DNA from: Candidatus Didemnitutus sp.
GTDB taxonomy: Bacteria > Verrucomicrobiota > Verrucomicrobiia > Opitutales > Opitutaceae
Direction of reading: 5' to 3'
Length of the DNA: 64,000 nt
NCBI GenBank assembly: GCA_017991595.1
Contig: JAGOQJ010000006.1
Location: forward strand, 62,001 to 126,000
Translations under genes and position numbers: made by a program
Part shown: positions 1 to 64,000 of the stretch, one piece after another
Position numbering within the stretch: the first letter of the stretch is position 1
Layout of the letters: every line of letters begins with the position of its first letter
Notes under the pieces: generated by a model
Told to the model about the DNA's origin: nothing
Database searches by the model: none
The model's input: only the letters and a program-made list of their open reading frames with translations

Positions 1-1488
1 CCAGCCGGCAATGTGCGGCGGCTCGAGCCCGCCGGTGAGCAGCATGCGGTAGTCGAAGCTGCGGAAATTCATCCAATACGAGCCGCCTGCGTAGCTGCGG
101 TCGGCCACCACCGCCGCATCGTCGGCGAGGAAGTTGCCCGCGGCATCCACCGTGATGCGGCCGCGCGCGGACGTGATGTGGACGTTGTTCGAGTTCAGCC
201 GTCCGACGCGCACGCGCGTCTCCAAGCTCGTGAATTTCCAGCCCGGCGCAAAGTCGGCGCGACCGTGCAAGGCGACGGGATCGCCGAATTGAAAGTAAGG
301 CGCCAGGCGCGGCGCGCGCTCCGGCAACACCGTGGACACCAACGCCGGGGCCACGCGACCATCGTAAGTGAGCGCCAGTTCGCGGGTGGCGAGGTCGGCG
401 CGGCCGCGCACCGTCATGATTTCGCCGCGCAGGTCCGCGGAAGCGGAGAAGTGCAGCGGCCGATCGCGTCGCCAGAGGAGCTCCGCCGCGGGACCGAGGA
501 TGCTCTCGCCGAGGGCGCGCACCTCATGCGCGGTGACCTGCAGCCGGGCGTCGGGGAAAGCGGGCTCGGCGCCCGGTGTGAATTCCAAAGCGAGCACGCC
601 GGCCACGCCTGAGGCCGCGACCACATCAGCCCAGCGCGCCTCGGTGGTGCGGAACTCGATGCGCAGTGGGCGGGTGCCGGCGCCGTCGAGCCGCACGCCG
701 GCGCGGGCGAGCAACGGTCCGGTGTGCAGCGGCAGGCCGCGGAGGCCTTCGACGCCGTCGGCCGCGAGGTGCACCACCGCGACGTTGCCGACGCCGGGCC
801 GCGCGTGCAGCTCGGCGTGGAGCGTGGGGGCGCGCAGTGCCTCGAGTTGCGGCAGCTCCCGCACCAGTTGCCGCGCGATCTGCAGCGTGCGGGCGATCAG
901 GTCGGGCATGGTCGGCTGCGAGCCGCCGGGCGCGGCAGGCAACTGGAAGTCACCGCGCGCGCTCACGGCAACGTTGCCGATGCGGAAGGAGAGACGGTCG
1001 AGGTGCGCGAGATGACGCTCGAGCCGCACGGTGACCGCGAGGTCCTCCACGAACGGGGCGGGCAGCCCGGTGGGCGAGAGCGGCGCGGGGAGCCGCAGCG
1101 TGCCGCGGTCGATGCGCACTTCGTCGGGGGCGTGTTCGCCGGAGAGCAGCGACCAGATGCGTTTCTCCGCGTAGATGGAGCCGGCAAGCAGGAGCGGGTC
1201 CTCGAACCGGCTGGAGCGCACTTCGACGTCTTCCAGCAGGATCTTGCCCGCGGGATCGAATTGGGCGCGGCGGAACCGGGCGTCGAGCCCGGCCTCGCGC
1301 AGGCGCGCATCGAAGCGCCGCAGGATGAAGTCCGGCACGGGCAACTCCTCCACCGCCGCCACGTAGAGCTGCACGGCGAGCACGCCGCCGAGGACGAGCC
1401 AGACGGCCCAGCACACGAGCGTGCCTGCGCACGAAAAACAAAAGCGCGCAGCAGCCTCGAGCGGACGGGGTGCTTCGGGAGCGGTCAC
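1..1488 (-). CDS. AsmA-like large envelope protein, C-terminus cut by window edge
   Basis: The frame opens with GTG at 1488, three bases after the DUF4340 stop, and stays open to the left edge (496 codons visible), so the C-terminus is missing. Residues about 16-42 form one hydrophobic N-terminal segment (CWAVWLVLGGVLAVQLY), followed by a long beta-rich region typical of AsmA/DUF3971-type periplasmic proteins with an inner-membrane anchor. These proteins are linked to envelope lipid homeostasis; a role here is inference. It is translationally coupled to the DUF4340 gene and ends the ABC/GldG operon as far as visible. No catalytic motif was recognised. An alternative is a generic verrucomicrobial membrane-anchored unknown. 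Confidence 0.6.
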   Translation of the reverse strand, partial: MTAPEAPRPLEAAARFCFSCAGTLVCWAVWLVLGGVLAVQLYVAAVEELPVPDFILRRFDARLREAGLDARFRRAQFDPAGKILLEDVEVRSSRFEDPLLLAGSIYAEKRIWSLLSGEHAPDEVRIDRGTLRLPAPLSPTGLPAPFVEDLAVTVRLERHLAHLDRLSFRIGNVAVSARGDFQLPAAPGGSQPTMPDLIARTLQIARQLVRELPQLEALRAPTLHAELHARPGVGNVAVVHLAADGVEGLRGLPLHTGPLLARAGVRLDGAGTRPLRIEFRTTEARWADVVAASGVAGVLALEFTPGAEPAFPDARLQVTAHEVRALGESILGPAAELLWRRDRPLHFSASADLRGEIMTVRGRADLATRELALTYDGRVAPALVSTVLPERAPRLAPYFQFGDPVALHGRADFAPGWKFTSLETRVRVGRLNSNNVHITSARGRITVDAAGNFLADDAAVVADRSYAGGSYWMNFRSFDYRMLLTGGLEPPHIAGW

Positions 1489-1491
1489 GGT

Positions 1492-3435
1492 TTACGGCGA
1501 ACCGGGCGGAGGGCTTTCGGCGGACGGGGCGCCCGGATCGTGTTGCGGGGCGTAAGTGAGCGCGAAGATGGCGTCGAGGAGCTCCTGGGTGACTTCGAAG
1601 GTGACGCCGTTGAACTCCTCCGTGCCTGCGAGTTGCGTGGTGCCGCCGAGGCGGTCGCTGAGGTAGAGCGCGGAGGTGACGTTCTGCGCGACGCCGCCGG
1701 TGAGGCTCAGGCTCAGCTCGAGGCGGTAGCGCCAGGCGACCGTTTCGCCGTTCACCGTGGCGCCCTCGCGCTCGAAGCGGTCGGCGACGAAGCGCTTGGC
1801 GCGCAGGCGGCGGAGGTTCTGCAGGAGCGTGGTCAGTGTGGTGCGGCGGGCCTCGTCGGTCTCGCCGGCGACGATGGTCGCGGACGTGAGCGCGTTGTCA
1901 GCTGGCGCGGATTTCTCAACGAGGGTGCGCTCGCGGGTGAGGTCGACGAGCCGCAGGGCGGTGATGCGCGTGCCTTCGGGGAGTTCGCGAAGCAGGCGTT
2001 GGCGGAAGAACAGGGCGTCGACCGGCACGTCCTCGAGCAAGTCGGGCTCGATCTGGTAAACGAAGGGCGCGTTGGTCACGCGTGCGTAGGCGACGGCGCG
2101 CTCACCGGGCTTGGCGCCGATCTGCAGGGTGACGGTGGTGGGCTCGCTGCCTTGCAGGCCGCCGCCGGTGCTGAGGTGGAGAGTGAACTCGCGCACGGGG
2201 CGGTTGAAGCCGTAGTTTTCCAAATCCGCGGCGGAGGGCGCGTCGCTGAGGAAGCGGGTGGCCGCGAGCAGTTGCAGGCGTTGGAGAAGAGTCGCGACGA
2301 CTTCGGTGTCGGCGGGTTGGGTGGCCGGGGCTTGGCCGCCCGCGGCACGGACGACGAGCTGCCAGCCTTCGGTGCTTTGTTCGAGGCGCTGCAGGTTTAT
2401 CTCCGGCTGGTCGGGCGCGGCGAGGGTGAGCGCGGTGACACTGGCGGGTTCGAAGTCGAGGACGCGTTGCTCGCGGAGGGATTCCTGCGCGGTGCGCAGC
2501 GTCTCGAGCAGGCGCGGTGAGATGGCGGTGACGAAGACGGCGGCCTTGTCCTCGATCTTGGCGTAAACTTCGAGTGGGGCGGCGGGTTGATCGGCAGTGG
2601 GTGGCGCGACGGGCAGGCCGATGAGCAGGGTCTCGCGGCGCGAGTTGCCTTCGAGCGTGATGCGCAGTTGCGGGGTGCCGAGGCCGGTGCGGCCGGGATC
2701 GGCTTCGCGGGTGTCGAGGAAGCGGCGGACTTGGAGCGCGTTGAGGCCGTTGATCGCGAGCTCGGCTTCGTTTTTGTTGGCGCGGGCGAGGATGGGCGTC
2801 TCGAAGAGCCAGCGCGGACCCTCGCGGCGGAGGCGGATGCGGAGGTTGGCGGGGGCGGCGGTCTGGATCGCGAGGGAGCGCACCTCGAAGACGGGAACGG
2901 TGAAGATGGAATTGGAGCGCAGTTGCGCGAGGTCGAGTCCGAGGCTGTCGGCGAGCGAGCGGTTGACGACGTGGATGCGGGCGCCGTCGGGCGAGAGCAC
3001 GTAGAGGCGGTTGCCGATCTCGGTGCGGTCGCCGATGCGCAGCGGAAAATCGCGGCCGCCGGAACGGAACGAGAGCGTGAGGGCGGGATTCTCGAGGCCG
3101 TAGTCAGCGAGGGATTGGTTGGTCTTGGCGAGATCGGCGACGGCGAAGCTGGTCTCGTGTTCGAGGAACTGGAGCTCGTTGACGATGCGGGCGATGGCGT
3201 TGGGGTTGGCCGGCCACTCGAAGGGCTGGGTCAGCCACCAGTTTTCGTCGCGTTTCTCGGCTGCGACGGTCGGGACGGTGGGGCTGGTGCGGGTGAAGCC
3301 GTCGATGCCAGCGGCCTCCGAGCCGAGGACGCGGCGGGAGTTTTCGTGGATCTTCACGCGGTCCTCGAACTGGAAGATGTAGTAGAACAGGACGACGTTC
3401 AGGAAGAGAAGGACGACGGTGACTTTGGAGCGCAT
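1492..3435 (-). CDS. DUF4340 domain-containing protein
   Basis: 647 residues. One membrane segment near the N-terminus (about residues 5-21) is followed by a short charged stretch, then a WWLTQPFEWPAN-type motif near residue 67 that is characteristic of DUF4340, and a long periplasmic beta-rich part that appears internally repetitive. The C-terminal tail is Pro/Ser-rich. DUF4340 proteins usually sit beside ABC-2 permease and GldG-type genes, as here: GldG lies 108 nt upstream and the AsmA-like gene 3 nt downstream. The likely role is an extracytoplasmic partner of the ABC system (inference). The exact biochemical function of the family is unknown. Confidence 0.85.
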   Translation of the reverse strand: MRSKVTVVLLFLNVVLFYYIFQFEDRVKIHENSRRVLGSEAAGIDGFTRTSPTVPTVAAEKRDENWWLTQPFEWPANPNAIARIVNELQFLEHETSFAVADLAKTNQSLADYGLENPALTLSFRSGGRDFPLRIGDRTEIGNRLYVLSPDGARIHVVNRSLADSLGLDLAQLRSNSIFTVPVFEVRSLAIQTAAPANLRIRLRREGPRWLFETPILARANKNEAELAINGLNALQVRRFLDTREADPGRTGLGTPQLRITLEGNSRRETLLIGLPVAPPTADQPAAPLEVYAKIEDKAAVFVTAISPRLLETLRTAQESLREQRVLDFEPASVTALTLAAPDQPEINLQRLEQSTEGWQLVVRAAGGQAPATQPADTEVVATLLQRLQLLAATRFLSDAPSAADLENYGFNRPVREFTLHLSTGGGLQGSEPTTVTLQIGAKPGERAVAYARVTNAPFVYQIEPDLLEDVPVDALFFRQRLLRELPEGTRITALRLVDLTRERTLVEKSAPADNALTSATIVAGETDEARRTTLTTLLQNLRRLRAKRFVADRFEREGATVNGETVAWRYRLELSLSLTGGVAQNVTSALYLSDRLGGTTQLAGTEEFNGVTFEVTQELLDAIFALTYAPQHDPGAPSAESPPPGSP

Positions 3436-3543
3436 GGCGGAGGGGCGATCGGCGGTCAGCTGGCGGCGGTCAGCCGGGGGCAGGCGGAAAGGAGTGGCGG
3501 CGTGCGCATGGTGAAGATGAAACGAATGGCTGAGCGCGGATCG

Positions 3544-5022
3544 CTAAGAGCGTCTCGTCCAGTAAACGAAGAGGCCGAGGAGGCCGACGATGCCGGGGAC
3601 GACGAAGAGCAGACCGAGGCGGAGGCGGGAGAGTTCCTCCTGGGAGAGTGTGAGCTGGAAGCGCTCGATGGCGCGGGGGGCGATGTTGATGTCGACGTTG
3701 CGCTCGGTGGCCCAGTTGACGGTGTTGAGGAAGAGCGTGAGGTTGCCGACGTTGATGAGGCGGTTGTTGGTCACGACGTCGGAGGTGCCGAAGAGGGCGA
3801 GGCGGCCGCCGCGGACGCTGAGCGGGAGGCTGGCGGGGCGGACGCGCTCGGAGACGACGACGACGCCCAGCTGACCGCGCAGGTCCTCGCCGGGAGTGAA
3901 GCTGTGGCGGACGGCGCGGTTGCGGTAATTTTTCTCGCCCCAAGCGCTCTCGCTGGTGGCGACGAGTTTCTTGACGTTGAGGCCGTCGTCGAGGGCGCGG
4001 CCGAGGTCGTCGCGCACGACGCGCGCGGGGCCGACGAGGACGGGGATGTCGTTGGCGATGAGACTGCGCGTGATGGGATGGTCGGCGAGGAAGTGTTTGA
4101 GGATGAGTTCGCCGGTGTCGGAGAGGAAGTTGGCGCTGGTGTCGAGGATGAGGTTGTCGTCGGCCCAGACGCCCCAGTCGAAGAGCAGGTTCTCGAGGCC
4201 GCTGGCGGTGCGCGGCTCGGGATCGAGCATGAGGATGAGGCGACCGGCGCGGGTCTGGAGGTAGTTGCGGAGGAGCTCCTCCTCGAAGGGGCGGAAGCGG
4301 TCGCGCGGGCTGGGGATGATGAGGAGCGCGGCGTCGTCGGGCACGCGGCGGGTCTGGGAGAGGTCGAGGGCGGCGAGCTCGAAGTTGCGCTGGCGGAGGG
4401 CGTCGCTGAGGAGGGAGAGGCCGCGCTCGCCGACGTCGTCGGGCCGGAGTTCGCCGTGGCCCTGCACGAAGTAGATTTTTTTGCGCTCGGCGGAGGTGAC
4501 GTCGAGGATGGCGGCGGTGAGGGCGGACTCGCCGCGGAAGGCCTCGCGGGTGGACTTGTTGCGCAGGTGGTAGAGCTCGTCGATGGTGACGAGGCGGCGG
4601 CGATCGCCGCTGATGACGACGACGACGTTGGGTTGCTCGATGCCGAGCGTCTCGGCTTCGCGGCGGCGCTGGTAGATGTCGAGGAAGTCGACCACGAGCG
4701 GGCCGCCTTCGAGGTGGCGCGTGGCGTAAACGTATTCGCGGAGGAGGCCCTTGAGGTCGCGGTGGGCCTGGTCGAGCTCCTCGTTGTCGGAGTCGCCGGT
4801 GAAGGTGGCGACGATGCGCACGGGTTGCGCGAGGTTCTCGAGGTAGGACTTGGTCTCGGCGGAGAGGGAGTGGCGGCGGTTCTGCGTGAGGTCGAAGCGC
4901 CAGGCGTGGTTCAGGGCGATGTAGTTCAGCCCGGCGAAGAGCGTGAGGAAGAGCACGGCCTGCAGGAGCAGGTTGACGATGCGGATCCAGCGCGCGGTGC
5001 GGAAGCTGTCGGCGAAGTTCAT
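3544..5022 (-). CDS. GldG-like ABC-type transport auxiliary protein
   Basis: 492 residues. A membrane helix lies near residues 15-38, just before a LTQNRRHSLSAET motif that is the hallmark of GldG/ABC_transp_aux proteins. A long periplasmic domain contains alternating alpha/beta segments (LVVDFLDIY, KKIYFVQGHGE, RLILMLDPEP), and a second helix near residues 466-487 is followed by YWTRRS. GldG proteins work with an ABC-2 permease and ATPase; in Bacteroidetes they are needed for gliding, but homologues are widespread in non-gliding bacteria. The gene starts 4 nt after the permease stop, so the two are surely cotranscribed. Gliding itself is not supported by anything else in the window. Confidence 0.85.
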   Translation of the reverse strand: MNFADSFRTARWIRIVNLLLQAVLFLTLFAGLNYIALNHAWRFDLTQNRRHSLSAETKSYLENLAQPVRIVATFTGDSDNEELDQAHRDLKGLLREYVYATRHLEGGPLVVDFLDIYQRRREAETLGIEQPNVVVVISGDRRRLVTIDELYHLRNKSTREAFRGESALTAAILDVTSAERKKIYFVQGHGELRPDDVGERGLSLLSDALRQRNFELAALDLSQTRRVPDDAALLIIPSPRDRFRPFEEELLRNYLQTRAGRLILMLDPEPRTASGLENLLFDWGVWADDNLILDTSANFLSDTGELILKHFLADHPITRSLIANDIPVLVGPARVVRDDLGRALDDGLNVKKLVATSESAWGEKNYRNRAVRHSFTPGEDLRGQLGVVVVSERVRPASLPLSVRGGRLALFGTSDVVTNNRLINVGNLTLFLNTVNWATERNVDINIAPRAIERFQLTLSQEELSRLRLGLLFVVPGIVGLLGLFVYWTRRS

Positions 5023-5026
5023 GCGC

Positions 5027-5788
5027 TCAGCCGTGCAGGAGTTTCGCCTCCACCCCGAGGATGCTGAAGATCAGGGCGAGCGTGGAGCCGGAGACGTAGA
5101 AGATTACCTGCCGGGTGTCGACGACGCCGCGGGTGAAGTCTTCGAGGTGCGTGAAAATCTGGAGCGACTCGACGGTGCCGCGGACCGAGGCGAGGGTTTC
5201 CTGCTGCAGGAGGGCGCTGTCGCCGAGGAAGCGCAGCCCGATGATGAGCGCGAACAGCAGCGTGAAACACAGGATGCCGGCGACCGACTGGCTGCGGGTG
5301 AGCGCGCTGGCGAGCACGCCGAGCGCGATGAAGAGCAGGCCGCTCAAGGCGATGAACGCGTAGCCGCCGATGAGCGGGCCGGCGTCAAGGAAGCGCGCGT
5401 CGCGTGCGTAGTAGTGCAGCACGTAATGGAAGCCGCCGGTGCAGGCCCACATCGCGAGGTAGAGCAGGTAGGACGCGCCGAACTTCCCCAGCACCACTTC
5501 GGTGGTCGTTACCGGTGTGGTCAACAGGGTCTCGAGCGTGCCGAGCCGGCGCTCCTCCGCGAGCGACTTCATCGTGAGCAACGGCACCATGAAGAACACG
5601 GGAATCCAGAAGAGTTGGAAGAACACGGCCGCGGGCGGCGCTTCCTGCGGGGTGCGGCTGTAGGCGTCGAGGATGCCGGCGAAGATGAAACCCATCACGC
5701 CGAGGAACAGCACGGCGGCGACATAGGTGCTCGGGTTGAAGAGCAGAGTGCGCACCTCGTGCGAGAGGATGGTGAGAAAGTGGCGCAT
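5027..5788 (-). CDS. ABC-2 type transporter permease
   Basis: 253 residues from the ATG at 5788, chosen because it begins MRHFLTILSHEV, lies 5 nt after the ATPase stop, and the sequence before it is shadow of the ATPase. About six hydrophobic helices are visible. The cytosolic coupling segment KSLAEERRLGTLETLLTTPV (near residues 74-93) is the classic ABC-2 motif. It resembles the GldF/NosY-type permeases that pair with GldA/CcmA-type ATPases. Substrate unknown. Its neighbours (ATPase, GldG-like, DUF4340, AsmA-like) suggest an envelope-assembly or export role. Confidence 0.88.
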   Translation of the reverse strand: MRHFLTILSHEVRTLLFNPSTYVAAVLFLGVMGFIFAGILDAYSRTPQEAPPAAVFFQLFWIPVFFMVPLLTMKSLAEERRLGTLETLLTTPVTTTEVVLGKFGASYLLYLAMWACTGGFHYVLHYYARDARFLDAGPLIGGYAFIALSGLLFIALGVLASALTRSQSVAGILCFTLLFALIIGLRFLGDSALLQQETLASVRGTVESLQIFTHLEDFTRGVVDTRQVIFYVSGSTLALIFSILGVEAKLLHG

Positions 5789-5793
5789 CGGAC

Positions 5794-6804
5794 TCAGGCA
5801 GGGGTGGCGGGGCGGGTGGCGGCGGCTTCGCCGACGCGGGCGTCCCAGCTGCGGCGGGTGGCGGCGAGGAACACGTCCTCGAGACTGGGCAGGGAACGGC
5901 TGAGCGCGCGAACGCGGTAGCCGTGGCGCGGGAGTTCCTGCAGGAGGCGTTCGCCGATGTCGGTCTCGTTGCGGGTCGTGAGCGTGACGACGCCGAAGCC
6001 GTCGGGGCCGGGCTCGGTAAGATTGGCGATCTTCGCGCTGGCCTCCAAGTCGAGCAGCAGCAGCGGCAGCGCGAGGGTGTCGCCGGCGAGCTCGAGACGA
6101 TAGGTGGAATGGCCGAAGATCTCGTGGCGCAATTCCGTGGGCGAGCCCTGGGCGACGATGCGGCCGCCGTTGATGATGAGCACGCGGTCGCAAGTGACTT
6201 CGATCTCGGGCAGGATGTGCGAGGAGATGATGACGCTCATGCGGCCGCGCAGGTTGGCGATGAGGTCGCGGACGATGAGGATCTGGTGCGGGTCGAGGCC
6301 GATGGTCGGCTCGTCCATGATGATGACATCGGGCTCGGCGAGGATGGCCTCGGCGATGCCGACGCGCTGCTTGTTGCCCTTGGAGAGGCGGCCGATGATC
6401 TTATGGCGGTTGCGCTTGAGGTCGCAGAGTTCGAGCACCTCGTCGATGCGGGCGCGGAGCTTGGTGCGGGGCATCTCCTTCAGCCGGCCGCGGAACCAGA
6501 GGTATTCGGCCACGCGCATGTCCTCGGGCAGCGGGTTGTTCTCCGGCATGTAGCCGATGTGGCGCTTGGTGAGCTCGGGCTGGCTGGCGACGGCGTGGCC
6601 GCAGATGCGCACGGCACCGGAGGTGGCCGGCAGGAAGCCGGTGAGGATACGCATCGTGGTGCTCTTGCCCGCGCCGTTGGGGCCGAGGAGACCGACGATC
6701 TCGCCGCGCCGCACCGTGAAACTCAAATCGTTCACCGCCGCAGTGGCGCCGTAGCGCTTCGTGAGGTGCTCAACTTCGATGGTGGTTTCGGGTGACTCTG
6801 CCAT
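5794..6804 (-). CDS. ABC transporter ATP-binding protein
   Basis: 336 residues from ATG at 6804. The Walker A motif GPNGAGKST is at residues 41-49, the signature LSKGNKQRVG at 140-149, and the Walker B region VIIMDEPTIGLDP at 160-172, so it should be an active ATPase. The C-terminal third follows the DUF4162-like pattern of CcmA/GldA-type exporters. It is the first gene of the five-gene minus-strand operon with permease, GldG, DUF4340 and AsmA-like genes. Its frame is open well upstream of 6804, but that part is low-complexity Arg/Pro sequence without homology-like character. Confidence 0.9.
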   Translation of the reverse strand: MAESPETTIEVEHLTKRYGATAAVNDLSFTVRRGEIVGLLGPNGAGKSTTMRILTGFLPATSGAVRICGHAVASQPELTKRHIGYMPENNPLPEDMRVAEYLWFRGRLKEMPRTKLRARIDEVLELCDLKRNRHKIIGRLSKGNKQRVGIAEAILAEPDVIIMDEPTIGLDPHQILIVRDLIANLRGRMSVIISSHILPEIEVTCDRVLIINGGRIVAQGSPTELRHEIFGHSTYRLELAGDTLALPLLLLDLEASAKIANLTEPGPDGFGVVTLTTRNETDIGERLLQELPRHGYRVRALSRSLPSLEDVFLAATRRSWDARVGEAAATRPATPA

Positions 6805-6866
6805 GTGGCAAATTGCGCAGGCCGCGCCATTAACACGGGGTTTTGCGCCGTGTCGCAAGCCTCGTG

Positions 6867-7856
6867 TCAGACGGCTTCCTTGCCGAGCGTGACTTCGCCG
6901 GCGCGGAAACGTTCCGTGGCGCCGCCCGGGGTTTGCACGAGCAGCGAGCCCTCGTCGTCGATGCCGGCGGCGATGCCGCGCACGCTGCGCGGGCCCTGGA
7001 TCACGGTGACGGGACGGTCGCGCAGGACGTCGTAGCGTTCCCAAAGGGGGCGGAAGCGTTCGCGATAGGCACCGGAAATGAACTCCGTGTAGCCGCGTGT
7101 GAGGCGGCTGATGAGGGCGGCGGCGAACTTGTTGAGATCGATCGGCCCGCCCGCGCTCTCGGCGAGCGAGGTGGCGGTGCGGCGCAACTCGGGCGGCAGG
7201 TCGGTGGCCGTGCCGTTGACGTTGAGGCCGAGGCCGAAGACCAAGTCGCGCACCTCGTCGGCGTCGAGCCGCGCCTCGGTGAGCATGCCGCCGGCCTTGC
7301 GGCCGCCGAGCAGGAGATCGTTGGGCCATTTCAGGCCGGGTTGCAGGCGGCAGAAACTATCGACGAGCGCGCAGGCCACGAGGCCCATCCAAAGCGTGAA
7401 GTCCTGCAGGCGCGCGGGATCGAGGTGGGGCCGGAAGACGAAGGTGGCGTAGAGGTTGCCGTTGGCGGCGCTGTGCCAGGTGCGTCCGCGCCGGCCTCGG
7501 CCGGCGGTCTGGGCGCGGGCGAGGATGACGAGCGGAGCGGGCTCGCCATCGGCGAGGCGGCGCTCGGCCTCGCTGTTGGTGCTGTCGACCTGCTCAAGGC
7601 AGATGATCCGCGGCACGCGCTGACGACCGAGATGGGCGCCGATGAGGGCGGCGTTCAACGTGGTGGGCGAGCGGACGAGGCGGTAGCCGCGACGCGGCAC
7701 GGCCTCGAAGGCGAAGCCTTGCTTCATCAGTTTTTGCAGCTGCATCCAGACCGCGACGCGCGAGATACCCAAGAGTTTGGCGATGCGGGTGCCCGAGACG
7801 GGTTCGTCGCCGTGGGTGAGGAGTTCGCGCAGGATGATGACTTCGGTCGGAGGCAC
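6867..7856 (-). CDS. birA: Biotin--[acetyl-CoA-carboxylase] ligase with HTH domain
   Basis: 329 residues. An N-terminal winged-helix domain (about 1-62, SGTRIAKLLGISRVAVWMQL as the helix-turn-helix) precedes the ligase domain. The biotinyl-5'-AMP loop GRGRRGRTW is at 119-127 and KWPND at 176-180; an SH3-like C-terminal domain closes the protein. This is a group II BirA: it activates biotin and loads it on the carboxyl carrier protein, and may repress transcription. A 7-bp-arm palindrome lies about 50 nt upstream of the start. accA (32747-33730) encodes a subunit of the biotin-dependent carboxylase in the same window. Confidence 0.92.
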   Translation of the reverse strand: MPPTEVIILRELLTHGDEPVSGTRIAKLLGISRVAVWMQLQKLMKQGFAFEAVPRRGYRLVRSPTTLNAALIGAHLGRQRVPRIICLEQVDSTNSEAERRLADGEPAPLVILARAQTAGRGRRGRTWHSAANGNLYATFVFRPHLDPARLQDFTLWMGLVACALVDSFCRLQPGLKWPNDLLLGGRKAGGMLTEARLDADEVRDLVFGLGLNVNGTATDLPPELRRTATSLAESAGGPIDLNKFAAALISRLTRGYTEFISGAYRERFRPLWERYDVLRDRPVTVIQGPRSVRGIAAGIDDEGSLLVQTPGGATERFRAGEVTLGKEAV

Positions 7857-7906
7857 GGGGCGGCGCGCGCAGCGCCGGTGGTCAGCAAAGGAGAGAATCA
7901 GGTGGG

Positions 7907-7923
7907 GGCAAATTTCATTTGCC
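7907..7923. promoter_or_regulatory. Palindrome upstream of birA
   Basis: GGCAAAT-TTC-ATTTGCC, perfect 7-bp arms with a 3-nt centre, 50 nt before the birA start codon on the minus strand. It could be an operator or a weak terminator of the upstream gene; no T-run follows. It does not resemble the long E. coli bio operator. Confidence 0.4.
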
Positions 7924-8057
7924 GGATTCGGTGCGGTGACGGATACGAACCCAACCGGCGGTCGCGCCTGATTGCGGTGTCGCGGCGTTGTCGCGTTCGT
8001 GTCGCTGGCGTGAAGGCAGCTCGCGGGCTGCGGGCTGGCCCGGGCGTGGTGCGTCGT

Positions 8058-8083
8058 GGGGCGCGACCAAGGTCGCTGCCTAC
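8058..8083 (+). repeat. REP-like palindromic repeat, copy 1
   Basis: Contains GCGACC-AA-GGTCGC followed by TGCCTAC. It is the same element as at 12737-12761 and 13495-13518, but both stem partners at one position are swapped (C/G instead of G/C), so pairing is preserved. Confidence 0.6.
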
Positions 8084-8114
8084 GTAATGGCGAAGCGGCT
8101 CAGCCTCAGCGGCG

Positions 8115-8621
8115 CTAGGGTTTGCCGTCGCCGAGATTGCCGACCTTGTTGAGGTGTTCGAGGCGTTCGGTTTCCTCGCGGCGTTTTTCGGCTTCGTAGT
8201 CGGCCATCGCGCGGGCGGCGAAGGACGGGGAGAGCAGAGGGATGTGCCAGCGGTTGAGCGCGAGTTCGAGGTCGTTCTGCTTCGCGGCGTAGTTGCGCAT
8301 CGCTTTTTTGGCCAATTCCTCCCGGCTGAGCCATTGGTCGGGGTCGGGCTGGGCGACCTTGCGATCAAGCACCTGGAAATCGGGCAGCACGACAACTTCC
8401 TCGCCCTGCTCGTTGACCTTCGTGGTGCTGGTCTCGACTTTCTGGCGGGCCTTGGCCTCGGCGGCGGCCTTGCGGGCGGCGTCGCTGGCAGCGGGGTTGT
8501 ATTTCGGCAGACGGTCGCGGACGGCTTGCTGGGTGCGGGCGGACGAGACGGGCTCGGCGTTTTGGGCCGGCGCGGCGGGCGCGAGACAGCAGAGCGCGAG
8601 GAAGGGGAGAATCGTCCGCAT
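8115..8621 (-). CDS. Secreted protein of unknown function
   Basis: 168 residues from the ATG at 8621, chosen because it opens directly with a signal peptide (MRTILPFLALCCLAPAAPAQ, cleavage after residue 20). The mature part is highly charged and helical, with Lys/Glu/Ala-rich segments (near 45-65 and 130-160) separated by VVLPDFQVLD and a LALNRWHIP-type stretch. VVLPDFQV resembles the short motif (V-x-L-x-x-F-x-V) found near the N-termini of opitutal TonB receptors and secreted proteins, e.g. VRLDDFKV and VKLDDFHV elsewhere in this window. Function unknown; it could be a periplasmic partner of an outer-membrane protein. It lies 76 nt downstream of the PfkB kinase gene, on the same strand. Confidence 0.6.
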   Translation of the reverse strand: MRTILPFLALCCLAPAAPAQNAEPVSSARTQQAVRDRLPKYNPAASDAARKAAAEAKARQKVETSTTKVNEQGEEVVVLPDFQVLDRKVAQPDPDQWLSREELAKKAMRNYAAKQNDLELALNRWHIPLLSPSFAARAMADYEAEKRREETERLEHLNKVGNLGDGKP

Positions 8622-8697
8622 GTCGCTGGGGACAGTGCGCAGCGGACTTGGTTCGGTCAAAACTTATGTGAGCGACCGGCGGCGCGCGGGGCACGCG

Positions 8698-9702
8698 TCA
8701 GGGACGGCCGAAATCCTCGGCGTGCGCGCGGAGGCGTGGCCAATGGATGTCAGGGATCGAAGCGCCGAGGTGTTGGACGGTCTCCGCGCCCATCATGGAG
8801 CCGATGGCGCCGGCGAGGGCGAGCGTCTTGCCGCAGAGAAAACCGTAGAGGAACCCGGCGGCCCAGGCATCGCCCGCGCCGGTGGTGTCGACGACGCGTT
8901 CGACGGAGACGGGGAAGATGCGGTGCATGTCCTCGCCGCGGGCGACCCAGGCGCCGTCCTTGCCCATCTTGACGGCGGCGATGCCGCCGAAGCCGGCGAG
9001 CTCGCGCGCGTAGTTGTCGAACTCATCCTCGCGCTGGAAGAGCGCGCGGGCCTCGTCCTCGTTGGCGAACACGATGTCGACGCCGGCGCGGAGCTGGGTG
9101 AAGATCCAGTCGCGGGCGACGTTGACGACCTCGAAGGAGGCGAGGTCGAGGCTGAGCGTGCAGCCGGCGGCGCGCGCGGTGTCCATGACCTTGTTGGCGA
9201 GGGCGGGGTTGAAGAGCAGGTAGCCCTCGATGTGGGCGTGGCGGCAGCCCTTGAAGTCGGCGGGCGTGATCTCCTCGGGGCGGAGCGTCATGGCGGCGCC
9301 GAGGTGGGTGCGCATGGTGCGCTGGCCGTCGGGCGTGACCATGGAGAGGCAGCGGCCGTTGGGCAGGGTGGCGCGCTTGAAGCGCGTGCCGTCGCCGCCA
9401 GCGGCGGTGAAGTTAGCGTAGTAATGCTCGGCGGTGATGTCGCCGCCGATCTTGCCGAGGAAGGTGGTCTTCAGCCCGAGCTTGGTGGCGCCGAGGGTGG
9501 TGTTGGCGGCGGCGCCGCCGGGCATCATCGCGAGCTGCGAGCCGATGCGGCGGACGAGGTCGGCGATGTCCTCGTCGTCCACGAGCACCATGCCGCCTTT
9601 GTCGCCGGCGACGTGCTGCCGGAGGAAGGCATCATCGACGTGCGCGAGCACATCCATGATGGGGTTGCCGACACCGATCAGATCGAAAGTGGGACGGGCC
9701 AT
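8698..9702 (-). CDS. PfkB-family carbohydrate/nucleoside kinase (adenosine kinase type)
   Basis: 334 residues. The fold markers of ribokinase-type kinases are present: N-terminal GVGNPIMDVLAHV, the sugar-site GG at 62-63 (PGGAAANTTL), and the anion-hole/catalytic motif DTTGAGDAW at 272-280 with Asp278 as base. Length and the PGGAAANT and FLGKIGGD motifs match the bacterial adenosine kinase-like group rather than ribokinase or fructokinase, but substrate cannot be read from sequence. Likely roles are purine salvage or phosphorylation of a sugar. The DUF6941-like gene begins the same transcript 24 nt upstream. Confidence 0.85.
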   Translation of the reverse strand: MARPTFDLIGVGNPIMDVLAHVDDAFLRQHVAGDKGGMVLVDDEDIADLVRRIGSQLAMMPGGAAANTTLGATKLGLKTTFLGKIGGDITAEHYYANFTAAGGDGTRFKRATLPNGRCLSMVTPDGQRTMRTHLGAAMTLRPEEITPADFKGCRHAHIEGYLLFNPALANKVMDTARAAGCTLSLDLASFEVVNVARDWIFTQLRAGVDIVFANEDEARALFQREDEFDNYARELAGFGGIAAVKMGKDGAWVARGEDMHRIFPVSVERVVDTTGAGDAWAAGFLYGFLCGKTLALAGAIGSMMGAETVQHLGASIPDIHWPRLRAHAEDFGRP

Positions 9703-9726
9703 AAAAGAAGCGCCGGGCGGGCGGCG

Positions 9727-11800
<2,074 letters not shown>

Positions 11801-11819
11801 ATTTCCAAAAACCGTCGAG

Positions 11820-11903
11820 ACCACGAAACACGCGAAACAAGCTGCCGTCATTCCGGGCGCGCATTGTCGGCGGTCCTCTCGTGTGTTTGGTGTGTTTCGT
11901 GGT
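11820..11903. repeat. Inverted repeat ACCACGAAACAC ... GTGTTTCGTGGT
   Basis: Perfect 12-nt arms at 11820-11831 and 11892-11903, about 60 nt apart, extending imperfectly inward with GCGAAAC versus a GTGTTTG-type sequence. It fills the pyrG-kdsA gap. The arms look like a dispersed intergenic repeat seen in many environmental genomes; a structured leader or terminator is the alternative. Confidence 0.55.
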
Positions 11904-11918
11904 TAAAAGAACTTCCCC

Positions 11919-12713
11919 ATGATTTTCGACCCGAAGAAACTCCTCCTCATCGCCGGCCCGTGCTCGCTCGAGAACGAGACCGTCTGCCGCGCAGTCGCCA
12001 CCACGCTCAAGCAGCTCGCCGCGGCGCACCCGGAGCTGGCCATCGTCTTCAAGGGCTCGTTCGACAAAGCCAACCGCACGTCGCTCGCCGGCGATCGCGG
12101 CACCGGGATGGAAGAGGGCCTGAAGCTCCTCGCGCTCATCAAACGCGAGTTCGGCTTCCCCGTGCTCACCGACATCCACGAGCGCCAACAGGCCGAGCGC
12201 GTCGCGCAGGTCGTCGACGTGCTGCAGATCCCCGCCTTCCTCTGCCGCCAGACCGATCTCCTTCTCGCCGCCGCGGCGACGGGCCGCGTCGTGAACGTGA
12301 AAAAGGGCCAGTTCCTCTCGCCGCAGGAGATGGAGTTCGTCGTCGGCAAACTGCGCGACGCGCAGGCCGCCGAGATCTGGCAGACGGAGCGCGGCACGAC
12401 GTTCGGTTATCAGAACCTCGTCGTCGACATGCGCTCGTTCATGCTGATGAAGGCGCTTGGTTATCCCGCGATCTTCGACGCCACGCACAGCGTGCAACTC
12501 CCCGGCGCCGCTGGCGGCAAGTCGGGCGGAAAGCGCGAGTTCGTGCCGCCTCTGGCCAAGGCCGCGCTCGCGGCCGGAGCTGATGGCCTGTTCATCGAGA
12601 CACATCCCGATCCGGCCAACGCCATTTCCGACGGCCCGAACATGGTGCCGCTCACCGAACTGCCCGCGCTGATCGCGCAGTGCCTCGCCATCTGGCGCGC
12701 CGTGCGCAGCTGA
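11919..12713 (+). CDS. kdsA: 3-deoxy-8-phosphooctulonate (KDO-8P) synthase
   Basis: 264 residues. Family motifs: [11 protein letters not shown] at the N-terminus, [15 protein letters not shown] and [12 protein letters not shown] for phosphoenolpyruvate/arabinose-5-phosphate binding, [37 protein letters not shown] and ETHPDP near the C-terminus. It condenses PEP with arabinose-5-phosphate to KDO-8P in LPS core synthesis, so the cell makes KDO-containing lipopolysaccharide; lpxA lies at 53483 in the same window. Starts with ATG 118 nt after pyrG. Confidence 0.96.
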
Positions 12714-12736
12714 GACCGGGCGCAGCCCGTCTCCGG

Positions 12737-12761
12737 GTAGGCAGCGAGCTTGCTCGCGCCC
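12737..12761 (-). repeat. REP-like palindromic repeat, copy 2
   Basis: Reverse orientation: GTAGGCA followed by GCGAGC-TT-GCTCGC and GCCC. Core identical to the copy at 13495-13518; the two flank the lipoyl-protein gene in inverted orientation. Confidence 0.6.
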
Positions 12762-12869
12762 GATTACTGCGAACCGCATCCGACCGCTAAACCCGACGGC
12801 TCGCTGGTGGGGCGAGTTGTCCCCGACAAGCCGCTCGTCGAGCGGCTCATCCGGTGGATTCGCCTTCCC

Positions 12870-13337
12870 TCACTGCTTGCTCGCGAGGTATTTCGCGACG
12901 TCGTCGCCCGACACGCGTCCGCCTGGGCCGGTCGCTTCGATGTCGGTGATCTGCGCGGGGTCGAGGCCGGCTTCCTGCGCCAGCTTCAACGCGCGCGGCG
13001 TCCACACCAGCGCCTTGGCCGCGACGGCCGGGGCGGCGGGTGCCGCATCGTGCTTGGCCGTGGCGATGGCGAGGTGTTGCAGACTCGGATCGGCTGTCTC
13101 CATGCGGAACAAAGTCTGGCCCGACGACTTCACTTCGCCCTTCTGGCCCTTCACCTCGAGAATCACGCCGTCGGCGGGCGACTCGAAATCGAAGGCGGAC
13201 TTGTCGCTCTCGAGTTCGGCAAGCTTCTGGCCCTTGGCGACCTTGTCGCCGGGGCCGACGACGAGGTTGATGATGGTCAGCTCGCTGACGGTGGCGCCCA
13301 TCGAGGGCATGGGAACATCGATGACGAAGGTGGACAT
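12870..13337 (-). CDS. Stand-alone lipoyl domain plus E3-binding domain protein
   Basis: 155 residues. Residues 1-80 form a lipoyl/biotinyl-carrier domain with the modified Lys in ESDKSAFDF (Lys46). A flexible Ala/Pro linker (about 95-108) leads to a peripheral-subunit-binding (E3-binding) domain at 113-152 (TPRALKLAQEAGLDP, GPGGRVSGDDV). The 230-residue acyltransferase core expected for an E2 subunit is absent and the gene stops cleanly, so this is either a compact carrier/adaptor or an E3-binding-protein-like factor for a 2-oxoacid dehydrogenase. No E1 or E3 gene is adjacent. It lies between two inverted copies of the palindromic repeat. Confidence 0.85.
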   Translation of the reverse strand: MSTFVIDVPMPSMGATVSELTIINLVVGPGDKVAKGQKLAELESDKSAFDFESPADGVILEVKGQKGEVKSSGQTLFRMETADPSLQHLAIATAKHDAAPAAPAVAAKALVWTPRALKLAQEAGLDPAQITDIEATGPGGRVSGDDVAKYLASKQ

Positions 13338-13494
13338 GGGGTGGTGCTTTAACGCGCAACCTTGGCGGAGGAGGCGCGTCGGTCAATGCCGCGCCCGAGG
13401 TGCGAATCCGCCCGGTGTGCGATATGAAATTCCCCTTTCGCGGCCCGATGCCGTCTAATGTGCCGCCGATTCTGGTCGGCCGGCGGTGGACTGA

Positions 13495-13518
13495 GGCGCG
13501 AGCAAGCTCGCTGCCTAC
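13495..13518 (+). repeat. REP-like palindromic repeat, copy 3
   Basis: GGC then GCGAGC-AA-GCTCGC then TGCCTAC, located just downstream of the rsmE stop. Inverted relative to copy 2. Confidence 0.6.
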
Positions 13519-13533
13519 GGATGGCGGGGTTGC

Positions 13534-14289
13534 TCAGGTGCTGAGTTCGTGGGCGAGCACGCTGAGCGCGGCGATCGCCGCCGTGTCGCAGCGCAGCACG
13601 AGCGGGCCGAGCGTCACGGGGGCGCAGCCCGCGGTGATGCAGGCCGTCATTTCGGTCGGGCTGAAATCTCCCTCCGGTCCCACGAGCCAGAGCGCAGAGC
13701 GCGGCGGACGCGGGTGATGGGCGCGATAATGCGCCACGACCTCGCGCAGCGAACGCGTGCCCGCGTGCAAGCTGGCGACGAGCCGCAGCTCGTGTGACGC
13801 GGCCTGTGCGGTGAGGAAGGTATCGAGGCGTTGCACGGGTGCGATCTCGGGCACCCACGGGTTGCCGCATTGCTTGGCCGCCTCGATCGCGGTCGTGCGC
13901 CATTTTTCGACCTTCTTCTCCGCGCGCTCACCGTCGAGATGCACCTGGGTGCGCTCGGTCAGCAACGGCACGATGCGGGCGGCGCCGAGCTCGGTGGCTT
14001 GGCGGACGATCTCGTCCATCGTGGCGCCCTTGGGGAGAGCCTGGGCCAGCGTGATGGCGTGCGGCAACGGCTGCGCCTGCAGCGTGGCGTGCACGCGGAG
14101 CCGGGCTCCGTTCTTGGCCGGATCGAGACACTCGCAACGCCACTCGCGTCCGCGCCCGTCGAAGGCGATCACCGGATCGCCGCGGCTGCAGCGGTTCACC
14201 GCGACGAGATGATGGCTCTCGTCCGCGCCGAGCAGAATCTCCGCCGCATCGGGCAGCGCATGAGGGGCATGGACGCGGAAGTCGGGCAT
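13534..14289 (-). CDS. rsmE: 16S rRNA (uracil1498-N3)-methyltransferase
   Basis: 251 residues from ATG at 14289, giving MPDFRVHAPH; ten additional in-frame residues upstream look non-coding. N-terminal PUA-like part (HHLVAVNRC-SRGDPVIAFDGRG) and C-terminal SPOUT trefoil-knot domain with QALPKGATMDEIVRQATELG, WLVGPEGDFSPTEM and the LGPLVLRCDTAAIAAL motif that binds SAM. The DTA here replaces the usual ETA. It methylates U1498 of 16S rRNA. About 196 nt separate it from the lipoyl gene downstream. Confidence 0.93.
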   Translation of the reverse strand: MPDFRVHAPHALPDAAEILLGADESHHLVAVNRCSRGDPVIAFDGRGREWRCECLDPAKNGARLRVHATLQAQPLPHAITLAQALPKGATMDEIVRQATELGAARIVPLLTERTQVHLDGERAEKKVEKWRTTAIEAAKQCGNPWVPEIAPVQRLDTFLTAQAASHELRLVASLHAGTRSLREVVAHYRAHHPRPPRSALWLVGPEGDFSPTEMTACITAGCAPVTLGPLVLRCDTAAIAALSVLAHELST

Positions 14290-14424
14290 GGCGGAGGAAG
14301 CGGGCCGACGCTGCGGCATTTGGCGCCGCGAGGCAATGCCGGCGATGGGGGCGCCGATGCAGGCGCAGTTGCGCGTTGCCGATGAAGGCTCGCGGCGCTT
14401 GGGTGGTTGGGCGGGCCAGCCACT

Positions 14425-14448
14425 GGCTCAACCCAACCCGGTTGAGCC
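14425..14448. promoter_or_regulatory. Palindrome before the PEP-CTERM gene
   Basis: GGCTCAAC and GTTGAGCC, perfect 8-bp arms with an 8-nt centre, ending 17 nt before the start codon at 14466. Operator or 5' UTR hairpin that could mask the ribosome site. Confidence 0.45.
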
Positions 14449-14465
14449 GCACACCTCATGCAGAC

Positions 14466-15065
14466 ATGAAAACTTCGATTGTCACGCTGCTGGCCCTGCT
14501 GCTCGGTTTGTTCGACGCGAGTGCGCCGCTCCGGGCCCAAACCGGTGAATTCTTCAGCACGCCACGTGCAGCACAGCCGGAGCCGCTGCCGGGCGAACTG
14601 TTGCCGCCACAGATCATCGGTTTTGGTTCCAACCCCTTCGGATGGTTTGAATGGGACGGCAGCGTGCTGAGTATCTCCGTCAGAGGCGGGAAGACTGACG
14701 ACGGCGTAGGCAGCGATTGGCCGTATCGGCTCAGCATCGGCACGCTCGTCGAGGCGACTTACACGATGCGTTTCGAGTTCACTGGCGGCCCGGTCGTGAG
14801 CGCCTATGCGCCGATGCCGGAAATGGGGCTGCCGGGTATGGTTACTTGGTATTACAGCACCACTTGGGTCCTGTCCGGTGAGGAGCTGGGGCTCTTGCGG
14901 GACTCAGAACTGTTCCTGTTTGCGGAGGCCTATGATGGTTCAGGCACGGCGATCCCGATCACGCCGATCCCGGAGGCGGCAACTTGGGGCGTGGGTGCGC
15001 TGGCATTGGCGGTCGGCTGGCTCGGGCGACGCAGGGCGAGGCGTGAGTGGGCTGGTGCACGCTGA
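14466..15065 (+). CDS. PEP-CTERM sorting domain protein
   Basis: 199 residues from ATG at 14466, chosen because it opens with a signal peptide (MKTSIVTLLALLLGLFDASA, cleaved before QTGEF). The mature part is beta-rich with no recognised domain. The C-terminus is a PEP-CTERM-type tripartite signal: PEAAT, a hydrophobic helix (WGVGALALAVGWLG) and an Arg-rich tail (RRRARREW). Such proteins are processed by an EpsH/exosortase, which is not in this window. Plus-strand, isolated between rsmE (divergent) and tRNA-Leu (convergent). Confidence 0.75.
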   Translation: MKTSIVTLLALLLGLFDASAPLRAQTGEFFSTPRAAQPEPLPGELLPPQIIGFGSNPFGWFEWDGSVLSISVRGGKTDDGVGSDWPYRLSIGTLVEATYTMRFEFTGGPVVSAYAPMPEMGLPGMVTWYYSTTWVLSGEELGLLRDSELFLFAEAYDGSGTAIPITPIPEAATWGVGALALAVGWLGRRRARREWAGAR

Positions 15066-15114
15066 TTGACGCATGCAATCGTCGGTGCGCTGCGGTCCGC
15101 GTTTCGGCGGATAC

Positions 15115-15139
15115 TTTTCTTTCGCACGCCGAAAGAAAA
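15115..15139. terminator. Bidirectional terminator-like hairpin
   Basis: TTTTCTTTCG and CGAAAGAAAA arms around CACGC. It lies between the convergent PEP-CTERM gene (plus) and tRNA-Leu (minus) and has T-rich flanks on both strands. Confidence 0.65.
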
Positions 15140-15140
15140 A

Positions 15141-15228
15141 TGGTGCCCGGAGAGGGGGTCGAACCCACACGCCTTTAGAGGGCGACGGATTTTGAGTCCG
15201 TTGCGTCTGCCAATTCCGCCATCCGGGC
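15141..15228 (-). tRNA. tRNA-Leu (CAA)
   Basis: Cloverleaf readable on the minus strand: acceptor GCCCGGA paired with TCCGGGC, anticodon stem with loop CTCAAAA (anticodon CAA, reads UUG), a long variable arm (CGCCCTCTAAAGGCG) as expected for a class II tRNA, and T-loop GGTTCGACCCC. The discriminator A is followed by an encoded CCA (15141-15143). Confidence 0.95.
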
Positions 15229-15317
15229 GAACCAAGGCTGCGAAGGAAAACCGGCGCCGGGGCAATGTAAACGCTGATTTTTGCGCCGTGTGCGCGTCCC
15301 CAACACGGCGGCGGATC

Positions 15318-18026
15318 TCAAGGGGCGTTGACGCGGAGGCGGAGAAAACGGCCGGTTTGCGCGTCGACGGTCACGGAGTCGGTGACGATGACGTAGCCGT
15401 TATCCTCGGTCGCGGTGGCGCCGGCGGCGTTGATGGTCCATGCGGAGGCGGCGCCGGTGCGCGTGGCGATCGCCTGCCACGTGCCGAGGTCGGTCGAGGC
15501 TTCAATCGTCCACGTGAGATCGGTGGCGGAGGTGTCGCGGAGGAACGTGAGGGCGAGGCGCGAGTTTTGCACGCCGACGCTGTAGCGGGGCGGCAGGTCG
15601 GCGACCGTGGGGCGGGCGCCGAGGCCGTATTCGACGAGCGCCGGGAAGCCATCGACGTCCGCATCGTTGGCCCCGGCGAGGTTGGCCGGCAGATTTTTCT
15701 GAGCGAGCCACGCGGCGTAAGTCTGCACGTTGTTGGCGAGCGCTACGATTTCGGGCTGACCGAGCGCGCGGCGATAGACGCGGAAGTCGCGCAGGCCGCC
15801 TTTCATGAACGACGACGTCGAGAGCGAGCCTCCGCCCGTCAGCGCGCGCCAGCCGAGCCAGAAGAGCTGATTTTCCAGCAGTTGGCCGTTGAGCAAGCCG
15901 CTGGCGACGGAGGCGGTGCGGCGCAGGACGCCATCGACATAAACGCGCGCCTCTCCGTTGGCGGCGAGGCTCAGCGCGTAGTGGCGCCACGCGCCATCCT
16001 GCCAATTCGACGGGGGCGAGCCGACGTCCAGGTTGATCCCGCCGAGGTTGGCGCGGAGCGTGGAGTTGCTGGCGGGATAAATCTGCAGCGTGCCGGCCGC
16101 TCCGCGCGGCGAGCCGTAGTTCAGCAGCGTGTGATTGGTGACCGCGCCGAGCGGGTGGGGTTCGAGGCGGAAGAAAAAGGCGAGCGTGATCTCGCCGCTC
16201 GCGGATTGGGGCACGAAGCGTGGCAGCACGATGGTGTCGTCCACGCCGTCGAAGGTGAAGGCGAGTTGGTTGCTGACGGTGGTGCCGCCGGGGCCGGTCG
16301 CCATCGCGCTGTCGGCGGGCAGGGTCGTGGCGTGGCGTTGCTGGCCGGACGAGTCGGCCGCGACGTTGTTGGCCAAGTCACCGCGCAGCCAGGCCACGAG
16401 CTGGTGCGGGCGGTCGTCGTCGATGAGTTCGAGTTGCGCCGACGAGGGCGCTCCGAGCAGGTAGCCTGAGCCGGCCACGGCGTTGACCACGATGGTCTTG
16501 TTGGGCTCGGCCCGACCGTCATCGACCAGCGAGATCAGCACGTCGCGCGTGGCGACGCCGGCAGGAAATTGCACCGAGTTGGGTGCGCCGTAATAGTCGG
16601 ATTCGCGCAGAGCGGTGCCGCCCCACGTGAGAGGCACCGTGGGACTGCCGCTCGTGCTGGTGCGGGTGAGGCGCAAGGTGACGCTGCCGGCGCCTTCGGA
16701 CAGTTGCGGGGCAAGAAACGCCGCGCGCACCGTCTGGCTGAGGCCGTCCTCGATGGTGAAGCGCAACGGGGTCGTGTCGGCGGTTTGTGTCACCGACGGC
16801 GTAAACGCCACGGTGAGGACGCGATCGCCGCCGGTATTCGCCGCGGCGGCCGGCGTGATGGTCAGGCTCGCCGTGGCCACGTTGGCGGCGAACGAGAGAG
16901 ACGTGTGCGACGTCGTGTAGTCGGTGCCGGAGATGGCGTCGCCGCCGAAACTGAGCGCGAGCGAACTGGAGAGTGACAAGTCGCCGGTGCGAGTGGCGGT
17001 GAGGGTGACGGGCGGGCCGCCGCGCCGGAGGGTGGTGCTGGAGGGCGGATCGAATTGAGCGAGGAACTGCGTGCCGAGCACGTAGCCGTAATGATTGTAG
17101 AGGAAGATGTGCATCACACGCGCGAACGCGGTGGCGAAGTCCGCGCGATTGGACTCCGTATCGCGCACGCCGGTCATGTTGCATTCGATCTGCACGCCGT
17201 TGACCTGGCCGTTGTCGATGATGCAGCTGTGTTCCTGCACCGTGTAGCCGCCATCGAAAAAATCCTCCGCTCCGGGCGAGGTGAACTCCGGGCTGGGCCA
17301 CGAGAGAAAATTAAGGCGGTTGAAGAGGTCGCCCAAGCTGCCGGCACCGCGGAGCAACGTGGGGAATGGCAAACCGGGCCGCTGCAGCGACAGGGTGTGA
17401 ATCGTGCCCTTGAGCGCGTAGCCGGGGTGGTTCAAGGCTGTGTCAGTCTGATCGAGTTCGGCATCGTAGTTGTAGCCGAGTTCGAGGCGCTGGATGGTGT
17501 GCCCGTGGCCGTGCACATCGACGACGAAGCCGAATCCGTGGGCTGCTTCCGCCGCGACGCGGGCGGCGCGGATGAAATCGTGATATTCGCGCCACGCGCG
17601 CTCCGAGATCGTGTTGCCCAGCGCGGCTTCGGGGAGGTCGCGATTGGGGTCGAGCTTGCTGCGGTGCAGGCGGGAGATGATCAAGTGCGCACGCTTGCCG
17701 GTGCGGTCGAAAATCTCCGCGGCCATGCGCCGCGCGAGATCCTGTGTGTTGGTGTCGGTGCCCGTGACGATGTCCGTGTAAGTGACTCCGTTGTAGGTGC
17801 CGTTGGTGCGAATCGAGTAGGTTTGGCCACCGTCCGTGACGAAGCTGATGGTGCTCGGCGAAACGGTGCCGCCGTGCGGCGCCGTGATGATGATAGGGGT
17901 GTCGCCGGGCTGATACTCGACGTAGCTGTTGGTGCCGAAGTAGGTCTCTCCGGGCACGTAGGGTTGCGCGCGGACCGCCGGGACGAGGCAGAGCAGGATG
18001 AGGAAGGCGGAGAGGCGCAGACGCAT
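15318..18026 (-). CDS. Secreted N-formylglutamate-amidohydrolase-like, Calx-beta and LamG multidomain protein
   Basis: 902 residues. Signal peptide 1-20 (ending VRA-QPYVP). Residues about 30-315 carry N-formylglutamate amidohydrolase-like motifs: APHGG at 49-53, LHRSKLDPNRD at 120-130, DVHGHGHTIQRLELGY at 170-185. Two Calx-beta-like modules follow (about 325-428 and 432-537; GTDYTT and ESDYYG loops), then a LamG/concanavalin-like jelly roll (about 545-755) and a C-terminal verrucomicrobial module with DADVDGFPALVEYGLGARP and a terminal FLRLRVNAP. The substrate is unknown; export argues against the classical cytosolic histidine-degradation role. Last gene of a three-gene operon (stop of the preceding gene 3 nt away). 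Confidence 0.8.
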   Translation of the reverse strand: MRLRLSAFLILLCLVPAVRAQPYVPGETYFGTNSYVEYQPGDTPIIITAPHGGTVSPSTISFVTDGGQTYSIRTNGTYNGVTYTDIVTGTDTNTQDLARRMAAEIFDRTGKRAHLIISRLHRSKLDPNRDLPEAALGNTISERAWREYHDFIRAARVAAEAAHGFGFVVDVHGHGHTIQRLELGYNYDAELDQTDTALNHPGYALKGTIHTLSLQRPGLPFPTLLRGAGSLGDLFNRLNFLSWPSPEFTSPGAEDFFDGGYTVQEHSCIIDNGQVNGVQIECNMTGVRDTESNRADFATAFARVMHIFLYNHYGYVLGTQFLAQFDPPSSTTLRRGGPPVTLTATRTGDLSLSSSLALSFGGDAISGTDYTTSHTSLSFAANVATASLTITPAAAANTGGDRVLTVAFTPSVTQTADTTPLRFTIEDGLSQTVRAAFLAPQLSEGAGSVTLRLTRTSTSGSPTVPLTWGGTALRESDYYGAPNSVQFPAGVATRDVLISLVDDGRAEPNKTIVVNAVAGSGYLLGAPSSAQLELIDDDRPHQLVAWLRGDLANNVAADSSGQQRHATTLPADSAMATGPGGTTVSNQLAFTFDGVDDTIVLPRFVPQSASGEITLAFFFRLEPHPLGAVTNHTLLNYGSPRGAAGTLQIYPASNSTLRANLGGINLDVGSPPSNWQDGAWRHYALSLAANGEARVYVDGVLRRTASVASGLLNGQLLENQLFWLGWRALTGGGSLSTSSFMKGGLRDFRVYRRALGQPEIVALANNVQTYAAWLAQKNLPANLAGANDADVDGFPALVEYGLGARPTVADLPPRYSVGVQNSRLALTFLRDTSATDLTWTIEASTDLGTWQAIATRTGAASAWTINAAGATATEDNGYVIVTDSVTVDAQTGRFLRLRVNAP

Positions 18027-18029
18027 CGC

Positions 18030-18740
18030 TTACGGCGACGTGGGATCGCTCGTGCTGACGACGATCTCGTCGATGTCGACTTTCTCGCTGCTGTTCGTGT
18101 TGAACGGGCCGCTGAGGCCGAGGCGGAGGAATCGGGGCACGCGGGTCTTGGAGATCTTGCCCTCGCCGAGCGGCTGCCACGCTTTCATCTGCACGGTCTT
18201 GATGCTGGCGCGGTAGGTGTCGGTCTGCGGATCGAGCTGGAGCAGGACGGCGAGCTTGCCGCCGGCGATGGATTTGCCGGCGGGTTGCGGGGTCGTGGTG
18301 GCGCCGGTGAGCGTGTTGGGGAAGGACTCGGCGGAGACTTGGAAGACGGCTTCCTGACGCTCGAGCTTGAGCTGGGCGACGACGCTGGGGCTCTTGGCGT
18401 CGTCGTTGGAGGAGAAGCCGAGGCGGATGACCTCGTTGGATTTGCCGTTTAGGCTCCATTCGGAGATGCGCACGAGCAGCCAGAGCGGTCGGTCGGCCAT
18501 TTCCGCGGGGAGGGCGAAGAAGGCGTTCGGGGGCGTGTCGAGCCCGCGGCGGATGCGGAGCACGCCGCGTCCGGTGGTGGCGGTCTGGTCGAGGTCGCCG
18601 GCCCAAGCCGGGGAAAGCTGCGTGAGGGTGGCCTTGGGGCCTTCGAAGGTCCAACGCAGGGAGGCGACGTCCTGCGCGAGGGCCGGGACGCTGAGGAGGC
18701 TGAGTGCGGCGAGCGGGAGGAGGGCGGAGAGCGATTTCAT
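18030..18740 (-). CDS. Secreted jelly-roll-like protein of unknown function
   Basis: 236 residues. Signal peptide 1-22 (MKSLSALLPLAALSLLSVPA, cleavage near ALA-QD). The mature part is beta-rich throughout (LRWTFEGPKATLT, PLWLLVRISEW, VDIDEIVVSTSD), in the style of carbohydrate-binding or LamG-like sandwiches, but no family could be named. The ATG overlaps the stop of the upstream amidohydrolase-like gene by 4 nt and the stop is 3 nt before the multidomain gene, so all three are translationally coupled and probably act together outside the cytoplasm. Confidence 0.75.
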   Translation of the reverse strand: MKSLSALLPLAALSLLSVPALAQDVASLRWTFEGPKATLTQLSPAWAGDLDQTATTGRGVLRIRRGLDTPPNAFFALPAEMADRPLWLLVRISEWSLNGKSNEVIRLGFSSNDDAKSPSVVAQLKLERQEAVFQVSAESFPNTLTGATTTPQPAGKSIAGGKLAVLLQLDPQTDTYRASIKTVQMKAWQPLGEGKISKTRVPRFLRLGLSGPFNTNSSEKVDIDEIVVSTSDPTSP

Positions 18741-19732
18741 GGCTGGGTGGAGGGTTGGACAGGGGCCGGGGCGCCAGGCGCCGGGGTGAACTTGGCAGGG
18801 ACGATCGAGTAACGATAGTGACGCTCGAGGAAGACGATCATGGTGTCGACGAGCGCCTCCGCGAATTGCCGGCGATCCTCCGGGGTCGCGCGGACGCCGC
18901 GGAAGTGCGACTCGATCTGCACGCCGTCGACGCCGGGCACGTCGCGAGCGTAGGTGCGGGAGATGTAGCCGCCGTTGAAGTAGGGAAAACGTTTGGGGCC
19001 GGGGTCGCGGGGGCCGGGCACGGAGCGGAAGCCGCGCGCCTCGAGCAGCGCGCCGAGACTGTCGGGGCCGCGCATGAGTTGGGCAAAGGACGGGGCGCGT
19101 CCGCTGGCCATGAGGTCGTTGAGGGTGCTGGCGGGGCCGAGGTTGTCGCGATCGAGTTCCGTGTCGGTCTGGTTGAAGCGTCCGCCGTCGATGCTGTAGC
19201 CGAGTTCGAGGCGTTGGATCTCGTGGCCGTGGCCGTGGATGTCGATGATGAAGGCGAAGCCGTGGGTCTGCACCGCGGTGCGCAGCGCGGCCTTGATGCT
19301 GTTGTGGAAGAGGTGCCAGGCCTTTTCGGCCTCGGGGTCGCCTTGGGCGGCTTCCTTGATCTCGCGGTTGGGGTCGAGCTTGCTGCGGTGCAGGAGGCTG
19401 ATGACGGTGTGGGCGGGCAGGCCGGTGCGGCGGATGAACTCGGCCTGGATCGCGCGCGTGAGTTCCTGGGTATTGGTGTCGGCTCCGAGCACGCCCTTGG
19501 TGCGGTCGGCGACTTTGTTGGGTTTGCTGCGACCGCCATGGGGCGAAGTCAGCACGATGGGCAACGCGCCCGGCTGGAACTCGACGTATTTATCCGGATC
19601 GATGTAGGCCGTGCCGGGTTTCAGCGTCTTCGTCTGCGCCGAAGCGAAGGCGCCGCAAGCGGCGATCAGCAGGAGGCAGGTGACGACGCGAACGAAGGGC
19701 CGGGCGATCCGGCGAAGCGAAAGGGAGGTCAA
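18737..19732 (-). CDS. Secreted N-formylglutamate-amidohydrolase-like protein
   Basis: 331 residues if started at the TTG at 19732; the frame is open to 19846, but the added N-terminus has no signal-peptide shape. From TTG, a basic n-region (LRRIARPFVRVV) and hydrophobic core end near FASAQ, so export is likely. Motifs match the first domain of the 15318-18026 protein: SPHGG at 63-67, LHRSKLDPNR at 114-123, DIHGHGHEIQRLELGY at 164-179. It lacks the Calx-beta and LamG modules. First gene of the operon. No clear Shine-Dalgarno supports any start, so the N-terminus is the weak point. Confidence 0.75.
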   Translation of the reverse strand: MTSLSLRRIARPFVRVVTCLLLIAACGAFASAQTKTLKPGTAYIDPDKYVEFQPGALPIVLTSPHGGRSKPNKVADRTKGVLGADTNTQELTRAIQAEFIRRTGLPAHTVISLLHRSKLDPNREIKEAAQGDPEAEKAWHLFHNSIKAALRTAVQTHGFAFIIDIHGHGHEIQRLELGYSIDGGRFNQTDTELDRDNLGPASTLNDLMASGRAPSFAQLMRGPDSLGALLEARGFRSVPGPRDPGPKRFPYFNGGYISRTYARDVPGVDGVQIESHFRGVRATPEDRRQFAEALVDTMIVFLERHYRYSIVPAKFTPAPGAPAPVQPSTQP

Positions 19733-19971
19733 GGGAAAGGGAGAGAAAGGGGCTGCAAACCGCTGGCTCCGGTTGGGTTTTCCCTCAGGTGCGCCGCGGG
19801 GCGACACCGGTGCGGAGCCGGATATCGCGAGGCGAAACATTCCCACAATCAGGCGTTTCGGACAATGGGGCAGGCCTACGTATGCGGGCAGGAAAGCGGT
19901 GCACTCGCGTTGGGGCGCCGGCGCCGAGCGGTGGCCAGTGGTGGAGGACGATTCTTGGTTCAGCGGCGCAG

Positions 19972-19999
19972 AAAAAAGGCGGACCGTGATCGGTCCGCC
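19972..19999 (-). terminator. Rho-independent terminator of the 20030-21661 gene
   Basis: Perfect 8-bp stem GGCGGACC / GGTCCGCC with a 6-nt loop, followed on the minus strand by TTTTTT. The same stem recurs at 24593-24615. Confidence 0.9.
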
Positions 20000-20029
20000 G
20001 AAATTCAGCGCGAGAAAGGCGGGGCGCGA

Positions 20030-21661
20030 TCAGCCCTGCTGCGCGCGGCGGCGCCACGCGACGAGCGCGAGGCCCGCGAGACCGAGGAGCGCGGCGTAGG
20101 TGGCGGGCTCGGGGATGGCGGCGTAGTTCAGATAAACATCCGTGCCCACGACGGAGAGGCTGAAGCTCGAGCCGGCGAGAATCGTATCGAAAAGATCGCC
20201 GGAGGCGTCGGCCCAGTTGGCGGTGGTGAGGGAGAGGTTGCCGAAACCGCTCACGGCGGCGGCGTCATAGATCTTCCACGATTGGTTGGCGGACCAGAAG
20301 GCATCGCTCCAGTCGACGGTGGAACCGGCGCCATTGAAGGAAAGCGCGAGCGAGGTGGAGCCGGCGAAATTCAACGTGTCACCCACAACAACTTGGTCGA
20401 AGATGGCGGTCGGGTCGCCTTGGGTGGACGTGTTGCCGTTAAGTTCCCAGTTGACGCTGGCGCCGGTGTTGTAGGTCAGGTCGCTGGCGAAGGTCTGGAT
20501 GCCGGGGGAGTTGCCGGGGTTGTGGATGCCGGCGATGGTGGCGGCGCCGCCGACGGTGCCGGAGCCTTGGAGCGAAGCGCCGCTGTCAATCTCCAGCGCG
20601 CCAGCGATGGAGCCGGTCAGGTTGAGGGTGCCCGCTTGGACGGAGGTGAGGCCGGTGTAGAGGTTTGCCCCGTTGAGGCGGAGGGTGCCGTCACCCGTCT
20701 TGGTGAGGGACTTGTCGCCGGAGATGGTTTGGTTCCAGACGACGGAGCCGACAACGTTCAGGGTGGAGTTTTGCGCGAGGGTGGTCGTCTTTTCCGCCAA
20801 GGAGGAGATGCTGAGCGTGCCACCCGCGGAGGCATTGAAGAGGGTGACCGTGCCATTCAGGATGATGGGATTATGGATGGTGCGCTCGCTGATGGAGGTG
20901 GTGCCGGAAATCGCGCCGCCGCTCAGGGTGATGGTGCCGGTGCCGAACGGGCCGCTCACCACGGTGGTGCCGCTGCGCTGCGTGCTGGCCGACATCAACA
21001 GGGAACCCTCGCTGAGTTCGAACCCGCCCGAATAGGTGTGGTTTTCGTTCATGCGCAGGGTGCCGGCCCCGGTCTTGGCCAAGCCGCCGGTGCCGGTGAT
21101 GACCGCGCCGGGGGCGTTGGCCGATCCCTCGGAGAAAAGGACGATGGAGGTGTCCCGGACATCGATCGTGCCGGTGCCGCTGAAGTTGAGATTCACGGTC
21201 AGCGAGGGCAGGGGTGTGGCTGTGCTGTTGCCGCTCAAACTCGCCGAACGAAACGAGGCATTGGTGTTGTTTGAGGCGGTGATGATGGTCCCGGCGGTGC
21301 CGAAGGTCAGCACGCGGGCGGCCGTGCTGTTGGTTGCGGTGGTGGAGACGATGCGGAGACCAATACTGCCGTAGCGGGCGGCGGCGTTGTCGAAGATGAA
21401 GGAGCGCACGGTGTGGTTAGCGCCCATCAGCAGCGTAGGGATCGTGTTAGCGCTAGCGGGATTGTTCGCGATGTAGAGGTCGCTGGTCGCGGTCGGAGCT
21501 GAGTTTTCCGCCCAATTGGTCGCGGTAGCTAGGCTGGTGCCCGTGCCGGATGCTCCGCCTGTCCATGTTAGCTGCTGGGCCGACAGGGAGGCGCTGGCGA
21601 CGAGAGCCATGCCCAGAAGGAGGGCAGCGCGGCGGAGGGATACGGGGTAAGTTGGGTTCAT
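20030..21661 (-). CDS. PEP-CTERM protein with autotransporter-associated beta-strand repeats (array gene 1)
   Basis: 543 residues from ATG at 21661 (a GTG 12 nt upstream is possible). Signal peptide 1-29 ending SLSAQ, then a beta-helix made of PATR-type repeats, e.g. GTGGLAKTGAGTLRMNENHT and GDKSLTKTGDGTLRLNGANL. A conserved pre-C-terminal block (HNPGNSPGIQTF, NWELNGN, FWSANQSWKIYDAA) precedes the sorting signal IPEPATYAALLGLAGLALVAWRRR. It is exported, presumably processed by an exosortase, and surface- or matrix-associated. Shortest of four tandem paralogues. A promoter module lies at 21729-21792 and a terminator at 19972. No beta-barrel domain is present, so it is not a true autotransporter. 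Confidence 0.88.
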   Translation of the reverse strand: MNPTYPVSLRRAALLLGMALVASASLSAQQLTWTGGASGTGTSLATATNWAENSAPTATSDLYIANNPASANTIPTLLMGANHTVRSFIFDNAAARYGSIGLRIVSTTATNSTAARVLTFGTAGTIITASNNTNASFRSASLSGNSTATPLPSLTVNLNFSGTGTIDVRDTSIVLFSEGSANAPGAVITGTGGLAKTGAGTLRMNENHTYSGGFELSEGSLLMSASTQRSGTTVVSGPFGTGTITLSGGAISGTTSISERTIHNPIILNGTVTLFNASAGGTLSISSLAEKTTTLAQNSTLNVVGSVVWNQTISGDKSLTKTGDGTLRLNGANLYTGLTSVQAGTLNLTGSIAGALEIDSGASLQGSGTVGGAATIAGIHNPGNSPGIQTFASDLTYNTGASVNWELNGNTSTQGDPTAIFDQVVVGDTLNFAGSTSLALSFNGAGSTVDWSDAFWSANQSWKIYDAAAVSGFGNLSLTTANWADASGDLFDTILAGSSFSLSVVGTDVYLNYAAIPEPATYAALLGLAGLALVAWRRRAQQG

Positions 21662-21728
21662 GAGGTGTGACACGGTTATGCTTCAGGGCGGTGAGCGTTG
21701 GTAGGGAGGGGTAGATAACCGCGTGCTC

Positions 21729-21792
21729 ACTATAGCGGGACTGGAAAGGGCCGAAAAGGGGCGGGGGTTACGCCGAGCTTGGCGTAGGGATA
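21729..21792 (-). promoter_or_regulatory. Array promoter module of gene 1
   Basis: Minus-strand -10 TATAGT (21734-21729). At the same distance as in the other modules (49 nt) lies a degenerate site, GTAT-CC-CTAC on the minus strand (21783-21792). The proximal N8 site is not recognisable. No TTGACA-like -35. The weakest member of the set. Confidence 0.5.
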
Positions 21793-21862
21793 CGACCTGA
21801 GGCCGGCATGGCTCGCGGTGATGGCCACGAGGGAGCCTCGCTTCGCTGGCTACTCTGGGGAT

Positions 21863-21890
21863 AAAAAAAGAGCCGCACGAGGGCGGCTCT
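21863..21890 (-). terminator. Rho-independent terminator of the 21918-24368 gene
   Basis: AGAGCCGC / GCGGCTCT stem with a short loop, followed on the minus strand by TTTTTTT. Lies 28 nt after the stop codon. Confidence 0.9.
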
Positions 21891-21917
21891 CAGAGTGAGA
21901 AGGGAGGCGAGCGCGGA

Positions 21918-24368
21918 TTAAATGTGCTGCCCTTGACGTCGGCGTCGGATTGCGAGCGCGAGGATGGCGGCCCCGAGGAGGGCCGCGGCCGTGGCGGGCT
22001 CGGGGATGGGGGCGGCGTAGTTCAGGAAGACGTCGTTGCCGGCTTGCGAGAGGGAGAAGCCGGCGCCGGCGAGGACGGTGTCGAAGAGGTTGCCGGAGCC
22101 GTCGGCCCAGTTGCTGGTGACGAGGCTGAGGTTGCCAAAATTAGAGACGCTGGCGGAGTCGTAGATCTTCCAGCTGCGGTTGGCGTCCCAGAAGGCGTCG
22201 TTCCAATTCACGCCGGAGCCGGCGCCGTTGAAGGAGAGGGCGAGCGAGGTGGAGCCGGAGAAATCGAGGGTGCCAGCAACGTTGATCTGGTCGTAAACGG
22301 CGGTGGGGTCGCCTTGGGTGGCGGTGTTGGCGGTGAGCTCCCAGTTGACGGTGGCATCGGCCTGGTAAGTGAGGTTGTTGCCGAACGATTGGATGCCGGG
22401 CGAGCTGCCGGGGCTGTGGGTGCCGGCGATGGAGACGGCTCCGTCGAGGTATCCCGAGCCGGAGAGATCGGCGCCGGCTTCGACGGTGACGGGACCGTTC
22501 AAGGTCCCTTCGACGCGCAGGCCGCCGGCACTGACAGTGGTGCCTCCGCTGTAGTTGAGGCCGTAGTTGGTGAGGGTGAGGACGCCGGTGCCGATCTTCG
22601 TGAGCGAACCGGTGCCGGTGATATTGCCGGAGTAGGTGTCGTTGCTCGTTTGGTTGAAGATCACGGCGGCGTTGTTGGTGATGTCGCCGGGAATGGTGGC
22701 GCTGGAGACGGCGAGGGTGCCGGCGGCAACGGTGGTGCCTCCACTGTAGGTGTTGGTGGCGTTGAGGGTGAGGGTGCCGGTGCCTGTCTTGGTGAGTGAG
22801 CCGGACTGATCCTCGTAGTCCATGATGGCGCCGTTGATGCTGACGCCGCTGGAGGTGACGTCGAAGGTGGCTCCGTTGGCGCCGAGCGAGTAGGTGCGAT
22901 TGTTGCCGGAGGCGGTGGTGCCGGTGAAGCGGAGCGTGGCGTTATCTATGATGGTGGTGCGGCTGAGGGTGTTCGCTCCGAGGTTGCCGGGGGCGTCGAC
23001 GGAGACGGTGCCGGCGAGAATGGCGAGGTTGCCGGTGAAGTTGGAGTTCGAGTCAGTGATGGTAAGGGTGCCGGCTCCTGTCTTGGTGAGGTTGCCGGAG
23101 CCGGAGATGACCTGCTGCCAGGAGAGGGTGACGCCGGTGTTGTCGCCGCCGACGTTGAGAGTGGAATCCGCGGCGACCGTGGTGGTGCCGCCGCCGAGAG
23201 CGGAGATGAAGTGCGTCACCGGGGTCGAGTTGTTGGTATACATCGCGACGGTGCCGTTCAGCGTGATGCTGTTGTGGATCGTGCGATTCGTGCCGGTGCT
23301 GAGGATCGCGCCGCCGGAGAGCGTGACCGTGCCGACGCCGAACGGCCCGTTGGTGACCGAGCCGCCGCTGGCGACCGTGGAGTTGGAGGTGAGCACGTTG
23401 CCGGAGACGAGTTCGAACCCGCCGGAGTAGGTGCTGGCGGCCATGCTTGAGTTGAGGGCGAGATTGCCGGTGCCGGATTTGGTGAGCTTGAAAGCGCCGG
23501 AGAGCGACTGGTTCAGGTTGACGTTGCTGGCGGTGACGAGGTGCGAGTCGGAGACGAGGGTGGCGGTGCCGGTCTGGAAAAGGAGGAGGCCGGTGTTGGT
23601 GGCGTTGCCGAGGGTGACGGTGCCGTTGAACTGCACGCTGTTGTCGATCGCGCGGGAGGAGGTGGTGGACGAGGAGAGGGTGCCGCCGGTGAGGCGCAGG
23701 GTGCCGGTGCCGAAGGCGCCGTTCACGCCGGCGGTGCCGTTGGCATTGAGGAGGATCGTGCCGGACTGCAGGTCGAACCCGCCGGTGAAATTGTTCGTGA
23801 CAGCCAGGCGAAGCGTGCCGGAGCCAGACTTGGCGAGGCCGCCGGTGCCGGTGATGGCGAAGGTGGTGTTGGTCGGGTTGACGTTCATGTTCAACGTGGA
23901 CGTGCCGTCGACGTTGATGGTGCCGTTGCCGGCGTAGTTGAGATTGATGAGGAGCGAGGGAGCCGGGCTGGCGGTCGATGCCGTGGTGGTCGTGGTGGCA
24001 CCGATATTCACGTTGGAGTTGACGAGGGTGAAGATCGTCGTGGCGTTGGTGAACGTCATCGTGCCGGAGCGCGTGTCGGTCGTGTTCTGCGCCGCGCCCA
24101 TGCGGACGTAGGAATTGGTGAACGAAAACGAATTTCCCACCACCGTGCCATTGGCGATCATGTTATGGAACGTGCCGGAGGTGCCGACATTCTGGATGGT
24201 GAGGTCGTTGGCCGCCGTGGGGCTGGCGCTGCCTGTCCAAGTCGTGCCGGTGATGGATGAGTTGGTGGAGCCCGACCAAGTCAGCGTTTGGGCGGAGAGC
24301 GTGCTGGCGAGCGCTGCGACAATGCCCAGCGCGAGACCGCGCAGGGCGCGGAGGCGGAAGATTTTCAT
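21918..24368 (-). CDS. PEP-CTERM protein with autotransporter-associated beta-strand repeats (array gene 2)
   Basis: 816 residues from ATG at 24368 (MKIFRLRALRG); the 25 residues in frame before it are Pro-rich and not signal-like. Signal peptide 1-26 ending STLSAQ. About six PATR repeats are readable (GTGGLAKSGSGTLRLAVTNN, GSLTKTGTGTLTLNATNTYS, GSLTKIGTGVLTLTNYGLNY among them). The block HSPGSSPGIQSF ... FWDANRSWKIYDSASVSNFG is nearly identical to that of array gene 1, pointing to recent duplication. Ends IPEPATAAALLGAAILALAIRRRR, a PEP-CTERM signal. Likely a secreted, filament-like surface or matrix protein. Own promoter module at 24430-24496. Confidence 0.9.
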   Translation of the reverse strand: MKIFRLRALRGLALGIVAALASTLSAQTLTWSGSTNSSITGTTWTGSASPTAANDLTIQNVGTSGTFHNMIANGTVVGNSFSFTNSYVRMGAAQNTTDTRSGTMTFTNATTIFTLVNSNVNIGATTTTTASTASPAPSLLINLNYAGNGTINVDGTSTLNMNVNPTNTTFAITGTGGLAKSGSGTLRLAVTNNFTGGFDLQSGTILLNANGTAGVNGAFGTGTLRLTGGTLSSSTTSSRAIDNSVQFNGTVTLGNATNTGLLLFQTGTATLVSDSHLVTASNVNLNQSLSGAFKLTKSGTGNLALNSSMAASTYSGGFELVSGNVLTSNSTVASGGSVTNGPFGVGTVTLSGGAILSTGTNRTIHNSITLNGTVAMYTNNSTPVTHFISALGGGTTTVAADSTLNVGGDNTGVTLSWQQVISGSGNLTKTGAGTLTITDSNSNFTGNLAILAGTVSVDAPGNLGANTLSRTTIIDNATLRFTGTTASGNNRTYSLGANGATFDVTSSGVSINGAIMDYEDQSGSLTKTGTGTLTLNATNTYSGGTTVAAGTLAVSSATIPGDITNNAAVIFNQTSNDTYSGNITGTGSLTKIGTGVLTLTNYGLNYSGGTTVSAGGLRVEGTLNGPVTVEAGADLSGSGYLDGAVSIAGTHSPGSSPGIQSFGNNLTYQADATVNWELTANTATQGDPTAVYDQINVAGTLDFSGSTSLALSFNGAGSGVNWNDAFWDANRSWKIYDSASVSNFGNLSLVTSNWADGSGNLFDTVLAGAGFSLSQAGNDVFLNYAAPIPEPATAAALLGAAILALAIRRRRQGQHI

Positions 24369-24429
24369 GAGGGGTAGAAGAGAGACCGGGGAGGAGTGGA
24401 CCGGTGCGACGGGAGGGGGCCGTGCGCGC

Positions 24430-24496
24430 ATTATAGTGTCCACGGGGACTTCACCCTAGGGCCAGACCTACGTTGGCGGCGGTGTAGTTCTACGCA
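24430..24496 (-). promoter_or_regulatory. Array promoter module of gene 2
   Basis: Minus-strand -10 TATAAT (24435-24430). Proximal site CTAG-N8-CTAC at 24456-24471, distal site GTAG-TT-CTAC at 24484-24493 flanked by GCA. Offsets from the -10 are 21 and 49 nt. No TTGACA at the -35 position, where the proximal half-site falls. Confidence 0.75.
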
Positions 24497-24587
24497 GGGC
24501 AATGCCGGACATTATCCGGCAGAAAATCGGCCATCATCCTTTCGGCCTCGACTATTATTTGATGAGCCCGTGAGCCGGTCGGGCACG

Positions 24588-24615
24588 AAAAAGGCGGACC
24601 GTGCGAGGGTCCGCC
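24588..24615 (-). terminator. Rho-independent terminator of the 24641-26836 gene
   Basis: GGCGGACC / GGGTCCGCC stem followed on the minus strand by TTTTT. Stem identical to the terminator at 19978-19999, which suggests that whole transcription units were duplicated. Confidence 0.9.
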
Positions 24616-24640
24616 GAGGAGTGGTGGGATGCGGGCGGGG

Positions 24641-26836
24641 TTAGTCGCGTCGAGCGATTGACCGGCGGCGCCAGGCGACGAGGGCGAGGGCGGCGGCGCC
24701 CAGCAGGGCGGCGGTGGTGCCGGGCTCGGGGATGGCGGCGGTGTAGTTCAGGTAGATGTCGTTGCCGTTGACACTGAGGCCAAAGGTGGAGCCGGCAAGG
24801 ATGGCGGAGAAGAGATCGCCCTGGGCGTCGAGCCAGTCAGCGATGGTCAGCGAGAGGTTCTCGGAGTTGGTGAGCGCGGCGGCGTCGTAGAGTTTCCAAC
24901 TGTGGTCCTCGAGCCAGAAGGAGTGGCTCCAATCGACGGCGGAGCCGGCGAAATCGAGGCTGAGGAGAGTGGCGCCAGCGAAGTCGAGGGTGCCGCCGAC
25001 AATCACCTGATCGAAGTTGCCGGCGGTGGTGGTGTCGGCAGCGAGTTCCCAGTCGACGGTGGCGCCGGTGTTGTAGGTCAGGTCGCCCGCGAAGGTCTGG
25101 GTGCCGGGGGAGTTGCCGGGGCGGTGTGCGCCGGAGATGGCGGCGTTGCCGTGGATGGTGCCCACGCCGGACAGAACGGTGCCGGCGGCGGTGTCGAGGG
25201 CGCCGGCGAGGCTGCCGTCGATGGCGAGCCCGCCTTCGGTGAGCGAGGTGAGTCCGGTGTGGGTGTTGGTGCCGGAGAGAGTGACGGTGCCGGCGCCGGT
25301 CTTGGTGAGGGTGCCGCTGCCGGAAATCGCGCCGGCGTAGGTGCCGTTCGTTTCCTGACTGAAGACGAGGGCGGCGTGGTTAGTGATGGCGCCCTGGAGG
25401 CCGTCCGTGGTGCCGCGGAGGGTGCCGGCGGAGACCGTGGTGCCACCGGTGTAGGAGTTGAGGCCGTTGAGCGTGAGAGTGGCGCTGCCTTCCTTCGTCA
25501 GGCTGAAGCCGCCGGTGATGTTCTGGTTCCAGTTGAAGGTGGTGGCGGTCGAGTTGGCGAGGGTGACGATGGTGCTGTTTTTCAGCAGGGTGGTTTCGGA
25601 GCCCCATGCCGTGGAGACGGTCAGGGCGCTGCTGGCCGTGAGTTCGCCGAGGGTGATCGTGCCGTTGAGTGCGATCGGATTGTAGAGGGTGCGGTTGCCG
25701 CTGTTGGCGGCGTTGTTGTTGCTGCTGGCCAGGAAGCCACCCGAGAGCGTGAGCGTGCCGGTGCCGAAGGCGGAGGAGAGCGTGCCGGTGCTGTTGCCCG
25801 AGCTCGTGAAGCGCACGCTGCCTTCCTTCAGCTCAAAGCCACCTTCGTAGGTGCTGGTGCTGCTGGTGCCGTTGAGGCCGAGCGTGCCGTCGCCGGCCTT
25901 GGTCAGGGAGCCGAGGCCGTGAATGGGCTGCGCCCAATTGGCGTTGGCACCGACGGCGATCTGCAGGGTGGTGTTACCGGAGAGGCTGGTGGTCTGGGTG
26001 CCGGCGTCGGAGATGATGATGGTGCCCGTCGTGGCGGAGCCGAGCGTGATGGTGCCATTGTTCAACTGCACCGGGTTGGTGAAGTTGCGGTTGCTGGTGG
26101 TGGACGAGATGATGGCGCCGCCATTCAGGGTGAGAATGCCGGTGCCGAAGACGCCCTGCGTGCCAACCGCGGTGCTGTTGCCGGTGGCCTCGACGGTGCC
26201 CGCATTCAGCGTGAATCCGCCGCCATAGGTGTGATTGGCGGAAAGACGGATGTTACCGTCGCCCGTCTTGATCAAGCCGCCCGTGCCGGCGATGGAGGCA
26301 CCGCTGCCGGTGACGATGAGTTGCGAGGTGCTGTCGATGTTGATGGTGCCGTTGCCGGTGTAGCCGAGATTGAGCGTCATCGTGGGCGTGCCGGGGTTGG
26401 TGCCCAGCGTCGAGGCGTTGACGTTCAGGTTCATGCCGTTCGTGAGCGTGATGATCGATACCTCCGCCGTGCCGAAGGTGATCGTCCGGGCGACGGTGCT
26501 GTTGGCGACCGTCGTGGCCACAAAGCGAAGGACGTTCGCGGTGTTGTTCAAGACCTGGGCGGTGTTGTCCATGGCGAGCGAGCGGATGGTGTAATTGCCA
26601 CCCGGGATCATGCTAGTCATGGCCGCATTGTCGCTCGTGGTCTGCAGCACGAGGTCCCACGTGGTGCCCGTGTTGAGGGCCGTGGAGCCGGTCCAGTTGG
26701 AACTGGTGGTCCAATTCCCACTGCCACCGGGCCCGACCCAGTTGAGCGTTTGAGCGGACAGGGTGGGGAGGAAGGAGAAGGCGGTGCCGGCCAAAATGGC
26801 GGCACAGCGTAATGCGGACAGGCAGTTACGATTCAT
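24641..26836 (-). CDS. PEP-CTERM protein with autotransporter-associated beta-strand repeats (array gene 3)
   Basis: 731 residues from ATG at 26836 (MNRNCLSALRC). Signal peptide 1-29 ending PTLSAQ. PATR repeats include GTGGLIKTGDGNIRLSANHT, GLGSLTKAGDGTLGLNGTSS, GFSLTKEGSATLTLNGLNSY and GSGTLTKTGAGTVTLSGTNT, separated by Ser/Thr/Asn-rich beta strands. The pre-C-terminal block (HRPGNSPGTQTF, VDWELAAD, FWLEDHSWKLYDAAAL) is shared with the other three. Ends IPEPGTTAALLGAAALALVAWRRR. Exported, exosortase-type processing expected. Own promoter module 70 nt upstream. Confidence 0.9.
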   Translation of the reverse strand: MNRNCLSALRCAAILAGTAFSFLPTLSAQTLNWVGPGGSGNWTTSSNWTGSTALNTGTTWDLVLQTTSDNAAMTSMIPGGNYTIRSLAMDNTAQVLNNTANVLRFVATTVANSTVARTITFGTAEVSIITLTNGMNLNVNASTLGTNPGTPTMTLNLGYTGNGTINIDSTSQLIVTGSGASIAGTGGLIKTGDGNIRLSANHTYGGGFTLNAGTVEATGNSTAVGTQGVFGTGILTLNGGAIISSTTSNRNFTNPVQLNNGTITLGSATTGTIIISDAGTQTTSLSGNTTLQIAVGANANWAQPIHGLGSLTKAGDGTLGLNGTSSTSTYEGGFELKEGSVRFTSSGNSTGTLSSAFGTGTLTLSGGFLASSNNNAANSGNRTLYNPIALNGTITLGELTASSALTVSTAWGSETTLLKNSTIVTLANSTATTFNWNQNITGGFSLTKEGSATLTLNGLNSYTGGTTVSAGTLRGTTDGLQGAITNHAALVFSQETNGTYAGAISGSGTLTKTGAGTVTLSGTNTHTGLTSLTEGGLAIDGSLAGALDTAAGTVLSGVGTIHGNAAISGAHRPGNSPGTQTFAGDLTYNTGATVDWELAADTTTAGNFDQVIVGGTLDFAGATLLSLDFAGSAVDWSHSFWLEDHSWKLYDAAALTNSENLSLTIADWLDAQGDLFSAILAGSTFGLSVNGNDIYLNYTAAIPEPGTTAALLGAAALALVAWRRRSIARRD

Positions 26837-26906
26837 AGTGGAAGGGACGGGTGCTGGGGGGGGCGGCGCGAAGGAGCGGTGAGGAGGGGTATGCACCAGC
26901 GCGCCG

Positions 26907-26972
26907 AGTATATCCGCCGCCCTGTGCGCGAGGTAGTGAGGTTACTACGCTGCGGATGGCGTAGAACTACGC
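26907..26972 (-). promoter_or_regulatory. Array promoter module of gene 3
   Basis: Minus-strand -10 TATACT (26912-26907). Proximal site GTAG-N8-CTAC at 26933-26948, distal palindrome GCGTAG-AA-CTACGC at 26959-26972 (core 26961-26970). Offsets 21 and 49 nt, identical to the gene 2 module. No -35 hexamer. Confidence 0.75.
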
Positions 26973-27135
26973 CTTTGGCAGCCGATGGACTCCCTCTGAT
27001 GTGGGGATGTCGGCCTCGTCGAAAGGTTTCATTGGCAGCGCCAACAAGGGAATCGTGTCTTTCGCCGGGTCTTAGCGCAGGAGGATTGAACGTTTGGGGA
27101 GGGGCGTCACGAGCACGCTTGCCGTGACATCCTGT

Positions 27136-27203
27136 GGGGCCGGACCTTCGTCGATTCGCGACGGACAGCGGAAAACATCCGAACCGTATCCCGGTCCGGC
27201 CCC
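27136..27203 (-). terminator. Long stem-loop downstream of array gene 4
   Basis: GGGGCCGGACC (27136-27146) pairs perfectly with GGTCCGGCCCC (27193-27203); a smaller CGTCG/CGACG stem sits inside. It begins 16 nt after the stop codon. No T-run, so a transcript-end structure rather than a classical intrinsic terminator. Confidence 0.55.
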
Positions 27204-27218
27204 CTCAGGGAAGTGGGT

Positions 27219-29747
27219 TTACTGAACCGCGACGGGCTCGACGCGCAGGCGGAAGAACGCGTTCGGAGCGCCGGTTTGCGAGTAGCGGGCGCGCCAAGTG
27301 GCGGTTTCCCCGACCGTGGCGACCGGCTCGTGATCGTTGGCGGCGATCGTGGTCCACTGCTGGAGATTGGTGGACACTTCGACGACGTAGCTCACATCGC
27401 TGCGATTCGCCGGGCGGGTGTAGAGGAAGACCCAGAAGCCGTTCTCGGTGGACGTCGCGGGCACCGCCGTCGGGCTGGCGGCACGCGGATCGAGGCCGAG
27501 GGCGTATTCGAGGAGATTGGCGAGGCCGTCGCGGTCAGGATCGGCGAGGGCACCGCTCACGGTCGGGAGGTTGAGCTCTTCGGTGGTGAAATACTCCGCG
27601 AGCCACGTGGTGTAAGGATCGGCGATCACAGGTGCGGGCGTGAAGTGGAGCAACACATCGCCGCCGGATTGGGAGAGGCTGAAGGACGCGCCAGCGAGTG
27701 CACTGTCGAAACTGGCGCCCGTGGAATCGGGCCACGTCGCCGGGCTAAGTTGAAGATTCTGGAAGTTGGAAACCGTGGCGGCGTCGAACACCACCCAGGT
27801 GTGTTCCTCGAGCCAGAAGGCGTTCTTCCAGTCGACGGTCGAGCCGGTGCCAGCAAAGGCCGGCGTGAGCGTGACGGGGCCGGCGAAATCGAGCGTGCCG
27901 GCGACGATCACGTGATCGGAGTCGGCGCCGGCGGTGGAGTGGGCGGCGAGGTCCCAGCCGATCGTGGAGCCGGCGGCGTAGGTCAGGTTGGCGCCGAAGG
28001 TCTGCGTGCCCGCCGAGTTGCCGGGCGTGTGCGTGCCGGCGACGGTCGCATGGCCGCCAATGGTGCCGGAGCCGGCGAGGGTGGTGGTCGCGGCGGTGTC
28101 GAGCGCGCCGGGGATGCTGCCGTCGATGACGAGGGTGCCTTCGGTGAGGGAAGTGAGGCCGGTGTAGGTGTGCGTGCCGGAGAGCGTGAGCGCGGCGGTG
28201 CCTTGCTTGGTGACGGTGCCGTTGCCGGAGATGACGCCGGCGTAGGTGCCGCCGGTGTCCTCATTGAAGATCAGCGCGGCATGGTTGACGACGTCGCCCG
28301 TGATCGACTCCGCATCGCCGCGCAGGATGCCCTCGCTGACAGTCGTGTCGCCGGTGTAGGTGTTGATGCCGGACAGTGTCAGCATCGCGGGTCCGGTTTT
28401 GGTAAGGCCGAAATTGCCCGAGATATTTTGACTCCAAGTGATATTCGCGCCTGGCGTGTTGATGGTCGACGGCGCAATCAGGGTAGTCGCGCTGCCCCAG
28501 AGCGCGGAAACAAAGATTCCGCTTTCGGCGGCCGCCTCGCTGAGGGCAATCGTTCCGTTCAGCGCGATCGGGTTGTAGAGCGTGCGGTTGCCACCACCGG
28601 CGGTCGTGTTGGAACTCATGATCGCGCCGCCGCTGAGAGTGAGCGTGCCAGTGCCGAAGCCCGAAGACTTCGGGTCCACCGTGCCGTTGCTGCCGGAGCT
28701 ATTGAGGACGACGTTGCCTTCCTTGAGCTCGAATCCGCCGGCGTAAGTGCTGGCCGCGGCGACGATGCCAAAGCCCAAGTTGCCGGTGCCGGTTTTCGTG
28801 ATGACGGCATCGCTGATGATCGTTTGATTCCAGAAGCTCGCGCCCGCGACGTTGATCGTGGTGTTGGCGAGGACGGTGATGCTGCTGGTCGGAATACTGT
28901 TGGGAAAATTGATGTTTCCGGAGGTCGCACTTGCGCCGAACGTGATCGTGCCGCCCCCGAAGACGGTTGAGCTGAGAATCTGACGGGAGGCCGTGCTGTT
29001 CGACGTGACCGTGCCGTTGTTCAGGCGGAGTGTGCCGAGGCCGAACGCGCTCGAGGTGAGGTCCGTCGTCGTGTTCGTGCCGTTGGTCGTGATGATAACG
29101 GTGCCTTCGTCGAGGATGAAGCCGCCGCTGTAGGTGTGATTGCCGTTCAGACGCAGGGTGCCGGGGCCGATTTTCTGCAGGCCGCCCGTGCCGGTGATGA
29201 CCGCACCGGGGACGTTGTTCGAGCCGTCCGCGATCAACACGATCGAGGTGTCGCGCACGTCGATCACGCCCATGCCGGAGTAGTTCAGGAACAGGGTCAG
29301 TGAGGGCAGCGGGTCGGCGGTGCTGCTGCCCGAGATGCTGCCGGAACGGAAAGACGCGTTGGCGTTGTTGGTCGCTGTGATAAGAGTGCCCGCCGTGTCG
29401 AAGGAGAGGATGCGGGCGGTGCTGGAGCTGGCGCTCGTCGTCGAGACGATGCGCAGGCCGTTGGTGGCGCTGTATTGCGCGGTCGCGTTGTTGAAAATGA
29501 AGGAGCGAACCGAGTAGTTGGCGCCGACCAGCAGGGTTGGGATCGAGGTATTAACCGTGCTCGCAATGTAGAGATCGGCCGTGGCGGTGGGCGCGGTGCC
29601 TTCCTGCCAGTTGGAACCGGTGGAAAGGATGTTGCCCTTGCCGTCGTTGCCGCCGGTCCACGTAAGTTGCTGGGCAAAAAGAGAGGGAACGAAAGCGGCG
29701 ACGGCGAGGAGCGCGACGCCACGGACGATGGCACGTGTGCGATTCAT
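27219..29747 (-). CDS. Autotransporter-repeat surface protein without PEP-CTERM (array gene 4)
   Basis: 842 residues from ATG at 29747 (MNRTRAIVRG; another ATG lies 9 nt upstream). Signal peptide 1-26 ending PSLFAQ. PATR repeats as in its neighbours (GTGGLQKIGPGTLRLNGNHT, GNFGLTKTGPAMLTLSGINT), and the same pre-C-terminal block (HTPGNSAGTQTF, FWLEEHTWVVFDAATVSNFQ). Instead of a PEP-CTERM tail it ends with about 130 residues of the verrucomicrobial C-terminal module: DPDRDGLANLLEYALGLDP, VSYVVEVSTNLQQWTTI, and a final FFRLRVEPVAVQ. That module also ends the 15318-18026 protein. It may be a different sorting or anchoring device (inference). Own promoter module at 29798-29862. Confidence 0.88.
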   Translation of the reverse strand: MNRTRAIVRGVALLAVAAFVPSLFAQQLTWTGGNDGKGNILSTGSNWQEGTAPTATADLYIASTVNTSIPTLLVGANYSVRSFIFNNATAQYSATNGLRIVSTTSASSSTARILSFDTAGTLITATNNANASFRSGSISGSSTADPLPSLTLFLNYSGMGVIDVRDTSIVLIADGSNNVPGAVITGTGGLQKIGPGTLRLNGNHTYSGGFILDEGTVIITTNGTNTTTDLTSSAFGLGTLRLNNGTVTSNSTASRQILSSTVFGGGTITFGASATSGNINFPNSIPTSSITVLANTTINVAGASFWNQTIISDAVITKTGTGNLGFGIVAAASTYAGGFELKEGNVVLNSSGSNGTVDPKSSGFGTGTLTLSGGAIMSSNTTAGGGNRTLYNPIALNGTIALSEAAAESGIFVSALWGSATTLIAPSTINTPGANITWSQNISGNFGLTKTGPAMLTLSGINTYTGDTTVSEGILRGDAESITGDVVNHAALIFNEDTGGTYAGVISGNGTVTKQGTAALTLSGTHTYTGLTSLTEGTLVIDGSIPGALDTAATTTLAGSGTIGGHATVAGTHTPGNSAGTQTFGANLTYAAGSTIGWDLAAHSTAGADSDHVIVAGTLDFAGPVTLTPAFAGTGSTVDWKNAFWLEEHTWVVFDAATVSNFQNLQLSPATWPDSTGASFDSALAGASFSLSQSGGDVLLHFTPAPVIADPYTTWLAEYFTTEELNLPTVSGALADPDRDGLANLLEYALGLDPRAASPTAVPATSTENGFWVFLYTRPANRSDVSYVVEVSTNLQQWTTIAANDHEPVATVGETATWRARYSQTGAPNAFFRLRVEPVAVQ

Positions 29748-29797
29748 GAGGTGCAAAGAGGTGGAGGGTAACGCGGGCCAAGCCGCGCGGCTTTCGC

Positions 29798-29862
29798 ACT
29801 ATACCTTGCGCTCAGGGTTTCCGACTAGGGATGCGACTACCCGCGCGATTGCGTAGTTCTAC
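29798..29862 (-). promoter_or_regulatory. Array promoter module of gene 4
   Basis: Minus-strand -10 TATAGT (29803-29798). Proximal site CTAG-N8-CTAC at 29825-29840, distal GTAG-TT-CTAC at 29853-29862 preceded by TGC. Offsets from the -10 are 22 and 50 nt, one base more than in modules 2 and 3. Confidence 0.75.
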
Positions 29863-29940
29863 TATCAGGGGCGGCCTGACGAAATGGCCGCCCTTGCGGA
29901 ACGGCCTCCTCTAACCCCGAGGGTGCGACCGGGGTGCTGC

Positions 29941-30006
29941 TTTATAGCGGGCCGCATGCCGCTTGCTAGGGATGGCGCTACTCGTCCACTTGCGTAGAAC
30001 TACGCA
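29941..30006 (-). promoter_or_regulatory. Fifth array promoter module without its own gene
   Basis: Minus-strand -10 TATAAA (29946-29941), CTAG-N8-CTAC at 29966-29981, and the best distal palindrome of all, TGCGTAGAACTACGCA at 29991-30006. Same order and nearly the same spacing (20 and 48 nt) as the others. It would fire toward array gene 4 through about 70 nt of hairpin-rich DNA into that gene's own module. Confidence 0.65.
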
Positions 30007-30066
30007 TCTTGGGCGGCCGGCATAAATTTGCTCGAAACGGAAGGCGGGGCGCGATGGAGCTGGAGG

Positions 30067-32646
30067 ATGCTCAAACCCCGCGTCCGGTCGCTCGCGCTCG
30101 TGTTGCTCTTGGTGGCGGTCGGCGTGCTGGTCCACGCGTGGATTGTGGCGGATCAGGCTCGCCGGGCGGCGAGTTTGGCCCGCGATGAGCTGAGAATCTC
30201 GCTGCCGCATCAGTTGATCCGGCCGGAGTTCACGGTCGACGGCCACATGTGGATCCGACACGCGGAAAATCTGGTGGCGGGCGAGGGGCCGCAACTGCGC
30301 CGCACGGCGATCGACAACGCGCCGCAGGGGCGCGAGGTGCATTGGAACTCCGGCTATGCGTGGTGGCTGGCGGGGCTGGGCTGGACTTGGCACAAGATCA
30401 CCGGTCTGCCGCTCACGCAGTCCGTCGAGCAGGCGGCGATGTGGGTGAACGTGCCGCTGTTGCTCGTCTTCAGCGTGGGCTTCGGGGTCTGGTCCCTGCG
30501 CCGGGGCGGTCCGGCGGCCGCGGTGACAATGGGGCTCGCGCTGTTCGGACACCGGAGTTTCTACGAAGGGTTCTGGCCTGGGTATGCCGATCACCACGGC
30601 ATCACGCTGGCGGCGATTCTCGGCTTGGTGCTCGGCGCCTACTGGATGCGCGGCGGCTGGCTCGTCGCCGGCGCGGAGCCGGAGCGCGCGGCGGTGCAGG
30701 CGGCGCGGTGGTCCGGTTTCTGGGGCGCGGTGGCCCTGTGGATCAGCGCGGCCTCGGCGGCGCCGGCGATCGCGCTGGTGGCGGCGGCTTCGTTGCTGGC
30801 GATCTTTTTCTCCCGCGGGGCAAAGGAGGACGCGCGCGTCTTCGCGCCGCGGGTGTGGCGCAATTGGGGGCGCACCGGGGCGCTGGCGAGCCTGGGCTTT
30901 TATCTGCTCGAGTATTTTCCGCATCACCTAGGCTGGCGGCTCGAGGTGAATCATCCGCTCTATGCGCTGGCGTGGCTGGCCGGCGGCGAGTTGATGGCGG
31001 TGCTGGTGCCGGGTTGGGTGACCGGCTCCGCTCCGGAGGCGCGCCGCCGCTTTCTGCTCACCGCCGCGTGGGCGCTGCCGCTAGCGCTGGCGCCCGCCTT
31101 GGTGATCATGCTGGGCAAGGCGAGAGTGTTCCTACCCTCGGATCCGTTCATGGTCGGGCTGCATCGCACGATCACGGAGTTCCTGCCGCTCTGGCAGCGC
31201 GTGCCGACGGAAGGGTTGCGCTCGCACTACGACGCGCTGCTGCTGATGCCGGCGCTCTACTTGGTGGCGTTACTGGCGCTGTGGGTGCGCGGTGCGGATC
31301 GCTGGGCGTTGCTCTACGCGTTGGCCACGGCGGTGCCGCTGCATGCAATGGGCTTCTGGCAATCACGATGGGCGATGAGCGCGGCGCCGGGCCAGGTGTT
31401 GATCGTGCTCGCGTTGATCGCGACGCTGCCGCTCGTGCGCGGGCTGACCGCGGCTGGTTGGCGCCGCGTGGCGGTCGCCGGCGTGCTGCTCGCGGGTTTC
31501 TACGGACCGGGCCTGTATTTCCGCGGTCGCGAGGCCTGGGCTTTCGCCACGCAGAACGGCATCACAGCGGGCGACGGACGCCAGTTGGTGTATCGCGAGG
31601 TCGCGCAGATGATTCGCGAGTCCCAGCCCGAGGGCGACGTGGTGCTCTTCGGCAGCCCCAACACCTCCGTCAACGTCGCCTTCTACGGCAATTTCAAGAC
31701 GCTGGGCACGCTCTACTGGGAGAATCTCGACGGCCTCAAGGCTGCGGCCGAGATCTCCTCCGCGCGCACCGACGACGAGGCGGCGCGGCTGCTGCGCGAG
31801 CGCGGCGTCACGCACCTGGCGTTCTTCCGCGACGGCAACTACATCCTCGAGTTCGCCTACCTGCTGAACCCGCAGATCACGGAGGAGGAGGCGAAACAGA
31901 CTTTCGGCTACCGGTTGCTCGGCAGCCGGCTCGTGCCGGTGTGGCTCGAGGCGCTGCCGTATGCGGCGCCGGACGGTTTGCCCGAAGGCGTCGACAAGGA
32001 GGTGCTGGTCTTCAAGGTCAACTTCCAGCAGCGCCCCACCGAAGCCGCCTACCGACTCGGGCTTTTACAGGCGCGCCGCAAGGAGCTGGACGATGCGCTC
32101 AGCACGTTCGAACTCGCGCTACGGTTCGATCCGGCGAACTACCCGGCGGCGCTCCGCCGCGCCGAGATCTACACCGAGCGGCGCCAATGGCGGGACGCCG
32201 CGGCGAACTTCGACCTCGCCGTGCAGAGTGCGCCGGTGGAGGACCGCTACCGCCTACTCGCGCAGACGGCGATCGCCTTCAACGCCGCCAAGCAGCGCGC
32301 ACTCGCGATCGCCTATTACGAGCGGGCGTTGGGCGAGACGGTGACCAACGTCATCGCGCCGAACAACCTCGCCTGGCTGCTCGCAACGGCGCCCGAGGAC
32401 GATTTGCGCAACCCGGTGCGGGCGCTCGAACTCGCCACGCGCAACGCGTCCTTCGAAAAGGACAATCCTTCCGTGCTCGGCACGCTCGCGGCCGCGCTGG
32501 CGGCCAACGGTCGCTTCGACGAAGCGGTCGCCCGGTTGGAGCAAGCGATCGCGTTGGCGGAGGCCAAGCAGGACACCGGCGTGCTCGCCAACATGCGCGA
32601 GCGTCTCACGGCTTACCGGGCCGGCCGCGTCTGGCTCGAGCCCTGA
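30067..32646 (+). CDS. STT3-like GT-C membrane glycosyltransferase with C-terminal TPRs
   Basis: 859 residues from ATG at 30067, with GGAG 7 nt upstream. A first helix (about 8-28) precedes a periplasmic loop with Asp58 (TVDGHMWIRHAENL), then about ten more helices. The sequence GYADHHGITLAAILGLVLGA (Asp175-His-His) resembles the D-x-H motif of STT3/AglB/PglB oligosaccharyltransferases. After the last helix a soluble region (VVLFGSPNTSVNVAFYGNF) and at least four TPR-like helical repeats (about 660-855; ALSTFELALRFDPANYPAAL, NNLAWLLATAPEDDLRNPVR) follow. Likely transfers a lipid-linked sugar in the periplasm; acceptor unknown. Its position beside the surface-protein array is suggestive only. 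Other GT-C enzymes are possible. Confidence 0.65.
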   Translation: MLKPRVRSLALVLLLVAVGVLVHAWIVADQARRAASLARDELRISLPHQLIRPEFTVDGHMWIRHAENLVAGEGPQLRRTAIDNAPQGREVHWNSGYAWWLAGLGWTWHKITGLPLTQSVEQAAMWVNVPLLLVFSVGFGVWSLRRGGPAAAVTMGLALFGHRSFYEGFWPGYADHHGITLAAILGLVLGAYWMRGGWLVAGAEPERAAVQAARWSGFWGAVALWISAASAAPAIALVAAASLLAIFFSRGAKEDARVFAPRVWRNWGRTGALASLGFYLLEYFPHHLGWRLEVNHPLYALAWLAGGELMAVLVPGWVTGSAPEARRRFLLTAAWALPLALAPALVIMLGKARVFLPSDPFMVGLHRTITEFLPLWQRVPTEGLRSHYDALLLMPALYLVALLALWVRGADRWALLYALATAVPLHAMGFWQSRWAMSAAPGQVLIVLALIATLPLVRGLTAAGWRRVAVAGVLLAGFYGPGLYFRGREAWAFATQNGITAGDGRQLVYREVAQMIRESQPEGDVVLFGSPNTSVNVAFYGNFKTLGTLYWENLDGLKAAAEISSARTDDEAARLLRERGVTHLAFFRDGNYILEFAYLLNPQITEEEAKQTFGYRLLGSRLVPVWLEALPYAAPDGLPEGVDKEVLVFKVNFQQRPTEAAYRLGLLQARRKELDDALSTFELALRFDPANYPAALRRAEIYTERRQWRDAAANFDLAVQSAPVEDRYRLLAQTAIAFNAAKQRALAIAYYERALGETVTNVIAPNNLAWLLATAPEDDLRNPVRALELATRNASFEKDNPSVLGTLAAALAANGRFDEAVARLEQAIALAEAKQDTGVLANMRERLTAYRAGRVWLEP

Positions 32647-32688
32647 AGCTGGCACGCTCGGCGGGCGCTGAGTTAATCGCGCTCGCCC

Positions 32689-32716
32689 GCGCGCGGCCAA
32701 ACGCTTGGACGCGCGC
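32689..32716. terminator. Strong hairpin between convergent genes
   Basis: GCGCGCGGCCAA and TTGGACGCGCGC arms (11 of 12 pairs) around ACGC, between the stops of the STT3-like gene and accA. No T-run on either strand; possible bidirectional transcription end. Confidence 0.45.
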
Positions 32717-32746
32717 AAGAAGATCGGGCCGGCGGTCGCGGCGCGC

Positions 32747-33730
32747 TTACTTGGCCGCCTTGGCGGTGGTCTCGCGGTAGGCGCCGAGATCGCGGTAACG
32801 CTCGTAACGCTCCTCGAGCAGGTGCGTGGTGGATTTGTCGAGCAGTTCCTTGAGATGCCGGGAGAAGGCTTCCTTCAGCGCCTTGCCGGCGGCTTCGGGG
32901 TCGTTGTGGGCGCCGCCGAGCGGCTCGGGGATGACTTCGTCGACCACGCCGAGCTCCTTGAGGTTGGCGGCGTTGAGCTTGAGGGCCTCGGCGGCCTTCG
33001 GCGCGTGGGCGCGATCCTTCCAGAGGATCGCGGCGCAACCTTCGGGGGAGATGACCGAGTAGTAGGCGTTCTCGAACACGAGCACGCGGTCCGTCACACC
33101 GATGCCGAGCGCGCCGCCGGAGCCGCCTTCGCCCACGATCACGGCGAGCGTGGGGACGCGGAGGAGCGCCATTTCGCGGAGATTGACCGCGATCGCCTCG
33201 GAAACATGGCGGGCCTCGGACTCGACGCCCGGGAAGGCCCCCGGCGTGTCGATGAAGCTGAGCACGGGCAGGCCGAATTTCTCGGCGAGCTTCATCAGGC
33301 GCAGCGCCTTCCGGTAGCCCTCGGGCTGCGGCATGCCGAAATTGCGGAGGATGTTCTCCTTCGTGTCGCGGCCCTTCTGTTGGGCGATGATCATCACGGC
33401 GCGCCCCTCGAAGAATGCGGTGCCGCCGATGAGGGCTTGGTCGTCCTTGAATTGGCGGTCGCCGTGCAGTTCCTGGAAGTCCGTGCAAAGCTGCGCGACG
33501 TAGTCGAGCGCGTAGGGGCGCTTCGGATGGCGGGCGACCTGCACGCGCTGCCACGGAGTCAGGTTCGAGTAGATGTCCCGGCGGGTCTGCTCGAGCTTGC
33601 CCTCGATCGCACCCAGCTCCGCCGCCATGTCGATGTTGTTCTCGAGCGACTGCTGGTGCAGCGCATCGAGCTGTTTCTCGAGCTCGCGGAGCGGTTTCTC
33701 GAATTCGAGCAGGTAGACGGGTCTCTCCAT
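32747..33730 (-). CDS. accA: Acetyl-CoA carboxylase carboxyltransferase subunit alpha
   Basis: 327 residues from ATG at 33730 (MERPVYLLEFEKPLRELEKQ), the usual AccA N-terminus and length. Motifs: LTPWQRVQVARHPKRPYALD, the oxyanion/CoA region LSFIDTPGAFPG, and GEGGSGGALGIGVTDRVLV. It forms the carboxyltransferase with AccD and produces malonyl-CoA for fatty acid synthesis in the cytosol; accD is not in the window. The next plus-strand gene converges from the other side. A TTGACA promoter sits so close to the start that the mRNA would have almost no leader. Confidence 0.96.
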   Translation of the reverse strand: MERPVYLLEFEKPLRELEKQLDALHQQSLENNIDMAAELGAIEGKLEQTRRDIYSNLTPWQRVQVARHPKRPYALDYVAQLCTDFQELHGDRQFKDDQALIGGTAFFEGRAVMIIAQQKGRDTKENILRNFGMPQPEGYRKALRLMKLAEKFGLPVLSFIDTPGAFPGVESEARHVSEAIAVNLREMALLRVPTLAVIVGEGGSGGALGIGVTDRVLVFENAYYSVISPEGCAAILWKDRAHAPKAAEALKLNAANLKELGVVDEVIPEPLGGAHNDPEAAGKALKEAFSRHLKELLDKSTTHLLEERYERYRDLGAYRETTAKAAK

Positions 33731-33739
33731 AAGGTGCGG

Positions 33740-33769
33740 AAGGTAGGGAACGCCTCCAGCCGCTGTCAA
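33740..33769 (-). promoter_or_regulatory. Candidate sigma70 promoter of accA
   Basis: Minus-strand -35 TTGACA (33769-33764), 18-nt spacer, -10 TACCTT (33745-33740). Transcription would start about 4 nt before the ATG at 33730. Confidence 0.5.
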
Positions 33770-33879
33770 CGAACCGCACGGAGGGGCAGAAGAGGGGTTG
33801 ACAAGCGGGCGGGGAGGACCGCTCACCGGGGCGGAGGCGACCCGCGCCGGCGAATTCCCCGGCGAACAAATAATTCCGA

Positions 33880-33895
33880 CACCTGAATTTAGGTG
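33880..33895. promoter_or_regulatory. Palindrome upstream of accA
   Basis: CACCTGAATTTAGGTG, a 16-nt near-perfect palindrome (one mismatched pair) in an AT-rich patch about 150 nt upstream of accA. Operator-like; regulator unknown. Confidence 0.4.
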
Positions 33896-34041
33896 ATTTT
33901 GCCCATCTGCGTGGCGAAACGGGCAGGTAGCAATGGACGCATTGTTTTTCGTGCCCCGCAACGGGTGCGAGAGGTGACCAAAGGGCTCGCGTGTGTTCAC
34001 TGGCCCGTGACGCACGCGAGCCCCAACCTTTTTCGGACACG

Positions 34042-34070
34042 AAAAAGGCGCGGGTGAAAGCCCGCGCCTT
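34042..34070 (-). terminator. Rho-independent terminator of the POT transporter gene
   Basis: AAGGCGCGGG / CCCGCGCCTT stem with a 6-nt loop and TTTTT after it on the minus strand; 26 nt past the stop. Confidence 0.9.
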
Positions 34071-34095
34071 GGTCAAAAAGAGGAGTGGCGGAGGG

Positions 34096-35589
34096 TTATT
34101 TCACCTCGCCCATCAGCTTCTTCACCCACGGCGTCAGCACGAGCAGGACGACGAAGGCGAGGCCGACCCATCCGGCTTGGTGGAGGAAGAAGTCCGACAG
34201 CGCCTTCGGGTCGGTGGCGGTGAAGTCGCCGGCGAGCGTGCCCGCGAGTTTGTTGCCGAGCGCGGCGGCGAGGAACCACACGCCCATGACGAGGCCGACG
34301 AGGTTGGCCGGCGCGAGCTTGGTCATCGTGCTGAGGCCGACCGGGCTGAGCGCAAGTTCGCCAACCGTCTGGAGGAAGAACAAGCCGATCAGCCACGCCG
34401 GGCTGATGCGGCCTTCGGCGGTGAGCTGCGCGGCGGGCACCATCAACATGAAGGACAGCGCGAGGAAGAAGAGACCGAACGAGAACTTGATCGGACTCGG
34501 GATCTTCGGGCCCCATTTGATCCAGACCCAGGCGAAGATCGGCGACAGGGCGATGACGAAGATCGAGTTCACCGATTGGAACCACGACGACGGGAACGCG
34601 AACCCGAACACCTCTGTGCGCGTGAGCTGGTCGGCGAAGAGCGAGATCGTGGAACCGGCCTGCTCGAACACCGCGCAGAAAATCAGGTAGGCGAGCGCGA
34701 ACACGAACACGGCCGCCATGCGCTTTTGCGCGGGATCCTTGCGCGTGCCGAACCAGATGATGGCGAGCACCGGCACGACAACGTAGCCGTAGGTGATCCA
34801 CGCGAAATTCGGATTCGTGTCGGAGAGCCGGATCAACCCGAAGACCAGCGCCGAGGCGCCCAACACGAGCGCGAGCTTGCCCCACGGGCGTGGCGTTTCC
34901 GGCGCGGGTGCGTGACCGACATTGGCGAGGCGGTGCTTTTGCAGCACGTAGATGACCAGACCGATCACCATGCCGATGCCGGACATGGCGAAAGCGAAGT
35001 GCCAGCTGCGGTTCGGATCGAAGCCGAGGCTCGCGATGAAATCCTTCGCGATCGGGTGCTGCGCGACGAAGCCCGTGAGCAACGGCGCGATGAAGGCGCC
35101 GATGTTGATGCCCATGTAGAAAATCGAGAAGCCCGAGTCGCGGCGCGGATCGTCCTTCGAGTAGAGCGAGCCGACCATCGTGCTGATGTTGGGCTTGAGC
35201 AGACCGGTGCCGCAGGCGACGAGCGCGAGGCCGAGGTAGAAGAACGTCGTCGAATGCACCGCGAGCGAGAAGTAGCCCAGCGCGATGATCACGCCGCCCC
35301 AGAACACCGTGGCGCGCGCGCCCAGGAAGTTGTCGGCGATGTAGCCGCCCGGGATCGAGAGCATGTAGACGCTCATCGTGTAGGTGCCGTAGATGATGCC
35401 GGCGGTCTTGTTGTCGAAGCCGAGGCCGCCCTTCGCGAGCGGCGCGACCATGAACAACGTGAGGAGCGCGCGCATGCCATAGTAGCCGAAGCGCTCCCAG
35501 AGTTCAGTGAAGAACAGGTTCGTGAGGCCGCGAGGGTGGCCGAAGATGCCACTTTCGTCGCGCGCCGGTGAAGAGGCGGGGTTCTGCAT
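34096..35589 (-). CDS. POT/PTR-family proton-dependent peptide transporter
   Basis: 497 residues from ATG at 35589 (MQNPASSPARDES); the long open frame upstream is shadow of the flavodoxin/esterase strand. The ExxER proton-coupling motif of the family is present at 29-33 (ELWERFGYYGMRALL). Other POT signatures: YGTYTMSVYMLSIPGGYIAD, ACGTGLLKPNIS, FSIFYMGINIGAFIAPLL. About 14 membrane helices. It imports di- and tripeptides with protons across the inner membrane. Monocistronic by the look of its terminator; divergent from the flavodoxin gene. Confidence 0.93.
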   Translation of the reverse strand: MQNPASSPARDESGIFGHPRGLTNLFFTELWERFGYYGMRALLTLFMVAPLAKGGLGFDNKTAGIIYGTYTMSVYMLSIPGGYIADNFLGARATVFWGGVIIALGYFSLAVHSTTFFYLGLALVACGTGLLKPNISTMVGSLYSKDDPRRDSGFSIFYMGINIGAFIAPLLTGFVAQHPIAKDFIASLGFDPNRSWHFAFAMSGIGMVIGLVIYVLQKHRLANVGHAPAPETPRPWGKLALVLGASALVFGLIRLSDTNPNFAWITYGYVVVPVLAIIWFGTRKDPAQKRMAAVFVFALAYLIFCAVFEQAGSTISLFADQLTRTEVFGFAFPSSWFQSVNSIFVIALSPIFAWVWIKWGPKIPSPIKFSFGLFFLALSFMLMVPAAQLTAEGRISPAWLIGLFFLQTVGELALSPVGLSTMTKLAPANLVGLVMGVWFLAAALGNKLAGTLAGDFTATDPKALSDFFLHQAGWVGLAFVVLLVLTPWVKKLMGEVK

Positions 35590-35697
35590 GAGCGGCGATG
35601 AGGGCGGGCGGGAGGCGAAAGCGCAAGCGCACAGGCGCCGGGAAGCGGGGCAATCGCGGGATGGACAACGCCGCGTCGCCGTGCCCACGTTGCGCGC

Positions 35698-36150
35698 GTG
35701 TCCGCTCCCGTCCTCGTGCTCTACGCCACCGCCTCCGGCAATGCCGAGACGCTCGCGCACGCGACGGCCGAGCGGTTGCAGTCCTGCGGGATCGCGACGC
35801 AGGTGGCCAATGTCGCCGATTTTCCCGCGCCGTGCCTGACCGAGGCCGGTGTGGCCCTGATCATTGCCAGCACCTGGGGCGAGGGCGAGCCGCCGCCCGA
35901 TGCGGTGGAATTCTGTGCGGCGCTGGCAGACCCGGATCGCTTGCGGCTCGACGGGCTCGCGTATGCGGTGCTGGCACTCGGTTCGTCCTCTTACCGGGAT
36001 TTCTGCGGCTGCGGCCGGCGGATCGACGAGCAACTGGCGCGGTGCGGAGCCCGCCGCCTGCTCCTGCGGGTGGAGTGCGACACGAAGTTCAAGGCCGCCT
36101 TCGAGACTTGGCTCGGCCAAGTGGTGGACGTGCTGGAGTCGCGGCGATGA
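35698..36150 (+). CDS. Flavodoxin domain protein (MioC/sulfite-reductase type)
   Basis: 150 residues from GTG at 35698. The FMN phosphate loop is ASGNAETLAHATA near residues 11-23, followed by ASTWGEGEPPPDA near 59-71 and LGSSSYRDFCGCGRRIDEQL near 96-115, the three FMN-contact loops of short-chain flavodoxins. It is a single-domain electron carrier; partner unknown. The TGA overlaps the ATG of the esterase gene (ATGA), so they are translationally coupled. Confidence 0.88.
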   Translation: MSAPVLVLYATASGNAETLAHATAERLQSCGIATQVANVADFPAPCLTEAGVALIIASTWGEGEPPPDAVEFCAALADPDRLRLDGLAYAVLALGSSSYRDFCGCGRRIDEQLARCGARRLLLRVECDTKFKAAFETWLGQVVDVLESRR

Positions 36151-37007
36151 AGAACACTGGACGCTCACGTCGTCAGCCCTCGGCTCGTGCCTCATCGCGC
36201 CCCCGATCCGCTCGCGCGGTGGCGGATGGAGCGGTGCTGGAGTTGGAATTTCCGGCTGATCTGCCGGCCCGCGAGATCCGCCTGTATGTGCCCGCCGGCG
36301 GCGTGACCGCCGCCACGCCGTTGCTCGTCGCGTTGGACGGACAGCGCATGCCTGATTGGCAACTGGGCGAGGCGCTGGGCGCTCTCGCTCGCGCAGGCGA
36401 GTGCGTCGCCCCGCTGGTGGTGGCGATCCCGTCCTCGGCGGAGCGCGTCGAGGAATACGGCATGGCGGAGCGGCTCGACTACGCGGGGCGCGGGCGCAAG
36501 GCGGCGACGTTTCAACGCTTCGTGTTGGAGCGCGTGCTGCCGGCGGTGAGGGCGCGTCACGGACTCGCCGCCGCGCCGGAGCGCACGGGGATTTTCGGTG
36601 CCTCGCTGGGCGGGCTCGCTGCCTTCGACCTCGCTTGGCGGCACCCGGAGGTCTTCGGCGTCGTGGGTATTTTCTCCGGCTCGCTCTGGTGGCGCGGCGA
36701 GGATGGCGACGCGGCGGTGCAGCAGTCCTCACGGCTCATGCACGCGCAGGTGCAGGCCACGAAGGTGCGGCCGACGTTGCGCTGCTGGTTTCAAGCGGGC
36801 ACGGCGGACGAGACCGACGACCGCGACGGCAATGGCGTGATCGACGCGATCCAGGACACCACGGAATTGATCGACGAACTGGCCGCCCGCGGCTTCCGCC
36901 GCGATAGCGACGTGGTTTACCGCGAGGTGATCGGCGGCGAGCACAACGAGCGCACGTGGGCGCAGGTGCTGCCGGAGTTTCTGCGTTGGGCGCTGCCGCG
37001 GCGCTGA
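36147..37007 (+). CDS. Esterase of the Fes/EsteraseD alpha/beta-hydrolase type
   Basis: 286 residues from ATG at 36147 overlapping the flavodoxin stop. An Arg/Ser-rich N-terminal tail of about 25 residues precedes the hydrolase fold. Nucleophile elbow GASLGG with Ser153, LVALDGQRMPDWQL near 60-73 (lid/oxyanion side), and GGEHNERTW near the C-terminus with the catalytic His. The segment between Ser153 and His carries the Asp-rich DETDDRDGNGVID loop typical of enterochelin-esterase-like proteins. It could hydrolyse ferric siderophores, which would fit the iron region downstream and a flavodoxin partner, or other esters. Location (cytosol) inferred from the lack of a signal peptide. Confidence 0.8.
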   Translation: MKNTGRSRRQPSARASSRPRSARAVADGAVLELEFPADLPAREIRLYVPAGGVTAATPLLVALDGQRMPDWQLGEALGALARAGECVAPLVVAIPSSAERVEEYGMAERLDYAGRGRKAATFQRFVLERVLPAVRARHGLAAAPERTGIFGASLGGLAAFDLAWRHPEVFGVVGIFSGSLWWRGEDGDAAVQQSSRLMHAQVQATKVRPTLRCWFQAGTADETDDRDGNGVIDAIQDTTELIDELAARGFRRDSDVVYREVIGGEHNERTWAQVLPEFLRWALPRR

Positions 37008-37049
37008 GCAGATCGGCAACCGGTTTTCGCGTGCGGGCGATGCGGCGCG

Positions 37050-37589
37050 TCAGCGATCGCGTTCGTCGAGGAAGATCGCGCGCTGCGGGCCCGCGCGCAG
37101 CGCCAGCCGGCGCGGTTCCTCGCTGGTGAAGTCGGCCACGACGACGCCGATCAAGTTGCCCGCGACGACCGGTTCGAGATCGTGCGTGCGGTTGTTGAGG
37201 CCGCGCACGCGCCAGCCGTCGCGCGCCTTCGCGATGAGCACATGGGCCACGGCGCGGTCGCGCTGGTTGCGATAGACGACGGTCTGGCCGCGCCGCAATT
37301 CGCCGTAAGCAACCTCGCGCAGGATCAGGACGGAGCCGGGCGGGTAGAGCGGCTGCATCGAGCGGCCGCTGCCCACGAGGAGGAAGGTGCCGGGCGTGCG
37401 GGCGAGGTAATCCTGCGCGGCGAGCCACGCCTCATGCGCGGTGCCGTGTGCGGGACGGGGCGACTCCGCAGTGTAAACGCCGCGAATCCATGGATCGCGC
37501 GTCTCGTCGAATGCCCGGCTGCTGCAGATGGCGACACAGGCCCAGATCGCCAGCCAACCCGCGAGTCGGAAACTGTGGCGCCGAGTCAT
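37050..37589 (-). CDS. S24/S26-family signal peptidase-like protein (Ser/His type)
   Basis: 179 residues. One N-terminal hydrophobic segment (about 10-24). The catalytic Ser lies in GSGRSMQPLYPPGSVLI (Ser77). Downstream, TVVYRNQRDRAVAHVLIAK places His116 where SipW/ER-type signal peptidases have their His, and LNNRTHDLEP matches the GDNN-x-x-D box of that group. It is therefore more like the Ser/His type than the bacterial Ser/Lys type, though Lys121 is close by. Likely membrane-anchored and acting outside. Substrate unknown. Convergent with the esterase gene. Confidence 0.7.
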   Translation of the reverse strand: MTRRHSFRLAGWLAIWACVAICSSRAFDETRDPWIRGVYTAESPRPAHGTAHEAWLAAQDYLARTPGTFLLVGSGRSMQPLYPPGSVLILREVAYGELRRGQTVVYRNQRDRAVAHVLIAKARDGWRVRGLNNRTHDLEPVVAGNLIGVVVADFTSEEPRRLALRAGPQRAIFLDERDR

Positions 37590-37773
37590 CGGCGGAAGCG
37601 AACTCCCCGCTCCTCACGCGTGCGAGGCGAAGTTGTTGAGGTTGATTCCTCAGGCCTTCTGCGTGCGTGCAACGCGGCCCGGCGGCGCCCATGATAACAA
37701 CGATTTTGCGCGAGCCCGCTCGGGCGACCGGCCGCGCAATAAAAACACCCGCGCAACCAAGGCCGGGAAGAAT

Positions 37774-38874
37774 TCAGGCGACGCGGCGTCGGCGCGTGCG
37801 CACCCACCACAACGCCGTGCCCGAGACCGCCAGCGCGAGCGGGGCAAGCCCGCCGATGAAATAGGCCCACTTCACCCACGTCGCGCCGTAGAAGCCGAAG
37901 TGCAGCGGGGCGAGCATCGCGCGGAATTGCTCGCCGGCCGAGGCCTCGTGCGCCGCACGGACCCGGCGCAGCTCGCCGGTGGCGGCGGAAAATTCGACGC
38001 GGCTGAACTTCTGCCACGGCGGATTCGTCCGGTGCAGCAGGAGGACGGTGATCGCGCCCTGCTCCTCAGCGGGGAATTGCACGCGCAGCATCTCGGCGTC
38101 GGGGAAACGCTCGCGGGCCGCGTCGCACAACGGCTCCAGCGCGGGCAACTGCGCGGCGGAGAAGGTGACGGCGGCGGGCTTGGGCACCGGCTGATCCAGC
38201 GACACGAGCACGTAGAGCGTGCCGGTGATGCCGAGCATGAGCGGAAAATAGAGCGTCACGATGCCGATCCAGCTGTGCAGGTCGGCGAGCGCCACGCGCC
38301 AGCCGAGGGCCAGCCGGAACGGATGCCGCCACAGCGTGGCGAGGCGATCGCGATGGATGTAGAGCCCCGTCAACGCGAGCAGCGTGAGCGCGACACCGGC
38401 GAGTCCGGTGAGATAATAGCCGCCGCGGCCGAGTTGCAGGTGCATGTGCAGATGCAGCAGCCAGGGCGTGAAAAGGCGCTGGTCTGGTCCGCTCCAGAGG
38501 ATGCGACCGCTCGCCGGTTCCACGAACACGGCCCAGCGGGTTTTCTGGTCCGGTCCGAGCAAGAGGAGCTTGTGCGTCGCACCCGGCTCGGCGGCCGGCA
38601 TGAGGCGGAAGGGGCGGAAATCCGCCGGTGCCTCCGCGGTGGCGAGCCGCACGATTTCGGCCAGCGGCCGGTCGGGCGCCGCGGTGGGTGCGACGCGGTG
38701 GCGGTCGGCCTCGAGCAGCGCTTCCAACTCGTGATGCACCACGAGCAGCGAGCCGGTGGCGCTCATCAACACCAGCAGCGCGCCGAACCCGAACGCGATC
38801 CACCGGTGCGCGCGCCACACGAGCAGCCACACCTGCCACGCGCGGACGCGGGAGGCGGGAGAGGCGGAGAGCAT
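37774..38874 (-). CDS. PepSY-associated TM protein (iron-uptake cluster)
   Basis: 366 residues from ATG at 38874. Four long hydrophobic segments (about 25-47, 155-175, 203-226 and 335-352). The first carries RAHRWIAFGFGALLVLMSAT, a PepSY_TM pattern; HLHMHLQLGRGGYYLTGLAG before helix 2 and DLHSWIGIVTLYFPLMLGITG around helix 3 keep the conserved His residues. A PepSY-like periplasmic part lies between helices 1 and 2. Such proteins are usual partners of TonB receptors and may act as ferric-siderophore reductases. The TonB receptor gene lies 80 nt upstream on the same strand. Confidence 0.85.
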   Translation of the reverse strand: MLSASPASRVRAWQVWLLVWRAHRWIAFGFGALLVLMSATGSLLVVHHELEALLEADRHRVAPTAAPDRPLAEIVRLATAEAPADFRPFRLMPAAEPGATHKLLLLGPDQKTRWAVFVEPASGRILWSGPDQRLFTPWLLHLHMHLQLGRGGYYLTGLAGVALTLLALTGLYIHRDRLATLWRHPFRLALGWRVALADLHSWIGIVTLYFPLMLGITGTLYVLVSLDQPVPKPAAVTFSAAQLPALEPLCDAARERFPDAEMLRVQFPAEEQGAITVLLLHRTNPPWQKFSRVEFSAATGELRRVRAAHEASAGEQFRAMLAPLHFGFYGATWVKWAYFIGGLAPLALAVSGTALWWVRTRRRRVA

Positions 38875-38924
38875 GGACGGATGACGAGACAAAGCGGCAG
38901 ACGGAGCAATACCTTGAATGCAGG

Positions 38925-38944
38925 GCGGGGTTCGGCGACCCCGC
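38925..38944 (-). terminator. Hairpin between TonB receptor and PepSY genes
   Basis: GCGGGG / CCCCGC stem with an 8-nt loop, directly after the receptor stop at 38955. No T-run; may only attenuate readthrough into the PepSY gene. Confidence 0.45.
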
Positions 38945-38954
38945 GCTACAGTTT

Positions 38955-41111
38955 TCAGAATTCCCAGCGGTAACGCACGCTGAGCGTGCGACCGCGGCCG
39001 GCGAAGTAGTTGGAGTTGTCGGCGTTCACGCCGGTGAGCGTCTGCGAGAAGTAGGTGATGTAGTGCTCGTCGAGCAGGTTCTCGACGCCGATGCTGACGC
39101 GCTGTTTCTCGCCGACGCGCCAGGTGGCGAGAAGGTCGACGAGAGTATAGCCGTCGAAGTCGCCGGCGGTGATGTTGTCCGGATCGCTGCGGCGCAGGAG
39201 CGTCATCGTCTGCAGGCGCGTCTCGAAGCGCGGGGACCAGGTCTTGTCCCAGAAGAGCGCGAGCTTCGGGGCGGAGATGTTGACGCCGGGCAGGCGGCGG
39301 TCGACGCGCCCGTCGAGGTTGCGATCGCTCTTGCCTTCGAGGACGGCGAGGTAGCCGCCGAAGGTGCCGAGGTTGTGCGGCAGGCGGAGGTCGCCGGTGA
39401 TCTCGGTGCCGTAGATCTCGCTCTTCTCGCGCACGACGTCGAAGGTGCCGGAGGCGTTGGTGACGAGGCGGGCGCCGAGTTTGGCGGTGGACAGGAAGGC
39501 GTTCCAACCGAGCTTCCAGCCGTCGCCGTGGAGGCGCACGCCGGCTTCCCAGTTGTCGGTCACGATCGGGTCGAGGTTGAGGAAGTTGTCGACGTCGAGG
39601 CCGGGCGTGTTGATCGCGCGGAGGATGCGGCCGATGTCGGCCATGCCGAAGCCCTGGGCAAAACCGCCGTAGACGGTGAGGCGGCGGTTCGCGCGCCAGT
39701 TGATGCCGAAGTTGAAGAGCGGCTTCTCGAAGTTCGGGCTGCCGCCGCTGACGAAGGTGCTGCCGGCGGACTCGATGGTGCGGAAGTCGGGCACGTCGAG
39801 CGTGGCGAATTCATAGCGCAGGCCGCCGCTGAGCGTCACCGGGCCGAAGGGTTTCTCGAGCTGCACGTAGGGCGACCAGCCTTCGTAGGTCGTGAACGGC
39901 ACCCAGGTGCGGCCGGTGAGCACGAGCACCTGCGCGGTCTCGTCGGCGAGGTAATCGAAACCGGTGACGACGCCGAGCTGGCCGAGCTCGTCGAAGGTGC
40001 GGACCCAGGTCGTGCGGGCGCCGCGCTTGTCGGCGACGATGCGCGACTGGTCGAGCGTCGGGACGCCGTTCACGCGGAAAGTATTGCGCGTGCCGGCGGT
40101 GTCGGAGGCGCCGTAGGTGGCGCCGAAGTCCTGGTAGAAGAAGTTCAGTGTGAGCTCGCCGCCGAACAGTTCGCGGTCGGTGAAGGTGAGGGCGGAGCTG
40201 GTGACCTTGTTCTCCGCGGGCAGGCCGGCGGGCGTGCCGGGCGCGGCGCTGGTGGCGAGGCCGGTGGCGCGATTGCCGGCGACGGCGACCCAGTTGGGAT
40301 TCTGCTCGAGGTTGAAATGGTTGAGCATGAGCTCCACCGAATGGCGCGAGCTGAGGTCGTAGCCGGCCTTGACGAAGAGATTGTAGACGTCGCTGTCCAT
40401 CGTGTCGCCTTGCACGGTGTCGACGCCGAGCGGGCGGCCGTCGCCGTCGAAGGCGAAGGGCTTGTGCTCCCACGTGGCGCCGGCGACGACGGATGCGCCG
40501 CCGGAGCGCGCGGCGGTGAGGGCGGCGAGCTTGCCGCCGTAGCCATCGGACTTGAAGCGCGTGGAGGTGCTGCCGGTGACTTCGAGGGCGGAGTGGAAAC
40601 CGTCGAGGGCGGGCGCGGCGCGCGTGACGAAGTTGACGAGACCGCCGGTGGCGCCGAGGCCCTGCGCGGCGGAGGAGCCGTGGACGACCTCGATCTTTTC
40701 GAGGAAGAACGGATCGACCGTCAGGCTTTCGCGGTTGCCGGCGCGGAGCGGGTTGGACTGCGGGATGCCGTCGAGCAGGTAAAGCGGATCGCGACCGCGG
40801 AAGGATTCGCCGCGCGAGGTGAGTTTCTGGCGCGAGGGCGCGTAGCTCGGCACGGCTTGGGCGAGGACTTGGCCGAGGTCGCTGGAGATCGCCAGCTGGC
40901 GGTCGAGCGCGAGGCGCGGCACGACGGTGGTCGTGACGGGCAGCGCGCTGGCGAGTTTTTCGGTGCGCGTGGCGGCGGTGACTTTGAAGTCGTCGAGACG
41001 CACGGTCTCGCTGTCGGGCGAGACGGCAGCATCGATTTGCGCAACGAGCGGCGCAGCCAGCGCGGAGGAGAGGACCAGCGCCGAGACGAAGGAGGTGAAG
41101 CGTGGATTCAT
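38955..41111 (-). CDS. TonB-dependent receptor 1
   Basis: 718 residues. Signal peptide 1-25 (ending PLVAQ), then the short opitutal motif VRLDDFKVTAATRTEKLASALPV at about 37-59, read as TonB-box region plus plug entry. Plug domain about 45-160 with YLLDGIPQSNPLRAGN and EKIEVVHGSSAAQGLGATGGLVNFVT. The 22-strand barrel ends with a typical aromatic C-terminus (TLSVRYRWEF). It imports a metal chelate across the outer membrane; the ligand is not readable. Preceded by a twin-box operator at 41143-41184, and followed by a PepSY partner gene. Confidence 0.92.
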   Translation of the reverse strand: MNPRFTSFVSALVLSSALAAPLVAQIDAAVSPDSETVRLDDFKVTAATRTEKLASALPVTTTVVPRLALDRQLAISSDLGQVLAQAVPSYAPSRQKLTSRGESFRGRDPLYLLDGIPQSNPLRAGNRESLTVDPFFLEKIEVVHGSSAAQGLGATGGLVNFVTRAAPALDGFHSALEVTGSTSTRFKSDGYGGKLAALTAARSGGASVVAGATWEHKPFAFDGDGRPLGVDTVQGDTMDSDVYNLFVKAGYDLSSRHSVELMLNHFNLEQNPNWVAVAGNRATGLATSAAPGTPAGLPAENKVTSSALTFTDRELFGGELTLNFFYQDFGATYGASDTAGTRNTFRVNGVPTLDQSRIVADKRGARTTWVRTFDELGQLGVVTGFDYLADETAQVLVLTGRTWVPFTTYEGWSPYVQLEKPFGPVTLSGGLRYEFATLDVPDFRTIESAGSTFVSGGSPNFEKPLFNFGINWRANRRLTVYGGFAQGFGMADIGRILRAINTPGLDVDNFLNLDPIVTDNWEAGVRLHGDGWKLGWNAFLSTAKLGARLVTNASGTFDVVREKSEIYGTEITGDLRLPHNLGTFGGYLAVLEGKSDRNLDGRVDRRLPGVNISAPKLALFWDKTWSPRFETRLQTMTLLRRSDPDNITAGDFDGYTLVDLLATWRVGEKQRVSIGVENLLDEHYITYFSQTLTGVNADNSNYFAGRGRTLSVRYRWEF

Positions 41112-41142
41112 GAGGAACGGTGACTAGGTTCCGCAGTGATGT

Positions 41143-41184
41143 TGAGACTTGGTATCACGTCAAAGTAAATGTGATTAGGTCTCA
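41143..41184. promoter_or_regulatory. Twin TGAGA-N5-TCTCA boxes upstream of TonB receptor 1
   Basis: Boxes TGAGACTTGGTATCA (41143-41157) and TGTGATTAGGTCTCA (41170-41184), each one base from the consensus and arranged symmetrically, 32 nt before the start codon. AT-rich promoter-like DNA lies at 41195-41270. Fur-type iron control is a guess. Confidence 0.6.
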
Positions 41185-41391
41185 ATAGCTTGCAGCGAAG
41201 CTTTGATTGCGCAGGGACTTAATATTTTAACCTACTTGTATTAAATATCTTAAGAAACTGTAATTGTGGCCGGCTAAGCTGTCAGTGCGGGCTGATGCTG
41301 ACATTCCAACCCAACGACTCCGCGGTGAACCCAGCAGCCACCGCGCGCTGAAGCGCTTCCGTTGCGCGTGAAGCCGAGCCGCGTGGGCCTC

Positions 41392-41703
41392 TCACCGGCA
41401 CGCGAGCAGGACCAGCAAGGCCAGCGGTGCGGCCCAAAAACGCGGACGATAGGTGAGCAGCAGCGTGAGCGTGAATCCTGCGGATGCGGTGCCGGCCAAC
41501 CAAGCGACGGCCCCGATCGCCGCGCCATGCGCTTGCCACGCGGCGCCGCCAGATGCCACCAGCAGGACCCAACCGGCTGCCCGCAAGGCGATGCGGAGGT
41601 GCGGAGCGAGATCGCGGGCGAAGACCGCGCGGTGGTGCCGGTCCATCGCGAGTGCCAGCGAGGCGAGACCGGCGTAGGCGAGAAAGGAGGCGAATGGATT
41701 CAC
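41392..41703 (-). CDS. DUF3325 family membrane protein
   Basis: 103 residues. Opens MNPFASFLAYAGLASLALAM with DRHHR next, the pattern of DUF3325 proteins, and has about three to four hydrophobic helices (GWVLLVASGGAAWQAHGA, AGFTLTLLLTYRPRFWAAPL). These small inner-membrane proteins accompany PepSY and DUF3649 genes in iron-uptake operons; their function is unknown. The ATG overlaps the PepSY stop by 4 nt. Last gene of a five-gene operon. Confidence 0.85.
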   Translation of the reverse strand: MNPFASFLAYAGLASLALAMDRHHRAVFARDLAPHLRIALRAAGWVLLVASGGAAWQAHGAAIGAVAWLAGTASAGFTLTLLLTYRPRFWAAPLALLVLLACR

Positions 41704-43289
41704 GGAGCGGTCTCCTTGGCCGCGGCGGCGGCGGCGACGAGGACGGGCGGGGCGGAAGGTTGCGGGAGTGCTCGACGGCGGAGCCGGCGCGCGGCGAGGA
41801 GCAGCAGCCCGCCGCAGCCGAGCATGGCGGCATCAAAGCCGAGGTGAGCTCCGTTGCGTTGCAACAGCGCGGTGCGGAGGTGTTCGCCGGCGGTGAGCGC
41901 GTCGAGGGCCGGCAACAGCAGGAACAGGGCGGCACCGAGCTGGAGTTGCTCGCGCCAGGCTGACATCACCGGCCGCACGAGCGCGTGGATCAGCGCGATG
42001 CCCCACGCGACGAGAAAGCAGCCGACTTCCCGATCGCCGCGCCCGGCGAGTTCGACCGGCAACAGGCGGTTGGCCCAGAACAGCACGGCGATGGCGAGCG
42101 GCAGGCCGGCGATGGTCGCGATGTTGAGGCGCTCCACCAAGCCATGGCCGAAGGACAAACGCGCGCCAGTCTGCTGCGGCCGGCGCTTGAGCGTCCACAT
42201 GACGAGGCCGGTGCCGACGAGTGTGGTGCCGAGGAGTCCCATGACGAAAAACAGCCATCGCAACGCCGGGCCGGCGAAGCGCGCGAGGTGCAGGCCGTAG
42301 AGCACGTCGTGCGTGGCCGTGCCGAGGCCGCCGGCCACGGGCAGCGGATCGAGCGCGGCGCCGGTGACGCCGTCGAAGCGCAACTGCTCACGCGCGCCGA
42401 GGGAGACATGCGCACCGCCATGGCGCGTGAAGGTGACGACGCAGCGTTCGGTGCCGCGCTCGGCGACGTCGATGCGTTTCACGGTGTGACCGTCCGCGCC
42501 CCAGGCTCGTCCGACGGCGTCGAGCATCGGGGCAAGCGGCGCCGGTGCGATCCACGGGCGGTCGGCTTCAGGGCGGGCGTGACGCGGCGCTTCGTTCCGG
42601 GCGGTGCCTGCACGCGGCGCCGTGCCGGGCTCGGCGAGGATCTGCCGCCCCCACGGCATATACATGGCGATGAAAATCACCAAGGCCGAGTAGGTGATCA
42701 TGAAGTAGAACGGCAGCGCGAGCACCGCGGTGACATTGTGGAAATCGAGCCACGAGCGCAGGCCGGGCCGGCCGGCACGGAAGGTGAAAAAGTCCGCGAA
42801 GAACCGACGGTGCGCGACGACGCCGCTGATGAGCGCGACGAACATGAACATCGCCGCCACGCCCGCAAGGTAGCGGCCCCACGGATGCGGCAGCTGGAGC
42901 TGGAAATGGAAACGGTAGAAAAATTCCCCGCCGCGCGTGTCGCGGGCGACGACCGGCGAGCCCGTCGCCGGATCGAGCGTCTCGCGCCCGAAGCGGCGGC
43001 CGCCGCCGGGCGCGCGCCAGAGGAGATTCGTGGCGGCCGTGCGCTCGTCGGGCAGGTCGACGAACCATTGCGGGCTGTCGGCCGCGATCGTGGCGAGGCG
43101 CGCGGCGGCCGCCTGCGCGGCGGCGAGCGGCGTGCCGGTGCGACGCACCTCGGGTTGCATCCATTGCGTGATCTCCCAGCGGAAATACGTGGCGGTGCCG
43201 GTGAGGAAGATGGCGAACAGCACCCAGCCGAGCAGCAGGCCGGTCCAGGTGTGCAGCCAAGTCATGGACTGACGGAAAGTGGCTTTCAT
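41700..43289 (-). CDS. PepSY-associated TM protein (with DUF3649/DUF3325)
   Basis: 529 residues from ATG at 43289 (MKATFRQSMTWLHTWTGLLL), overlapping the DUF3649 stop by 4 nt. Helices near 12-34, 150-172, 198-220, 346-366 and several more in the C-terminal third. The N-terminal WLHTWTGLLLGWVLFAIFLTG, FHFQLQLPHPWGRYLAGVAA and WLDFHNVTAVLALPFYFMIT are the conserved His-containing PepSY_TM segments. The large periplasmic parts probably bind or reduce the ferric ligand delivered by the adjacent TonB receptor (inference from family context). Longer than the two other PepSY proteins of the window. Confidence 0.87.
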   Translation of the reverse strand: MKATFRQSMTWLHTWTGLLLGWVLFAIFLTGTATYFRWEITQWMQPEVRRTGTPLAAAQAAAARLATIAADSPQWFVDLPDERTAATNLLWRAPGGGRRFGRETLDPATGSPVVARDTRGGEFFYRFHFQLQLPHPWGRYLAGVAAMFMFVALISGVVAHRRFFADFFTFRAGRPGLRSWLDFHNVTAVLALPFYFMITYSALVIFIAMYMPWGRQILAEPGTAPRAGTARNEAPRHARPEADRPWIAPAPLAPMLDAVGRAWGADGHTVKRIDVAERGTERCVVTFTRHGGAHVSLGAREQLRFDGVTGAALDPLPVAGGLGTATHDVLYGLHLARFAGPALRWLFFVMGLLGTTLVGTGLVMWTLKRRPQQTGARLSFGHGLVERLNIATIAGLPLAIAVLFWANRLLPVELAGRGDREVGCFLVAWGIALIHALVRPVMSAWREQLQLGAALFLLLPALDALTAGEHLRTALLQRNGAHLGFDAAMLGCGGLLLLAARRLRRRALPQPSAPPVLVAAAAAAKETAP

Positions 43290-43618
43290 GGCGTGGCTCC
43301 GCGCGCGAGCCACCACGTGATTGCGGCGAGTGCGAGCGCCGGCAGGCCGATGCCGAGCCAGGCGCGCGCGGGCGTGCGCGCGGCGAAGGCCCAGACGACC
43401 GCGCTGGCGAAGAGGAGAAAACTCGGCACGGCGCCGAGGGCGGCGGCCTCCTCGCGCGGCGTGCGCACGAGCAGGGCGACAGTGGTGGTGAAGAATGCCG
43501 CCAGCGCGTAGCCGCCGAGGGCGGCGGCCGCGATGCGCGCGGCGACGGCGAGCCGGTGGCGCCCGGCGGCAACGGGCCGCCGGGCGCGAAGGGGAACGGT
43601 GGACGCGCGGGCGTTCAT
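43286..43618 (-). CDS. DUF3649 family membrane protein
   Basis: 110 residues from ATG at 43618, chosen because it is 23 nt after the receptor stop; the frame before it is antisense sequence. Basic N-terminus, then about three helices (IAAAALGGYALAAFFTTTVA, FLLFASAVVWAFAA, WLGIGLPALALAAITWWL). The helix 1 pattern GGYALAAFFTTTVALLV is the DUF3649 hallmark. It is a small inner-membrane iron-uptake accessory of unknown mechanism, between receptor 2 and its PepSY partner. Confidence 0.82.
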   Translation of the reverse strand: MNARASTVPLRARRPVAAGRHRLAVAARIAAAALGGYALAAFFTTTVALLVRTPREEAAALGAVPSFLLFASAVVWAFAARTPARAWLGIGLPALALAAITWWLARGATP

Positions 43619-43640
43619 CGGGGCGATGACGCGTGCGGCC

Positions 43641-45836
43641 TCAATAGCGCCAACGGAGCGAGACGGTCGCCGTGCGCGGTTCGCCGTAGTTCGGGTAATC
43701 GAGCGTGGCCCAGTAGGTCTTGTCCAAGGCGTTGCGGAGGGAGGCGGTGAGCGTGAGATTCGGCGTGAAGCGATAGCTGGCGTTGAGGTTCGCAAGTGCG
43801 AACGCCTCCTGCGTCACGGTCGTCGTGCCGAGCGTCGGGTGATTGATGCCGACGCCGCTTTGTTCGCCCTGCCAGTTGACGCCGATGCCGGCGGAGAGTC
43901 GCTCGAGCGCGCCGGTGAACTGGTAGTTCGTGTGGAAACGCAGCAGGTGCTCGGGGACGTTGGCGTAGGTGAGGTCGAGCGCGTGGCGGCGGGTGTTGAC
44001 GTGCGAGTAGCCGAGCGAGGCGGTCCAGCCCGGCCGGATAAAGCCGGTCAGCTCGAGCTCGAAGCCCTTGCTCGCGGTGCCGTCGACACCGATGTAGGCG
44101 GAGCTGCCGTCGGGCAGCGAATTGTCGGGCACGCTCGCGTCGCGCACGGCGTAGTTGTCCTGCTTCGTCTCGAAGACGCCGAAGGAGACTTGGAAGCGCT
44201 TGGCGAAGAACTCGGCCTTGAGGCCGGCTTCGAGGTTGGTGCCGAGGACGGGGGAGAGGAGGTTGTTGTCCTTGTCCTTGTAATTTTGCGGGCGGAAAAT
44301 GTCGGTGTAGCTGGCGTAGGCGGACCAGGTCTCGTTGAGATCGAACACGGCGCCGACGTAGGGCGTGACTTCGTCCTGCACCTTGTAGGCACCGGTGGTG
44401 GATGTGTAGGCGCCGGTCGTGCCGTAGTTATCGGTGCGCGTCTCCCACGAGCTGAGGCGAGCGCCGAGGATGAGCGAGAGCGCGTCGGTGGGGCGGAGCC
44501 GGGCGGTGGCGTAGAAGCCGCTCTGGTCGGTGATGGCGATGCGGCTGGCGCCGGTCTTGAGCAACGTGGGCTTCGGCGCGGTGCCGTCGAAGGTGCGGTA
44601 ATCCGGGATGTCGTAGCGCCAGAAATAGGTGCCGCCGGTGATCGAGGCGTAGGTGGGCGACCAGGAGTCGAGGTTGTTCAGGTTCCAACCGAGCACGAGG
44701 TCGTGGTCGCGGCCGAACGCGGAAATCTTGCCCGCGAGGTAGGCATCGAGGCTGTCGCGCGTGTCCTCGGTTTCGCCGACACCGGCGAGCAGCCAGAGGC
44801 CGGCGCCGGTCGTGAGATTGGGGAAGCCCGAGGCATAGACGCGCAGGCTGAAGGTGCTGCCTTCGGTGCGGTTGTAGGTGGCGCGGAAGATCCAGTTTTC
44901 GCCGAGCTTCTGCGTGAGCGTGAGGAAGGCCGTGGCAGAGTCGCGCTGCCACTCGGTCCAATTGGTCGAGAAATTGGTCGAGCGCGGGAGCAGCGCCAGC
45001 GAGCCGTCGGCGGCGAAGCGCGGGATCACGCCCCACATCGGCGCGGTCGGGTCGTTGTCTTGGAATTGGTAGCCGGCGCCGAGCGTGGTGGTGGCGGTGA
45101 GGTCGGCTTCGGTCGTGGCGAGCCAGGCGATTTTCTCCTCCTCGTAGCGGTCGCGGGAACTGCCACGCGACTGCGCGGTGGCGACGAAGCGGCTGCGCAC
45201 GCGGCCGTCGCCGGTGAGCGGCACGGTGACGTCGGCTTCGCCGCGGTAGTGATCCCAAGTGCCGGCGGTGGCGTTGAAGGCGGCGGCGAATTGCTTGCCC
45301 GGACGCTTGCGCTGGAGGTTGACCACGGCGGAGGGGATGCCGGCGCCGGTGAGCAGACCGTGTGCACCGCGGATGATCTCCACGCGCTCATAGAGGGCGG
45401 TGTCGTATTCCTGGTTGGTGCTGCCGCTGTAGGTGGGCATGCCGTCGACTTGAAATTCGGTGATCTGGAAACCGCGTGCGAAGTAGAGCGGGCGCTGCGT
45501 GTCGTAGAACGCGACGTGGACGCCGGTGACGTTCTTCAGCACGTCGTCGACGCTGAAGAGCGACTCGACGTCGAGGCGCGCGCGATCGATGACGCTGATC
45601 GACTGCGGCGTCTGCCGGACGGAGAGCGGGAGTTTGGTGGCGACGACGGTGGGCGTGGCCGGGCTGTAGGTGTTGGCTCCGTTGACGTGGAAGTCGTCGA
45701 GTTTGACGACCTCGCCACCCGTGCCGGAAGCGGCATCGTCGGCGATGTCCGTGGTGGCTTGGGCGCGCAGGGGCGGTGTTGAAGCCGCGAGCAACGCGGC
45801 GAGGCAGAGCAGGGAGGTGACGCGGGTCTGTTTCAT
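43641..45836 (-). CDS. TonB-dependent siderophore receptor 2 (FhuE/FpvA-like)
   Basis: 731 residues from ATG at 45836. Signal peptide 1-25 (ending LRAQ), VVKLDDFHVNGANTY near 44-58. The plug begins LPLSVRQTPQSISVIDRARL, the typical siderophore-receptor signature, and continues with DDVLKNVTGVHVAFYD, YFARGFQITEFQVDG and YERVEIIRGAHGLLTGAG. The barrel ends TATVSLRWRY with an aromatic residue. The LSVRQTPQSISVI type usually takes up hydroxamate or mixed ferric siderophores. It lies in the operon DUF4198, receptor, DUF3649, PepSY, DUF3325. The AraC regulator is just upstream. Confidence 0.93.
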   Translation of the reverse strand: MKQTRVTSLLCLAALLAASTPPLRAQATTDIADDAASGTGGEVVKLDDFHVNGANTYSPATPTVVATKLPLSVRQTPQSISVIDRARLDVESLFSVDDVLKNVTGVHVAFYDTQRPLYFARGFQITEFQVDGMPTYSGSTNQEYDTALYERVEIIRGAHGLLTGAGIPSAVVNLQRKRPGKQFAAAFNATAGTWDHYRGEADVTVPLTGDGRVRSRFVATAQSRGSSRDRYEEEKIAWLATTEADLTATTTLGAGYQFQDNDPTAPMWGVIPRFAADGSLALLPRSTNFSTNWTEWQRDSATAFLTLTQKLGENWIFRATYNRTEGSTFSLRVYASGFPNLTTGAGLWLLAGVGETEDTRDSLDAYLAGKISAFGRDHDLVLGWNLNNLDSWSPTYASITGGTYFWRYDIPDYRTFDGTAPKPTLLKTGASRIAITDQSGFYATARLRPTDALSLILGARLSSWETRTDNYGTTGAYTSTTGAYKVQDEVTPYVGAVFDLNETWSAYASYTDIFRPQNYKDKDNNLLSPVLGTNLEAGLKAEFFAKRFQVSFGVFETKQDNYAVRDASVPDNSLPDGSSAYIGVDGTASKGFELELTGFIRPGWTASLGYSHVNTRRHALDLTYANVPEHLLRFHTNYQFTGALERLSAGIGVNWQGEQSGVGINHPTLGTTTVTQEAFALANLNASYRFTPNLTLTASLRNALDKTYWATLDYPNYGEPRTATVSLRWRY

Positions 45837-45875
45837 GAACAAAAATTGAAAAGCGGAGAAACGGTGCGGTGCGGC

Positions 45876-46520
45876 TCAGCGGGCCGGGACGGTGATCGTC
45901 AGCGTGGCGACGTGGCGGATGGCCTCGTAAGTGCGGCCCTCGTGTGCGCCGGCGATTTTTTCCACGTGGCCGACTTCAAGCACGGCGGGGCCGGGCCACG
46001 GCGTCTCGATGGTCACGCGGCCGTCGGCACCGGTCTTGAACGTGCGCTGCCAGCCCGCGGAGGTGAAGAGCGTCACGCCGGTGTCGGCGAGCGGCTGGCC
46101 GCGCAGGAGAAGGGTGAAGGTGTCGCTGCCGGGCGCGATGGGCACGAGTTCGAGCGGCAACTGCGCGGTCGTGCCGGCACGGCCGAGTTTCGCCTGATAG
46201 TGAACGAGCGTGGTGCCCTTCTCGGGATAGAAGAGGTTGGAAAGACGGATGTCGCCCGCCGCGCCGCCGGTGGCGACGACGAGGCGGTCGTGGCGCACCT
46301 CGACGGGCAACTCGTGGCCGTCGGCTGCGAAGGCGCGGGGCGTGCGGATGAGCTTCAGGTAGCCATCCTGCGTCTCGCGGACGTTGTCCGCCCATTCGCC
46401 GAACCAGGCGGCGACGGAGCCGTCGGCGGGGTTGCGTTCGAGCCAGACGAAGTGGGCTCGCGCTGCGGACGGCGCGAGTGCGATGAGGAGCGCGGTGGCG
46501 AGAAGACGGAGGTGGTGCAT
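45876..46520 (-). CDS. DUF4198 domain periplasmic protein
   Basis: 214 residues from ATG at 46520 (MHHLRLLATALLIALAPSAA), with the signal peptide cleaved before HFVWLE; the His at the mature N-terminus is typical of DUF4198 proteins. A beta-sandwich with a C-terminal CnaB/nikM-like part (GQPLADTGVTLFTSAGWQRT, GADGRVTIETPWPGPAVLEV). The family is linked to metal (Ni, Co, Fe) uptake; binding of a metal by the N-terminal His is possible. First gene of the receptor 2 operon, 39 nt before the receptor start. Confidence 0.85.
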   Translation of the reverse strand: MHHLRLLATALLIALAPSAARAHFVWLERNPADGSVAAWFGEWADNVRETQDGYLKLIRTPRAFAADGHELPVEVRHDRLVVATGGAAGDIRLSNLFYPEKGTTLVHYQAKLGRAGTTAQLPLELVPIAPGSDTFTLLLRGQPLADTGVTLFTSAGWQRTFKTGADGRVTIETPWPGPAVLEVGHVEKIAGAHEGRTYEAIRHVATLTITVPAR

Positions 46521-46621
46521 GGATGGCGTGACGGGTGGTCGATCCACGCACGGCGATGGCCGACGGGCGCTCGCGAGGCGTGGAGCGGCGAGTATCTCAG
46601 AACGCCGGCGCGGGATTCCAC

Positions 46622-46635
46622 CTGAGCGCGCTCAG
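46622..46635. promoter_or_regulatory. Palindrome CTGAGCGCGCTCAG between AraC and DUF4198 genes
   Basis: A perfect 14-nt palindrome in the gap between the stop of the AraC gene and the start of the DUF4198 operon. Shares TGAG/CTCA ends with the twin boxes of receptors 1 and 3 but has a shorter centre. Operator candidate. Confidence 0.4.
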
Positions 46636-46668
46636 AATTCACCTGTGGGCGGTCGCGTGGATGCGTCG

Positions 46669-47550
46669 TCAGCCGGTGCGGCGGGCGCGCAGCTGGAAAG
46701 TCTTCGGGTTGACGCCGAACTGGCGGCGGAAGGCGGCGGCGAAGTTGCTCGGGTTGCTGTAGCCGACGAGCGTGGCGGCCTCGAGCACGGTGGCCGCACC
46801 GGATGCAAGCAGCCGGCGCGCCTCGTCCATGCGCCGGGCGCGGACATAGCCGAAGACGGTGGTGCCGTGCACCTGCGGGAAGCTGCGCTTGAGCGTCGTC
46901 TCGCTCAGGCCGACCTGCGCGGCGAGTTCGGCGAGCGAAGGCGGTGCGCCGAGGTCGCGCACGAGGATCTCGGCGGCGAGCCGCACCCGGTCGTCGGGGC
47001 CGACCGTGGTGGTCGGCGCGGGCTGAAGCGTGGCGGTCCAGGCGGTGAGAAATTCGACGAGCAGATCGTGGCAGCGCGCGGTCAGCGCCATGGCGCGGCA
47101 AACGCCACTGAAGGGGCAGCAGCGGATCGATTCGAGGGCGAGCCGCGCGCGCGGCGTGAGCGGGTTGGTGAAACTCACTGCGCGTCCTGCGGCGCAGGCG
47201 CGCAACTGCGCGGCGCCCTCGCTGCCATCGCCCGACAGCAGCTCGTCCAACGTGGCCGGCGTGATGGCGATGAAGGCGTGAAAGCCCCGGTTGAGCGTGT
47301 CTGCGGTGGCTTCCGGAGCGGGCGGGAAGCGTTCCAACTGCATGCGTCCGGGCTGCAATTCGTAGATGAGGCGGACCACGGAGGGGTCGGTGGCGAGGCC
47401 GGCCGGCTCGCCCCAGCTGAGCACGAGGCCGGGGCGGACTTCGAGTGCGAGCGGCGAGGTGGGAACGGCCGGAGTTCCTCGTGCTGTCGCCTTTGCTGTG
47501 CCCGGTGCCGGTCGCTCAGGCCAGGTGTCGGCGGAGGGCGAGAAATTCAT
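46669..47550 (-). CDS. AraC-family regulator, PchR-like
   Basis: 293 residues from ATG at 47550 (MNFSPSADTW); the open sequence before it overlaps the Cys-rich gene and is of low quality. The N-terminal sensing part contains ESIRCCPFSGVCRAMALTARCHDLLVEFL, which fits the PchR/AlcR-type linker and has several Cys residues. The C-terminal domain has two helix-turn-helix units: LAELAAQVGLSETTLKRSFPQVHG and ATVLEAATLVGYSNPSNFAAAFRRQFGV (about residues 205-285). PchR-like proteins bind a ferric siderophore and activate uptake genes. Its target is probably the downstream receptor 2 operon. Overlaps the Cys-rich gene by 35 nt. Confidence 0.88.
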   Translation of the reverse strand: MNFSPSADTWPERPAPGTAKATARGTPAVPTSPLALEVRPGLVLSWGEPAGLATDPSVVRLIYELQPGRMQLERFPPAPEATADTLNRGFHAFIAITPATLDELLSGDGSEGAAQLRACAAGRAVSFTNPLTPRARLALESIRCCPFSGVCRAMALTARCHDLLVEFLTAWTATLQPAPTTTVGPDDRVRLAAEILVRDLGAPPSLAELAAQVGLSETTLKRSFPQVHGTTVFGYVRARRMDEARRLLASGAATVLEAATLVGYSNPSNFAAAFRRQFGVNPKTFQLRARRTG

Positions 47551-47815
47551 GGGAGGCGTGCACGAGCGTGCCGATGCGGGCTTGCGGGCAGAGGCAGGCG
47601 AGGTGGCAGGCGAAGCAAAGGGTGGGATGCCCCGGGCCGGCGTCGTCAGGGCCGAGGTGCAGCGTGATCGTCGGGGCCTCGTTTGGCCACGCTGCGTTGG
47701 TAGCGAGCGAGAGTGCGAGACCAGTCTGCTCGGCGCAGAACGTGACGATGCGCGCAAAATCAGCGGTGTCCTCGGGCGCGCAGCAGATCTCGCACAACGT
47801 CGGTCGCAGCGGCAT
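47516..47815 (-). CDS. Small Cys-rich protein upstream of the AraC regulator
   Basis: 99 residues from ATG at 47815. Cysteines cluster in two groups: C-x2-CC near residues 8-12 (LCEICCAPE) and C-x2-C-x3-C-x1-C near 68-76 (CFACHLACLC), a pattern compatible with metal or cluster binding. No signal peptide, no helix, no family recognised. It overlaps the AraC gene by 35 nt, so the two are cotranscribed and probably functionally linked. A DUF1636-type metal-binding protein (these accompany metal-uptake genes) is one possibility, but I cannot confirm it. Confidence 0.6.
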   Translation of the reverse strand: MPLRPTLCEICCAPEDTADFARIVTFCAEQTGLALSLATNAAWPNEAPTITLHLGPDDAGPGHPTLCFACHLACLCPQARIGTLVHASHEFLALRRHLA

Positions 47816-47862
47816 GGCGGAATGGGTGAACAGAATCCGATGTCGTGGGCCGCCCCCGAAAA

Positions 47863-47967
47863 TCAGAAGGGCGGGTAGCGACAGAGGAGCACGAAGCTCA
47901 CGAGCACCGCGCACGCGATGGCGAAGCGGACGATGAGCGAGCGGTCCTGTTGCGAGAGGCGGTGCAT
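47863..47967 (-). CDS. 34-residue single-helix membrane protein
   Basis: Starts with ATG at 47967, 7 nt after the PepSY stop. MHRLSQQDRS, then one helix (LIVRFAIACAVLVSFVLLC), then RYPPF. Shape and coupling to the PepSY gene argue for a real small membrane protein of the iron-uptake operon. No family recognised; too short to be certain. Confidence 0.5.
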   Translation of the reverse strand: MHRLSQQDRSLIVRFAIACAVLVSFVLLCRYPPF

Positions 47968-47974
47968 TGAGGGC

Positions 47975-49225
47975 TCAGGTCGAAGGCGCGGGCTGCGGCG
48001 CGGATCGGCGGCGCGGGAAGAAGCGCCGCCACGAGAGCGCGAAACCGGTGTAGACGAGGACGCAGCCGGCGAGACTGGCGAGCCCGGCCACCAACTGGCC
48101 GGCCCAGCCGAGGGCTTCGCCGGTGTGGAGGAAACGCGTCCAGGAACGGATTTGGCGCGCGGCGCTGAGGTCGGCGAAGCCTTCGCGACGCAGCACTTCG
48201 CCGGTGAACGGGTGGAGCGTGAGTGTGGTGGTGGCGGTGCGCGGCCAGGAGTCGGGTGTGCGCACGATGATGGTGGCGGCCGGCGGTCCGCGGCGTTCGC
48301 CGCCGGCTTCGCGCGCGGGACGGCGCTCGGCTGCGGCCGTATTACCCGCGGAGGCGGGCGCGGCGCCGCGTTGCGGGCCGTTGCCAAGGCGGAGCGTGAG
48401 CGTGCTCCAATCGGGGACTTGCGTCCGCGCGATGGCGAGCAACGCATCGGGATCGAGCGGACGCGCATCGGGCGCTGGGCGCTGGATCTCGAAGGCGGGC
48501 GCGGTCGGGGCGCCGCCGGGGCCGGTCTGCGCGGGCGGCTCCTCGCCGGTGAGGCGGTAGATGCCGTTGGCCGCCCAGCGGTAGGAAATCGGGAGCGCGG
48601 TGAGCGTGAGGACGATCAGCACGGGCGCGGCCCAGAGGCCGAGCGAGTTGTGCCAGTTGAAATCGCGCGCCTTGCCGGTGAGACGCCAGTTGAAGAGCGC
48701 GACGGCCTTCACGCCGCGCCAAGAGAGCGAGCGCGGCCACCAGAGATAAAGTCCGGTGAGGGCGAGCGCGAGGAAGGCGAGGTTGCCCGCGCCGTTGATG
48801 GCCTTGCCGATCGGGCGGTGGTCGCCGCCGAGCGCGAGCCAGCGGTGCCAATCAGTCATCACGTGCATGAAGTCATGCATCGCCTCCGAGGCGGGCCGGC
48901 GGACTTCGCCCGTGAAAGGGTGGGCGTAAATCGTGTTGTCGCGTCCGAGGGAAAACGCGACTGCGTCGCGCGGGTCGGCGGAGACGGTGATGGCCTGCGG
49001 GCGCGCTTCGGGCTCGGCGGCGCGCACACGCGCGGCGAGTTCGGCGAGCGTGAGACGCGCGGCGTCCGGGGCGGGCGCCTCGATCCGCCGCGCGTCACGC
49101 TCAGCCCAGGCGACCAGTTGCTTCTCGAACGCGAGCACAACGCCCGTGAAGCACATGATGCCGATGGCCAGGCCGGCGATGAGGCCGGCGACCAAGTGGA
49201 GCCAGAAGACAATCTTGCGGAACAT
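47975..49225 (-). CDS. PepSY-associated TM protein (partner of TonB receptor 3)
   Basis: 416 residues from ATG at 49225 (MFRKIVFWLHLVAGLIAGLA). First helix 5-32 with FWLHLVAGLIAGLAIGIMCF, periplasmic PepSY-like parts with YAHPFTGEVRRPA and TLHPFTGEVLRREGF (two copies of the HPFTGEV motif), and helices near 160, 195 and 375. MHVMTDWHRWLALGG and NWHNSLGLWAAPVLIVLTL hold the conserved His residues. A Pro/Ala/Arg-rich insert (about 245-300) is unusual. Lies 32 nt after the receptor 3 stop, same strand. Confidence 0.87.
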   Translation of the reverse strand: MFRKIVFWLHLVAGLIAGLAIGIMCFTGVVLAFEKQLVAWAERDARRIEAPAPDAARLTLAELAARVRAAEPEARPQAITVSADPRDAVAFSLGRDNTIYAHPFTGEVRRPASEAMHDFMHVMTDWHRWLALGGDHRPIGKAINGAGNLAFLALALTGLYLWWPRSLSWRGVKAVALFNWRLTGKARDFNWHNSLGLWAAPVLIVLTLTALPISYRWAANGIYRLTGEEPPAQTGPGGAPTAPAFEIQRPAPDARPLDPDALLAIARTQVPDWSTLTLRLGNGPQRGAAPASAGNTAAAERRPAREAGGERRGPPAATIIVRTPDSWPRTATTTLTLHPFTGEVLRREGFADLSAARQIRSWTRFLHTGEALGWAGQLVAGLASLAGCVLVYTGFALSWRRFFPRRRSAPQPAPST

Positions 49226-49257
49226 TAGGGAAAGGAAGGTGCGGCGGCGCGGGCGGT

Positions 49258-51492
49258 TCAGAACGTGTAGGTGACGGAGGCCCAGAGGCGGCGCGGCTCC
49301 TGGTTGTTGCTGTAGAGATTCGTGTAGCTGATGGCGCCGGTGTTCGTGTTGCTGACGTAGGGGCGGTAATCGACGAAGTTTTTGTCGAGGACGTTGTAGA
49401 CGGTGGCGTTGAGCGTGAGGTTGGGGGAGAACTGGTAGGCGCCGCCGAGGTGGAAGAGGCCGTAGGCGCGGTAGTCGCCGTGGGTGGCCTTGGCGCGGCT
49501 GGTGGCGGTGTCGGGCGAGCGGTAGCGCTCGCTGCGGTATTCGCCGCTGAGCCAGAGCGAGAGTTTGGGAGTGGTCGTCCAGCGCAGGCGGGCGTTGGCC
49601 ATGTGCTCGGGCGTGTCGTAGAGAGGCTGGCCCTTCTCGGCGCCGCTCTTCTGCTCGCTGTCGGTGTAGGTGTAGTTGGCGGCGAGCGACCAGTGTCGGG
49701 CGAAGCGGTAGTTCACGCCGGCCTCGAGGCCGCGGGTGACGGCTTCGTCGACGTTCACGAGCTGGGCAAAGGTGTCGACGGCGGGCCAGTTGCCGTAGTT
49801 GACGGAGCCGGGGCGATTGGGGCTGGCGGCGAAGGTGGCGTTGAGGAGGCCGGGGCCGTTGGCGATCTTGTCCTGAAACTCGTTGTTGAAGGCGGTGAGC
49901 TGGAAGCGGAAACCGGCGTCGTTGTCGAAGATGAGGCCCAGCTCGGTGGAGGTGCTGGTCTCGGGCTGGAGGCTGGGCGTGCCGATGGTGGGGCGCGTGC
50001 CTTGGGCGGTGAAGCCGGTGATGCCGTCGGCGATCTGGTCGAGGCGCGGGGCCTTGAAGCCTTGGCTGACGCCGGCCTTGAAGGACCAGCGCGAGGTGGC
50101 GTTCCAGACGAGGTAGGCGCGCGGGTTCACGTGGTGGCCGAACTGGCTGTGTTCGTCGCGCCGGGCGCCGAGCGTGAGGCGGAGATCGCGGAGGAGTTTC
50201 CACTCGTCCTCCAGGAAGAGCGCCCACTGGGTCTGCTCGTAGGGGGCGGGCGCGACGCCGTCGAGCATCTCGGCTTCCCAATACTGACCGCCGACGGTGA
50301 GGGTGTGACGCGTGAAGTTGAGGACGGCCTTGGTGTCGAAGACGAGGTTCTCGTTCTCGAGGGCGCGGGGGCTGCCGGGTGTTTTGCCGGGCGTGCCGGG
50401 CGGGATGGTGCGACCGATCGTCTCGGTGCGGTTCTGGACGAGGCTGGACTCGATGACGCCGGAGGGAATGCGCCAGGTGTGAGCGAGGGTATATTGGTCG
50501 CGGTTGAACTTTAGCTCGGGGCCGTAGCCGTTGAAGGTCGTGGTGGTGTCGAGCGTGCCGAGCTGGCCGGCGGTGTTATCGTAGGTCTGGCGGTAGAAAT
50601 CGGCGTCGAGCCAGAGGTCGTGATCGCGGTGGAGGGTGAGGTCGAGGCGGGCGCCGGCGGTGTGGATGTCGGCCTTGACGGGGCTCGGGCCGCGCTTGCT
50701 GACGTCGAGCGGGTTGCCGTTGACGTCGGTGTAAACGAGGCTGGAAGCGGCGCGGGAGAAGAGGCTGCCGCGGAGGGTGAGACCGACTTTGTTGGGCACG
50801 AGCGGACCGCTGAGATAGAGGTTGGCGGTGCCGGAGTCTCCGAAGTCGCGGTCGCCCTGGAGCGTGCCGCCGACGGTGAGGCTGCCGCCCCAGACGGTGC
50901 TGACTTTTTTCGTGATGATGTTCACGACGCCGCCCATCGCGTCGGAGCCGTAGAGGGTGGACATGGGGCCGCGGATGACCTCGATGCGGTCGATCGCGGT
51001 CGGAGGCGGGAGGAAGCTGGTGGAGGTCTCGCCAAAGCCGTTGGGCGTCACGTTGCCGGCGCTGTTCTGGCGGCGGCCGTCGACGAGGATCAGCGTGTAG
51101 TCGCTCGGCATGCCACGGATGCTGATGTTGAGCCCGCCGGTCTTGCCGGCCGTGGCGCCGATATCGACGCCTTCGATGTCGGCGAGGGCCTCGGCGAGGC
51201 TGTTGACGCGGCGCTGTTGGAGCTCCTCGCCGCTCACGACGGAGATGCTGGCGGGAGCTTGCACGAAGGCTTGGGAGTAACCTGCCGCGGTCACGACGAA
51301 TTGGGCCAGCTGAACAGTCTCGGGCGAGACGGAGCCTTGGAAGTCCTGCGCGCGAATCGACGCGTGGGGCAGCGCCAAGGCGGCCAAACCGCACCAGCAA
51401 CACCGCCAGACTTGGCGATTGAGGCGTTGGCTCAGCGAGCGCAGCGCAGGGACGGGCGCGAGGGGCGTGGCGTGAAAGGGCACGGCATTCAT
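49258..51492 (-). CDS. TonB-dependent receptor 3 (FepA/CirA-like)
   Basis: 744 residues from ATG at 51492. The signal region is long (MNAVPFHATPLAPVPALRSL then a Trp/Cys-rich core, cleavage near SIRAQ, residue 49), so an internal start is possible. The TonB-box-like VQLAQFVVTAAGYSQAF precedes the plug, with ISVVSGEELQQRRVNSLAEA, NISIRGMPSDYTLILVDGRR and EVIRGPMSTLYGSDAMGGVV, the classical CirA/FepA plug. The C-terminus ends RLWASVTYTF. Imports a ferric chelate. Twin TGAGA-N5-TCTCA boxes precede it, 23 nt from the start codon; aroB is divergent. Confidence 0.92.
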   Translation of the reverse strand: MNAVPFHATPLAPVPALRSLSQRLNRQVWRCCWCGLAALALPHASIRAQDFQGSVSPETVQLAQFVVTAAGYSQAFVQAPASISVVSGEELQQRRVNSLAEALADIEGVDIGATAGKTGGLNISIRGMPSDYTLILVDGRRQNSAGNVTPNGFGETSTSFLPPPTAIDRIEVIRGPMSTLYGSDAMGGVVNIITKKVSTVWGGSLTVGGTLQGDRDFGDSGTANLYLSGPLVPNKVGLTLRGSLFSRAASSLVYTDVNGNPLDVSKRGPSPVKADIHTAGARLDLTLHRDHDLWLDADFYRQTYDNTAGQLGTLDTTTTFNGYGPELKFNRDQYTLAHTWRIPSGVIESSLVQNRTETIGRTIPPGTPGKTPGSPRALENENLVFDTKAVLNFTRHTLTVGGQYWEAEMLDGVAPAPYEQTQWALFLEDEWKLLRDLRLTLGARRDEHSQFGHHVNPRAYLVWNATSRWSFKAGVSQGFKAPRLDQIADGITGFTAQGTRPTIGTPSLQPETSTSTELGLIFDNDAGFRFQLTAFNNEFQDKIANGPGLLNATFAASPNRPGSVNYGNWPAVDTFAQLVNVDEAVTRGLEAGVNYRFARHWSLAANYTYTDSEQKSGAEKGQPLYDTPEHMANARLRWTTTPKLSLWLSGEYRSERYRSPDTATSRAKATHGDYRAYGLFHLGGAYQFSPNLTLNATVYNVLDKNFVDYRPYVSNTNTGAISYTNLYSNNQEPRRLWASVTYTF

Positions 51493-51514
51493 TGAGAGTG
51501 AGTCGCAATGCACA

Positions 51515-51559
51515 TGAGACCAAATCTCACGTCAAGAGCGAAAGTGAGAACTTGTCTCA
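51515..51559. promoter_or_regulatory. Twin TGAGA-N5-TCTCA boxes upstream of TonB receptor 3
   Basis: Two perfect 15-bp palindromes, TGAGACCAAATCTCA (51515-51529) and TGAGAACTTGTCTCA (51545-51559), centres 30 nt apart. The same layout stands before TonB receptor 1. Confidence 0.7.
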
Positions 51560-51580
51560 TCTACGTGACAGGCTGAGGGG

Positions 51581-51610
51581 TTGACCTCCGCAAGTAATTG
51601 GTCCTTAATA
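51581..51610 (+). promoter_or_regulatory. Candidate sigma70 promoter of aroB
   Basis: TTGACC (51581-51586), 18-nt spacer, TTAATA (51605-51610). The start would fall at about 51617, on the GTG itself, so the mRNA would be leaderless. Confidence 0.5.
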
Positions 51611-51615
51611 TCTGA

Positions 51616-52704
51616 GTGAACAACAGCTTGCGCGTGTCCTTAGCGGCGGTGGAATATCCGATTCATTTCCACGCGGGTCCGCTTGAGTCGGTTTTGGCCG
51701 CGCAAGTGGCGAAGTCGGTCGCCGAAGGGCGCAAGCCGGCGGTGTTGACGGACGCGGTCTTGGCGCAGACATGGGGCGGGGCGCTGCGCGAGGTGTGGGG
51801 CGGGGCTCCGTTGCTGGCGTTGCCGGCCGGCGAGAGTTCCAAGTCGGCGACGGTGCTGGCGCAGGTGTGGGAATTTTTGGCGGCAAACCGCCTCGACCGG
51901 CGCGCGGTGCTGTGGGTCTTCGGCGGCGGTGTGATCGGCGATCTCGGCGGCTTCGCGGCGGCCACGTATCTGCGGGGCATCGATTTCGTGCAGGTGCCGA
52001 CGACATTGCTCGCGATGGTGGACAGCTCCGTGGGCGGAAAAACGGGCATCAATCTCGCCGCGGGCAAGAATCTCGCGGGCGCCTTTCATCATCCGCGGGC
52101 GGTGCACATTTTCCCGGAGTTACTGCGGACGCTGCCACCACGCGAGTTTGCGGCCGGAGCCGCGGAGATCATCAAATACGGTCTGCTGGGCGACGCGGCG
52201 CTGTTCGTGCAACTCGAGCGCGAGCCGCTCACGGTCGCGAGCCCGGCGCTGCCCGCCGTGTTGCGGCGCTGTTGCGAGCTGAAGGCCGTCGTCGTGCAGG
52301 CCGACGAGCGCGAGACTGCGGCCGAGGGCGGGCGGGCGTTGTTGAATCTCGGGCACACCTTCGGCCACGCGATCGAGCAGGTGGCGGGTTACGGTTCCTA
52401 TCTGCACGGCGAAGCCGTGGCGGTGGGTCTGTGTGCGGCGGCGCGGCTTTCGCAGCGGCTCGGCTCGCTGAGCGCGGCCGATGTGGCGCGCGTCGATGCG
52501 GTTGTGGCGCGCCATCAGCTGCCGGTGCGGCTGCGGGAACCGCTCGCGTTGGATGCGCTGCTGTCCGCGATGACGCGCGACAAGAAAAACCGCGATGGCG
52601 GCATCCGCTTCGTGGTGCTTGAGCGGCTTGGCGCGGCGGCGACCCGCAGCGGCGTGCGAGTGGACGAGGTCGCGGCGGTGTGGCGCGAACTCGGCGCGAC
52701 TTGA
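51616..52704 (+). CDS. aroB: 3-dehydroquinate synthase
   Basis: 362 residues from GTG at 51616. NAD-binding GGGVIGDLGGFAAATYLRG at 103-121, PTTLLAMVDSSVGGKTGIN at 128-146, KNLAGAFHHP, and the Zn-ligand LLNLGHTFGHAIEQ near 238-251. Converts DAHP to 3-dehydroquinate, second step of the shikimate pathway. Full-length. It heads a plus-strand series of genes; the start lacks a Shine-Dalgarno and sits directly after the -10 box. Divergent from TonB receptor 3. Confidence 0.96.
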   Translation: MNNSLRVSLAAVEYPIHFHAGPLESVLAAQVAKSVAEGRKPAVLTDAVLAQTWGGALREVWGGAPLLALPAGESSKSATVLAQVWEFLAANRLDRRAVLWVFGGGVIGDLGGFAAATYLRGIDFVQVPTTLLAMVDSSVGGKTGINLAAGKNLAGAFHHPRAVHIFPELLRTLPPREFAAGAAEIIKYGLLGDAALFVQLEREPLTVASPALPAVLRRCCELKAVVVQADERETAAEGGRALLNLGHTFGHAIEQVAGYGSYLHGEAVAVGLCAAARLSQRLGSLSAADVARVDAVVARHQLPVRLREPLALDALLSAMTRDKKNRDGGIRFVVLERLGAAATRSGVRVDEVAAVWRELGAT

Positions 52705-52776
52705 GCGGCGCGGTCGGGGCCTGCCGGCGAGAAAAGGCTTCATGCGCCCGCCCCGGGACGCTAGGTTGCCCACCTC

Positions 52777-53415
52777 ATGTCAGCCATCGACGAGGGCATC
52801 GTTCGCGAATACTTCGAGCAGGCGGGCTTTTTTGTGCGCCAGGCGCGCAAATACGCGCTCACCGCGCGAAAAGGTGCCGGCGAGGAGGTGCTCGATCTGT
52901 TGGTTTTCAATCCCGCGTGGGAGCGAGGCTCGCGCAAGCCGGAGTTCTTCCTCTTCGCCAACGAGCTGCCGCTCGTCCACCGTGCGGTTGTCAGCATCAA
53001 GGGCTGGCACGCCGCCGGTCGCTTCACGCCGAGCACGCTGCGCAATCAGCCGGAAATTTTCCGCTTCCTCGAACAGAGCGTGCTGAAGGAAGCCTCGCGC
53101 TTCTTCCCCACGGAGACCGAGGACCCCGACGGCGCCGGTCTCCTGAAGATCCTCGTGCTGCCCGGCCTGCCCACCGCGGAGCCGTATCGTTCGCAGGCGG
53201 TCGCGATGCTGAAGGAGAAGGGCGTCGATGCCGTGATCTCGTTCCGCACCATGCTGCTCGACCTGATCGAGAAGGTGGAGCTCAACCGCAACTACGGCAA
53301 AAGCGACACGCTCCAACTCATCCGCGTGCTGAAGAACTACGATCTCCTCCAGGATCCGCAGATGGACCTGCTGGGCGAGCGCAGTTCGTCGCGGCGCGCG
53401 AGCACCAAAGAGTGA
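52777..53415 (+). CDS. Unknown protein with a nuclease-like core pattern
   Basis: 212 residues, cytosolic, no family recognised. The N-terminal half reads EYFEQAGFFVRQARKY, then VLDLLVFNPAWE, FFLFANELPLVHRAVVSIKGWH. This spacing (Asp40, then a strand with SIK ending in Lys75) resembles the D...(D/E)xK core of PD-(D/E)XK fold proteins, with Ser instead of Glu at the second acid, so catalysis would be doubtful. The C-terminal half is helical with LPGLPTAEPYRSQAVAMLKE and RTMLLDLIEKVELNRNYGKS. Lies 72 nt after aroB and 67 nt before lpxA. Probably a conserved verrucomicrobial protein. Confidence 0.7.
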   Translation: MSAIDEGIVREYFEQAGFFVRQARKYALTARKGAGEEVLDLLVFNPAWERGSRKPEFFLFANELPLVHRAVVSIKGWHAAGRFTPSTLRNQPEIFRFLEQSVLKEASRFFPTETEDPDGAGLLKILVLPGLPTAEPYRSQAVAMLKEKGVDAVISFRTMLLDLIEKVELNRNYGKSDTLQLIRVLKNYDLLQDPQMDLLGERSSSRRASTKE

Positions 53416-53482
53416 GTGCGGGCCCGCGGCGACGCGGATCTCCGCCCGTCGAGTCGCGAGCCCCGGTAACACCGCAAATCCC

Positions 53483-54253
53483 TTGATCCATCCCACCGCC
53501 ATCATCGAACCCGGCGCGCAACTCGGCGCCGGTTGCACCGTTCACGCGCACGCTGTCATCACCCGGCACGCCATCCTCGGCGACGGGGTTGTCGTGCACC
53601 CCTTTGCCGTCGTGGGCGGCGACCCGCAGTTTCTGAAATTCGATCCGGCCACGCCGAGTTGGGTGCGCGTTGGCGCCGGCACAGTCATCCGCGAGCACTG
53701 CACGCTGAACCGCTCCATCTATGCGGATAAATCCACCGTCGTGGGCGCGCGCTGTTTCCTGATGGCCAACGCGCACGCCGGCCACGATTGCGAGGTCGGC
53801 GACGACGTCGTGCTGGCCAACAACGTGATGCTCGCCGGCCACGTCAGCGTGGGAAACAACTGCTTCCTCGGCGGCGGTGCGGCGATCCACCAGTTCGTGC
53901 GCATTGGCGAGAGCGTGATGGTCGGCGGGGTCGCGCGCATCACGCAGGATCTCGCGCCGTTCCTGCTCGTGGCCGAGCGCGACGAGGTTTCCGGCCTGAA
54001 CATCGTCGGCCTCCGCCGTCGCGGCTTTCCGCGCGCGACGATCTACGAGCTCAAGACCTGCTTCCAGCGCGTGTTTGGCGGCGGCGATCCGCGCGAGCAC
54101 GCGCAGGCGGCGCTGGCCGAGGGCGTGCAGAGCGCGGAGGCGCGGCGGTTCCTGGAGTTTTTCGCGGGCGGCAAGCGCGGCTTCGCCCGGCCCTTGCGCG
54201 GCGCGGCCAAGGACGGCCCCGCCTCCGCGAGCGAAGGCGCGGCCTCGGCTTGA
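53483..54253 (+). CDS. lpxA: Acyl-[ACP]--UDP-N-acetylglucosamine O-acyltransferase
   Basis: 256 residues from TTG at 53483 (ATCCATCCC follows, giving M-IHPTAII, the classical LpxA start). Hexapeptide left-handed beta-helix over residues 1-190; catalytic His in MANAHAGHDCEVGDDV near residue 100 (order as in the E. coli HxxH site), GGVARITQDLAPF, and SGLNIVGLRRRGF before the helical C-terminus. First step of lipid A synthesis. The Ala-rich tail beyond about residue 225 is longer than usual. pdxA follows after 8 nt. Confidence 0.95.
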   Translation: MIHPTAIIEPGAQLGAGCTVHAHAVITRHAILGDGVVVHPFAVVGGDPQFLKFDPATPSWVRVGAGTVIREHCTLNRSIYADKSTVVGARCFLMANAHAGHDCEVGDDVVLANNVMLAGHVSVGNNCFLGGGAAIHQFVRIGESVMVGGVARITQDLAPFLLVAERDEVSGLNIVGLRRRGFPRATIYELKTCFQRVFGGGDPREHAQAALAEGVQSAEARRFLEFFAGGKRGFARPLRGAAKDGPASASEGAASA

Positions 54254-54261
54254 GCGGCCCC

Positions 54262-55194
54262 ATGAGCGCCCTGCCTCTCGCTCTTACCTGCGGCGATCCG
54301 GCCGGTGTCGGCCCGGAAATCATCGCCGCGTGGCTCGCCGCCCAATCCGAGGAGCATGGGCGCGTGGCGGTCATCGGACCCGCGCGCTGGCTCGAGACGT
54401 TGCCGGTGACGGTGGCGGCGAAGATTCCCGTGGGGCTCGACGATTTTGCCGCGACGCCGGGCCGGCCCGACGGGGACGGTGCCCTCGTGGCGTGGGCGGC
54501 GATGGAGCGCGCGGCGCGCGGCGTGCAGAGCGGCGAGTTCGCCGGCGTTGTCACCGCGCCCGTGAGCAAGGAGCGTCTGGCGGCGATCGGTTATCCGTAT
54601 CCGGGTCAGACCGAATTTTTCGCGGCGCGCTGGGGTGGCGAGCCGGTGATGGCGTTTTGCGGTGGCCGGCTTCGCGTGGCGCTCGCCACGTGGCATGTGC
54701 CGCTCTGCGAGGTGCCGCAATTGCTCGGCCCGCAGCTCCTGCAGCGCACGGTCGCGGCGGCGGATTTGCTGGCGCGGGCGGAGGGCATCACGGCTCCGCG
54801 CATCGGCGTGTGCGGGCTGAATCCGCACGCGGGCGAGAACGGCGTGTTGGGACGCGAGGAGATCGATTTCATCAACCCCGCGCTCGCGCGGCTGCACGCG
54901 GACCATCCCGGGTTGGTCGCCAGCTGCCTGCCCGGTGACACGCTGTTCGCGCGCGCCCTGCGCGGGGAGTTCGATGCGGTCGTGGCGTTGTATCACGACC
55001 AAGGCCTCGCGCCGCTCAAGACGGTGGATTTCGACGAGGCGGTGAATGTCACGCTCGGCCTGCCGTTCGTGCGCACGAGTCCGGACCACGGCACGGCGTT
55101 CGCGCTCGCGGGGCAGGGGAAGGCCAGCGCGCGGAGCTTCGCCAACGCGGTCGCGGTGGCGTGGCGCTTGGTGGCGCTGCGCGCCCGGGGCTGA
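54262..55194 (+). CDS. pdxA: 4-hydroxythreonine-4-phosphate dehydrogenase
   Basis: 310 residues from ATG at 54262. N-terminal LALTCGDPAGVGPEI, VVTAPVSKERLAAIGYPYPGQTEF, metal-binding His in LATWHVPLCEV, GLNPHAGENGVLG, and YHDQGLAPLKTVDFDEAVNVTLGLPFVRTSPDHGTAF (written here only as landmarks YHDQGLAPLK and TSPDHGTAF). It oxidises 4-phosphohydroxy-threonine in pyridoxal phosphate synthesis (DXP-dependent route). Eight nucleotides after lpxA, so an operon. Confidence 0.95.
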   Translation: MSALPLALTCGDPAGVGPEIIAAWLAAQSEEHGRVAVIGPARWLETLPVTVAAKIPVGLDDFAATPGRPDGDGALVAWAAMERAARGVQSGEFAGVVTAPVSKERLAAIGYPYPGQTEFFAARWGGEPVMAFCGGRLRVALATWHVPLCEVPQLLGPQLLQRTVAAADLLARAEGITAPRIGVCGLNPHAGENGVLGREEIDFINPALARLHADHPGLVASCLPGDTLFARALRGEFDAVVALYHDQGLAPLKTVDFDEAVNVTLGLPFVRTSPDHGTAFALAGQGKASARSFANAVAVAWRLVALRARG

Positions 55195-55257
55195 ACGGCG
55201 CGGTCGGAGACTCCGGCCGCTTGCCAAGCGGGCAGTCTGTGCCTTCATTGCCCGCGC

Positions 55258-55635
55258 ATGTCCGAGCCGATCCACCTTACTTTGCCCGAAGGCGTGCGCG
55301 AAGGTAACGAAAACCTCGTGCGCCTCACGCCCGATGCGGGCGCGAAGGTCGCTGCGCTGATCGCGCGCGAGCGGCAAGGGGACCTGCTGCGCATCGCCAT
55401 CACGGGCGGCGGTTGCAACGGCCTGAGCTACAAGATGAAGTTCACGGGCGAGCCGCGGCGCGGCGACATCCTTGTCCGCTCGGCCGGGGTGCCGGTGATC
55501 GTGGACCCCAAGACCGCGCTCTACCTCAAGGGCACGGTGCTCGATTATTCCCACCAGATGGTCGGCGGCGGCTTCAAGTTCTCCAACCCGAACGCCAAGG
55601 CCTCCTGCTCCTGCGGCGAGAGTTTCAGCGTCTGA
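55258..55635 (+). CDS. A-type Fe-S cluster carrier (IscA/ErpA/HesB family)
   Basis: 125 residues. LTPDAGAKVAALIARERQGD, the first Cys in ITGGGCNGLSYKMKF (about residue 55), VDPKTALYLKGTVLDYSHQM, and the C-terminal SCSCGESFSV pair. All three cluster-binding Cys of the family are present. It accepts Fe-S clusters from a scaffold and hands them to target enzymes. The N-terminal 20 residues are longer than in E. coli ErpA. ErpA versus IscA versus SufA cannot be told from sequence. Confidence 0.92.
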   Translation: MSEPIHLTLPEGVREGNENLVRLTPDAGAKVAALIARERQGDLLRIAITGGGCNGLSYKMKFTGEPRRGDILVRSAGVPVIVDPKTALYLKGTVLDYSHQMVGGGFKFSNPNAKASCSCGESFSV

Positions 55636-55747
55636 GCGGGCCGCTGCGCCCGGCGCCGGCGAGGGCACCCTTTCAAAAAGGGGTTGTCATCACTCGACAT
55701 CGCGACAAAAACACGCCCGACCAATCAGTCCAAGCAAACCCTCCTTA

Positions 55748-56404
55748 ATGGCCCTTCCTTCCTCCTCCGGCGCCCGCCAGCCCTACAATCGTGGCGGTCC
55801 TCGCAATAACGATCCTTACGCCCACATCCGGCGTAACGCGCGGATCAAGTCCCCCCAAGTCCGCGTCATCAGCCCCGAAGGCCGCCAGCTCGGCATCATC
55901 GACACGCCGAAAGCCCTCGCGCTCGCGCAGCAGTTCAACCTCGACCTCGTGGAGGTCGCCTCGACGGCGAACCCGCCGGTTTGCCGCATCATGGATTTCG
56001 GCAAATACATCTACGAGGAACAGAAGAAGACCGCGCACAGCAAACCGGCCGGCGCGAAGCTCAAGGAGATCGAGTTCACCGTCCGCATCGAGGCGCACGA
56101 TTTCATGACCAAGGTCCGCCACGCCGAGGAGTTCCTCGACGAGGGCAACAAGGTGAAGCTCCGCCTCAAGTTCCGCGGCCGCGAGATGGCCCACACGCAG
56201 ATGGGCTTCGACGTCATGACCCGCGCCCTCAAGGAACTCGAGACGATGGGCCACCCGGATTCCGTGCCGAAGCTCACTGGCAAACAGATCAACGTGATGC
56301 TGACGCCCAACCCGGTGAACAAGCGCAAGCCGAAGTATTTCGTCCGCGAGACCCAACCGGCCCCCGATCGTGCCCCGGCCCAGCCGGACGCAGCGAAGGA
56401 CTGA
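55748..56404 (+). CDS. infC: Translation initiation factor IF-3
   Basis: 218 residues. After a Gly/Arg-rich N-terminal extension of about 25 residues, IRRNARIKSPQVRVISPEG starts the N-domain; LVEVASTANPPVCRIMDFGKY marks its end, then the linker YEEQKKTAHSKPAG and the C-domain with LKEIEFTVRIEAHDFMTK and VKLRLKFRGREMAHTQMG. It binds the 30S subunit and controls start-codon choice. Starts with ATG, not the rare AUU of the E. coli gene, so that form of autoregulation is not expected. A Pro/Ala/Asp tail is added at the C-terminus. Confidence 0.96.
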   Translation: MALPSSSGARQPYNRGGPRNNDPYAHIRRNARIKSPQVRVISPEGRQLGIIDTPKALALAQQFNLDLVEVASTANPPVCRIMDFGKYIYEEQKKTAHSKPAGAKLKEIEFTVRIEAHDFMTKVRHAEEFLDEGNKVKLRLKFRGREMAHTQMGFDVMTRALKELETMGHPDSVPKLTGKQINVMLTPNPVNKRKPKYFVRETQPAPDRAPAQPDAAKD

Positions 56405-56419
56405 CGCCGTGTCCCTGTG

Positions 56420-57532
56420 ATGACGGCGCCGCTGCGAACTTGGCGCCGCGTCGGCGCGGTCCTGCTGATCGCCGCGGCGGCGAATCTCCCGCTCGCGGCG
56501 CAAGTCCGCTCCGCACCGACCCGTCCGGCAACCGCCAGCGCGTGGGAGACCACGCGCCTCCGCAACGCCGATTACGTCGACCTCCTGCATGTGGCGGCGA
56601 AGCTCGGCTGGAAGCCGCAGTGGAACGCCCCCGGCCGCACCCTCACGCTGCGCGGCCCCGACGACGCGAAGATCGTCTTCGAGGCCGACGAGCGCGACTG
56701 CCACCTCGACGGTGTGCGCGTCTTCCTCAGCGAGCGCGTCGCCGCCTACCGCAACACCCTTTGGGTCAGCCGGCTCGATGTGGTGAAGACGCTCGCCCCG
56801 CTCCTCGCTCCGGCTACGCAGGCCCTCGTGCTGCCCCAGCCGCCGCGCCTCATCGTGCTCGATGCCGGCCACGGCGGCACCGATCCGGGCAAGTCCAACA
56901 CCCGGCACAAGCTGCACGAAAAGGACATGACGCTCGACGTCGTCCTGCGGCTCAAGCCCCTGCTCGAGGCGCGCGGCTTCCGCGTGCTGCTCACGCGGAA
57001 GGACGACACCCGCTTCGCCAACAGCCCGATCGTCGACCTCCAGCGGCGCGCCGATTTCGCCAACAAGGCGGTCGCGGACCTGTTCCTCAGCATCCATTTC
57101 AACGCCGTCGACCCCAAGGACGCCGCGCGCGTCACCGGCTCCGAGACCTATGTGCTCACGCCGCAATCGATGCTCTCCACCTCCGACGAGAAGCCGGATG
57201 AGATGACGGCCACCGCGTTCCCGGGCAACCGACACGACTTGGGCAACGTGCTCCTCGGCTTCCATCTGCACCGCCGGATCGTCGGCGACCTGAAGACCTC
57301 CGATCGCGGCTACAAGCGCGCGCGTTTCGCCGTGCTGCGTTTCGTGCAATGCCCGGCCGCGCTGATCGAGGCGGCCTATTTGTCGAACGATGCCGAGGCC
57401 GCGCGCGTCGGCACGCCTGCCTTCCGTCAGCAGATTGCCGAGGCCATCGCGCGCGGCGTCGAGTCCTACGCCACGACGTTGACCGAGTTGCACGCTGCTG
57501 CGGCCAAACGCGCCGCCGAGGCGGCGAAGTGA
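56420..57532 (+). CDS. N-acetylmuramoyl-L-alanine amidase (Amidase_3)
   Basis: 370 residues from ATG at 56420 (a GTG lies directly before it). Signal peptide about 1-26 (VGAVLLIAAAANLPLAAQ). Residues about 45-140 look like a copper-amine-oxidase-N-like domain (DYVDLLHVAAKLGWKPQWN). The catalytic domain has zinc ligands in VLDAGHGGTDPG (His), HEKDMTLDVVLRL (Glu), LSIHFNAVD (His) and the Glu in ALIEAAYLSN. It cleaves the amide between muramic acid and the stem peptide in the periplasm, as in cell separation. 15 nt after infC. Confidence 0.93.
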   Translation: MTAPLRTWRRVGAVLLIAAAANLPLAAQVRSAPTRPATASAWETTRLRNADYVDLLHVAAKLGWKPQWNAPGRTLTLRGPDDAKIVFEADERDCHLDGVRVFLSERVAAYRNTLWVSRLDVVKTLAPLLAPATQALVLPQPPRLIVLDAGHGGTDPGKSNTRHKLHEKDMTLDVVLRLKPLLEARGFRVLLTRKDDTRFANSPIVDLQRRADFANKAVADLFLSIHFNAVDPKDAARVTGSETYVLTPQSMLSTSDEKPDEMTATAFPGNRHDLGNVLLGFHLHRRIVGDLKTSDRGYKRARFAVLRFVQCPAALIEAAYLSNDAEAARVGTPAFRQQIAEAIARGVESYATTLTELHAAAAKRAAEAAK

Positions 57533-57619
57533 GATCGTGAACCGCGGCACGCCGGCCCGCGGCCAGCCTCAACATCCGTCTGGCCTCCGCGGGCGATTCG
57601 CGTTCGACTGCGTGCCGTC

Positions 57620-58666
57620 ATGTTTTCCCTGTTCCGTTTCCTCGGCGCGCCGCTGGCTGCGCTGTCCCTGACGCTGCCGGCGCTGGCCTGGGATTACGAA
57701 GGCCACCGCGTCGTCAACCAGATCGCGCTCGCGGCGCTGCCCGCGGACTTCCCCGCCTTCGTGCGCGAGCCGGAGAACGCCGAGCGCATCGCGTGGCTGG
57801 CGAGCGAGGCCGACCGCTGGCGCAGCGCGCCCGATCTGCCCGCGCGGCATTGCAACGCGCCTGATCATTACCTCGATCTCGAATATCTCCGCATGGCCGG
57901 CCTCGACGCGGCGACCGTGAGCAGTTTCCGCTACGAATTCGTGGTGCAATACGCCGCCGGCCGCGCCGCGCATCCGGAAAACTACGGCCCGATCGACCCG
58001 GCGCAGAACGCCGATCGCACGCGTGAGTGGCCGGGTTTCCTGCCGTGGACCATCACGGAGTATTTCGGCAAGCTGCGGGGCAATTTCGCCCGCCTCAAGG
58101 TGCTCGAGGAACTCGGCACGCCCGAAGATATCGCGCAGACGAAGCGCAGCATCGTGGAAATGATGGGCATCATGGGGCACTTCCTCGGCGACGCCGCGCA
58201 GCCGCTGCACACGACGATCCACCATAACGGCTGGGTCGGCGACAATCCGCAGGGCTACACGACGTGGCGCGGCATTCATTCGTGGATCGATTCCGGTTTC
58301 ATCGTGAAGGGCGGGCTCGATCTCTCGCCGCTTGTCGCGCGGGCGCAACCGGCGGTGGCGTTGCCGCTCGCCGCACCGGTCGAGGGACGCGATCCGATGT
58401 TCCGGCACATGATGGATTACCTGCAGGCGCAGTTCGCGTTCGTGGAGCCGGTCTATCAGCTGCACCAAGCGGGGAAGTTGAAGCTCGAAGGCAACGCGCC
58501 CGATCCCGAGGCCGTGGCCTTCATCGAGCAGCGCTTGCTTACGGGCGGTCAGATGCTGGCCAACGTGTGGCTCACGGCGTGGCGCTCCGCCGCGCCCGAT
58601 GCCTACCTGCGCGGCCAGTTGATCCGGCAGAAAGCCGCCGCCACTCCGACTCCGGCCGCGAAATGA
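57620..58666 (+). CDS. S1/P1-type nuclease
   Basis: 348 residues. Signal peptide 1-23 (ending PALA); the mature protein begins WDYEGH, and the N-terminal Trp24 is a zinc ligand in this family. Other metal-site motifs: ASEADRW, HFLGDAAQPLHTTIHHNGWV GDNPQGY (two parts shown separately), GIHSWIDSG. All ligands appear intact, so an active trinuclear-zinc enzyme that degrades single-stranded nucleic acids outside the cytoplasm is likely. Some relatives are phospholipases C. The stop overlaps the crcB start (ATGA). Confidence 0.88.
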   Translation: MFSLFRFLGAPLAALSLTLPALAWDYEGHRVVNQIALAALPADFPAFVREPENAERIAWLASEADRWRSAPDLPARHCNAPDHYLDLEYLRMAGLDAATVSSFRYEFVVQYAAGRAAHPENYGPIDPAQNADRTREWPGFLPWTITEYFGKLRGNFARLKVLEELGTPEDIAQTKRSIVEMMGIMGHFLGDAAQPLHTTIHHNGWVGDNPQGYTTWRGIHSWIDSGFIVKGGLDLSPLVARAQPAVALPLAAPVEGRDPMFRHMMDYLQAQFAFVEPVYQLHQAGKLKLEGNAPDPEAVAFIEQRLLTGGQMLANVWLTAWRSAAPDAYLRGQLIRQKAAATPTPAAK

Positions 58667-59031
58667 ACGGCACGGCGTTGCTCTGGATCGCTCTCGGTGG
58701 CGCGCTCGGCTCCGTGTTGCGGGCCTTGGTCGGTCATCTGGTGCAGACGCGGTTCCCTTGGGGCACGCTGCTCGTGAACGTCGCGGGCTCCCTGCTCATC
58801 GGCTGGCTCATGGCGCGGCTCGGTGCACTTGAGCCGCCGCAGGCCGCCCGTGTGCAGGCGAGCCTCGTGGTCGGGTTTTGCGGCGGTTTCACCACCTTCT
58901 CCACGTTCAGCTGGCAGACGCTCGACCAGATGCTGCGCGGACAATGGGGCGTGGCGGCGGCAAATATCCTGCTCTCGGTGACGTTGTGCCTTGTCGCGGT
59001 CTGGTTGGGCTTCAAGTTTGGCAAGGCATGA
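58663..59031 (+). CDS. crcB: Fluoride efflux channel CrcB/Fluc
   Basis: 122 residues from ATG at 58663, overlapping the nuclease stop. Four membrane helices. Fluc signatures: GTLLVNVAGSLLIGWLMARL (helix 2) and GFCGGFTTFSTFSWQTL (helix 3) with the phenylalanine box. It forms dimeric fluoride channels in the inner membrane. No fluoride riboswitch is seen, as expected with no untranslated gap upstream. The TIGR03790 gene starts inside its stop codon. Confidence 0.95.
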   Translation: MNGTALLWIALGGALGSVLRALVGHLVQTRFPWGTLLVNVAGSLLIGWLMARLGALEPPQAARVQASLVVGFCGGFTTFSTFSWQTLDQMLRGQWGVAAANILLSVTLCLVAVWLGFKFGKA

Positions 59032-60722
59032 GGTTCGGTTTCGCCATCGGCATCAGCCTGCTTGTCTGGGGGCTTGCTCCCGTTTTCGCGCGGGCCGCGA
59101 CCCCGGCGGACGATCCGGCGGCCCACACGGTCATCCTCGTGAATGCGCGGCAGCGCGACTCGGTGGAACTGGGCGAATTCTACGCGGAGCGCCGCGGGAT
59201 CCCGCGCGACAACATCGTCGCCCTGCCAATGCCGGAGACCGAGACGATCAACCGGCGCGACTTCATCGACCAGATCTGGCAGCCCTTGCAGGACGAATTG
59301 TTGCGCCGCGGCTGGCTTGACGGGAAATTCTCCGACCAGCGCGACGAGCTGGGGCGCCGGCGCAACGCCATTGCGGGTCACCGGCTCGCGTTCCTCGTCG
59401 TGTGCCGCGGCACGCCCCTGCGCGTCGAGCACGACGGCAAGGCGGAGGCCGAGCTCGTGCAGGGCATGCGGCGTGGCACGGAGCAGTTCCAGACCAACCG
59501 CGCCTCGGTGGACGCGGAGCTGAGCCTGCTCCCGCAGCCGAACCTGCCGCTCACGGGTTTCACGCGCAACCCACTCTTCAACCAGCGCCAGGTGGCGCGT
59601 ATCACCGAGGAGCTGATCGTGAAGGTGGCGCGGCTCGACGGACCCACGTTCGCGGACGCCCGCCAACTTGTCACCTCGGCGCTCACGGCGGAGAAGCAGG
59701 GTTTGATCGGGCGTTATTACGTCGACCTGAAGGGACCGCACGCAGCGGGCGACCGCTGGCTGGAGACCACGCGTGCTCAGCTGGTGGATCTGGGTTACTT
59801 CGGCGATGTGCATGCCGGGGCGGGAACTTTCGATGCGGCGGACCGTTTCGATGCGCCGGTGCTCTACTTCGGTTGGTATGCGGCGAACATCAACGGACCG
59901 TTTCTGCGGTCGGGATTCCGGTTTCCTCCGGGCGCGATTGCGTTCCACATCCACAGCTACTCCGCTGCCAGCTTGCGCACGACGACGGAGCAGTGGTGCG
60001 GGCCTTTTGTTGCGCGCGGCGTTGCGGTCACCTTCGGCAACGTTTACGAGCCCTACCTCGAGTTCACGACGCGGCCCGATCTGCTGCTGGCTCGGCTCGC
60101 GCATGGTGCGCCACTCGGCGACGCGGCGTATTTCGCCACGCCCGTGCTTGGGTGGCAGAGCGTCGTGATCGGGGATCCGCTTTATCGTCCGTTCAAGATG
60201 TCGCTCGAGCAGCAGGTCGCGCAGTTGCGCGACTTGCCGGCCGAACTGGCGGGGCATGTGGTCGCACGGCAGGCGGCGGTGTTGGACAAGTTGAACATGG
60301 GCACGGAGGCGCGGGCGCTCTTCGCGCGAGGGATGCGGGATTTTCCCAGCCTCTCGCTGGCGCTGGCCGGCGCGCGTTACGAACTCCTGCACGAGCGGCC
60401 GAAGGAAGCGGCGAAGATGCTCGGGTTTCTAGCCGTGATGCGTGAATTCAGCCCGGCGGACTGGCCGCTGGCCCGATCCGGGGCGGAAATCATCGCCCAA
60501 CATGGCTCCGCACGCGAGGCGCTGCCGATCTACCGCACGTTGGTGCGCGCCGGCGCGCCCACGCTGGAGGTCCGTGCGCGGGCCTTGGCCGAGGCGCGCA
60601 AGGTCGCGGACACGGTGGGCGACCTGTCGGCTTCGTTGGAGTTCGGCCGCATGGCGAGCGAGGTGGCGACCGAGATCGAGGTGCAGAAGGCCGCCGCCAA
60701 GGCGCGCGAGACCAAAAAATAA
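59028..60722 (+). CDS. TIGR03790 family secreted protein
   Basis: 564 residues from ATG at 59028 overlapping the crcB stop. Signal peptide 1-23 (ending FARA-ATPA). The N-terminal HTVILVNARQRDSVELGEFYAERRGIP and LPMPETETINR are the pattern of TIGR03790 proteins, found scattered in Verrucomicrobia, Acidobacteria and others; function unknown. The middle contains FLVVCRGTPLRVEHDG and a YFGWYAANINGPFLRSGFRF segment; the last third is helical and TPR-like (VLDKLNMGTEARALFARGMR). Last gene of the plus-strand series. The adjacent terminator faces clpP. Confidence 0.8.
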   Translation: MRFGFAIGISLLVWGLAPVFARAATPADDPAAHTVILVNARQRDSVELGEFYAERRGIPRDNIVALPMPETETINRRDFIDQIWQPLQDELLRRGWLDGKFSDQRDELGRRRNAIAGHRLAFLVVCRGTPLRVEHDGKAEAELVQGMRRGTEQFQTNRASVDAELSLLPQPNLPLTGFTRNPLFNQRQVARITEELIVKVARLDGPTFADARQLVTSALTAEKQGLIGRYYVDLKGPHAAGDRWLETTRAQLVDLGYFGDVHAGAGTFDAADRFDAPVLYFGWYAANINGPFLRSGFRFPPGAIAFHIHSYSAASLRTTTEQWCGPFVARGVAVTFGNVYEPYLEFTTRPDLLLARLAHGAPLGDAAYFATPVLGWQSVVIGDPLYRPFKMSLEQQVAQLRDLPAELAGHVVARQAAVLDKLNMGTEARALFARGMRDFPSLSLALAGARYELLHERPKEAAKMLGFLAVMREFSPADWPLARSGAEIIAQHGSAREALPIYRTLVRAGAPTLEVRARALAEARKVADTVGDLSASLEFGRMASEVATEIEVQKAAAKARETKK

Positions 60723-60743
60723 GGCCGGTCGAAACGACCGGCC
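60714..60743 (-). terminator. Terminator of clpP
   Basis: GGCCGGTCG / CGACCGGCC stem, 9 bp, 3-nt loop, followed on the minus strand by TTATTTTTT. Overlaps the end of the convergent TIGR03790 gene, whose stop codon is inside the T-run complement. Confidence 0.88.
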
Positions 60744-60795
60744 CGGGAGTGACGATGCGGTGGAGCAGGGATGTCCCTGTTCCGGCACAGGCGCA

Positions 60796-61446
60796 TCAGA
60801 GCTTGTTGACGATCTTGTCGGCGAGGCCGTAGGCGATCGCTTCCTCCGCGTTCAGATAGAAGTCGCGGTCGGAATCCTTGGTGACCTTCTCGAGCGACTG
60901 GCCGGAGGCGTCGGCGAGGATTTGGTTCAGCTCGGCGCGGAGTTTTTCCATTTCCTTGGCCTGAATGTTGATGTCGGAGGCGGGGCCGACCATGCGGCCC
61001 GTGATGAGCGGCTGGTGGATGAGGACGCGCGCGTGCGGGTAGATGAATCGGCGGCCCTTCTGCGCGGCGCTGAGGAGGATCGATCCCATCGAGGCGGCCA
61101 TGCCGGTGACGATGATGTTCACCGGGGAGGTGATGAGCTTGATGGTGTCGTAAACCGCCATGCCGGCCGTGATGGAGCCGCCGGGCGTGTTCATGTAGAA
61201 ATGGATCTCCTGGCCCGGGCCGACGGCCTCGAGGTAGAGGAGCTTCTCGGTCAGGTCCTTGGCCGACGCGTCGGTGACCGGGCCCCAGAGGAAGATTTTC
61301 CGTTGCGCGAGGAACTTGCGTTGGATCTGCGCGCCGATGGGGCCGGGCGTCTTGCCGACGGACTCCTCGCAGGAATCATCGTCGTCATCGTCCAGGCGCG
61401 GCGTGACCGGAAGCTGGGAATCGCGAAACAGGTGGTGGGCGGACAT
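60796..61446 (-). CDS. clpP: ATP-dependent Clp protease proteolytic subunit
   Basis: 216 residues from ATG at 61446; the frame upstream is antisense to ade. The N-terminal 30 residues hold a run of six Asp (19-24) and precede the typical core. Catalytic Ser119 in GMAASMGSILL, His144 in LIHQP, and an Asp in the SDRDFYLNAEEAIAYG region complete the triad. FLWGPVTDASA and YMNTPGGSITAG are standard. Degrades proteins with ClpX or ClpA, not seen in the window. A 120-nt gap separates it from the divergent ade gene. Confidence 0.93.
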   Translation of the reverse strand: MSAHHLFRDSQLPVTPRLDDDDDDSCEESVGKTPGPIGAQIQRKFLAQRKIFLWGPVTDASAKDLTEKLLYLEAVGPGQEIHFYMNTPGGSITAGMAVYDTIKLITSPVNIIVTGMAASMGSILLSAAQKGRRFIYPHARVLIHQPLITGRMVGPASDINIQAKEMEKLRAELNQILADASGQSLEKVTKDSDRDFYLNAEEAIAYGLADKIVNKL

Positions 61447-61566
61447 GGGGTCGAAACGTGCACGGGTGGGCGCGTTTTGCGAGTGGTTTTTGGCGTGGCG
61501 GGACGGTGCGATGGTGTTGTGACGCGGAGCGTTGCCAACCGGGCGGGATCCGCCACGCTTGAACGC

Positions 61567-63213
61567 ATGAAGCTCAGTTCGGGGCGCATGGCAGGACAGA
61601 TTGTGGACCTGCATCAGCGGCGGATCTTCGCCGGGGTGGTGGAGTGGCGTCGGGGGCGCATCACTCGTGTGCGCGCGGACGACCGCGTGCAGGCGAAGCA
61701 CCTGATCATGCCGGGCTTCGTCGATGCGCACATCCACATCGAGAGCTCGCTGTTGCCGCCGGCGGAGTTCGCGCGGCTGGCGGTCGCGCACGGCACGGTC
61801 GCCACCGTCTCGGACCCGCACGAGATCGCCAATGTCCTCGGTGCCCGCGGTGTCACCCACATGATTGCCGACGGTCGACGCACGCCGCTGAAGTTCAATT
61901 TCGGTGCGCCTTCGTGCGTGCCGGCGACGACTTTCGAGACCGCGGGCGCCGCGCTCGATGCCAACGCCGTGGCGCGACTGCTCGCGCGTGAGGACGTGCG
62001 CTACCTCGCCGAGGTGATGAATTTTCCCGGTGTGCTCGGCGGCGATCCCGCGTTGCGCACCATGATGGAGGTCGCGCGCAAGCTCGGGAAGCCGATCGAC
62101 GGGCACGCGCCTGGGTTGCGCGGGGCGCAGGCGCGCGCCTACGCCGCCGCCGGGCCGTCGACCGACCACGAGTGCTTCACGCTGGAGGAGGCGCAGGACA
62201 AGCTCGCCGCCGGGATGAAGATCCTGATCCGCGAAGGATCAGCCGCGCGAAACTTCGCGGCGCTCGCGCCGCTGCTGCACACGCATCCCGAGCGCGTGAT
62301 GTTCTGCTGCGACGACCTGCACCCCGACCTGCTCGTCGGCGGACATCTCGATCGGCACATCCGGCGCGCGCTTGCGGCGGGCGCCGACCGTTTCGACGTG
62401 CTGCGCTGCGCGAGCGTGAATCCGGTGGAGCATTACGGTCTCGCTGTCGGCCTGCTGCGCGCGGGCGATCCGGCGGACTTCGTGGTCGTCGACGGATGGA
62501 AGAAATTCCGCGTGCTGCGCACCTACCTCGACGGCCGGCTCATCGCGGCGAACGGCCGCGCCCGATTCCCGCGGCTGGCGGCGAAGACCCCGAACCAGTT
62601 CCGCGCCCAACCGCGGCGCGCGGCGGAGTTTGCGGTGTCGGCGACCAACGGCCCCGCGAAGCTCAACGTCATCGAGGCGCTCAACGGCCAACTCATCACG
62701 CGCCACCTCACGGAGGCGCCGGCGCTGCGCCAGGGAAAACTCGTGGCCGATCCCAAGCGCGACCTGCTCAAGATCGCGGTCGTCAACCGCTACGCGCCGC
62801 GCGCGCCGATCGCGCGCGGCTTCATTCGTGGCTTCGGCCTGAAGGCGGGCGCCATCGCCTCGTCGGTCGCGCACGATTCGCACAATATCGTCGTGATCGG
62901 TGCGGACGACGAAGCGCTGGCGGCGGCGGTCAATCTCGTGATCAAGCACCGCGGCGGCCTGAGCGCCGTCGGACGCGGGCGCTCGCTGGTTCTGCCGTTG
63001 CCGATTGCGGGATTGATGTCGGATCTGCCCGGTCCGGTCGTGGCGCGGCGCTACACCGAGCTCGACCGCTTCGCGAAGCGGCTGGGCTCGCGGCTCGACG
63101 CGCCGTTCATGACGCTGTCGTTCATGGCGCTGCTCGTCATCCCTGACTTGAAGCTCAGCGACCGCGGCCTGTTCTCGGCCACCCGCTGGGGTTTCCTGCC
63201 CGTGCAGACCTGA
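61567..63213 (+). CDS. ade: Adenine deaminase
   Basis: 548 residues from ATG at 61567; the open frame before it is antisense to clpP. Metal site motifs: MPGFVDAHIHIESS, VSDPHEIANVLGARG, GHAPGLRG, STDHECFTLEEA, CCDDLHPDLL. The C-terminal half has the adenine-deaminase-specific RGFIRGFGLKAGAIASSVAHDSHN, written here as landmarks GFGLKAGAIASSVAHDSHN and MTLSFMALLVIPDLKLSD. It turns adenine into hypoxanthine (purine salvage). The adenosine-kinase-like enzyme at 8698 would act in the same pool. Confidence 0.95.
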   Translation: MKLSSGRMAGQIVDLHQRRIFAGVVEWRRGRITRVRADDRVQAKHLIMPGFVDAHIHIESSLLPPAEFARLAVAHGTVATVSDPHEIANVLGARGVTHMIADGRRTPLKFNFGAPSCVPATTFETAGAALDANAVARLLAREDVRYLAEVMNFPGVLGGDPALRTMMEVARKLGKPIDGHAPGLRGAQARAYAAAGPSTDHECFTLEEAQDKLAAGMKILIREGSAARNFAALAPLLHTHPERVMFCCDDLHPDLLVGGHLDRHIRRALAAGADRFDVLRCASVNPVEHYGLAVGLLRAGDPADFVVVDGWKKFRVLRTYLDGRLIAANGRARFPRLAAKTPNQFRAQPRRAAEFAVSATNGPAKLNVIEALNGQLITRHLTEAPALRQGKLVADPKRDLLKIAVVNRYAPRAPIARGFIRGFGLKAGAIASSVAHDSHNIVVIGADDEALAAAVNLVIKHRGGLSAVGRGRSLVLPLPIAGLMSDLPGPVVARRYTELDRFAKRLGSRLDAPFMTLSFMALLVIPDLKLSDRGLFSATRWGFLPVQT

Positions 63214-63266
63214 GCAGGGCAAAAAAACGAGTGGCGCCCGCGGGCGGTCCGTTTTGAATAGGTGGC

Positions 63267-63866
63267 ATGAACTCCGCCTCCCTTTCCTTTGCCGCGTTGT
63301 CGGGCAGCCGCGGGCTCCGGAGCCTGTTGGCGGGGGTCTGTGTGCTGGCGGGCTTGGTGTCGTCCGCGTGGGCGAACGAGCGCCTGATGGTCGCGGAGCT
63401 GAAGGAGAACGAGGCGATCGTCATCGAGTATTTTTCCGTGACGGGCACGCGCAGCATCGCGAGGCAGTATTTCATTCGCGGCGGGGCCGAGAAGCTGCTC
63501 ACGGCGCACCGCAACCAAGTCGAGGTGCGCAACCTCGTGCCGCACGTGGTGAGCAAGCAGCTGATCGGCGACCTCGTGCTCTCGCCCGAGGAAGTGCTCG
63601 GGCTCGAATCGCTGCTCGTCTTCTACGCCGCGCGGATTCCCGGCACCAGCCGCACGCGCGACACCATCCAGGTGGAGTTCTACCGCGACGGCACTCGCGT
63701 CGGACAATTCAGTTACCAGGACGACACCGGTTTCACGCAGGACAAGGACAGCGACGAGACGCGCGCGCGGACCCGTGGCAAGGTCGACGACCTGATCATG
63801 GACTCTCTGCTGACGTTCCAGCAGATCGACGAGCGCATCCGCGCCGCCGAGGCCGGTCGACGTTGA
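63267..63866 (+). CDS. Secreted protein of unknown function
   Basis: 199 residues. N-terminal signal region MNSASLSFAALSGSRGLRSL then a hydrophobic core (LAGVCVLAGLVSSAWA) cleaved before NERLM. The mature part is alpha/beta: ENEAIVIEYFSVTGTRSI, VVSKQLIGDLVLSPEEV, DTIQVEFYRDGTRVGQFSYQ, and a helical C-terminus. No family recognised. 53 nt after ade, same strand. Likely periplasmic. Confidence 0.7.
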   Translation: MNSASLSFAALSGSRGLRSLLAGVCVLAGLVSSAWANERLMVAELKENEAIVIEYFSVTGTRSIARQYFIRGGAEKLLTAHRNQVEVRNLVPHVVSKQLIGDLVLSPEEVLGLESLLVFYAARIPGTSRTRDTIQVEFYRDGTRVGQFSYQDDTGFTQDKDSDETRARTRGKVDDLIMDSLLTFQQIDERIRAAEAGRR

Positions 63867-63923
63867 CCGCCTCCGCCGGGCTTCGGGATTGAACGGCGTG
63901 CCGCGCGGCCCCTCAATCCGGCC

Positions 63924-64000
63924 GTGCTGCCTCCGTTCATCCAGTCCCTCGGCTTGGACGATCCGTGGACCTACCTCGCGGTCTTCCTCGGCGTGTCGCT
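63924..64000 (+). CDS. Partial gene at the right edge
   Basis: A frame beginning GTG at 63924 stays open to the end (25 codons; VLPPFIQSLGLDDPWTYLAV then FLGVS). It looks like the N-terminus of a membrane protein, as the last residues are hydrophobic. Too short to name. Start codon provisional. Confidence 0.35.
   Translation, partial: MLPPFIQSLGLDDPWTYLAVFLGVS

Follow-up and report, generated by a model that had tools for sequence, protein, structure and literature searches.

A two-site promoter module before tandem PATR surface-protein genes of an Opitutaceae bacterium and its candidate NarL/FixJ-type response regulator

Introduction

Several described regulators resemble parts of the system reported here. 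FixJ acts on fixK through two regions, (-69,-44) and (-57,-31), and its sites, as defined by SELEX, are GTAGTTTCCC and GTAMGTAG (PMC4999443). DevR uses a strong primary and an adjacent weak secondary site, a pair that can drive a promoter, and the start-proximal site overlaps the -35 position (PMC3029386). For PEP-CTERM genes, control by a two-component system, PrsK/PrsR, has been proposed, in which PrsR, a Fis-type regulator, is thought to act with sigma-54 (RpoN) (PMC9850573). Our literature searches returned no described regulator of PATR/PEP-CTERM surface proteins in Verrucomicrobiota, and no paper on the system analysed below.

Here we analysed a 64,000-nt stretch of DNA (the window) from the 2.88-Mb metagenome-assembled genome of an uncultured water bacterium, a member of the Opitutaceae of the Candidatus Didemnitutus group. 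This genome is labelled G000; the other Gnnn labels denote genomes of the family, of which 252 were surveyed. An initial annotation of the window had proposed that four tandem surface-protein genes share a promoter with two dyads, bound by a single regulator.

Results

The four genes are tandem paralogues that encode PATR-repeat proteins, two of which pass the Pfam cut-off for PEP-CTERM (Table 1). Five minus-strand modules had been described before them, with a far dyad in all five, degenerate in the first, and a near dyad clear in four; all five were found in their places, four of them exact. The number of modules exceeds that of the genes because gene 4 bears two in tandem. On the minus strand, modules 2-5 have the common form GTAG-N2-CTAC-N12-GTAG-N8-CTA(G/C)-N19..21-TATAxx, the near site being separated from the -10 box by N20, N20, N21 and N19, respectively. 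The far site of module 5 sits within a perfect 14-mer, GCGTAGTTCTACGC (29992-30005). Module 1, which reads GTAT-CC-CTAC-N12-GTAA-N8-CCTT-N21-TATAGT, is degenerate in both sites and retains every spacing, so that it is somewhat better preserved than the initial annotation had suggested. It was matched at E=1.1e-8 by R2, a profile of 24 modules of which module 1 is itself one. Its counterpart in G003 (L042:8464) has identical degenerate letters, and the degenerate variant is therefore itself conserved.

Table 1. Positions in the window of the surface-protein genes and of their promoter modules.
Feature	Position	Strand	Far site	Near site	-10 box	Description	Length (aa)	Pfam
Gene 1	20030..21661	-				PATR repeats, PEP-CTERM	543	PF12951, PF07589
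Module 1	21729..21793	-	GTAT-CC-CTAC, 21784-21793	GTAA..CCTT, 21756-21771	TATAGT, 21729-21734	upstream of gene 1; degenerate, in register		
Gene 2	21918..24368	-				PATR-repeat surface protein	816	PF12951
Module 2	24430..24493	-	GTAGAACTAC, 24484-24493	GTAG-N8-CTAG, 24456-24471	TATAAT, 24430-24435			
Gene 3	24641..26836	-				PATR repeats, PEP-CTERM	731	PF12951, PF07589
Module 3	26907..26970	-	GTAGTTCTAC, 26961-26970	GTAG-N8-CTAC, 26933-26948	TATACT, 26907-26912			
Gene 4	27219..29747	-				PATR-repeat surface protein	842	PF12951
Module 4	29798..29862	-	GTAGAACTAC, 29853-29862	GTAG-N8-CTAG, 29825-29840	TATAGT, 29798-29803	proximal promoter of gene 4		
Module 5	29941..30003	-	GTAGTTCTAC, 29994-30003	GTAG-N8-CTAG, 29966-29981	TATAAA, 29941-29946	distal promoter of gene 4		

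As the initial annotation had noted, TTGACA is absent from the five promoters and the near half-site takes its place: CTAG lies approximately where a -35 hexamer would be expected, 19-21 nt upstream of the -10 box. A site over the -35 position, together with the lack of a -35 consensus, is the arrangement expected of an activator-dependent sigma-70 promoter.

The tandem modules of gene 4 (window 29741-30015) are weakly alike outside the motif, and G003 has a single module there, which resembles module 5. The palindrome of module 5 (window 29992-30031, +), which is followed by a CATAAA box, also lies directly upstream of a divergent TPR-protein ORF at 30028 (+); it could serve both directions, like the palindrome at the regulator locus described below.

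We then considered how specific the module is. The window contains no further GTAG-N2-CTAC and no further full module. Exact matches in the 2.88-Mb genome, rather than being scattered at random, number four and all fall in this cluster; allowing up to three mismatches at the fixed spacing adds only three places, each with three mismatches. A position weight matrix was built from the four exact modules plus three from relatives, with module 1 excluded. It scored the exact modules at 46-55 and module 1 at 25.6, against at most ~10 for any of ten first-order shuffled 64-kb sequences. A plasmid search with the promoter DNA gave no match. Raw counts of the shorter motifs alone were not taken as evidence, because controls were as frequent or commoner (the reversed half-palindrome equalled the motif in total frequency, and the palindrome with two mismatches was rarer than its control in this genome); position, spacing and co-occurrence with the regulator were used instead. 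Additional sites of the 14-bp palindrome type, GCGTAGNNCTACGC, with one mismatch occur in the genome three times within coding sequence and once between genes (C6:94283; L120), where GCGTAGTTATACGC stands upstream of a membrane-protein gene. The intergenic copy is possibly a further site, and was left out of the counts because it has no convincing -10 box.

Since the genes are tandem paralogues, the modules might be alike merely through recent joint copying of gene and promoter, with no regulation implied. The spacers of modules 2-5, however, are 25-42% identical, at or near chance, against 94-100% at the motif letters, which argues for selection and not recent copying, and the same letters precede unrelated genes in other genera. 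Recent duplication of genes with their promoters was rejected on the divergence of the spacers, and we give this explanation next to no weight.

The regulator had been guessed to be of the LuxR/NarL type, with no such gene in the window. When the relatives were searched with the half-palindrome GTAGNNCTACGCCAT, many matches fell directly upstream of a response-regulator gene. Its orthologue here indeed lies outside the window, at G000:C16:136824-137477, and is 85% identical to the G009 protein. The regulator is 100% identical in a Candidatus Didemnitutus MAG, and the matches ranking next likewise come from Didemnitutus/Opitutaceae, which places the window in the Opitutaceae (Verrucomicrobiota) and probably in that genus. 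The G009 orthologue has an N-terminal receiver domain (PF00072, E=9.9e-18) and a C-terminal LuxR/GerE helix-turn-helix (PF00196, E=1.6e-16). Among solved structures the closest to the regulator's helix-turn-helix is that of FixJ (1x3u), with which it has the S-RTVE-HRA helix in common. The promoter of the regulator gene in this genome contains GCGTAATTCTACGC, the palindrome with one mismatch, and the near CTAG element is absent on the regulator side. On the divergent side, the palindrome, N25, CTAG, N20 and TACAAT make up the genome's one further module, which precedes a gene for a TonB receptor, followed by those for gamma-glutamyltranspeptidase and a second TonB receptor. A LuxR-type gene near other matches, which the initial annotation had suggested looking for, is thus present, in the form of a NarL/FixJ-type response-regulator gene adjoining this module.

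The same arrangement recurs in the family. Of 30 orthologues of the regulator, 21 have the palindrome with 0-2 mismatches within the 300 nt upstream, usually 98-119 nt from the VLVDD codons, and one further orthologue has it with three mismatches at the same promoter position; in shuffled sequence, two mismatches are attained in 1.4% of trials. G060 carries PATR modules, yet its regulator gene lacks an upstream palindrome. The g44/g41 regulator promoters (L158, L159, L161) read GCGTGGNNTTACGC. In the g44 lineage variant the regulator's own promoter reads GCGTGGCNTTACGC, and g44 regulators have EKHRS in place of EKHRA in the DNA-binding helix; these promoter and helix changes possibly represent covariation.

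The regulator orthologue was found in 37 of the 252 genomes. GTAGNNCTACGCCAT occurs in 27 of the 252, and 24 of these 27 have the regulator (p=4e-21). At E<0.01, R2 matched 21 of the 37 regulator-positive genomes and none of 37 regulator-negative genomes picked from the same genera, or, when restricted to non-training genomes, 7 of 23 versus 0 of 37 (p=6e-4). R1, a profile of seven modules made before the regulator was known, showed the same trend: of the 6 non-training genomes that it matched at this threshold, 4 are regulator-positive (p=0.003). These Fisher p-values ignore phylogeny and overstate independence because the genomes are related, and the co-occurrence is in part inherent, since the sites include the promoter of the regulator itself. 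A partial module is present in G029 and G147 though the regulator orthologue is absent from them.

A site in the promoter of a gene is no proof that the product of that gene binds it, and another DNA-binding protein might recognize the palindrome, the response-regulator gene being merely one of its targets. Against this, the modules track the presence of the regulator, the palindrome is similarly placed in the regulator promoter over many genera, and the DNA-binding helix of the regulator matches that of FixJ, whose sites begin with GTAG. We regard a different binder as distinctly unlikely, and the proposal of a shared regulon under a dyad-binding regulator of the LuxR/NarL type is well supported by the palindrome in the regulator promoter and by the co-occurrence of modules and regulator.

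A gene for a histidine kinase with HisKA, HATPase_c and TPR repeats, and with no PAS match in the domain search, is the convergent neighbour of the regulator gene in 14 of the 20 loci taken from named genomes. The kinase of this genome is probably encoded at ~C16:143422-145428, outside the window and 6 kb from the regulator. The G004 and G010 loci yielded no kinase.

To what genes is the module attached in the relatives? R1 matched four modules in G003, all preceding tandem surface-protein genes, and more in G060 and G004. PATR genes preceded by the module architecture are thus found also in G003 and G060; the G004 module lies 3' of a PATR/PEP-CTERM gene but upstream of an unrelated gene. In several genera the far palindrome, the near CTAG and the -10 spacing precede a gene for a secreted alpha/beta-hydrolase-like protein, whose name rests on its sequence because Pfam gave no match. 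The module is also present in several genomes on the divergent side of the regulator promoter, and in G213 before a symporter gene. Genes preceded by the palindrome, though with no clear full module, encode Na+:sulfate/citrate symporters (G025, G298), a TonB receptor (G025), an M14 peptidase (G051) and gamma-glutamyltranspeptidase (G017). The fetched loci held 23 distinct full modules and their reversed sequences none. Among the aligned columns, those of GTAG, CTAC, CTAG, the -10 box and the GC flanks are rich in information; those of the near GTAG are poor in it when targets other than PATR genes are included. Both dyads of the initial annotation are therefore real in the modules, but the near one is far less conserved than the far one when more targets are added.

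Such a pattern could also arise if the regulator bound the far palindrome only and CTAG-N20-TANANT were the promoter of an alternative sigma factor, with CTAG as its -35 element. Indeed, CTAG at N19-21 from the -10 box is nearly invariant in PATR, hydrolase, symporter and TonB-receptor promoters, and the other near half-site, GTAG, is not retained in promoters of non-PATR genes. The PATR promoters, however, have a good sigma-70 -10 box, their CTAG pairs with GTAG as a dyad, and the only two places in the window that match CTAG-N19..21-TANANT, modules 2 and 4, both have the palindrome. An alternative sigma factor is, in our judgement, unlikely.

The initial annotation had also raised the question of whether matches precede other PATR/PEP-CTERM genes, and here the outcome was negative. 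Six other PATR ORFs (C7, C8, C12) had no module when the whole genome was searched with R2, and no palindrome with up to two mismatches to GCGTAGNNCTACGC was evident in the upstream stretches fetched for them; in the relatives the targets are mostly transport and hydrolase genes adjoining the regulator. Because of the six module-free ORFs we rejected a general PATR/PEP-CTERM promoter; the regulon comprises this cluster and the regulator locus, rather than being PATR-wide. A PATR array distant from the regulator characterizes this genome, G003 and G060.

Discussion

We propose, with a probability of roughly 0.7, that the modules are the target promoters of the TPR-repeat sensor histidine kinase and the NarL/FixJ-type response regulator, which would bind the far and near sites and replace the -35 box. 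A dimer of the phosphorylated regulator would occupy the strong palindrome, centred at about -66, and help a second dimer onto the weaker GTAG-N8-CTAG, centred at about -41, over the -35 position; the pair would then bring in RNA polymerase of the sigma-70 type at a good -10 box lacking a -35 hexamer. The regulator would also control its own gene and the adjacent uptake genes. These positions assume a start 7 nt after the -10 box, which would place the far palindrome at ~-72 to -59 and the near site at ~-48 to -33. Cooperative binding of two dimers in place of the -35 box is proposed because of the FixJ regions and sites at fixK, the FixJ-like domain of the regulator and the two-site precedent of DevR. 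The far-site assignment is the firm part of this model, occupancy of both sites with replacement of -35 recognition is plausible, and we infer the occupancy of the near site and the sign of regulation. Near-site occupancy is the weakest step because the near site is poorly conserved outside PATR promoters; moreover, the internal spacing of the two sites differs (GTAG-N2-CTAC versus GTAG-N8-CTAG), which is odd for one dimer.

The overlap of the near site with the -35 position might alternatively reflect repression, with a dimer over -35 blocking the polymerase. The missing -35 consensus, however, makes the promoters look activator-dependent, and a strong upstream palindrome at about -66 would suit activation; repression seems to us quite improbable.

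The system proposed here shares with FixLJ/FixJ (Sinorhizobium, Caulobacter) a receiver domain joined to a LuxR-type helix-turn-helix, the S-RTVE-HRA helix, sites that start with GTAG and two upstream regions. It differs in the palindrome, which is 14 bp with a 2-bp centre compared with 16-18 bp for FixJ, and in the targets, which are surface-protein and uptake genes and not those of nitrogen fixation. We rejected an assignment as FixJ orthologue, given a kinase with TPR but without PAS, and targets that are PATR, TonB-receptor, symporter and hydrolase genes rather than fixK or nifA. DevR/DosR (Mycobacterium) is likewise a NarL-subfamily regulator with a strong primary site next to a weak secondary one and a start-proximal site that overlaps -35, whereas its site sequence and phylum differ and cooperativity in our case is presumed. 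In contrast to PrsK/PrsR, the promoters here have sigma-70-type, TATAAT-like -10 boxes at fixed spacing, and the regulator is of the receiver plus LuxR-type class.

Judged from sequence, the regulon would link surface-protein expression to outer-membrane receptors, anion symporters and secreted hydrolases. With a candidate regulator and its probable kinase named, and with a profile of the binding sites and defined promoters available, it becomes directly testable how these poorly understood surface proteins are controlled.

Gene 1 and its G003 counterpart have in common promoter module 1 and the signal peptide (MNxTYP..LRRAALL; window 21300-21800; L042:8450-8980). Their mature proteins differ, that of gene 1 being a PATR protein and that of G003 a 282-aa PEP-CTERM protein, which suggests that mature proteins were exchanged behind a conserved promoter-signal cassette. 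As a tentative and rather doubtful idea, a two-component regulon normally limited to uptake genes beside its regulator may have captured a distant tandem PATR array in a few Opitutaceae, and the array may evolve by swapping mature proteins behind the conserved promoter and signal-peptide cassette.

Two genomes of genus g18 that lack the orthologue (L049:10146; L055:1627) have GTAG-N2-CTAC-N12-GTAG and then TTGTACCGATGAAAA before the gene of a small lipoprotein; an EF-hand-like protein is encoded further downstream. These sites perhaps belong to a sister system that uses a 43%-identical regulator.
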